Positions 1 through 26,240 of a stretch of 26,240 nucleotides of DNA are shown here, one piece after another. The position numbers and the translations under genes were made by a program. The notes below the pieces were generated by a model that did not search any database, had not been told where the DNA came from, and saw nothing but the letters and a program-made list of their open reading frames with translations. Positions within the stretch are counted from its first letter, which is position 1; the number at the start of each line of letters is the position of its first letter. The DNA comes from a virus: positions 1 to 26,240 of the IMG/VR virus record IMGVR_UViG_3300007539_000171; one strand, 5' to 3'.

Positions 1-10
1 AGTTGTTCAT
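1..10 (-). CDS. start of a further gene, cut by window end
   Basis: An ATG at 10-8 overlaps the TGA stop of the preceding gene in the ATGA arrangement used throughout this genome. Only Met-Asn-Asn can be read before the window ends. It is reported because the same overlap marks many certain gene junctions here. Its product is unknown; its place after a tail-completion-like gene suggests another virion gene. Confidence 0.5.
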
Positions 11-462
11 GTGAGTGGTGAGTTGCAAGAGTCGTGTTCGTAACCAACGGTCACGGAAAGGTTCAAGAGGACGCCGGACAGCACGTTGCTCCCTTCCTCC
101 TCAAGGGGGACGGTCGAGGCGCTGGCGACGTCGAAGCGATGGGCAAAGGTGAACACCTCGCCACCGCGCTCCATGTCGGCCAAGATGTCCTCGGCTACCT
201 GTTCGGCGTTTGTGATGGCGCCCTTTTGAAAGTCCACTTTGGCTTCGCTGTTGGGCGGGTTGTCAAGGATGTACACCTCGAACGAGTACGTCTTGGAGCT
301 TCCTTCGTAGCTGGCACCCGTGTACACGAGGTGAAGGATGGGGTAGGTCTCCAACTTGTCCAAATCGACGTCGGAGGGCGAGCCGAAAGAGAACGTCGAC
401 ACGAACGGGTTGGCCGCGACGAATGCCTCGAAACGGTTCACGATGTTGGTGTAGGTTATCAT
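7..462 (-). CDS. tail completion / tail terminator-like protein
   Basis: A 151-residue protein with an N-terminal stretch (TNIVNRFEAFVAANPFV) followed by a beta-rich body, typical in size and feel of small neck or tail-terminator proteins of siphophages. Its ATG overlaps the stop of the -1 frame of the tail chaperone in an ATGA, so the two are probably translationally coupled. No catalytic motif is visible. The role is inferred from size, acidic beta-rich character and position beside the chaperone; I do not recognise a specific family. Confidence 0.55.
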   Translation of the reverse strand: MITYTNIVNRFEAFVAANPFVSTFSFGSPSDVDLDKLETYPILHLVYTGASYEGSSKTYSFEVYILDNPPNSEAKVDFQKGAITNAEQVAEDILADMERGGEVFTFAHRFDVASASTVPLEEEGSNVLSGVLLNLSVTVGYEHDSCNSPLT

Positions 463-1159
463 GCTGTCGCCTGTTTGCGTTTGAACTCCAAGTCCTTCAG
501 GAATGCGAGGTGGGTGAATACATGACCGACGGTGAGCTTGGTGACGGCTTCGATGCGAAGAATGTCCTCACCCGCAAGAGAATGGAGGACAGGATACCAC
601 CCCCACTTTTCCCCGAAGTCGTCGCCACCTTCGTCGCCGCTTGAATCAAAGAGGACTGCAAAGTGCTCAGAAGTTCGTTTTTGGTAGTCGAAAAAAAAAG
701 CAACGCCCCCGCCACTTGGTCCGCTGGCATATCGAGGAACGCCTCGGCATCTTCCTTGGCCGTGTACGGCTCTATCTCGTAACGGTTGCCCCACTCCCTC
801 GTGACAGGACGAAAGAGCAAAGCCATGACCTTGTGGGCGTTCTTCCAAAAGTCCCCGCAAAGTTGCTCCGCGTCAATCCACTCGCCCGCCGTGAACTCGT
901 CCCAGTTGGGGATGAAGCCGTAGCGCGTGCCGTTGAGCTCAAACGTTTCGAGGTGGCGTTGGGTCTCGGCCTTGCGAAGCGTTTGTAGGTGGTTGTATGC
1001 CTCTTGAATGAGTGCCCGGGGCATATCCCTCAGTTCGTCCCAATCGGTGCCCGTAACGGCGCCCACGCACGTCATGGGGTCGTCGGACGTCTCAAGCACC
1101 TGAAGGTGGCGCAAGGTGAGGTCGGCAAAAGTGGCGGGGAGGGACAGCTTCACACTCAT
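459..1159 (-). CDS. tail assembly chaperone, -1 frameshift fusion (G/GT-like)
   Basis: Predicted 233-residue product: 156 residues in the upstream frame up to GALLFF, then a -1 slip on the T9 run (691-699) giving 77 residues ending in KRKQATA. The -1 segment contains GEKWGWYPVLHSLAGEDIL and a following TKLTV...FLAFLKD-type stretch, which resembles the conserved C-terminal part of tail-chaperone-type proteins of Bacteroidota phages. Its stop overlaps the next ATG as ATGA, like most real junctions here, while the zero frame ends 35 bases short. By analogy with lambda G/GT the two products would chaperone the tape measure during tail assembly. The tape measure is not adjacent in this window. A single missing T in the assembly would give the same picture. 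Confidence 0.68.
497..1159 (-). CDS. tail assembly chaperone, unshifted product (G-like)
   Basis: The 220-residue zero-frame product starting MSVKLSLPATF. The first 156 residues look like ordinary protein with a WDEF/GEWIDAEQL region and a hydrophobic GALLFF stretch. After the T9 run the frame continues as STTKNELLSTLQSSL, which could be genuine helix, but then becomes Ser/Pro-rich and low in information, like off-frame translation. This is what one expects if the main short product ends at 497 and a minority of ribosomes shift. The slip point could also lie later in the 497-690 overlap, although T TTT TTT at 698-692 is the only canonical heptamer I see there. Confidence 0.6.
   Translation of the reverse strand: MSVKLSLPATFADLTLRHLQVLETSDDPMTCVGAVTGTDWDELRDMPRALIQEAYNHLQTLRKAETQRHLETFELNGTRYGFIPNWDEFTAGEWIDAEQLCGDFWKNAHKVMALLFRPVTREWGNRYEIEPYTAKEDAEAFLDMPADQVAGALLFFSTTKNELLSTLQSSLIQAATKVATTSGKSGGGILSSILLRVRTFFASKPSPSSPSVMYSPTSHS
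691..699 (-). promoter_or_regulatory. T9 slippery site for -1 frameshifting
   Basis: On the coding strand the codons read CTT TTT TTT TCG. The heptamer T TTT TTT at 698-692 is in the correct register for a tandem -1 slip, after which reading continues TTC GAC TAC in the frame that encodes the KWGWYP segment. A GC-rich stretch precedes the run. I did not find a convincing stimulatory hairpin downstream by eye. Confidence 0.6.
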
Positions 1160-1202
1160 AAGACGCGTTTTGGTGGTTTGCTTACGCTGTGAAAGTTAAG
1201 GC

Positions 1203-1228
1203 AAAAAAAAAGGACCCGTTGGGGTCCT
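1203..1228 (-). terminator. rho-independent terminator
   Basis: On the minus strand AGGACCC, a four-base loop CAAC, then GGGTCCT: a perfect 7-bp stem followed by nine T residues. It lies 23 bases beyond the stop of the 88-residue gene and before the tail chaperone gene, so it ends the short two-gene unit that begins at 1723. Confidence 0.9.
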
Positions 1229-1250
1229 GTTGGTTGAGCACGCTTTGCGT

Positions 1251-1517
1251 TCAGTAATCAATGACGTCCTTGAGCGATTCCTTCATGGCAAGCGCAAAGG
1301 CTTCCCACAGGATGTCGAGTTTCGCGTCGCCGCTGTTCAGGGTGTGTCCTCCGCGATTTTCAATCCAAATGTTGTAAGCATCCCAACTTACGTTGCGTGG
1401 GGAAGGCACTTCCATGTCTGTGGAGTTGATTTCGTCAATGGCGTAAATCTTGCCCAGCGCAAAGGCTTGGTCAATGATGTCAGACAATTCTGAGGGGGTG
1501 AGGGTGACTTTTGTCAT
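1251..1517 (-). CDS. small hypothetical protein, 88 residues
   Basis: Starts MTKVTLTPSELSDIIDQAFALGK and ends LKDVIDY. It looks helical and mixed-charge, without membrane segments, cysteines or a recognisable fold. It is the second gene of the unit that starts at the promoter near 1728-1757 and is followed directly by a strong terminator, so it is probably expressed separately from the terminase genes upstream. I do not recognise the family. Confidence 0.7.
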   Translation of the reverse strand: MTKVTLTPSELSDIIDQAFALGKIYAIDEINSTDMEVPSPRNVSWDAYNIWIENRGGHTLNSGDAKLDILWEAFALAMKESLKDVIDY

Positions 1518-1540
1518 GGTGGTGAATGTTTTGTTGTTCT

Positions 1541-1723
1541 TTATTTCAATCCGTTCGCCTGTTTGACGCGTTTAGCGGCACGTAAATAGATGAAGTAGTC
1601 TTCTGTATCAAACATTGCCGAGTTCGCGGCGTAGTAAAGCTTGCCGACCTTTTCTTGTGGGCTCAGTGCGCTGTTTTCAATTTGGTTGGCGCGGTCCCAG
1701 TGAGTGTTGTTGTTGTTTGTCAT
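1541..1723 (-). CDS. small hypothetical protein, 60 residues
   Basis: MTNNNNTHWDRANQIENSA at the N-terminus, then a helical region with KVGKLYYAANSAMF and a basic C-terminal end (RAAKRVKQANGLK). A longer reading from 1921 is rejected because it runs back through the terminase gene and over the promoter. The ATG lies four bases after a TACATTTA -7 element and directly abuts a perfect dyad (1724-1739), which fixes the start and suggests dedicated, possibly repressible, transcription. Function unknown. Confidence 0.7.
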   Translation of the reverse strand: MTNNNNTHWDRANQIENSALSPQEKVGKLYYAANSAMFDTEDYFIYLRAAKRVKQANGLK

Positions 1724-1758
1724 GCTGTAAATGTACAGCGTTGCTTTCCGAAAGCAAA
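1724..1758 (-). promoter_or_regulatory. Bacteroidota-type promoter with two dyads
   Basis: On the minus strand TTTG (1758-1755), a 19-base spacer, TACATTTA (1735-1728), then four bases and ATG (1723). This fits the -33 TTG / -7 TAnnTTTG consensus of Bacteroidota except for the last base. Two perfect inverted repeats overlap it: TTGCTTTC-c-GAAAGCAA (1741-1757), covering spacer and -33 element, and GCTGTA-AATG-TACAGC (1724-1739), covering the -7 element. Either could be an operator. Confidence 0.7.
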
Positions 1759-1788
1759 ACTTTTCTTTCTCTTTTTGGAAACTTTTTT

Positions 1789-2946
1789 TTACCCGAGCGC
1801 GTATTTGCCGAAGTTGGGGTTCGTCTGTGTGTGCGTGATGGCGTACCGACTCGCGTCGATGAAGTGGTTGAACGCGTCCACCGGTTCGTTCAGTTGGCGC
1901 CCGTTCTTGTCCTCCTTCCATTTGTAGTTGCGGAGCTCTTTGATGCCGTTCACGCTTCGCGATGTGATGCCCAACGGTCGGGAGCGCAGGAAGTCCAACC
2001 CCGCTCGAATGCTGTCGCGTCCCTTGCGTGCTGGGTGAACGTTGAACCCGTGCCCGTGGATTTCGTCGATGCTCTTGGGCTCTGCGCTGTCCGCGACAAT
2101 CATGGTGCCCCTACCCACCTCGGCGTCGCGTAGGGTTTGCGAGATGGCCGCGTTTGTGAGTCCCGTAGCGTAGCATACCTCGTCCAAGATAAACCCGTGG
2201 CCGTCCGTGTACACCTTGACAATGGCCGTGGGGTCGTTCGTGTATCCGAAGTCGAGGCCGATGTTGAGGAGCTTGTATTCGGTCGGTATTTGGTCGAACT
2301 CTTTCCAATGGGTGAGGATGGTCGCACGACTCACGCCACGCTCGCCCAACCCGTAGACCTTCCAGTAGTCCGGGTCCGCGTCTTGTAGGCGTTCAATCTC
2401 CTGCACGACCGCATCCGGGAGGTGTGGGTTGTCGAGGTACGTGGTTTGGTAAAACGCGGCGTCGTCGCGCGGGATGACCTCGTCGTATATCCAGTGAAAC
2501 TCGTCGGACGGGTTGTAGTCAATCAAGATGCGCCCGGTGGTCCGGAGCACGAGTTGCCGCCAGTCCTCAAGGTTGAGCTCGTTGGCCTCGTTCACGAACA
2601 GGATGTCACGCTTCCGACCGCGCACCTTTTGCGGTTGGTCGATGCTGATGAACTCCACGAGGTTGCCATACAGGATGTACGTGGCCTCGCTCTTGTTGTG
2701 GTTGGCTACGTTGTAGATGCCCTCCCGTTCGAGGATGGTGAAGAAGTCGCGCATGACCGACGCACGTATGGCCGGGAAGGTTTTCCGCGCGATGGTGATG
2801 ACGGCCCCGGCGTTCTCGTTGGTGTGGCAAAGCTCAATCAATGCCGTGAGGATGGAGAACGTCTTGCCGCTACGTGTGCCCCCTTGGTGGACTTGTATTT
2901 TGGCTGGCGACTCTTTGACGTGGTAATATGTCGCCGCCTGTCTCAC
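1789..2946 (-). CDS. terL: terminase large subunit
   Basis: A 385-residue packaging motor ATPase and nuclease, cytoplasmic, docking on the portal. Walker A GGTRSGKT lies at residues 22-29, Walker B ILFVNEANEL near 115-124, a coupling-type LIDYNPSDE near 141-149, and the RNase H-like nuclease has Asp in GLDFGYTNDP (about 232) and in IVADSAEPKS (about 286). The start is the GTG at 2946, forming a GTGA overlap with the upstream stop; a longer in-frame reading from 3291 would run through two other genes and has arginine-rich off-frame composition. The gene closes the long early operon, roughly 10 kb downstream of the portal gene in transcription order, which is unusual. Confidence 0.95.
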   Translation of the reverse strand: MRQAATYYHVKESPAKIQVHQGGTRSGKTFSILTALIELCHTNENAGAVITIARKTFPAIRASVMRDFFTILEREGIYNVANHNKSEATYILYGNLVEFISIDQPQKVRGRKRDILFVNEANELNLEDWRQLVLRTTGRILIDYNPSDEFHWIYDEVIPRDDAAFYQTTYLDNPHLPDAVVQEIERLQDADPDYWKVYGLGERGVSRATILTHWKEFDQIPTEYKLLNIGLDFGYTNDPTAIVKVYTDGHGFILDEVCYATGLTNAAISQTLRDAEVGRGTMIVADSAEPKSIDEIHGHGFNVHPARKGRDSIRAGLDFLRSRPLGITSRSVNGIKELRNYKWKEDKNGRQLNEPVDAFNHFIDASRYAITHTQTNPNFGKYALG

Positions 2947-3125
2947 TCGTCGTCGAGGGCTTCGAGTTGTTTGACGACTTCCTTGGCGGCTTCCTCGGTG
3001 TCGTAATTGCCGACGATGGAGGCGTTGCCTTCCCTGTCCGTTCCGATTACTTGGTGCAGGGTGCGCTCTGCCTCGGTGCCGTTCTCCGCGATGTTGCGGA
3101 CGGTTGTGTTGATGGTGTACTTCAT
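2943..3125 (-). CDS. small hypothetical protein between terminase subunits
   Basis: A 60-residue acidic protein, MKYTINTTVRNIAENGTEAE at the start and EAAKEVVKQLEALDDE at the end, with alternating beta and alpha character. The ATG at 3125 overlaps the small terminase stop (ATGA), and its own stop overlaps the GTG of the large terminase, so it is wedged between the two subunits. Earlier in-frame starts are possible but would break the coupling pattern. It could be an accessory packaging factor; this is inferred from position only. Confidence 0.75.
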   Translation of the reverse strand: MKYTINTTVRNIAENGTEAERTLHQVIGTDREGNASIVGNYDTEEAAKEVVKQLEALDDE

Positions 3126-3484
3126 GTCGTTGTTGAGTTGTCGTTTCCAAACCATGAGAGCGGCTTCTTCTCGGCCACTTCAATCTCTTGCCTCTCCACG
3201 TACCCGCGTCCTTTGCCCTTGGTCTTGAGGAAGAAAATGGTGGCGGCGGGGTTGCCCTCCTTGATGAGTTTGTGAAGGTGGCTCTCGGCAAAGTCGAGCG
3301 TCCGCCCTTCGATGGCTTTCACCTTGTCGGCGTAGTCGCTGTCTTTCTTGAGCCAGTCGTAGTGGGTGGACCGATTGATGCCGACCGCGTTGCAAGCTGT
3401 CGTCACGATGCCGAGCGACCGTTCGAGTGCTTCAAGCATAGCCTCTTTTTTGGTGTCGGTTTTGGTGGTTTTTAGTGCTTCCAT
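3122..3484 (-). CDS. terS: terminase small subunit-like, HTH protein
   Basis: A 120-residue protein with an N-terminal helix-turn-helix: a SLGIVTTACNAVGINRSTHY stretch at about residues 23-42, followed by DWLKKDSDYADKVKAIE, a pattern seen in small terminase subunits that recognise the packaging site. The C-terminal part (HKLIKEGNPAATIFFLKTKG) is typical of the same group. It stands two genes before the large subunit with ATGA coupling on its 3' side. Alternative: an unrelated transcription regulator. Confidence 0.82.
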   Translation of the reverse strand: MEALKTTKTDTKKEAMLEALERSLGIVTTACNAVGINRSTHYDWLKKDSDYADKVKAIEGRTLDFAESHLHKLIKEGNPAATIFFLKTKGKGRGYVERQEIEVAEKKPLSWFGNDNSTTT

Positions 3485-3485
3485 T

Positions 3486-3968
3486 CTACTTTTTAAATTT
3501 CCAACTCGTTGTGTATCGCGCCGCGCTTGTGCTGTTCTTGTCTTTGGCTGAATGTATTCTTCCGCTTTGTGTGCCTTTTCCCAATCTTCCCATCCGTGTT
3601 AAAACCCAATTGGGATGTTTTTTTAAACCGTGGATGATTGCTGGATGGCTAGTTACTGCTGTAAAATTTTTGCCCAGAACATTGGTGTAATAACGCGCAA
3701 CTTCTGTTCTCAATTTTAATCCTAAACCCAATCCTTGGAAATCGGGCAACATGACCAATCTGTGGCCTTTGAAGGTGTTTTTTACTATGGGATGCGGAAA
3801 AGGAAGGACACTATAAAAACCTGCCAAAGTGCCGTCCACGTATGCAATGAAAACCCGTGCCGCGTTGTTGTGTGAATGGCTCAAATAATGATGTCGAGCA
3901 AACACTTGCCAAACGCTTTTGTCTCTTGTCTCGAATACTTCAAAACGAATGTTTGGTCTTTTTTTTTT
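3486..3968 (-). CDS. GNAT acyltransferase domain, -1 frame partner of the ABC ATPase
   Basis: In the frame one base back from the ATPase, the sequence continues from the A10 run as KRPNIRFEVFETRDKSVWQV and then a complete GNAT domain: FARHHYLSHSHNNAARVFIA, a central beta strand, and the acyl-CoA loop HRLVMLPDFQGLGLG, about 157 residues in all. No good ATG or GTG precedes the conserved start; a GTG at 3905 would delete the first strand. This frame therefore seems to be expressed as an extension of the ATPase (360 residues in total). The HHYLSH and HRLV..PDFQG features resemble Mom-like phage GNAT enzymes that modify DNA bases; this is an inference. Wording of the substrate is not possible from sequence alone. 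Confidence 0.75.
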   Translation of the reverse strand, partial: KKKRPNIRFEVFETRDKSVWQVFARHHYLSHSHNNAARVFIAYVDGTLAGFYSVLPFPHPIVKNTFKGHRLVMLPDFQGLGLGLKLRTEVARYYTNVLGKNFTAVTSHPAIIHGLKKHPNWVLTRMGRLGKGTQSGRIHSAKDKNSTSAARYTTSWKFKK

Positions 3969-4567
3969 GCCCCTTGTCGGAACGTCATGGAATTGGTGTC
4001 AAAAACCCAGTCAGGTAACAACCAATCTTCTACGTCATAATGGCAACCAACGGCAATGAATTGTCTGTCCGCTTTGCGCACTGCTTTTTGTACGGCATAA
4101 GAACCCACTTGAGCAACTTGACGGTCAACGACCGACGTGTACTCGTCAAACACAACCAACGGTTCTTCCGTCAACAAAGCACGCGCCATGTCCACCCGCA
4201 TTTTCTGTCCATTGGATAGCACGGAATATGGTTTTAACCAAGACGGAGGTGAACTAAACCCAACGCTGTTGAGCATACGTGTCACTTCGTCCATTTTAGC
4301 GCGTTTTGGCATATCATCTACAACCGATGCGTGGGTGTATTCAAACCCTTCAAAATATGCGTCAGGAAACAACTCTTTGGCGATTGTGGTTTTTCCGGTG
4401 CCTGATGCTCCGACTATCAATCCAACATTCCATTTTTCTGGCAAGTCAAATTCACCTTGGAACCGTTCAGTCACTTCGGAGGATTGAAGGTCAAATTTGC
4501 CAATGACCGATTGAACCCGAAAAGATTCACCGGCTTTGTGGTGTCTTACAATGTCAAAAGACGGCAT
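3881..4567 (-). CDS. ABC-type ATPase, N-terminal part of a split ABC-GNAT protein
   Basis: Starts MPSFDIVRHHKAGESFRV at 4567, overlapping the ParB-like gene by 22 bases. Walker A GASGTGKT is at residues 53-60, the ABC signature LSNGQ at 117-121, Walker B LVVFDEYTS at 137-145 and the switch histidine at 176 (VGCHYDVE). No membrane segments are present, so it is a soluble ABC ATPase and not a transporter component. After three lysines at 201-203 encoded by the A10 run, the zero frame adds 25 unremarkable residues and stops, while the -1 frame continues into a GNAT domain. Known relatives, as I recall them, carry both domains in one chain. Base composition is visibly AT-richer than in neighbouring genes. 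Confidence 0.85.
   Translation of the reverse strand: MPSFDIVRHHKAGESFRVQSVIGKFDLQSSEVTERFQGEFDLPEKWNVGLIVGASGTGKTTIAKELFPDAYFEGFEYTHASVVDDMPKRAKMDEVTRMLNSVGFSSPPSWLKPYSVLSNGQKMRVDMARALLTEEPLVVFDEYTSVVDRQVAQVGSYAVQKAVRKADRQFIAVGCHYDVEDWLLPDWVFDTNSMTFRQGAKKKDQTFVLKYSRQETKAFGKCLLDIII
3959..3968 (-). promoter_or_regulatory. A10 frameshift site between ATPase and GNAT frames
   Basis: The coding strand reads GCA AAA AAA AAA GAC. A tandem slip on A AAA AAA (3965-3959) moves ribosomes -1 into AGA CCA AAC, the GNAT frame. The run may be a programmed frameshift, a phase-variation tract, an inactivating deletion or a one-base sequencing undercall; the sequence alone cannot separate these. Confidence 0.6.
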
Positions 4568-5049
4568 TCGTACCCTAGTTCTATGATTGCGTTGTATGCT
4601 GCTTCTTGTTCTTCTTCCGACGTGCATACAACTTCCACGCGATACAATTCAACGATGCTTTCTGAAAGGTCTTTTTCCGATGCTTCGTCTAACACAACCG
4701 GAATGTCAACGCCCATGTCTTCCAATTCTTGGGCTTCCCATTCGTTTGCCAATATGTCCATATCCCATTCGCCAAAGCTGACATTGTCACGAATGACGAA
4801 TTGTCCATCTTTGGTTTCGTCCCATTCACGCACGTAAACTGGCACTTCATCCATGCCGGCAATTTGTGCCGCTTGGAGACGCATATTGCCGCCAAGTACG
4901 GTGCCATCTTTGTCAATGACAATAGGCCGAGCTTCCAACATTTCGGGAAATTCCTGCAAACTCTTGACCAGTTTGTTGAGTTGTCCCTTGCGTATGGCGC
5001 GCGGGTTGTTCGGGTTAGCCTTCAGGCTGGCCGTTTTCGCGTATGTCAC
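4546..5049 (-). CDS. ParB/Srx-fold nuclease-like protein
   Basis: From the GTG at 5049 it is 167 residues. It has the ParB N-terminal domain pattern: NPNNPR at residues 12-17, then KLVKSLQEFPEML, RPIVIDKDG and the phosphate-binding-type GGNMRLQAAQIAG at about 53-65. There is no ParB helix-turn-helix or dimerisation domain, so it is the stand-alone form common in phages, where it may act as a nuclease or CTPase-like DNA-binding module. ATG starts at 5079 and 5112 are possible but increase the overlap with the upstream gene; 5049 matches overlaps seen elsewhere. It directly precedes the ABC-GNAT gene, a pairing that suggests joint action on DNA. Confidence 0.85.
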   Translation of the reverse strand: MTYAKTASLKANPNNPRAIRKGQLNKLVKSLQEFPEMLEARPIVIDKDGTVLGGNMRLQAAQIAGMDEVPVYVREWDETKDGQFVIRDNVSFGEWDMDILANEWEAQELEDMGVDIPVVLDEASEKDLSESIVELYRVEVVCTSEEEQEAAYNAIIELGYECRLLTL

Positions 5050-5260
5050 GGGCCGTGTTGATGATGGTTTCAAGGGCATTGTAGAAGTTTTGGTCGGCAA
5101 CAGCAAAGTCAATCATAATGGCCCACGATGTTGAATCCATTGTGGCACATTCAAGGTTGGCAGTGTCGTCTCCGTTGTTTTTGGATGTAAAAAGTACCCA
5201 GTCGTCACATTGACCGAGCAGGCGCTTGGCTTTGCGGAAGGTAAGAGGTTTGTTTGTCAT
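5015..5260 (-). CDS. hypothetical protein, 81 residues
   Basis: Begins MTNKPLTFRKAKRLLGQCDD and ends IRENGQPEG. It has a basic N-terminal helix, then a probable alpha/beta core with WVLFTSKNNGDD and SWAIMIDFAVADQNFY. Two cysteines (residues 18 and 38) are not arranged as a zinc site. Its ATG overlaps the DnaA-like gene stop (ATGA) and its end overlaps the ParB-like gene, so it belongs to the replication operon. I do not recognise it. Confidence 0.75.
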   Translation of the reverse strand: MTNKPLTFRKAKRLLGQCDDWVLFTSKNNGDDTANLECATMDSTSWAIMIDFAVADQNFYNALETIINTARDIRENGQPEG

Positions 5261-5613
5261 GCGGACAGAAATTCGTTGTATTTGCGGCTCATGTCCTCCT
5301 CGGTTTCAATTAACCAAAACAAGGAGCGCACATGATGGACGGCTGTGGCGTGGTCGCGGTTCATAACTTGACCGATGGCCTTGTAGGTCCATCCTTGGTC
5401 GCGCAGAAAGTACGACACCATTTTCCGGGCGTCTACCAATGGGCGAAGGCGCACGGGGCTCACAATTTGTTCCCATGTAAGACCGAGGCGTGTGACGCCA
5501 CGCTGGGCGCGCTGAAGGGCTTCGTCCTCTGTCATTCTGTACCCGCCCTCATGGGCAAGCGTACCAACGGCGAGATAAAAGGATTCACTTGGGATGTTGT
5601 CGGTTGCTTTCAT
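5257..5613 (-). CDS. stand-alone DnaA domain IV-like DNA-binding protein
   Basis: A 118-residue protein whose residues 60-98 match the DnaA box-binding domain IV: VDARKMVSYFLRDQG, then WTYKAIGQVMNRDHATAVHH with the DnaA signature DHATAVHH at 88-95. There is no AAA+ domain, so it cannot itself open an origin. In established families such proteins bind DnaA boxes; here it may recruit host replication to the phage origin or compete with host DnaA. It overlaps the cysteine-rich gene upstream by 29 bases and is ATGA-coupled to the next gene. Confidence 0.9.
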   Translation of the reverse strand: MKATDNIPSESFYLAVGTLAHEGGYRMTEDEALQRAQRGVTRLGLTWEQIVSPVRLRPLVDARKMVSYFLRDQGWTYKAIGQVMNRDHATAVHHVRSLFWLIETEEDMSRKYNEFLSA

Positions 5614-5992
5614 TGATGAGCCTTTTTAGGGTCTTGAGCATTTTGCGATTGCACCCCCCGCATGAGGTGGCTTGTTCATTGGTGCCGAAGATACGGTTGT
5701 ATAGGTCCGCAAGGTCTTGGTCAGTTAATGACCTGACGTCGTTGTCCACCGTGTCAAGGAATGTCCTGACCTCGGCGAGCTGTTCGCCTGTGATAACGGC
5801 CTCCCATTTGCCAAGGGGACACTCGGCCCATTTGAGTCGTGTTTTTGTCGGCATATGGCACCCGCAGAGCTTGGAGTCGGTGAACGCCTCGGTGACAAGC
5901 GGCCCGCAACTTTGGGTCGCCTCGACAAAGTGTTCACACCCTCGGCAGGTGTTCAGCCTATTTGCCCTTGTTTGTGCGCTGACGATGAACAT
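5585..5992 (-). CDS. cysteine-rich, probable zinc-binding protein
   Basis: A 135-residue protein with cysteines at residues 16, 19, 29, 43, 45 and 58, plus a second CGGC pair at 111-114. The first group (CRGC, then C, CGC, C) looks like a zinc ribbon or treble-clef knuckle; the second, followed by KMLKTLKRLI, may form part of another site. A helical linker separates them. The gene starts inside the end of the sigma-like gene (35-base overlap). Nucleic-acid binding is plausible but not shown. Confidence 0.75.
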   Translation of the reverse strand: MFIVSAQTRANRLNTCRGCEHFVEATQSCGPLVTEAFTDSKLCGCHMPTKTRLKWAECPLGKWEAVITGEQLAEVRTFLDTVDNDVRSLTDQDLADLYNRIFGTNEQATSCGGCNRKMLKTLKRLINESNRQHPK

Positions 5993-6449
5993 GGCGGAGT
6001 TTGGTTTTGCTTCGGTGGAGCGATTGGTATAGCGTGGTTGCAGGGATGCCGGATTCCCTTGCTACTTGTCGGAGGTTGTACCCGTCGAGGTAGAGGTTGA
6101 GGACCGTCCGGTCAAACCATGCGAGGTGACGGGTTAAAATTAGCGCGTTCTCGGCCTCAAAAGGGTCGCGGGTAGGGTCAGGGTTCCCCAGTTCTATTTG
6201 AGGGGCGTCTACATACGTGAAAAGCCGTTTGAAGGCTCCCCGCGTTGACTCTATCCACATGGCCCGGCGGAAGTACGCCGCGTATTTGTCAATCGGTCGG
6301 CCGGTGCTTGCGAGCGCGTCGATGCATCGGAGGTACACGTTGTGCACGAGGTCACGGCCGTCAGGGTGAAACGACTGGGCCGAGGCCACAAGGTCGTCGT
6401 AGTTCTTGACGAACCACGCCTCAAATTCCCTTCGACGAGCGGAGTTCAT
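5958..6449 (-). CDS. sigma-70-like transcription factor
   Basis: A 163-residue protein from MNSARRREFEAWFVKNYDDL. Residues about 10-70 resemble sigma region 2 (FHPDGRDLVHNVYLRCIDAL, then YFRRAMWIESTRGAF), and residues about 110-155 form a region 4-type helix-turn-helix (NLRQVARESGIPATTLYQSL followed by HRSKTKLRHV). The size is close to ECF sigma factors. It may direct host RNA polymerase to late phage promoters, or bind DNA without polymerase. A longer reading from 6644 overlaps NinG and has off-frame composition. Confidence 0.75.
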   Translation of the reverse strand: MNSARRREFEAWFVKNYDDLVASAQSFHPDGRDLVHNVYLRCIDALASTGRPIDKYAAYFRRAMWIESTRGAFKRLFTYVDAPQIELGNPDPTRDPFEAENALILTRHLAWFDRTVLNLYLDGYNLRQVARESGIPATTLYQSLHRSKTKLRHVHRQRTNKGK

Positions 6450-6804
6450 CCACGAGGCGTTTGTAGTGGTGATACATTTGCTCAAGCTCGGCGCGTGTCC
6501 ACTTGCGCGTTTGCTTGGACAATCGAAACAACTCCTCCGCCTTACCCTCGCCAAACTGGGCGTCCAAGTTGCGAGCGAACAGGAACTGCTCACCCGACCG
6601 GAACCCGTTGCACCGTTTACATTGGAACATGACATTGTCCTCATGCCACCGGGTGGACATACAGGCCCGGCTCATGAAGTGCCCCGCGTCTACCTCTGAC
6701 CAATGCCGACGGGAGCCGCAGGTATAGCACTCCCCGTGGCCGGTGTCGTCGGTGGCGCGGAGCCGCACATATTGGGAGAAGACCGCGTCAACCTTTTTCA
6801 CCAT
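6421..6804 (-). CDS. ninG: NinG-like recombination/nuclease protein
   Basis: A 127-residue protein with CYTCG at 26-30, a DAGHFMSR histidine motif at 39-46 and CKRCNGFRSG at 62-71: the paired zinc cysteines and HNH-like layout of lambda NinG. The C-terminal part is helical (TRAELEQMYHHYKRLVDELR). NinG proteins act with phage recombination functions, probably as nucleases on branched DNA. The ATG at 6804 gives a 17-base overlap with the upstream gene; the in-frame extension from 7065 lies inside that gene and is basic, low-quality sequence. Confidence 0.88.
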   Translation of the reverse strand: MVKKVDAVFSQYVRLRATDDTGHGECYTCGSRRHWSEVDAGHFMSRACMSTRWHEDNVMFQCKRCNGFRSGEQFLFARNLDAQFGEGKAEELFRLSKQTRKWTRAELEQMYHHYKRLVDELRSSKGI

Positions 6805-7351
6805 CGCCCCCCTCGGGTTCGTGGTCTTTCGTGTTCGGGTACGGGATGAAGTCCCACCGGCCTCGCTCGTCCGTTTGGACGCGCTCGACTTTGGCTTCCT
6901 TTTCAGCGGCTTGCTTCGCTTCACGGCGTTGTTGTGCGTATTGTTCGTACAAGGCTTTGACCTGTTCGTCGTCGAGGTTGTTGGGGGTTGCCTTTTTGAG
7001 CTCGCCCCAAGTGGCCTCGCGTCGCTCGGCGCGTTCGCCTTCGTACTGCTGAAATATAGACACAAGTTCAGGAAGTTTCAAACGCTCGTATCCGGGGCGA
7101 TATTGGCCCGTCTTCAGCCGGTGGAAAATGATGGCCCATTCTTCGAGCTTCATGGCCGGAAACTCAAGCCGCAGGTGTTCGACCGCGTCAATGATGTCTT
7201 GGTCGGCTGTGATGGTGCGTGAATAGTCCAAGTACCGGAGCGTCTTGGCGACCATCGCAATCAAGGCGGCTTCGACCGCCGCTTGCGTTTGTGGGTTGTT
7301 GTATGCGGCTTGGACGTTGATGCCCTTATGCCATGCCTCCACCGGGTCCAT
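6788..7351 (-). CDS. hypothetical protein near replication genes, 187 residues
   Basis: From MDPVEAWHKGINVQAAYNN. A central segment (ADQDIIDAVEHLRLEFPAMK, then WAIIFHRLKTGQYRPGYERL and LVSIFQQYEGERAE) resembles a helical domain of unknown function found next to replication genes in phages of Bacteroidota; the C-terminal third is a charged helix rich in Glu, Lys and Ala. An ATG at 7432 would add 27 residues but overlap the upstream gene by 107 bases, more than any other junction here, so 7351 is preferred. It may be a helicase-loader-like accessory, but this is only context. Confidence 0.7.
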   Translation of the reverse strand: MDPVEAWHKGINVQAAYNNPQTQAAVEAALIAMVAKTLRYLDYSRTITADQDIIDAVEHLRLEFPAMKLEEWAIIFHRLKTGQYRPGYERLKLPELVSIFQQYEGERAERREATWGELKKATPNNLDDEQVKALYEQYAQQRREAKQAAEKEAKVERVQTDERGRWDFIPYPNTKDHEPEGGDGEKG

Positions 7352-8018
7352 CCGCGAGGCGGCGGAGATGTTGCTCAATGAGTGAGCCGTCCGTTGGACC
7401 ATTTGTTGTTGAGCCTTTGCGATTTCTTTCATTTGTTTTGAATTGTCCTGTTCTACGAATCCAGCCACGCGCGGCGGCCTTCCAATCTTTGATGGGTTTG
7501 CCCCTGCCTTGCGTCCAACCGTTAGCCTCGTAATAATCCCAAAAGGCCATGGCGTCGTCTTCGGAGGCTTGAACGGCTTTGAAGGCTTCAACCACCTCAT
7601 CCAAATTGTGTGGGCGTGCCCCTCTCTTTTTTGTTGTGTTTTTCTTTGTTCTTTCTACTGTAGTAGTTGGGGTATTATTTTTTCCTTCTGCCCGTAAAGT
7701 TTTTTCGGTCTGCCCGAAAGAATCTTTCACCCTGCCCGTCAAAATTTTACGGTCTGCCTGAACGACGAGGTGACGAACGCGACCATCAAAACGAGATTCA
7801 ATGTAGCCCAATGCTTCCAGTTTCTTAATGGCTTTGGATGCGGTTGGTCGGCTGACGCCGTACTCGGCCTGAATGGTTTCGTTGGCTTTGTGAAAGGTCT
7901 TTCCCGCACCCGTAAACGAATCAATCTCGGCGAGCAATGCCTTCTCGACCAACGTAAGCCGTTCGTCCAACCAAACCTCGGCAGGAATCCATACACCCTT
8001 GAATTCTCTATGCGTCAT
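7326..8018 (-). CDS. winged-helix replication protein (replisome organiser-like)
   Basis: A 230-residue protein. Residues 1-90 form a winged helix: KGVWIPAEVWLDERLTLVEK, then HKANETIQAEYGVSRPTASK with the recognition helix and the wing LEALGYIESRFDGRVRHLV. A basic Thr/Lys linker follows (about 115-130), and the C-terminal domain ends in AFWDYYEANGWTQGRGKPIK and a DWKAAARGWIRR segment, a pattern of phage replisome organisers that bind the origin and recruit helicase. The ATG at 8018 forms an ATGA overlap with the small gene upstream, which decides against the more upstream ATG at 8063. Confidence 0.85.
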   Translation of the reverse strand: MTHREFKGVWIPAEVWLDERLTLVEKALLAEIDSFTGAGKTFHKANETIQAEYGVSRPTASKAIKKLEALGYIESRFDGRVRHLVVQADRKILTGRVKDSFGQTEKTLRAEGKNNTPTTTVERTKKNTTKKRGARPHNLDEVVEAFKAVQASEDDAMAFWDYYEANGWTQGRGKPIKDWKAAARGWIRRTGQFKTNERNRKGSTTNGPTDGSLIEQHLRRLADGPGGGMA

Positions 8019-8194
8019 GGGTACGTCTGTATTGTCCACCACCGTTTCTTCCAAGGGTCCCACGTCTTGACGCCGTGGTAGTAGGTCTTTTGTGGGCCGC
8101 TGTGGTATTTACTGCTTTTCTTGTGCGAGTTGGGAGGGAGGGAACCGAAGCCCCCTCCATCTATCCAACCTTGCGCGAGGTTCTTGTCGCTCAT
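8015..8194 (-). CDS. 59-residue aromatic-rich basic protein
   Basis: Reads MSDKNLAQGWIDGGGFGSLP, then PNSHKKSSKYHSGPQKTYYH and GVKTWDPWKKRWWTIQTYP. It is bounded by ATGA overlaps on both sides (8194/8191 and 8018/8015), which is strong evidence that this otherwise easily missed frame is a gene. It is rich in Lys, Tyr and Trp, with a Gly-rich turn, and could bind nucleic acid or a partner protein. No family recognised. Confidence 0.72.
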   Translation of the reverse strand: MSDKNLAQGWIDGGGFGSLPPNSHKKSSKYHSGPQKTYYHGVKTWDPWKKRWWTIQTYP

Positions 8195-8772
8195 GCTTCG
8201 GCAAGTTTAGTGAAGTTCTTGACGCCTTTGTACAATTCGTACAACGTCGAGTCCTCCATCTCGTCCCACATATAGTCCAACGTCCGGCCCCTTGCGTCTT
8301 TGTCAGCCACGGCAAGGGCGGCGTTGCTTACAAGATAAGCCAGCGCCTCGTCGGGCAATTTCTCCACGTGGAAGTGATGCCAACTGAAGCCGTACGCCTC
8401 GACCATGTACCACACGGCCTTCGGGTGTTTGTGCGACTTGCGGTTGTGGGTCGATTTGACCCCGCACCGTTTGAGGAATTGCTTGCGCAAAGCCCACAAC
8501 TCTGGGTCGCGCTTGTGTACTTGCCCGCCTTCCGGCTGTTGTGCTCGGAAGTTTTGGTAGACTTTATTGTAAAAGTCGACCATGGTTTGGTATTCGCTGT
8601 CTTCGATGTTGTAGGCTTCCATGAACCGCTTGAGGTCGTCGCGGAACTTGTCGCGGTCAATCTCCTCCAGCATTTCGTAACTACAACCCATCGACACGCA
8701 CACCTCCCAGTTGTTGCACGCTTTGAGAAACTCCCTAAAATGTGGCGCCCGTGCTTCGTCGAGCGTCTTCAT
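8191..8772 (-). CDS. hypothetical helical protein, 193 residues
   Basis: Starts MKTLDEARAPHFREFLKACN. The sequence is mostly helical and charged, with EIDRDKFRDDLKRFMEAYN, a basic middle part (KRCGVKSTHNRKSHKHPKAV) and an aromatic AYGFSWHHFHVEKL. The HH..H cluster does not match a metalloenzyme motif I know. ATGA overlaps on both sides place it in the replication operon. Function unknown; DNA binding is possible given the basic centre. Confidence 0.75.
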   Translation of the reverse strand: MKTLDEARAPHFREFLKACNNWEVCVSMGCSYEMLEEIDRDKFRDDLKRFMEAYNIEDSEYQTMVDFYNKVYQNFRAQQPEGGQVHKRDPELWALRKQFLKRCGVKSTHNRKSHKHPKAVWYMVEAYGFSWHHFHVEKLPDEALAYLVSNAALAVADKDARGRTLDYMWDEMEDSTLYELYKGVKNFTKLAEA

Positions 8773-9023
8773 GGTGTCAGCCTTTTAGGTGCCTCCTGTG
8801 GGATGCTGTCGAAGTTCTTGCTTTCCAACCTCCGGTGCTCCGCTTTGAACTCTGGCCGGGTCATAAGCGCCGCCCGTTTCAATTCGTAGTTCAATAGGTT
8901 TCCGCACTCGTGGACGAGCTTGGCCGTGGCCGCCGCCTTGTAGACGTCGACCTCGTCGGCTTCGAGCTTCTCCAGCGTTGTACACAACGTGTGGAAAAGG
9001 CTCTTGGTGTTCACGGGCCTCAT
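8769..9023 (-). CDS. small helical phage protein, 84 residues
   Basis: Begins MRPVNTKSLFHTLCTTLEKL and continues with EADEVDVYKAAATAKLVHEC and GNLLNYELKRAALM. This arrangement resembles small regulatory or replication-region proteins widespread in phages and prophages, where two long helices dominate. No cofactor or catalytic motif is seen. Coupled by ATGA on both sides. Function unknown. Confidence 0.72.
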   Translation of the reverse strand: MRPVNTKSLFHTLCTTLEKLEADEVDVYKAAATAKLVHECGNLLNYELKRAALMTRPEFKAEHRRLESKNFDSIPQEAPKRLTP

Positions 9024-9238
9024 GCGTTCTCGGTGTTTGTCAGTTCGTCTTCACGGTGTGCGACCTCCGAAAACAGTTCTAAAGACGTAGTGTCCTTGTC
9101 GCGTAGTATCTCGGGCGCGTGCTTCAATATGCCGCGCGGGTTTTGCCTAACCCAGTTGCGAACCGTCACAGGGGTCACCCCAAGCTCTTCTGCGCATTGA
9201 GCCAAACTCCCAAAATGTTTGATGATGTAACCTTTCAT
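9020..9238 (-). CDS. Cro/CI-like helix-turn-helix regulator
   Basis: A 72-residue protein in which GSLAQCAEELGVTPVTVRNW (residues 10-29) is a textbook helix-turn-helix, followed by VRQNPRGILKHAPEILRDKD. The size and single domain resemble Cro-type DNA-binding proteins. It sits inside the early operon and not divergently from a repressor, so it may act as an early-to-late switch or autoregulator. The two dyads at 1724-1757 and the one at 11580-11593 are candidate targets, which is inference. Confidence 0.8.
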   Translation of the reverse strand: MKGYIIKHFGSLAQCAEELGVTPVTVRNWVRQNPRGILKHAPEILRDKDTTSLELFSEVAHREDELTNTENA

Positions 9239-9241
9239 GAT

Positions 9242-9496
9242 TTAGAATTTTGTGATTTCAAGGGCACCCCAAAACCATTTGACCGTCTTGCGCGGCACGT
9301 TCACGTGCTTGGTGTACTTGGCCGCCGCTTTGGGATTGCGGTATGGCTTGAGGCGGTTTTGAGTCAATCGCAAGGCGATGGCCTTGGGGGTTCGTCCCAT
9401 GACCTTAGCCATCTCGGTTGGGCTTTTGTGTTGGGCGTGGAGGTGGAGCATTTGCTTCTCGTCAGCTTCGGTCCACCGGGCGTTGTGCTTGTTCAT
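9242..9496 (-). CDS. SANT/Myb-like DNA-binding protein
   Basis: An 84-residue protein: ARWTEADEKQMLHLHAQHKS at residues 6-25 followed by PTEMAKVMGRTPKAIALRLT, a Myb/SANT-like tri-helix that also resembles GcrA-type helix-turn-helix domains. The C-terminal half is basic (KPYRNPKAAAKYTKHVNVPR), suited to DNA contact. The ATG at 9496 forms an ATGA overlap with the gene upstream; the longer reading from 9616 is an artefact of the other frame. Confidence 0.75.
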   Translation of the reverse strand: MNKHNARWTEADEKQMLHLHAQHKSPTEMAKVMGRTPKAIALRLTQNRLKPYRNPKAAAKYTKHVNVPRKTVKWFWGALEITKF

Positions 9497-9732
9497 GTTG
9501 TTGCGTTTTCGTATTCCTTCATTTTTAAAATATCGAGGGCAGGGCTCGTGATTTTCTGCCAATGTGTTGGAAGCACTTGGTTGGGCCTGAAGGTCGTCCA
9601 GTGTTTGCCGTCCCATTGGTGCATCTCATAATCTGTCGGCCACTTGTCCTCGTTCGGACTCAACCAACAGAGGAGGTAGAGGCCCGGCCTTTCCGGGCGC
9701 CCTTCACTCCATCGAAAGTCCCAACCGCTCAC
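9493..9732 (-). CDS. small protein with DUF551-like feel, 79 residues
   Basis: Begins at the GTG at 9732 (GTGA overlap) as VSGWDFRWSEGRPERPGLYL. A LCWLSPNEDKWPTDYEMHQW stretch is followed by FRPNQVLPTHWQKITSPA, similar in style to short phage proteins with a conserved final T-H-W motif (DUF551-type). It is rich in Trp. No enzymatic role is known for such proteins. The match is a visual impression. Confidence 0.65.
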   Translation of the reverse strand: MSGWDFRWSEGRPERPGLYLLCWLSPNEDKWPTDYEMHQWDGKHWTTFRPNQVLPTHWQKITSPALDILKMKEYENATT

Positions 9733-10142
9733 GGCTCGACCTCGTTCTTCATTTGACGTCGTGCCTCCAAGGCCATTCGGGCGTATTGCATGACCTGTTG
9801 GTCGTAGTTCGGTGCCGTGATGTCGGCCACCTGCATCGCCACACCGACCGCCCATGAGGCAATGATGCCCTTGGTCGCGTCTTCGTTGCCACCACCGCCC
9901 GCGAAGGGTTTGGGGAGCCCGTTGAATCCCGGCTTGTCGAGGCGTAGCTTGTTTCCGTGGTGCGTGCTCTGCGAAGTGTATTCTACCTCGTCGCCGACGT
10001 TCCACTTGTTGGGCGTTTTGCAATTCACGGTGCCGTTGGCGCCGTCGCTTAATTCAACGTCGAACGCATACATGGTGCCGTGGTTGCCGTTCCACGTTGG
10101 AGGGTTTGCGGGTTCAATCCGCGAGATTTTGGCTTGTGCCAT
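9729..10142 (-). CDS. probable OB-fold protein, ssDNA-binding candidate
   Basis: A 137-residue protein. The first 75 residues look like a five-stranded OB barrel: KISRIEPANPPTWNGNHGTM, YAFDVELSDGANGTVNCKTP, KWNVGDEVEYTSQSTHHGNK and LRLDKPGFNG. A Gly-rich linker (FAGGGGNEDA) leads to a helical tail (AVGVAMQVADITAPNYDQQV). An OB domain plus flexible linker in a replication operon suggests single-stranded DNA binding, but the C-terminus lacks the acidic tip of bacterial SSB. Moderately confident of fold, less of function. Confidence 0.65.
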   Translation of the reverse strand: MAQAKISRIEPANPPTWNGNHGTMYAFDVELSDGANGTVNCKTPNKWNVGDEVEYTSQSTHHGNKLRLDKPGFNGLPKPFAGGGGNEDATKGIIASWAVGVAMQVADITAPNYDQQVMQYARMALEARRQMKNEVEP

Positions 10143-10145
10143 TGT

Positions 10146-10406
10146 TCAGGGGTTTATAGTTACGACGTCAAAGCCTTGTGCCTTGATGCCTTGAATGACT
10201 CTGTCTCTGTTGTGTTCGCCACGGAACCACCACCGCGTGTTGTAGTCGCGGTCCTTGTGGCGGGTGTCAATGTACAGCGTGTACCCCATTTCTTCCATGC
10301 GGTCCGGCTTGAACTGGCACCCGTTGTCGGGCATGAACACGGAGGGCAAATCGAGGGCGTCCTTGACGACCGACTCGCCGCTTTTCTTTTCGTAGTGGTC
10401 TTTCAT
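10146..10406 (-). CDS. hypothetical protein, 86 residues
   Basis: Starts MKDHYEKKSGESVVKDALDL at 10406, fixed by an ATGA overlap, in preference to an ATG three codons earlier. The later part (MGYTLYIDTRHKDRDYNTRW, then HNRDRVIQGIKAQGFDVVTI) suggests a small alpha/beta fold. It is charged and soluble. I do not recognise the family. Confidence 0.72.
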   Translation of the reverse strand: MKDHYEKKSGESVVKDALDLPSVFMPDNGCQFKPDRMEEMGYTLYIDTRHKDRDYNTRWWFRGEHNRDRVIQGIKAQGFDVVTINP

Positions 10407-10663
10407 GCGTTCCATTCTTCAAGGTGTTGAGCAATCTCTGTCCAGTTGACGTTGTTCATTTCATGGGCTCCGTCCATGTCGGGCGTGCCCTCGGGGAACA
10501 TGGAGTGGAAAAACGTCTTGCATTTAAGGTCAAAGGCTGCCAAGGGCGCGGCCCATCTCACAAATTTGCAGACCTCCCGGTACAAAGATTCTTCATTGTC
10601 GGCCCACAGGAGAATTTGCCATGTCTCCCAGTTTGTCCATCCGTTGTAGGTGTTGTCGCTCAT
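10403..10663 (-). CDS. YNGWTNWETW-motif phage protein (DUF7249-like)
   Basis: An 86-residue protein with TYNGWTNWETWQILLWADNE at residues 5-24. The YNGWTNxxTW motif is characteristic of a widespread phage protein family of unknown function. The remainder is helical with aromatic residues and an acidic end (HLEEWNA). Adjacent small early genes of this type are often host-takeover proteins, but no role is known for this family. Confidence 0.78.
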   Translation of the reverse strand: MSDNTYNGWTNWETWQILLWADNEESLYREVCKFVRWAAPLAAFDLKCKTFFHSMFPEGTPDMDGAHEMNNVNWTEIAQHLEEWNA

Positions 10664-10665
10664 GT

Positions 10666-10848
10666 TCAGTGTTTTTCAATTTCATGAATAAAATCAGCCC
10701 ACAACGCGTCAAACTTTTGCTTGAAAGTGTCCGCGTCGCGTTTGATGCTTGAGGCGGTGATATGCTCCATCCATTCGTTGTAGTCCTTGGCCGGGGTGTC
10801 CGGGTAGACGGTGTGGCTGATGCCGTTGGGCTGGAGAGTCTTATCCAT
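10666..10848 (-). CDS. hypothetical protein, 60 residues
   Basis: MDKTLQPNGISHTVYPDTPA followed by KDYNEWMEHITASSIKRDAD and a helical end with Phe and Trp. It overlaps the wHTH gene by eight bases and is followed directly by the YNGWTN gene. The longer reading from 11211 runs through other genes and is rejected. Acidic and helical; function unknown. Confidence 0.68.
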   Translation of the reverse strand: MDKTLQPNGISHTVYPDTPAKDYNEWMEHITASSIKRDADTFKQKFDALWADFIHEIEKH

Positions 10849-11077
10849 TGGAGTTGGTTGTGGGGTGATACACGTATCGAGCGACTTCCGTCTCACCGCC
10901 CCAGCGGTTCGGGACGCGCACCGGTCGAGATACAATTTCGTGGCCTTCGCGGCGTAGGGTGAAGACGGTCGCAGAGAGCCGCGTGTTGCCGAGGTCGCGA
11001 ATGGCCTCAAGCGAGGTGATGCTTCCGTGTTGGGTGAGGTAGTCGAGCAACCTTGTCTTGTGTGTGGGCTTTGCCAT
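10841..11077 (-). CDS. small winged-helix protein
   Basis: A 78-residue protein: MAKPTHKTRLLDYLTQHGSI, TSLEAIRDLGNTRLSATVFT and LRREGHEIVSRPVRVPNRWG form a compact winged helix (helix, recognition helix, beta wing), followed by ARYVYHP. This architecture is common in small phage regulators that bind DNA. It starts 27 bases after the zinc-ribbon gene. Confidence 0.8.
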   Translation of the reverse strand: MAKPTHKTRLLDYLTQHGSITSLEAIRDLGNTRLSATVFTLRREGHEIVSRPVRVPNRWGGETEVARYVYHPTTNSNG

Positions 11078-11104
11078 TTGTTTTTAGTTGTGCGCTTCGC
11101 GCGG

Positions 11105-11215
11105 TTATTCGTGTTCGTAGTCGCAGTGCTCAAGGCACTCGGTGCAAATTGGGTTGTCGGGGTCGCAGGGAGCGCCGCAACAATCGCTGACGGCGCCCAT
11201 TGGTACGTCAATCAT
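11105..11215 (-). CDS. 36-residue zinc-ribbon microprotein
   Basis: Reads MIDVPMGAVSDCCGAPCDPD, then NPICTECLEHCDYEHE. Cysteines fall as CC-x3-C...C-x2-C-x3-C (residues 12, 13, 17, 24, 27, 31), a small zinc-binding knuckle of a type that recurs in phages and bacteria as VSDCCGAP...C.EC. The ATG overlaps the upstream stop by eight bases. An internal ATG at 11200 is a possible alternative. Function unknown; such ribbons usually contact nucleic acid or protein. Confidence 0.78.
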   Translation of the reverse strand: MIDVPMGAVSDCCGAPCDPDNPICTECLEHCDYEHE

Positions 11216-11408
11216 TGAGCGCAAAGTAGATGAAGGCGCGAATGAACTCGTCCTCGGTTCCATACTGGCGGCTCATTGCCTCCTTCATCTCCTTCTTGTT
11301 GTAGCCAATTTTGTAGAGGTCCCAGTAGGTCGCTTTGATGGCGCGTTCGAGGGCGCCATATCCTTGGTTGGCGATGAAGGCCTTAATGTTTTCAGGTGTT
11401 TGTCTCAT
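11208..11408 (-). CDS. hypothetical helical protein, 66 residues
   Basis: MRQTPENIKAFIANQGYGAL, then ERAIKATYWDLYKIGYNKKE and a final AFIYFALND. Entirely helical and weakly basic to neutral. It is the second gene of the early operon. No motif recognised. Confidence 0.7.
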   Translation of the reverse strand: MRQTPENIKAFIANQGYGALERAIKATYWDLYKIGYNKKEMKEAMSRQYGTEDEFIRAFIYFALND

Positions 11409-11419
11409 GATTTGTTTTT

Positions 11420-11578
11420 TTAGGCTTCGTAGTCAAATACTTCGACCATGTAATCCCAAAGGGTTTCGGCGCCATCGTCGTTTTTGCTTTCCAAGTATTC
11501 CCATTCGCGAAAAATTGCGAGAAAATGAGCGTCTTTGAGCAAATCGGTGAAAGACGGGTGTGTGTTTGTTTGTTTCAT
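11420..11578 (-). CDS. first gene of early operon, 52 residues
   Basis: Reads MKQTNTHPSFTDLLKDAHFL, AIFREWEYLESKNDDGAETL and WDYMVEVFDYEA. It is a small acidic, aromatic protein. The ATG lies four bases after the TACATTTA -7 element at 11590-11583, the same spacing as at 1723, so it is probably the first translated codon of the early transcript. First early proteins often inhibit host functions; this is only an inference from position and size. Confidence 0.75.
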   Translation of the reverse strand: MKQTNTHPSFTDLLKDAHFLAIFREWEYLESKNDDGAETLWDYMVEVFDYEA

Positions 11579-11579
11579 A

Positions 11580-11613
11580 TTGTAAATGTACAAGGCAAAT
11601 TTTGTTTCTCAAT
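11580..11613 (-). promoter_or_regulatory. early-operon promoter, Bacteroidota type, with dyad
   Basis: On the minus strand ATTG (11613-11610), a 19-base spacer, TACATTTA (11590-11583), four bases and ATG (11578). The -7 element is embedded in the perfect dyad TTGTA-AATG-TACAA (11580-11593). Spacer length, -7 sequence and distance to ATG are identical to the promoter at 1724-1758, which is why I trust both. It lies just downstream of the terminator that closes the late genes. Confidence 0.75.
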
Positions 11614-11642
11614 GGCACGAGGAAATTTTTTTTTTTGACGCG

Positions 11643-11672
11643 CAAAAAGAAGCCCCCGGCGTTCCGGAGGCT
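11643..11672 (-). terminator. rho-independent terminator after metallophosphoesterase
   Basis: On the minus strand AGCCTCCGG, loop AACG, CCGGGGGCT (one G-U pair), then TCTTTTTG. It lies 54 bases past the stop of the metallophosphoesterase gene and separates the late structural/lysis unit from the early promoter. Confidence 0.85.
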
Positions 11673-11725
11673 CCTCGACTGAAAAAAACAAATGATTCGA
11701 CCACCTGATGGCCGGGTCTAATATA

Positions 11726-12571
11726 CTACGAGGCGTCCCGTACTTCGACGCGGTAGTCGTCGCAGTTTTCCACGAAGCGCACCCACCACCCCCCGAGGGT
11801 TGGCGTGTTGAATCCCTTCTCGGTGGCCCACCCTGCAAAGCGGTCCCCGAGCTTTTTGTAACTGCCCAACCGCATCATGTAGCGCGTGCGCTGTTCGAGC
11901 TTCATTTTTTGGTTGATGCGGTCCACGGTCACGGGGTGGTACCACTTGTTGTGGTCATGGCCGCGAACAATGAAATCCGCGTCGGGAAACTGGGCAAGGT
12001 CGAGGTCGTTGTTGAGCACCCCCTTGGAGCGTTTGGCGTTGCCGCCGTACCCGTGATGATAATGGACGAGGAAACGCTTGCAACTTTTGCCGCCACGATG
12101 GCACGTCATGCCAAGCCACCCGGCATATCCTCCCGTCTCTACCCTTCCCCCTGCGGCGTTTATGATTTGCGCCACCCTGTCAATGGGCGACACCATCATT
12201 CGCTTTTCGATGTTGGTTTCGTGGTTGCCTCGTGAGATGAATCGGATGACGTCTTTGTATTCTGCGAGCTTCTCGCCCACGTCTTGGATGACTTCGTCCA
12301 CGTAGGTGCACGCCTTGTATTCGGGGCGCAGTTCGCTGTAGTTGCCCCGAGGGTCGAAGCGTCCCTGCATAAGGTCAAACAGGTCGCCGAAAATGAAAAC
12401 GCCGGCCTCGATGCGTCTCGCCTCCTCAAGGTGGCGGTGCAAGAGTGACCGGTCGCATTTGACGCTGTCGTAGTGTACGTCCGAGATGAACAGGAGGTTC
12501 TTGTCGGTGCCTCGCTTTTTGAAGTCGAGGTCCACGTGGTGAACCGTTCGGCTCTTTCTTAATATGTCCAT
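11726..12571 (-). CDS. calcineurin-like metallophosphoesterase
   Basis: A 281-residue enzyme with every hallmark of the fold: DVHYD at 31-35, GDLFDL at 62-67, GNHE at 115-118, HYHHG at 170-174 and GHDHNK at 204-209, which together bind two metal ions. Such enzymes hydrolyse phosphodiesters or phosphomonoesters; phage members include DNA- or nucleotide-directed phosphatases, so the substrate cannot be told here. It overlaps the peptidase gene by 13 bases and is the last gene before the terminator. Confidence 0.92.
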   Translation of the reverse strand: MDILRKSRTVHHVDLDFKKRGTDKNLLFISDVHYDSVKCDRSLLHRHLEEARRIEAGVFIFGDLFDLMQGRFDPRGNYSELRPEYKACTYVDEVIQDVGEKLAEYKDVIRFISRGNHETNIEKRMMVSPIDRVAQIINAAGGRVETGGYAGWLGMTCHRGGKSCKRFLVHYHHGYGGNAKRSKGVLNNDLDLAQFPDADFIVRGHDHNKWYHPVTVDRINQKMKLEQRTRYMMRLGSYKKLGDRFAGWATEKGFNTPTLGGWWVRFVENCDDYRVEVRDAS

Positions 12572-12915
12572 AAGACGTTCGGGGTTTTGTTCTCGTCCAT
12601 GTCGGCGTGGATGAAGTTCTCGGCCACTCCGATGCGATTGAAACCGGCGTCGAGCAATGCCTCGACCATGAGGTACCGGCGCTGGCTGTTGTCAACGCGC
12701 AGGTCAACCGCAAGGCCGAGAAGGTGCGACGACTTGGGAGAGCCTCCGACGGCTCGGTTGTGTGCGATGGTCCGCACGCCACTCGTCACCACAAAGGGAA
12801 AACCCGCAAGGTCTCGGGCGTTTTCTAACGCTTCGATGACTGCGGGCTCCATCATTTCACCGGACCCCGGTTCGTCGGGGCTGTCGAACTCTGAGAGCTT
12901 GAAGTATTTGTACAT
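12559..12915 (-). CDS. M15-family peptidase, probable endolysin
   Basis: A 118-residue zinc peptidase of the D-Ala-D-Ala/L-Ala-D-Glu endopeptidase type. SSHLLGLAVDLR supplies His64 and Asp71, and NFIHADMD supplies His103, the usual H...D...H zinc set; the N-terminal KYFKLSEFDSPD is also family-like. It is a lone catalytic domain without a cell-wall-binding module or signal peptide, so release would need a holin. Likely substrate: cross-link or stem peptides of peptidoglycan. Confidence 0.9.
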   Translation of the reverse strand: MYKYFKLSEFDSPDEPGSGEMMEPAVIEALENARDLAGFPFVVTSGVRTIAHNRAVGGSPKSSHLLGLAVDLRVDNSQRRYLMVEALLDAGFNRIGVAENFIHADMDENKTPNVLWTY

Positions 12916-13119
12916 TCAAAAACCTTTTTTGGCGAGCAAGATTTTGAGCTCTTGAATGCCTTCGACGCATTCCTTGAGCATGGCTTTGAGTTCGTTTTGG
13001 TCTGACTCCAAACGGTACACGCGGCCCTTCAATTTTGCCACCTCTGCGTTGAAGTTCACCCAAACACCCACCACGGCCACCAAAGATGGAACCAAAGTTA
13101 TCAACGCGTCAATGTTCAT
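12916..13119 (-). CDS. small membrane protein with coiled coil, holin or spanin candidate
   Basis: A 67-residue protein: MNIDALITLVPSLVAVVGVW gives one N-terminal transmembrane helix, then a helical charged region (NAEVAKLKGRVYRLESDQNE, LKAMLKECVEGIQELKILL) of coiled-coil character and a short basic tail. Its place directly before the M15 peptidase in the same unit fits a holin or inner-membrane lysis accessory. The ATG overlaps the tiny upstream gene (ATGA). Confidence 0.72.
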   Translation of the reverse strand: MNIDALITLVPSLVAVVGVWVNFNAEVAKLKGRVYRLESDQNELKAMLKECVEGIQELKILLAKKGF

Positions 13120-13202
13120 GGCTTGGGTTTGGGCTTGGGTTTTTCCTTCTCTTGTTTGGCCAGCCATGCACGCAAGGCCGCCTCGTTTTCTTTGCGTGTC
13201 AT
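13116..13202 (-). CDS. 28-codon microgene with Lys-Pro tail
   Basis: Reads MTRKENEAALRAWLAKQEKE followed by KPKPKPKP. It is bounded by ATGA overlaps on both sides (13202/13199 and 13119/13116), so the frame is selected, not accidental. It is helical then a Lys-Pro repeat. It could be a coupling leader that sets translation of the membrane protein, or a functional microprotein in the lysis region. No family known. Confidence 0.65.
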   Translation of the reverse strand: MTRKENEAALRAWLAKQEKEKPKPKPKP

Positions 13203-13762
13203 TGGAGGAGCTTGCGGGCAAGGTCTGGGTCGATGCCGTCGTGACCGATGGAAATGGTCATGCCGTTCTGATAATATGCCGTCCGTTGTGGGAGCATATC
13301 TGGCGACGTGTTTGAGCTGTATTCCGGGAACGACGTGAGGTTGGCGCAGAGGTATTCCACGAGGCGCGTGGTGTAGAATTGCGCGTTTTGTCGTGCGTTC
13401 TCGACTTCGCGGTGCAGGTCGTCCGGGCCGATGGCGGCGGTGTTCTCTGCGGTGCGGATGACGAGCCCCCCGTTGTCCAGCTTCACGTACAAATTGGGGA
13501 GCATCTCGACCATCGACCACCACGCCGTGGCCTTGCGAACGTAGTCGTCCATGAGCGTCTCATAAACGCCCGCCAAAGAGCCGTCACGGATGTCGGCCTT
13601 GAGCTTGTTCAAGAGGTCGGTCCCGAGGTATTGTTGGAGGTACTTGTCTTGCGCCAAAATAATGGCGGGAACCATGACCGCCTCCTCGACTGCCCCGTTC
13701 AGTTGGGTGATGCGCTTGAGGTAGTCAGGATTGACGAAAAGGACTTCAGCGGTGAGTGCCAT
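13199..13762 (-). CDS. connector-like structural protein (DUF6712-like)
   Basis: A 187-residue protein beginning MALTAEVLFVNPDYLKRITQ, with DKYLQQYLGTDLLNKL and a Trp/Met-rich helix ATAWWSMVEMLPNLYVKLDN. The pattern and the position immediately after portal (TAA then ATG) fit a head-tail connector of the type found in Bacteroidota phages. The C-terminal part (PQRTAYYQNGMTISIGH) is less conserved in feel. Assignment is from resemblance and context. Confidence 0.68.
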   Translation of the reverse strand: MALTAEVLFVNPDYLKRITQLNGAVEEAVMVPAIILAQDKYLQQYLGTDLLNKLKADIRDGSLAGVYETLMDDYVRKATAWWSMVEMLPNLYVKLDNGGLVIRTAENTAAIGPDDLHREVENARQNAQFYTTRLVEYLCANLTSFPEYSSNTSPDMLPQRTAYYQNGMTISIGHDGIDPDLARKLLQ

Positions 13763-15457
13763 TTATTGCGGTGTTTGCCAGTTCTTAGGTTGAAGGAATC
13801 CACGGTTGACCATGTCGCGGGGACGCTGGGCCACGCGTGAGTCGTTTTGCTCCATCGGTGGCAACCCTGCCTCCCGAATGATTGCACGAGCGCGGTTGAC
13901 GCTCACTTTTTTGTTGTTGCGGCGGAGGTAGGTGCGGCGTTCCCAAAAGTGCTGGCAAGAGCCCCCACCCTTGTAGAGGAACAGGTCGTAGGTGTCGGCA
14001 CCATTTGGCCCCCATCCGGGGTTCACGGCACGCTGTGAAGCGGCCTCGATGTCTTCCTTCCTCCACACGCGGTTCCCGGCGTTGACCATGCGCGTGCAAA
14101 AGTCGCGGCTTCCGTGTTCGGCGGTGCCCGTTTTCTTGGGCATATATGCGTACCTGACCTTGATGACCGCGTTGTCTTGTTCGGAGCTTGCTTGCGGCTT
14201 GCCGCTTGGCACGGTCGCGAACGTCCACATGGCGTCCTGTTGTGCTTCGGTGTCGTAGTCTACCCGACGGGCGTCGATGAGTTCCCACTCGTCGTCGCTT
14301 TCCTCCTCGCCCATCTCGACGAGGTAGTCGCACGCAAGGTTCAAGGCGTCCGCGCTCAACTCGGTGTTGGCTTCGGCGTCTTCAACGATTTCCGCGTCCG
14401 TCTCGACCACTTCGACCGTGACGTTGGCCGGAGCGTCAGCCGCCTCCAAGACGCTTTCGATGGCGCTGGTGAGGATTCGTTGGTATGGCTTGACCACTTG
14501 CTTGTCAAACAACTCGGCCGCGATTTCGAGCTCTTGGGTGTTGCCCAGTTGGCCCGCCGTCTTGACACCAAACATGGCCGAGCTCACCACACGGTGGCCC
14601 ACCATGATTTTGTCCGACACCTCGGTCGAGAGGAATTGGTACTGCTTGTCCGCATCGCTCAAAGGGAACGGCTCAAAGTCGGGCTTCCTGTCGGGTTGGT
14701 CGCTGTAAGTCACGATGAACTTGCCGGCGTTCGTGGCCCCTCCAAGTTGGCGCTCGATGTCGTTGCGGATTTTGTGGCGCTCCTCTTGTGACGGCACCCC
14801 GTTCTTGAAGTGGATGGTGAACGAAGGGGCGAGGCCGTTCTTGATGTTGTTGATATGGTACGTCCCGATTTCCTTGTCCAGCTCGATGTAGTTGATGGAC
14901 CCCACGTAGTCCGGCTTCGGGTAGTAGTAGGAGCCCGGCGAGAACGGCTTGACGTACAGAATTTGATGCGGGTACTCTTTCTTGTCCTCGGGGTTGAAGC
15001 ACCGCACCTTGACGGGTTCGATTTGCTTGTTGCTCCAGTCCTCGGAATAGTAGTAAAACTCGACCTTCTCGTCGTCGTTGACCTCGGCCGACCGGATGCG
15101 CTCAAACGGGCAGTGCTTCACTTTTTTGATGGAGGTGCGCCCGAGGTTGTAGGCAATCTCCAACGCGAAGCCGCCTTGGATTTTTAGGTCAAGGCACGCC
15201 TTGCGTATCTCGTCGTCCAACCCCCACTCCTCCAACTTCAACCGCGCCTCAAGGGTGTCGGCTTGCACCCCGTCGCCGAATATCATGTAAGCGATGGACG
15301 TGCAAAGGGCGTTGTGGGTGGCGCTTGAGTGGTAGAGGTCAATGAGGTACTGCGGAAACATATTGTCGTCCCCGTAGTTCATCCACCCTTCACGGCTCGC
15401 GAACTCCGCGTAGCTCTTGGCCTGATATTCTTTGAGTTGTAGTAAATCCATGTTCAC
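13763..15457 (-). CDS. phage portal protein with extra C-terminal domain
   Basis: A 564-residue protein starting with GTG (GTGA overlap); an ATG two codons on is an alternative. Portal features: AKSYAEFASREGWMNYGDDN with MFPQYLIDLYHSSATHNALC near the N-terminus, a long alpha/beta core, and a helical stretch around TEVSDKIMVGHRVVSSAMFG. A separate C-terminal part has MPKKTGTAEHGSRDFCTRMV, RKEDIEAASQRAVNPGWGPN and GGGSCQHFWERRTYLRR, a domain also seen, as I recall, attached to other capsid proteins in Bacteroidota phages. The dodecameric portal ring would anchor the tail and terminase. Confidence 0.9.
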   Translation of the reverse strand: MNMDLLQLKEYQAKSYAEFASREGWMNYGDDNMFPQYLIDLYHSSATHNALCTSIAYMIFGDGVQADTLEARLKLEEWGLDDEIRKACLDLKIQGGFALEIAYNLGRTSIKKVKHCPFERIRSAEVNDDEKVEFYYYSEDWSNKQIEPVKVRCFNPEDKKEYPHQILYVKPFSPGSYYYPKPDYVGSINYIELDKEIGTYHINNIKNGLAPSFTIHFKNGVPSQEERHKIRNDIERQLGGATNAGKFIVTYSDQPDRKPDFEPFPLSDADKQYQFLSTEVSDKIMVGHRVVSSAMFGVKTAGQLGNTQELEIAAELFDKQVVKPYQRILTSAIESVLEAADAPANVTVEVVETDAEIVEDAEANTELSADALNLACDYLVEMGEEESDDEWELIDARRVDYDTEAQQDAMWTFATVPSGKPQASSEQDNAVIKVRYAYMPKKTGTAEHGSRDFCTRMVNAGNRVWRKEDIEAASQRAVNPGWGPNGADTYDLFLYKGGGSCQHFWERRTYLRRNNKKVSVNRARAIIREAGLPPMEQNDSRVAQRPRDMVNRGFLQPKNWQTPQ

Positions 15458-15849
15458 TCGTAATATACGACGTTGTCAGGTATCGAGATGGTGGGCGTCG
15501 TCCATGCGGCCTCGGCGGTTACGCGGGCGGCTCCCGTTTCGCAAATGCCAACCACCGCCGCGTCTGTGGGGTCGGTGTTGTCGGCGCTGTTTTGGCCGTA
15601 CACGGTGTATGTGTACAGGCCGGACTGGGTGATGAGAACCTCACCGGCCGCATCGGCATCCGTAGGAAGGTCGAACTTCGTCTCTCGCTCGTTGTCTACC
15701 GATGGCGCAAGCACCGCCGCATGGGTTGCCTCGGTGGCTTCGTTTGTTAGGACGATGAGGTAGTGCGTAAACGTGGCGAGGTACTTTCGCGCTTGGTGGG
15801 GCGAAAGGCTCACGACGTTGGAGGCGGCGTTTGGTGTGAGGTGAATCAT
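15454..15849 (-). CDS. small virion-type protein, 131 residues
   Basis: From MIHLTPNAASNVVSLSPHQA. A beta-rich protein with SGLYTYTVYGQNSADNTDPT and an acidic, Thr/Ala-rich composition, typical of head or tail accessory proteins. The start is the ATG at 15849; an upstream in-frame ATG at 15876 is inside the terminator hairpin. The terminator directly upstream means that it may be the first gene after a transcription boundary, although no promoter was recognised. Confidence 0.7.
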   Translation of the reverse strand: MIHLTPNAASNVVSLSPHQARKYLATFTHYLIVLTNEATEATHAAVLAPSVDNERETKFDLPTDADAAGEVLITQSGLYTYTVYGQNSADNTDPTDAAVVGICETGAARVTAEAAWTTPTISIPDNVVYYE

Positions 15850-15858
15850 GGTAGTATC

Positions 15859-15887
15859 AAAAAAGGGGAGAGCCAACGCCCTCCCCC
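15859..15887 (-). terminator. rho-independent terminator after tail tube gene
   Basis: On the minus strand GGGGAGGGC, loop GTTG, GCTCTCCCC (one G-U pair), then a T6 run. It lies about 47 bases past the tail tube stop and about 10 bases before the next ATG. It would attenuate transcription into the portal unit, so either read-through is regulated or a promoter lies within the 84-base gap. Confidence 0.78.
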
Positions 15888-15933
15888 TCCTTTTGTAACT
15901 ATAAACGGTCCCAAGGCTTTGGCCCGGTGTTTA

Positions 15934-16452
15934 TTACGCTGTCACGGTGAACGTCAAGTTCGAGCCTGTCTCGTCAAGGAATGGAGCCGGGATGGCTTCC
16001 TCGGCTGTGAACTCCAACGTGAAGCCGTTGAGGTCGCCGATGGCGGTACCTGTCGCGATGCTTCCCCCGGTCAATTCAGCGCCACGAATATGGCCCATGA
16101 CGAAGTAGTTGTCGTTCAAGTCCTGCACCACGATGGCGAGGCGTCCCTTGGCGAGGTTTTGGATTTCGGTGATGTCAGCCGCCACGGGCTTGTTCACCAC
16201 CAAGCTCAACACCTGCGAGTAGAAGACCGTCCCGTTCTCGACCGATGCGTTCACGGTTTGCGTCAGGCTTGACGTGTTCTTTGGAGACACGTAGTCGCGC
16301 AAAGTCAAAGCGGCGGCGCTGTCAGGGATTTCACCCGAAGCAACCGCGTCCCAAAGGCCGTCGGAAAACGCGGCAATCCAAACCTTTTTCACACCCCCGA
16401 GGGCGTCACGGCAAGGCAAAGACCGTCCTGTAAGTGTAAGGCTACAAGCCAT
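15934..16452 (-). CDS. major tail tube protein
   Basis: A 172-residue protein beginning MACSLTLTGRSLPCRDALGG with VKKVWIAAFSDGLWD. The Cys-containing start and the VKKVWIAAF strand match major tail proteins of Bacteroidota siphophages, and the C-terminal NGFTLEFTAEEAIPAPF is typical of the tail-tube beta barrel. It follows the major capsid gene after a 63-base gap with a perfect hairpin, as expected for a highly expressed structural protein. Confidence 0.85.
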   Translation of the reverse strand: MACSLTLTGRSLPCRDALGGVKKVWIAAFSDGLWDAVASGEIPDSAAALTLRDYVSPKNTSSLTQTVNASVENGTVFYSQVLSLVVNKPVAADITEIQNLAKGRLAIVVQDLNDNYFVMGHIRGAELTGGSIATGTAIGDLNGFTLEFTAEEAIPAPFLDETGSNLTFTVTA

Positions 16453-16476
16453 GATTTCAGAGGTTGAGAAGATGCA

Positions 16477-16496
16477 GGGGAGCCCGTTTGCTCCCC
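16477..16496 (-). promoter_or_regulatory. intergenic hairpin between capsid and tail tube genes
   Basis: GGGGAGC and GCTCCCC form a perfect 7-bp stem with the 6-base loop between. No T run follows on the minus strand, so it is unlikely to terminate. It could protect the 3' end of capsid mRNA or tune the capsid-to-tube ratio. Alternatively it is a weak, rho-assisted terminator. Confidence 0.55.
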
Positions 16497-16515
16497 CGCG
16501 TTCTTCGGGTTAATG

Positions 16516-17520
16516 TTACGAGCTACGGCGAGAGATGGCGATGGAGCCAGCGTCCACAATCTGTGTTCCGCCGCTGAACTGCATAATGACGCGGGTCACG
16601 TCGTCACCTGTCACGTCGCGGAGGTTCAAGATGCTCGCGTTCACGTGGTCGGTCAACAAGTCGGTACCGAAGTACAACTGGTTGGGGTTGCAGAAGATGA
16701 TGGTGTCGTTCGCCATACCTGCGGGGGCCACGATTGGGAAGCCGAGGTACGACAAAGGACGAGAGTCACCCAAGAAAGTGGGGCTAAATGCCGCCGCGTA
16801 GTTGGAGCCATCGGTCACGGTCAACCCGGCCATCGCGCGTTGCAACAAGAACAAGGACTTCTTGCTCATGTAGATGACCGCTTGGCTGTCGCCCTGCACC
16901 GCGCTTGGTGCGTTGTTTACGATGTCGTCCAACTTAGTCAAGATGCCAGTCACGGCCGCGTTGTCAGCGGTGAAAGCGCCGGCGGCGGTTTTTTCGTAAC
17001 CGGGAGTCGCGTCCACAAGCTGGTGACACAATCCGTCAAAGGCAGTACCCAAGCGTCCAGCGCCTGTGTTGCCTCCATCCTCGGGGTCGTAGTTACCACC
17101 CCAAATGTTGATTTCGATGTTTTCAGCAACCTTGGCGGCGACGTACTGGGCCACGTAGGTGGTGAAGTCGGCGGGGGCGGCGGAGTTTTGGCCGCTCATC
17201 AAAGCACCCTCCCAAGTAGCGCGGAGGTCTTCGTTGCACACCTGCTCGTTCACCTTCAGCGGGCTCGTCGCCAAGACGGACTCACCCAAGGTCAACTCAC
17301 CGGACCCGGGAGTAGAGAAAGCGCAGTCGTCGTTCGCCTGAATGGCGGCGCCGGAGAACTTCCGGAGGACGGCTTTGCTGTGGACATTTTGCAACACGCT
17401 CACGTAGTTGTTCGCGATGGTGTCTGCGGACAGGATTGCCGCCGCCACGTATGGGCGAGCCGCTTCACCTGCGTAAGTGCCAGGCTCAATGCTGGCATTT
17501 TCGAATTTGTAAAGGCTCAT
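16516..17520 (-). CDS. major capsid protein
   Basis: A 334-residue HK97-fold-type capsid subunit. The N-terminus starts MSLYKFENASIEPGTYAGEA, followed by a region rich in Ala and Asn; a long beta/helix body (VAQYVAAKVAENIEINIWGG), the A-domain stretch (YMSKKSLFLLQRAMAGLTVT) and a PLSYLGFPIVAPAG segment are typical of Bacteroidota phage capsids. It follows the scaffold-like gene with an ATGA overlap, and no separate decoration gene is evident. The fold assignment is from pattern and position. Confidence 0.85.
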   Translation of the reverse strand: MSLYKFENASIEPGTYAGEAARPYVAAAILSADTIANNYVSVLQNVHSKAVLRKFSGAAIQANDDCAFSTPGSGELTLGESVLATSPLKVNEQVCNEDLRATWEGALMSGQNSAAPADFTTYVAQYVAAKVAENIEINIWGGNYDPEDGGNTGAGRLGTAFDGLCHQLVDATPGYEKTAAGAFTADNAAVTGILTKLDDIVNNAPSAVQGDSQAVIYMSKKSLFLLQRAMAGLTVTDGSNYAAAFSPTFLGDSRPLSYLGFPIVAPAGMANDTIIFCNPNQLYFGTDLLTDHVNASILNLRDVTGDDVTRVIMQFSGGTQIVDAGSIAISRRSS

Positions 17521-18257
17521 TTCTGAGAGAATTTAGAATGGAGGGCGGCGACGCGCTCCTGTAATGAAAGTTTAGACAAATCAATGGGCTCCGCTTGCGC
17601 CGTTGGAGTGGCGTGCTTGAGCATGGGAACGGCTTCGTCTTTCATCTCTGAAAGCTCGGCCTTGACGGCGGCCAATTCCTCGGAAACGGGGTCGGCCTCG
17701 GGGGCTTCCTCCGCTTTGGGTTCTTCCTTGGGTGCCTCGGGGTTGACGTCGGACATATCTTCCTTGTCGTCCTCTTTGAGGGCTTCAAACGCGGCACGAA
17801 TCATTTCCTCAACCTCGTCGCGGGTGACGTACATTTTTTCTTCGTCCTCGTCTTCGAGTTCGACCTCGACTTCGAGTTCTTCGGTAGCTTCCTCGCTCAC
17901 CTCCTCGGTGGCTTCGGGCTCGTCGGCGCTCTGCTCGACGCGCTCCGCTTCGGCTTCCTCGGCCACGGGCTCCTCGGCTGGCTCCTCGGCGCCTTTGATT
18001 TCCTCGATGGCACCACCCTCACCGATGACCATCAAACGGCCGTCGTTGAGTTCGTAGTCGCCAGCAGGAACGGAGATGCGTTCGCCCTCGTCGTTGATGA
18101 TGTAGGCTTCGGCTCCAACGACAAACTCGTCGTCAGTGTAGACCACGGTGCCGTTTTCAAGGGTCACCTCGGCCAGTTCGGTGCTTTTCTCCTCTGTGAC
18201 GGTCAAGTTGACGTCGAATTTGTTGAGGATGTCCTGCACGCGTTGTTGGATGTTCAT
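17517..18257 (-). CDS. acidic scaffold-like protein
   Basis: A 246-residue protein with an ordered N-terminal part (residues about 1-85, ending ELNDGRLMVIGEGGAIEEIK), then an extremely acidic low-complexity run of Glu, Ala and Val (about 88-170), and a helical C-terminal region (EELAAVKAELSEMKDEAVPM, ending LQERVAALHSKFSQK). This layout of acidic disorder with a basic-tipped C-terminal helix, placed between protease and capsid genes, is typical of scaffolding proteins that bind the capsid and are then cleaved. Role inferred from order and composition. Confidence 0.75.
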   Translation of the reverse strand: MNIQQRVQDILNKFDVNLTVTEEKSTELAEVTLENGTVVYTDDEFVVGAEAYIINDEGERISVPAGDYELNDGRLMVIGEGGAIEEIKGAEEPAEEPVAEEAEAERVEQSADEPEATEEVSEEATEELEVEVELEDEDEEKMYVTRDEVEEMIRAAFEALKEDDKEDMSDVNPEAPKEEPKAEEAPEADPVSEELAAVKAELSEMKDEAVPMLKHATPTAQAEPIDLSKLSLQERVAALHSKFSQK

Positions 18258-18298
18258 GGGTGTGCGTTTTGTATTAGACGGATGAGGGAGGCAAATGC

Positions 18299-19243
18299 TT
18301 ACGCGTCCCCTGATTTTTTTTCTTTGTCGGCCATGATTTGCACCGCGACCTTCTCAAGTTCGGACAGCGTCTTGAACTCCCGGACCTTGGCGTCGGCCCA
18401 TCGCTTGCCCGCTTTCCCACCCCACAAGAGGTAAGAAATGTACCCGCACTCGCTCGGGTCGCCGTTGTCGTAGTAAACCTCGGCACGGGCTAAATAGGAC
18501 GCCATACGTTGCACCGTTTCGCGGCTCAAGGGTTGGCGCTTGGCCAGTTGTTGAGCGCGAACCTTGCCCGTCTGCGTGGCGCATTTGTTGCCTTGCTTCT
18601 CGTTGAGCTCGATGCCGCGTTTCGCATTGTTCACCACCGCGTCCGGGTAGTCCGAATACGTCTCAAGCTCCAACACGTTCAACACCGCGTCGACCACGTC
18701 GTAGCCCATCGCCGTCTCCTCCTCTTGCTTTTGCATCTTGTCGGCGAAGTAGCCCTCAATCGAGAACCCCTTGACCTTGCCCTCTTTGACCCAATCTTGC
18801 CAAATGGCCTCGTTTTCGACTTTAACGGCCACCATCCACGTACCGACCGGGACGTCGAGGTCGTACACGGCCGACTTGTCCTTGTCCTTGTCCTCCACAA
18901 GCCACGACTCGACCACGGTGAGGCCGTTGATGGCGTGTTCGTGTTCCAAGGTGTGGGCCGTTTGACGCCCTTGTTGAAGGTATAGCTCGGCCGCACGGCG
19001 GACGGTGTCCTTCGAGAAGTACACGTAGAATTCGCCCTCTGCGTTCTTGCGGTAGATGGGTTTGTCAGGGACAAGGGCCGGACCCATGAGGATGCGCTTG
19101 TCGTTGTCAACCTCGGCAAATGTGACCTTTTGGTCTTTCAATGCCACAAAGTCCAGCTCGATGGCCGGACGGTCCACGAGCGAGATGGCTTCGATGCCGA
19201 ACACCTCGGCCTCCTCGTCGATTATCAATTCAACTATTTTCAT
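18299..19243 (-). CDS. XkdF-type prohead serine protease with C-terminal domain
   Basis: A 314-residue protein. The N-terminal domain (EVFGIEAISLVDRPAIEL) and the His cluster HTLEHEHAINGLTVVES (His97, 101, 103) plus GFSIEGYF (Ser161) match the XkdF-like capsid maturation protease, which would cut scaffold and capsid termini. Residues about 200-290 form a second domain, NAKRGIELNEKQGNK, then LSRETVQRMASYLARAEVYY and YISYLLWGGKAGKRWA, a module found on many phage head proteins. ATGA coupling to the tape measure upstream is unusual for a protease. Confidence 0.85.
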   Translation of the reverse strand: MKIVELIIDEEAEVFGIEAISLVDRPAIELDFVALKDQKVTFAEVDNDKRILMGPALVPDKPIYRKNAEGEFYVYFSKDTVRRAAELYLQQGRQTAHTLEHEHAINGLTVVESWLVEDKDKDKSAVYDLDVPVGTWMVAVKVENEAIWQDWVKEGKVKGFSIEGYFADKMQKQEEETAMGYDVVDAVLNVLELETYSDYPDAVVNNAKRGIELNEKQGNKCATQTGKVRAQQLAKRQPLSRETVQRMASYLARAEVYYDNGDPSECGYISYLLWGGKAGKRWADAKVREFKTLSELEKVAVQIMADKEKKSGDA

Positions 19244-20880
19244 CCTCCGAGTGTTGCTTGGTCTTGGACCTGTTGGTTTGCTTGTTGTGCGTTGCTTACG
19301 TTTTGCGCGATGACGTAGGCCTGAATTGGGCCACCTTGGGCACCCTCACCCAAGAACCCGAGGTCGAGGGTTGGCGCTCCCGGTGCGTTGACGGCCCCAG
19401 TGGCAAAACCACCCGCCGGTCCCCGGTCTTCGGTGGCCGGTGGTGGCGGGGTGCTTCCTTGAAATTGCGTCTTGCGAATGTTTTGGATTTGAGCAAGCCC
19501 AGCGGCGCCTGTGATTGCCGCTTCGATGAAACGACCACCCGGGAAAAGCTCCGGACCCTTGAGTGCGTCGGTAATGGCTTGGCCTGTGTTAAGGACAGCA
19601 GACGCAAGGGAGAGGGCTTTGTTGCGTTTGAACGCCCGTCGGGCACCCTCCTCGTCGTTTTTGGCGAACGCATTGCTCAAGTCGGCAAGCGCAGAAAGCG
19701 CGGCGAAGGTGAGGGCGCGTTTTTGGTCTTGCAATGCCTTCTCGTCGGCCAAGTCTTTGTCGCGTCGTTCTTTGTCCTTGGCCGCCGCGTCGTCCTTGAG
19801 CTTTTGTTCCTCGGCCAAACGCTCCTCCTCGGCCTTCAAAGCGTCGTCGGCGGCCTGTTGTGCCTCCTCCTCTTGCGCTTTGATTTCTTCGTTCAGGGCG
19901 AAGATGCTGTTTTGGAGTTCGGTTTGCACCGTCGCGCTTTGTTGGCGTGCATCGGCCGCCGCGATTTCGGCCTCTGCCAAGGCGTCAAGGCGCTCCTCGG
20001 TTTCGCCTTGCAACTCAATCTCCTGTCGAAGGAGGGCGGCCTTTTGTTCTTGGATGCGGACGTTCTCGTCGGCGATGGCCTTGTCGATGGCCGCCGCTTT
20101 TTGCGACGCTTCAAGGCGTTCCTCAATGCTCAACGTTTGGTCGTCGCGTTGGCGCTTGAGTTCCTCCACCTCGGCACGGCTTCGGGCCGTCTCAACGGCA
20201 AGGTCGCGTTCTGCGTCGCGTAGCTTTTGGAGCTGTCGTTCGAGTTGTGTGCTTTCCCCGACGCTTTCCGCCACGGCGCCCGCGTAGTCGGTCACCGCGT
20301 CCGCCGCTTCGCTGACCTTGTCTGTGAAGTCAGTCACCCCGAGGGTCACTTGGGCGGCCGCATCGAGGGCCACCTTGCCGGCTTCCTTAAATTTGCCTTT
20401 GAACACGAGATTGATAGCCTCACCCAACGACGGCAAAAGGTTCAAGAGCCCTGTGATGCGGTTGGTAATGTTTTCAACGATGGCGTCCTTCAAGTCGATG
20501 ACGGCCTGTTTGGGGTCGGTGAACGCATTCGCAACCGTTTCCCCGAGCCGAATGCCGAGGTCCACGATGTCGTTGAATACAGTGCCCAAGGCCGCGCTCG
20601 CCACGGCCAACGTGTCGGCAACCTTTTTGTTCTCGGCAAACTTCATCGCCAGCTTTGCCAACAAACCGACGAGCAAGCCGATTCCGGTGGCTTTGAGAGC
20701 CGTGCCTATACCCTTGAACGCACTCGACCCCGTCTTGCCCATGTCGGACAAGTCGTCGCCGCTTTTTTTCGCCGCTTTGCCTACGTCCTCGACGCTATCT
20801 TCGACGGCCTTCGTTGCTTTGAGCAACTCGCCCGTGTCGGCGTCAAATTCTAGGATGACTTGTTGCTTGGTTACAGCCAT
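19240..20880 (-). CDS. tape measure protein
   Basis: A 546-residue tail-length ruler. A basic/polar N-terminus leads to hydrophobic segments (residues about 62-82, TALKATGIGLLVGLLAKLAM), then a long coiled coil rich in Glu, Ala and Arg (about 215-385) and a Gly/Pro-rich C-terminus (GGRFIEAAITGAAGLAQIQN onward). At roughly 0.15 nm per residue the tail would be around 80 nm, a rule of thumb. It overlaps the small membrane protein gene by 10 bases. Its chaperone (459-1159) is distant, not adjacent. Confidence 0.9.
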   Translation of the reverse strand: MAVTKQQVILEFDADTGELLKATKAVEDSVEDVGKAAKKSGDDLSDMGKTGSSAFKGIGTALKATGIGLLVGLLAKLAMKFAENKKVADTLAVASAALGTVFNDIVDLGIRLGETVANAFTDPKQAVIDLKDAIVENITNRITGLLNLLPSLGEAINLVFKGKFKEAGKVALDAAAQVTLGVTDFTDKVSEAADAVTDYAGAVAESVGESTQLERQLQKLRDAERDLAVETARSRAEVEELKRQRDDQTLSIEERLEASQKAAAIDKAIADENVRIQEQKAALLRQEIELQGETEERLDALAEAEIAAADARQQSATVQTELQNSIFALNEEIKAQEEEAQQAADDALKAEEERLAEEQKLKDDAAAKDKERRDKDLADEKALQDQKRALTFAALSALADLSNAFAKNDEEGARRAFKRNKALSLASAVLNTGQAITDALKGPELFPGGRFIEAAITGAAGLAQIQNIRKTQFQGSTPPPPATEDRGPAGGFATGAVNAPGAPTLDLGFLGEGAQGGPIQAYVIAQNVSNAQQANQQVQDQATLGG

Positions 20881-21032
20881 TTGACCACGTTAAAGATGAG
20901 CCAACCAAAGGCCCCGAGGTATGCAACGGTCAACACGACGTCCAAAGGCTTAACCCACCAAAGGGAGGGCTTGCGTGTCTTGGTTGCCACGAGGAGGTCG
21001 ATGGCTTCAATGATATGACGCGGGTTCTGCAT
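20871..21032 (-). CDS. small single-pass membrane protein, 53 residues
   Basis: MQNPRHIIEAIDLLVATKTR, then a basic KPSLWW and a hydrophobic stretch PLDVVLTVAYLGAFGWLIFN that can cross a membrane once, followed by VVKWL. It sits between the hub-like tail gene and the tape measure. It could be a tail-tip factor for DNA entry or an accessory holin. The longer reading from 21101 overlaps the previous gene without support. Confidence 0.7.
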   Translation of the reverse strand: MQNPRHIIEAIDLLVATKTRKPSLWWVKPLDVVLTVAYLGAFGWLIFNVVKWL

Positions 21033-21036
21033 TTGC

Positions 21037-23250
21037 TTACGTGGGTTGTGCGGTTTGTGGGCGTGGTTTGCATCTTGCGTAGCCAACGCCACCCTCCTCA
21101 AAGCGAACCCACTGGTATCCGTACAACTCGCAACACGCCTCCGAACCGTAGTCCGTGTCGCTGTTGTTGAACGTCACCACGTTGTCGCGGACGTTGAAGC
21201 CGGTGGGGGTGTCTTCACATACGGCCACGTCGGACAAAACCTTGAGGCACTCGACCTTGACCAAACCCTCCACGTTCGCGTCGTAGGTCATGCGAAGGAC
21301 ACGCCACCGCGCCCCACGCATCCAAATTTTGTCGGAGAACTCAAAGTCGGCCAACTCCACGCGGTCGAGCTTGAGGTGTAGCGTCATGATGCGGGCCTCC
21401 TCGCTGTACAACTCGGTCACGTATTGAGCCCAGTATTCGAAGTACAAGGTGTTGGCGGGGTTGACTTGCACCGGGAAAAATGGCGACTCCATGCCGTAGT
21501 TGAGGTCTTTGTCCGTGACGCTTGCAAAGTCGGTCGAGTAGTTGGAGAACGACGGAAACAACGAAGACGGACCGGTGGTCGCGTGGCTGTCGTTCCTCAA
21601 ATACCACTGCCCGTAATTGGTCGACGTGCCATGCCAGTAGGCCAACATTGGCAACGGGTTTATGATGACGCTTCCGTCCGCCTTGAGGCTTCGATGAATG
21701 GGAAACGACGAACCCGGAATGAGCGAGGTCATGTACTGCCCAAACTGCGTCTCGACCTTTTTGTCGCCCGTGGCAAAGTCGTTTTCTGCATCAAGCACGC
21801 GGTAGGCGCCGTATGTGCGGTCCAACGCCTTTTGGATGTTGTCGCTCACAAAGTCAAGGCCGCGCGTGTACGTCCATTGGTAGCGCTCTTTTTGCAGGTC
21901 GGTCGTGGGCTTGAGGGTGATGTCGTGGTCGTAGTCGATGAGGTCGTTCCACGCCTTCTCGTTGCCCGCGTCGATGTAGTCCACGTACGGTTCCACGAGG
22001 AGGTGGTTGTCCCTGTTTTTGTCCGTCACGAACACGAGGTTGAACATACGCTGAAGGCCCACCACGAAGTCGATTTGAGACATTTCGGGCATATTGCGAG
22101 CCATGCGCACCGTCTGCCCTGACATGGGGGCCGAAGGTGTCACCGTGATGTCGGTTCGGATGCCTGTGCCTACCGTGTCGTTTCCGTATATGACAGCCGT
22201 GGCCCCATCGGCCTCGCCACGCAGGTCGACCGTGTCACCTGACACGAGCAACATGACAAGCGTTTGGGTGCGGTTGTACCCGATGGTCTCGGTGGTGTCA
22301 AGTTGGAACTCCTCGCTTCCGTTTCTGTAGATGTAGATGTTCGTCGGGCTTCCCCCGTGGCGGGAGTATGAGTACGTCACGTCCACGGTAAAGAGGCCGG
22401 TATAGGGCGCCGTGTAGTCGTTGTCCGTGTTGTCCCAGTTGTCGCCTTCGTCCACTCCGTTCGTGGCGTCGTCGGTCAACCCCAGCACGTTCAAAGAGCT
22501 GGACGTGTAGTCGACGTCCAAGGCCGCCCGCGCTTGCCCCAGCTCCGCGTCGTCGGTGAGTGGCGATTGGGAGCCGTTGTACGCCGGGAGGTAGATGCGG
22601 TCGAAGTTGCCCGCGCCGGTCGTGTCAAAAAAGTCGGAATCGTAGGTGTAGCCGGCTTCGTCCATGATGGCGTCGAAGATGGCCTTGGCGCGGATGAAGG
22701 GCGTGAGCTCGCCTTGTTCAAGGCCGTCAGTCGATGACCACGGCGGAGTGTCCGGAAAGCTCCAGTTGAACCCCTTGTCGATGAGTCCGTAGCGAACGGC
22801 ACCCGATGACAAGTTGCCCAACCACGAGGATTGGACGTTGGTGATGTTGAGCGTGTGGTCGTAGGTCGTGAGGTTTAGGTCGGTCAGCATCTTGCCCGCC
22901 AACTCCGCACGCAGGTCGACCGCACCCGCAAAGAACACGAGCTCAATGTCGGCGTAGTGTTGCTTTTGAAGGTACACGGCCTTCACTTGCACGAACCCAC
23001 GAAGGATAGACACCGAACCCGAAAAGAGCTCGGCCGCTTTCTTGGTCTTGAGGTTAACGCTACCCGGGTCGCTCGTGTTGATTGGCCCAAAGACGTCCAT
23101 GTTCTTTTGCGTGCCCGGCACCCGGAAGGTTTGCGAGAACGAACCCACGGGGCTGTTGATGCCCTCAAGGTCGGAGAACTGGATGGTGAGGTTGACCGCC
23201 TCGTCTTGGTAGAGGTCGAGGTCAACGTCGGAAACATTGAGCCTCAGCAT
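21037..23250 (-). CDS. large distal tail / hub protein
   Basis: A 737-residue protein starting MLRLNVSDVDLDLYQDEAVN. Much is beta-rich with repeated T/Y/N stretches; the middle has TDKNRDNHLLVEPYVDYIDA and the C-terminus a Cys-containing SEACCELYGYQWVRFEEGG. Large, beta-rich proteins in this position just upstream of the tape measure are tail hub or Tal-like proteins in Bacteroidota phages. No catalytic motif is seen. Its start overlaps the preceding stop (ATGCTGA, seven bases). Distal tail assignment is from size, composition and order. Confidence 0.75.
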   Translation of the reverse strand: MLRLNVSDVDLDLYQDEAVNLTIQFSDLEGINSPVGSFSQTFRVPGTQKNMDVFGPINTSDPGSVNLKTKKAAELFSGSVSILRGFVQVKAVYLQKQHYADIELVFFAGAVDLRAELAGKMLTDLNLTTYDHTLNITNVQSSWLGNLSSGAVRYGLIDKGFNWSFPDTPPWSSTDGLEQGELTPFIRAKAIFDAIMDEAGYTYDSDFFDTTGAGNFDRIYLPAYNGSQSPLTDDAELGQARAALDVDYTSSSLNVLGLTDDATNGVDEGDNWDNTDNDYTAPYTGLFTVDVTYSYSRHGGSPTNIYIYRNGSEEFQLDTTETIGYNRTQTLVMLLVSGDTVDLRGEADGATAVIYGNDTVGTGIRTDITVTPSAPMSGQTVRMARNMPEMSQIDFVVGLQRMFNLVFVTDKNRDNHLLVEPYVDYIDAGNEKAWNDLIDYDHDITLKPTTDLQKERYQWTYTRGLDFVSDNIQKALDRTYGAYRVLDAENDFATGDKKVETQFGQYMTSLIPGSSFPIHRSLKADGSVIINPLPMLAYWHGTSTNYGQWYLRNDSHATTGPSSLFPSFSNYSTDFASVTDKDLNYGMESPFFPVQVNPANTLYFEYWAQYVTELYSEEARIMTLHLKLDRVELADFEFSDKIWMRGARWRVLRMTYDANVEGLVKVECLKVLSDVAVCEDTPTGFNVRDNVVTFNNSDTDYGSEACCELYGYQWVRFEEGGVGYARCKPRPQTAQPT

Positions 23251-24500
23251 CGGACCGGGTTTGCGTCTTCAATGGCAAGAGACACCCGGTACATTTTAGA
23301 CCCCGCTGGTTCGATGACGAGGGAGTTGGTGTCGACCACGCAGGGCAACCAATCGCCTGTCCCGTAGCGGTAGTAAACACGCTTGGACCGCATGCAATAT
23401 TCGAGAAGCGCACGCTCGTCCGCGTTGAACTGGTCGTGGGTCAAGGTGAACCGAATGCGTCCCTCGTTGTGGAAGGTCGTGTTTTCACGGTCCCAAGTGT
23501 TCCAAGTTGGGGAAGTGCTTTGCCAAGTGACGGGGTCCTTGCGGAACCGCTTCTCATTTTTGGTGATGGTCTTGGGTGCGCGTGCATCGAAGCGCAAGCC
23601 GTCCCACCCTCCGACGCTGTTGGTCCATGCCAGTTGGACGGGCTGGTGTTTGATGGGTCGGCAGTCCCTTCGGATGACGTACTTGGCTCCGACCTGAACC
23701 TGGGTGTAAGATTTTGGGGTTAACTCGATGTAGTCCCAGTCGTCCGACCAATCCGAACCAAACAACGCTTTCACGTTGGCGGGTCCGCATGGTATCCAGT
23801 ATTGATTGAGCTGATATGTCGTGAGCGATGAGAGAATGAGCGTTTCGGTGTGGATGCTTGTGCCGTCGGCTTCGAATGCCTCTACCGTCACCTGGTACAA
23901 ATAGCTCGTGTAACCTAGAAAATAGCCCAAAGTGACGCCCACTCGCGCCTCGTCGTCGTCGGCCATGTGTCGCTCGATGACCTGCGAGTTGTTGGGCAGG
24001 TCAGTGTGCCACAACTTGGCGGTGTTTGCAACTTCGTCGGAGTAGTATTCCGAGAAGCTCGGGTGTTTGCCGTCCTTAAATTGCCACGCACCTCCCAACA
24101 AAAATTTGACGGCAGAGTCGTCGTTCAGCTCCTCATCCCCGTTGTAAATCCCTCCAACGCGAATGGTATACTTCCTGATTGTTCTGTCGGTGGACTCGGC
24201 ACGTTCAAGGGTGCTGGTTCCAGTCATGACAAAGCGTTTGGAGACCTGATATGTTATTGTGGCTGGGGGCAGGAGGCGATTGCTTACGATGTCGCCCAAG
24301 TCGAACACCCCAACGTTGTTCTCGTTTGGGGTGATATATACCTTGGCAATCTCTGGCCCTTGTGACGACGTGCTCGAACCTTCAAAGACCTGCACGATGT
24401 AACGGTCCGGCGTCGTGACGGAGTCGTTCATGACGTAGATGAGGTGCTGGTTGCAGAGGTTGAGGTCGTCAACGGGCTCCGATGTAAGGGCAACGGCCAT
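23244..24500 (-). CDS. distal tail protein, Dit-like candidate
   Basis: A 418-residue protein: MAVALTSEPVDDLNLCNQHL, a beta-rich interior with VYITPNENNVGVFDLGDIVS, and a C-terminal section ending in HDQFNADERALLEYCMRSKR with a VVDTNSLVIEPAGSKMYRVS strand. The C-terminal part resembles tail-tip components that contact the hub. It lies between the gp10-like neck gene and the hub gene. The Dit assignment is tentative; a receptor-binding role is equally possible. Confidence 0.68.
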   Translation of the reverse strand: MAVALTSEPVDDLNLCNQHLIYVMNDSVTTPDRYIVQVFEGSSTSSQGPEIAKVYITPNENNVGVFDLGDIVSNRLLPPATITYQVSKRFVMTGTSTLERAESTDRTIRKYTIRVGGIYNGDEELNDDSAVKFLLGGAWQFKDGKHPSFSEYYSDEVANTAKLWHTDLPNNSQVIERHMADDDEARVGVTLGYFLGYTSYLYQVTVEAFEADGTSIHTETLILSSLTTYQLNQYWIPCGPANVKALFGSDWSDDWDYIELTPKSYTQVQVGAKYVIRRDCRPIKHQPVQLAWTNSVGGWDGLRFDARAPKTITKNEKRFRKDPVTWQSTSPTWNTWDRENTTFHNEGRIRFTLTHDQFNADERALLEYCMRSKRVYYRYGTGDWLPCVVDTNSLVIEPAGSKMYRVSLAIEDANPVRC

Positions 24501-24503
24501 GTC

Positions 24504-25049
24504 TTACTTCGCTTTAATGGTTATGCCTCCAATGTTGGCCGCTATCTCAAGGGCCACGTCTTCGGCTTTTGCTTCCGCTATCTTTTGGGCGTAGCGCGGC
24601 CACATAGTGTCGTAGGCTTCGGTCCAGTATTTTACCCCCGGTACGCCGTTCCTCTTGATTGCCCGCGCGATGAGATACGCCGCCGATTTGAGCGCCGCCG
24701 GCGTTTGACGCGCGAAGCCCTTGCCTCCCTTTTTTTGCAGTCGCACCGGCTTGTTTCGCACCCATTGCAAGATGGCGTCGGTGGGGGGTTGCTTCGTCGT
24801 GTACGAATACGGCGAACCGTGCGAACGATTGGTGCCGTTAACACCCCAATGAACAAAGCCGGCATAAGAAAGCGGAGAGCCGAACGCAACACGAGAGCCT
24901 TGACGGCTAAACGTGAGAGACCTTTGGAGCTTACGCGTCGCCACACCATACGAGCGATTCCGACCAATGCGTCGCGAACCAAGCTCGCGCTTTGCGGCAA
25001 GGGTTGTTTCCCTTGCGAACTCCTCCAAAATGGCCTCATAATTCGTCAC
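24504..25049 (-). CDS. HK97 gp10-like neck/tail completion protein
   Basis: A 181-residue basic protein starting with GTG (GTGA overlap), then TNYEAILEEFARETTLAAKR. The GSRVAFGSPLSYAGFVHWGV motif, with G-S-x-x-Y-A-x-x-V-H-x-G, is the hallmark of the HK97 gp10 family, which joins the neck to the tail. A basic, Arg-rich stretch (about residues 100-130) and a C-terminal helix complete it. Its position next to the distal tail genes is slightly displaced from the usual place after head genes. Confidence 0.85.
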   Translation of the reverse strand: MTNYEAILEEFARETTLAAKRELGSRRIGRNRSYGVATRKLQRSLTFSRQGSRVAFGSPLSYAGFVHWGVNGTNRSHGSPYSYTTKQPPTDAILQWVRNKPVRLQKKGGKGFARQTPAALKSAAYLIARAIKRNGVPGVKYWTEAYDTMWPRYAQKIAEAKAEDVALEIAANIGGITIKAK

Positions 25050-25588
25050 GAGCGTTTGCGGAGGAGGAGGATGTTGGTGTTGGTCGTCTCGTCGACCTTG
25101 ACCTCACGCACGGCAAAGGGTGGCGGGTTGGTTCGGTCGTGAACAAGCTTCAACGTCACCTCGGCGCGGTTGCTTCCCAACACGAGTCGGAACTTGATGG
25201 TCTGCGAGCCGTGAGCCGACGTTGTGGTGATGCTCAAGTGGTCGCCTTCCAAGTAGCCGTCGCCAGCCCCGTCCGCTTTGATGCTTTCGAGGTCGCCATT
25301 CGCGTCGAACACGTAGACGAACGTCGCCCCGCTACCTTCTCCGGAGATGGTGGTGGCAGTGCGTGCGGATGCCGTGGCGTTGGCTTCGCTCGTGAACGTG
25401 CCGTTGGTGATGCCGTCCTTTTGGTTGGGTTGTGAGCTTGTCACCAAAGGGGCGGCGTATTCGTGGCCGTAAGGAACCACAACGACGTCGGACTCGCTGT
25501 GCTCTTGTTCCATGATGTACGCGTTCACCTCCTCGAACCCGTCGGTGTCGCGGAGCGTCTTGCGCCCAATGAGGTCGTAGGTGTTCAC
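25046..25588 (-). CDS. hypothetical beta-rich virion protein, 180 residues
   Basis: Starts with GTG as VNTYDLIGRKTLRDTDGFEE (GTGA overlap). The later parts, FVYVFDANGDLESIKADGAG and HGSQTIKFRLVLGSNRAEV, look like beta strands with Gly/Thr/Ser-rich loops (ATASARTATTISGEGSG), as in minor virion or decoration proteins. No domain recognised. Confidence 0.7.
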   Translation of the reverse strand: MNTYDLIGRKTLRDTDGFEEVNAYIMEQEHSESDVVVVPYGHEYAAPLVTSSQPNQKDGITNGTFTSEANATASARTATTISGEGSGATFVYVFDANGDLESIKADGAGDGYLEGDHLSITTTSAHGSQTIKFRLVLGSNRAEVTLKLVHDRTNPPPFAVREVKVDETTNTNILLLRKRS

Positions 25589-25755
25589 TTGTCGTCAGCT
25601 TTGCGCGAACGGCCCAAGACGATGGCGTTCACAATTCGTTTCAAGACGTCCACCACCTTGTCGTCCTTGGTGGACTCGGTGAGGGCGGTGTAGGTTCCTG
25701 CGGCTCCGAGGATGGCGAGGGCCAACTCGGCCCAGTGGTTGAGAATAAAGTCCAT
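25585..25755 (-). CDS. small membrane protein, 56 residues
   Basis: From MDFILNHWAELALAILGAAG, one hydrophobic helix (residues about 8-24, including TYTALT), then a basic helix ending GRSRKADDK. The size and topology resemble single-pass holins or tail-associated membrane proteins. The start at 25755 gives 12 bases from the upstream stop; an ATG at 25788 would add a basic 11-residue extension and overlap that gene. Confidence 0.7.
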   Translation of the reverse strand: MDFILNHWAELALAILGAAGTYTALTESTKDDKVVDVLKRIVNAIVLGRSRKADDK

Positions 25756-25766
25756 GTCTTTGGGTT

Positions 25767-26159
25767 TTAGATGCTTTCGGTGAACCAACCGTTCTCGACC
25801 ATGTAGTCGTAGTCGCGCACGGTGGCGGTGCTTGGAATGATTTGTGAGAACGTCACCTTCTCGCTCGACTCAATCAAAGCGCGAAGGGTGGCTACCTCGT
25901 CGACGGGCACTTCAGGGAAGGCACCCACGAGGCGGTCGAGGTCCACGTCGTCGTGGCAGTAGATGACCCAGTCCTCGTCGATGTGCATGGCCCAGTCGTC
26001 GCTGTCGGGATGCTTCACGAGGCCGAAGACGGTGCCGTCGGCTTGATAGTCGTGTTGCATGGCTTCAGGGGCCGTAATGTTGTAGAGCTCGCGTGTGATG
26101 AGTTCGGCGCGCTCCTGCGACGTGTGGTCGTCGTTGCTTAGGATGAGAATGTAGCTCAT
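25767..26159 (-). CDS. hypothetical acidic protein, 130 residues
   Basis: Starts MSYILILSNDDHTSQERAEL at an ATGA overlap. Asp and Glu are frequent (HIDEDWVIYCHDDVDLDRLV), and two short strands flank a VDEVATLRALIE helix. It might be a tail or receptor accessory protein given the genes after it. No family recognised. Confidence 0.7.
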   Translation of the reverse strand: MSYILILSNDDHTSQERAELITRELYNITAPEAMQHDYQADGTVFGLVKHPDSDDWAMHIDEDWVIYCHDDVDLDRLVGAFPEVPVDEVATLRALIESSEKVTFSQIIPSTATVRDYDYMVENGWFTESI

Positions 26160-26240
26160 AAGTCGTAGTGGTTTGAGATGTTGCGTTCGATGCCTTCGCG
26201 GCGCTCGCTTTGGTCGCTGGAGTAGACGACGACCTCTTGG
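26156..26240 (-). CDS. C-terminal fragment of a further gene, cut by window end
   Basis: The last 27 residues read QEVVVYSSDQSERREGIERN then ISNHYDL, stop TGA overlapping the next ATG (ATGA). The frame is open to the window edge. Too short to classify. Confidence 0.6.
   Translation of the reverse strand, partial: QEVVVYSSDQSERREGIERNISNHYDL

Follow-up and report, generated by a model that had tools for sequence, protein, structure and literature searches.

A 2013 paper on base modification is reportedly the origin of the prediction that ABC-GNAT proteins acylate DNA. As stated in a passage of a later article, a GNAT coupled to an ABC ATPase was predicted to put an uncharacterised acyl modification on a DNA base (Viruses 2021 13:63, PMC7824862, citing ref. 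136). ParB-fold proteins are partners of DNA-modification systems, namely DpdB in Dpd and DndB in Dnd (PMC12839542). A published report of recoding in ABC-GNAT genes was not found. To our knowledge, conserved programmed frameshifts are rare outside prfB, dnaX, IS elements, and phage tail chaperones. The +1 site of prfB consists of a Shine-Dalgarno (SD) sequence, 3 nt, and CTTT (PMC12421855), and A_AAA_AAA/G is a common −1 motif of bacterial IS elements (PMC4066793). The ABC-GNAT case was not found in the searched text of three recoding catalogues (PMC3711429, PMC5009743, PMC10885494).

Here we analysed a phage cassette in the window, i.e., the whole 26,240-nt stretch of IMG/VR virus record IMGVR_UViG_3300007539_000171 (positions 1 to 26,240). 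Comparison with relatives indicates that the ABC-GNAT genes of this family, which follow a ParB partner and stand beside the terminase, very probably give rise to two proteins. This conserved recoding is the main feature of the locus and was missed in the initial annotation.

Results

Organization of the cassette

ParB, ABC, and GNAT all lie on the minus strand of the window (Table 1). The initial annotation had described a stand-alone ParB-fold protein directly before the ABC gene, and both the Pfam match and the overlap of the two genes bear this out. The ParB_N score of this protein was 30.2 bits against the curated cut-off of 26.3, and its ORF extends from stop to stop over 4546-5112 with TTG 5112 as an alternative start. 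The identical ParB/ABC overlap was found in the annotated phages P335, Vinitor-27, GBSInt8.1, and MismyG, and this arrangement likely couples the translation of the two genes. Upstream of the cassette, 5257-5613 (minus strand) encodes a small protein with a DnaA C-terminal HTH domain (Bac_DnaA_C, 4.9e-9). The C-terminal part of an ORF at 5958-6644 (minus strand) looks sigma-70-type-like by eye (region 2/4-like).

Table 1 Features of the cassette and its surroundings in the window.
Feature	Position	Strand	Properties and evidence
ParB/Srx N-terminal-domain protein	4546..5079	-	177 aa from best ATG 5079; Pfam ParB_N 4.8e-7
Overlap of ParB stop and ABC start	4546..4567	-	22 nt; sequence
Predicted frame-0 product, ABC ATPase with out-of-frame tail of ~26 aa	3881..4567	-	228 aa; ends ..LLDIII*; ABC profile matches
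Putative −1 recoding site, slippery A10 run	3959..3968	-	GCA AAA AAA AAA GAC; in-phase A_AAA_AAA heptamers
Putative dual-coding overlap of frame-0 ABC tail and −1-frame GNAT start	3881..3958	-	Frame inspection; tail open in −1-class relatives
GNAT, −1 frame	3486..3968	-	KKKRPNIRFEVF..HHYLSH..HRLVMLPDFQGLGLG..; phrog_11143, Acetyltransf_1; AlphaFold2 fold; Foldseek
Terminase small subunit	3122..3484	-	PHROG terminase small subunit matches, best 1.7e-7; directly downstream of GNAT
ORF with terminase large subunit, Bacteroidota-phage type	1789..3291	-	Terminase_3 9.2e-22; best tblastn matches Phocaeicola phages

The ABC ORF starts at ATG 4567, and its frame-0 stop is at 3881-3883. It matched ABC_tran of Pfam (3.4e-10) and positions 3-205 of the phrog_11143 profile (1.3e-61), and the GNAT ORF matched Acetyltransf_1 of Pfam (9.3e-7) and positions 217-348 of the same profile (2.3e-24). 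PHROG 11143, whose function is unknown, covers ABC and GNAT with one profile that is here divided between two frames; thus, the family has ABC and GNAT as one protein, and the window has them in two frames. The initial annotation had linked the ABC ATPase to the GNAT. This linkage holds for the presence of both domains and for the single PHROG, but the two do not form one ORF: the GNAT lies in the −1 frame past the A10 run, from which it reads KKKRPNIRFEVFETRDKSVWQVFARHHYLSH.. up to a stop codon at 3486-3488. Slippage would join it to ABC in a protein of 360 aa in total.

The ABC part carries GASGTGKTT, LSNGQ, VVFDEYTS, VVDR, and CHYD, the motif set expected of an ABC ATPase (Walker A, LSGGQ-like signature, Walker B, D-loop, and H-loop), and the Walker, D-loop, and H-loop columns were invariant or nearly so among relatives. 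The GNAT part carries QGLGLG, the acyl-CoA-binding motif (Q/R-x-x-G-x-G/A) of the GNAT superfamily. Its AlphaFold2 model shows a GNAT fold (pLDDT 87.8), for which Foldseek returned generic GNATs; among the matches listed, RimI, SpeG, and similar N-acetyltransferases were the closest, and the fold fits protein and small-molecule acetyltransferases equally well. In the model of a fused relative (L006), ABC and GNAT were obtained with a pLDDT of 91 and a dip at the slip-site linker. A sequence search of solved structures and a Foldseek search with the whole model gave, among the matches listed, only ABC transporter NBDs and no ABC-GNAT structure.

We also searched for known defence systems using PADLOC, and none was accepted: the ABC part matched mad3 (1.1e-10) in the signature/Walker B stretch only, and the ParB part matched a type II methyltransferase model via the ParB domain of that model. 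In GenBank, ParB is misnamed adenine-specific methyltransferase or DNA modification methylase and ABC is misnamed iron siderophore transporter (L083, L085, L084, and L096), and the entire ABC-GNAT locus of Pseudoalteromonas phage SL25 is without annotation.

Conservation of the frame break

The window junction is GGGGC-A10-GACC. Breaks at A10 runs are a classic error site, and the frame break could be explained by a homopolymer sequencing or assembly error or by a decaying pseudogene; the +1 break of one relative with an A11 run (L016) may well be such an error. However, A10-GACC and the same shift were shared by L003, whose protein is 100% identical, and by L004, which is 84% identical over the ABC ORF, and both were also kept in contigs at 60-70% identity. 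The run was kept as A9 or A10 in L003, L004, L005, L051, L060-L063, and L168. With a pN of 0.34 and a pS of 0.75 between the window and L004, the GNAT frame is, on this comparison, under purifying selection, which also argues against an error or a pseudogene.

In a profile survey of 221 loci, two of which belong to the window and some of which are near-duplicates, 192 were fused in frame, 26 were split by −1, 2 by +1, and 1 otherwise. The two +1 cases were an A11 variant of an in-frame gene and a gene broken elsewhere. All 21 distinct related split genes, most of them well below 70% identity, were shifted by −1 at the same place. This −1 class includes the isolate phages Lactococcus P335, Oenococcus Vinitor-27, Streptococcus MismyG, and GBSInt8.1, whose annotations treat the parts as separate genes. 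An in-phase X_XXY_YYZ heptamer was present within the 18 codons scanned at the junction in 17 of the 21 loci; the expectation drawn from their ABC parts was 2.5. The heptamers were A_AAA_AAA, T_TTT_TTT, A_AAG_GGC, G_GGA_AAG, and C_CCC_CCT. The other four loci (P335 and streptococcal phages) share AG_GTT_TTT, known as the slip sequence of arterivirus nsp2. The identical place and direction of the break in isolate genomes, its occurrence at non-homopolymer heptamers (A_AAG_GGC and G_GGA_AAG), and the conserved open tail and tail stop in genes without any break (see below) all speak against an error. At the level of sequence comparison, the error or pseudogene reading is largely refuted, and we leave it scarcely any probability.

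Changes of A-run length in the genome could instead toggle GNAT on and off, and the A10 to A11 change in L016 would switch that in-frame gene off. Against such phase variation, the genomic state is 'off' in every −1-class member across deep divergence, and most family members use non-homopolymer sites. Moreover, A9 was offset by a substitution with the phase kept: between L061 (A9) and L063 (A10), which are identical over 480 nt past the run, a T/A substitution lengthens the run and leaves the phase unchanged. We regard phase variation as very improbable. In L016, an A10-class gene, TAG stands directly after the A11 run; this junction may represent a sequencing error, a phase variant, or a slippage intermediate.

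A separate GNAT could also be produced by internal initiation or by termination-reinitiation, as between ParB and ABC. In the window, a GTG lies at 3905, giving a 25-nt overlap with the tail stop, and coupling is frequent among ABC gene pairs (PMC3711429). However, a start at this GTG would delete the first strand of the GNAT model (residues 9-14) and the invariant P5 and W20, and this GTG is missing from L005, L060, and L061. Since separate initiation would also leave the prfB-like sites and the open tails of single-frame genes unexplained, it appears very improbable.

Slippage at the A10 run is the reading that we prefer for the window. The 97 nt of RNA 3′ of the slip site gave a folding z of −1.41, little better than shuffles, suggesting no clear stimulator structure there. 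An AAGGGG sequence is found immediately 5′ of the run, with a spacing that is atypical of −1 sites. Slippage at A9-A11 runs would fit a ribosomal or a transcriptional origin alike.

Recoding signals and selection in single-frame relatives

Most relatives encode ABC-GNAT in one frame and carry a recoding signal at the same junction. RGRGG-N3-STTY ([A/G]G[A/G]GG-N3-[C/G]TT-[C/T]) was found at the junction of 84 of the 102 single-frame genes dereplicated at 80% identity, whereas 1.3 were expected when each gene was recoded synonymously according to its codon usage; elsewhere in the same 102 genes, it occurred once. SD-N3-CTT-type sites are carried by Planctomycetes, Actinobacteria, Endozoicomonas, Gordonia phages, and others, and this prfB-like site is absent from the window junction. 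In the A10 class, which consists mostly of metagenome contigs, CAA AAA AAA AAT is invariant and R/K-P codons come next. From AT-rich codon use alone, A9+ would be expected in 9.2 of the 15 genes of this class, which explains the run in part. SD-N3-GAA-AGG (or close) takes the place of SD-N3-CTT in L118, L120, L128, L150, L160, and L189, whose tail frame is open; this subgroup may possibly represent a third kind of +1 site. At the junctions of L084 and L200, CTT AGG C, identical to the yeast Ty1 +1 shift heptamer, follows an SD-like AGGGGG or GGAGG.

Between the slip site and the HHYL codons, all 117 genes had an open +1 tail frame, compared with 78 expected from synonymous shuffling (15/15 in the A10 class, where 6.6 were expected, and 102/102 in the others, where 71.5 were expected), while the other frame, used as a control, was open in 41 genes against 46 expected and was thus at expectation. 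In 110 of the 117 genes, against 38 expected, the stop of the tail frame fell within or just after the codons for HHYL of the GNAT (95/102 against 31.3 ± 4.3, and 15/15 against 6.7 in the A10 class). In the −1 class, the tail was open in 21/21 loci (11.9 expected) and stopped at HHYL in 21/21 (12.4 expected). Synonymous-codon conservation peaked at the slip site and the HHYL stop; in the A10 class, the slip site again formed a peak, and the other was at the start of the gene, in the overlap with ParB. In a hold-out set of 17 genes fetched once the rules were fixed, the motif was present in 16, and both the open tail and the stop in all 17; the control frame was open in 9. Two translated products best account for this selection, which acts on both frames whether or not a gene carries a break. 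From these patterns, we have high confidence that the recoded gene yields ABC with a tail and ABC-GNAT.

Relation of the signal to Shine-Dalgarno use

The window phage looks Bacteroidota-associated, its terminase being closest to those of Phocaeicola phages in tblastn. An SD sequence was found at 1 of the 30 window starts checked (1/27 in a second count). Flavobacterium, which rarely uses SD, showed very low frameshifting at the SD-dependent prfB site (PMC12421855). The scarcity of SD in a Bacteroidota-like phage may explain why A-run slippage replaces the SD-dependent +1 site, and an SD-independent slip would suit low-SD hosts. Crude SD counts agreed with this as a trend only: SD sequences were counted for 10-20% of the genes of the A-run groups, against 34% for the SD +1 group and 59% for the Firmicute-like −1 group. 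A survey of Bacteroidota (~790 genome searches) gave few family members, among them two new −1 loci (L277 and L279: A_AAA_AAG and A_AAA_AAA). L276, also from Bacteroidota, uses an SD-CTT site and is an exception within the phylum; therefore, the correlation between signal and host SD use is suggestive, not strict.

Gene neighbourhood and possible substrate

The gene pair noted in the initial annotation recurs in other genomes: the gene immediately upstream of ABC-GNAT is ParB-like in 124 of the 138 relatives that no contig end truncates. Downstream of ABC-GNAT, packaging genes (terminases) predominate, and in some relatives, a class III CoA-transferase, a formyltransferase, or an aspartate decarboxylase follows; these neighbours fit acyl chemistry. 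Class III CoA-transferase-like genes (~225 aa) made up 8 of 86 downstream ORFs, in actinobacterial-type phage contigs (including L098:4442-5113, L110:4445-5134, L112:2996-3679, and L076:3973-4641), and might supply an acyl donor. A Formyl_trans_N gene stands directly after ABC-GNAT in Pseudomonas phage Komp_PAO1_1, a Porphyromonas phage, and a viral contig (L092:5119-5736, L094:5095-5568, and L126:4116-4763). In phage Jace, an aspartate 1-decarboxylase gene in the same place (L089:5074-5499, E=2e-33) would provide beta-alanine.

HHYLSH and HRLVMLPDFQGLGLG, which the initial annotation had compared with Mom-type enzymes, are indeed present in the window GNAT, but HHYLS and HRLV..PDxQGxGxG are features of the ABC-GNAT family and not of Mom. 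Mom and the window GNAT are both phage GNAT-fold proteins, and HHYLS shows a short visual likeness to KHYSR. However, the window GNAT had no match to the Pfam Mom family PF25680 at E≤1, at which the control, Mu Mom, matched with 2.4e-75; the hhalign probability between the GNAT profile and Mu-type Mom was 0.4%; and no Mom was among the structural neighbours listed by Foldseek in PDB or BFVD. Mom membership was thus rejected at the level of sequence profiles and of the structural neighbours listed, and it is highly improbable that the window GNAT is a true Mom.

The broader proposal of the initial annotation, in which ParB and the ATPase-GNAT form a module acylating DNA, agrees with the prediction in the ABC-GNAT passage of PMC7824862 and fails in its Mom-type part. 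We give DNA about an even chance of being the GNAT substrate. Alternatively, the recoded ABC-GNAT may acylate a protein, such as host RNA polymerase or a ribosomal protein, or a small molecule, and serve as a host-takeover or counter-defence enzyme. The closeness of RimI, SpeG, and similar N-acetyltransferases accords with such a substrate, as does the phage GNAT Rac, which modifies host RNA polymerase (cited in a passage of PMC7824862). The near-constant ParB partner (124/138), the ParB-fold partners known in Dpd and Dnd (DpdB and DndB, PMC12839542), and the position at packaging genes speak against it. We consider a non-DNA substrate a substantial but minority possibility.

Discussion

In the mechanism that we propose for the window, with DNA as the substrate, ribosomes remaining in frame 0 would make the ABC ATPase with its short tail (228 aa). 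A fraction of ribosomes would slip by −1 on A_AAA_AAA, or RNA polymerase would add an A in the A10 run, giving the 360-aa ABC-GNAT. Relatives would reach the same two products via other slippery heptamers, and in single-frame relatives, a prfB-like SD-N3-CTT +1 site or an in-frame A10 run would divert some ribosomes into the tail frame. Comparative genomics strongly supports this recoding step as a whole. Because ABC domains act as dimers, the product ratio may set the share of dimers with no, one, or two GNAT domains. The ParB protein may place the complex on phage DNA late in infection, a timing suggested by the adjoining terminase genes. There, the GNAT would use a CoA-bound acyl group to modify a DNA base, as others predicted earlier, and this acylation would probably protect the DNA before packaging. 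For this whole explanation, i.e., a two-gene cassette, recoding into two proteins, mixed dimers, and DNA-base acylation, we estimate a probability of roughly two in three. A stronger joint reading, to which we give somewhat less than an even chance, is an obligatory two-product design throughout a bacteria-wide family of phage enzymes, which uses unrelated recoding signals by lineage (+1 sites like that of prfB, five or more kinds of −1 heptamer, and, where the hosts are low in SD use, slippage on A10) and, with ParB, forms an ATP-driven machine adding a new acyl DNA mark.

ABC-GNAT recoding appears to occur in many phyla, in phage and prophage genes that number in the hundreds. Lineages would reach the same product pair by opposite routes, which suggests that the ratio of ABC to ABC-GNAT matters. 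A neglected and only predicted DNA-modification family thereby becomes testable, since one can measure the two products, the ratio between them, and what changes once the frame is fixed. The gene set also offers a natural experiment, in which recoding signals are swapped as ribosomes rely less on SD pairing. In addition, annotation can be corrected, since databases split, mis-frame, or misname ABC-GNAT genes as iron siderophore transporter or adenine methyltransferase.

Among the closest described systems is the predicted ABC-GNAT DNA-modification system of Tenacibaculum phage pT24 (PHROG 11143), which has the same domain order and is itself among the relatives (L096). The passage of PMC7824862 on ABC-GNAT treats the domains as one coupled protein and contains no frameshifting or two-product design. 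Mu Mom (PF25680) is likewise a phage GNAT-fold enzyme, for an acyl-type DNA modification as proposed here, but it has no ABC domain, ParB partner, or recoding, follows com in Mu, and shows no detectable profile similarity. Dpd (DpdA/DpdB) and Dnd also place ParB-fold proteins beside nucleic-acid-modifying enzymes (PMC12839542); this likeness is at the level of the ParB fold, and their deazaguanine and phosphorothioate chemistries, respectively, differ from the proposed acylation. The −1 frameshifts of IS elements on A_AAA_AAG/A use an A-run slippery site as in the window (PMC4066793). With prfB (release factor 2), the relatives share a purine-rich SD, 3 nt, and CTT followed by a pyrimidine; in prfB, however, a stop codon ends frame 0 at the site and the long protein comes from the shift, whereas in ABC-GNAT relatives, frame 0 is usually long and the shift would lead to the short one. 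In dnaX, an A-run slippery site lets a single ATPase gene yield a longer and a shorter protein, and these tau and gamma products set the make-up of the clamp loader. The shift produces the short form in dnaX, whereas in the window it would produce the long form.
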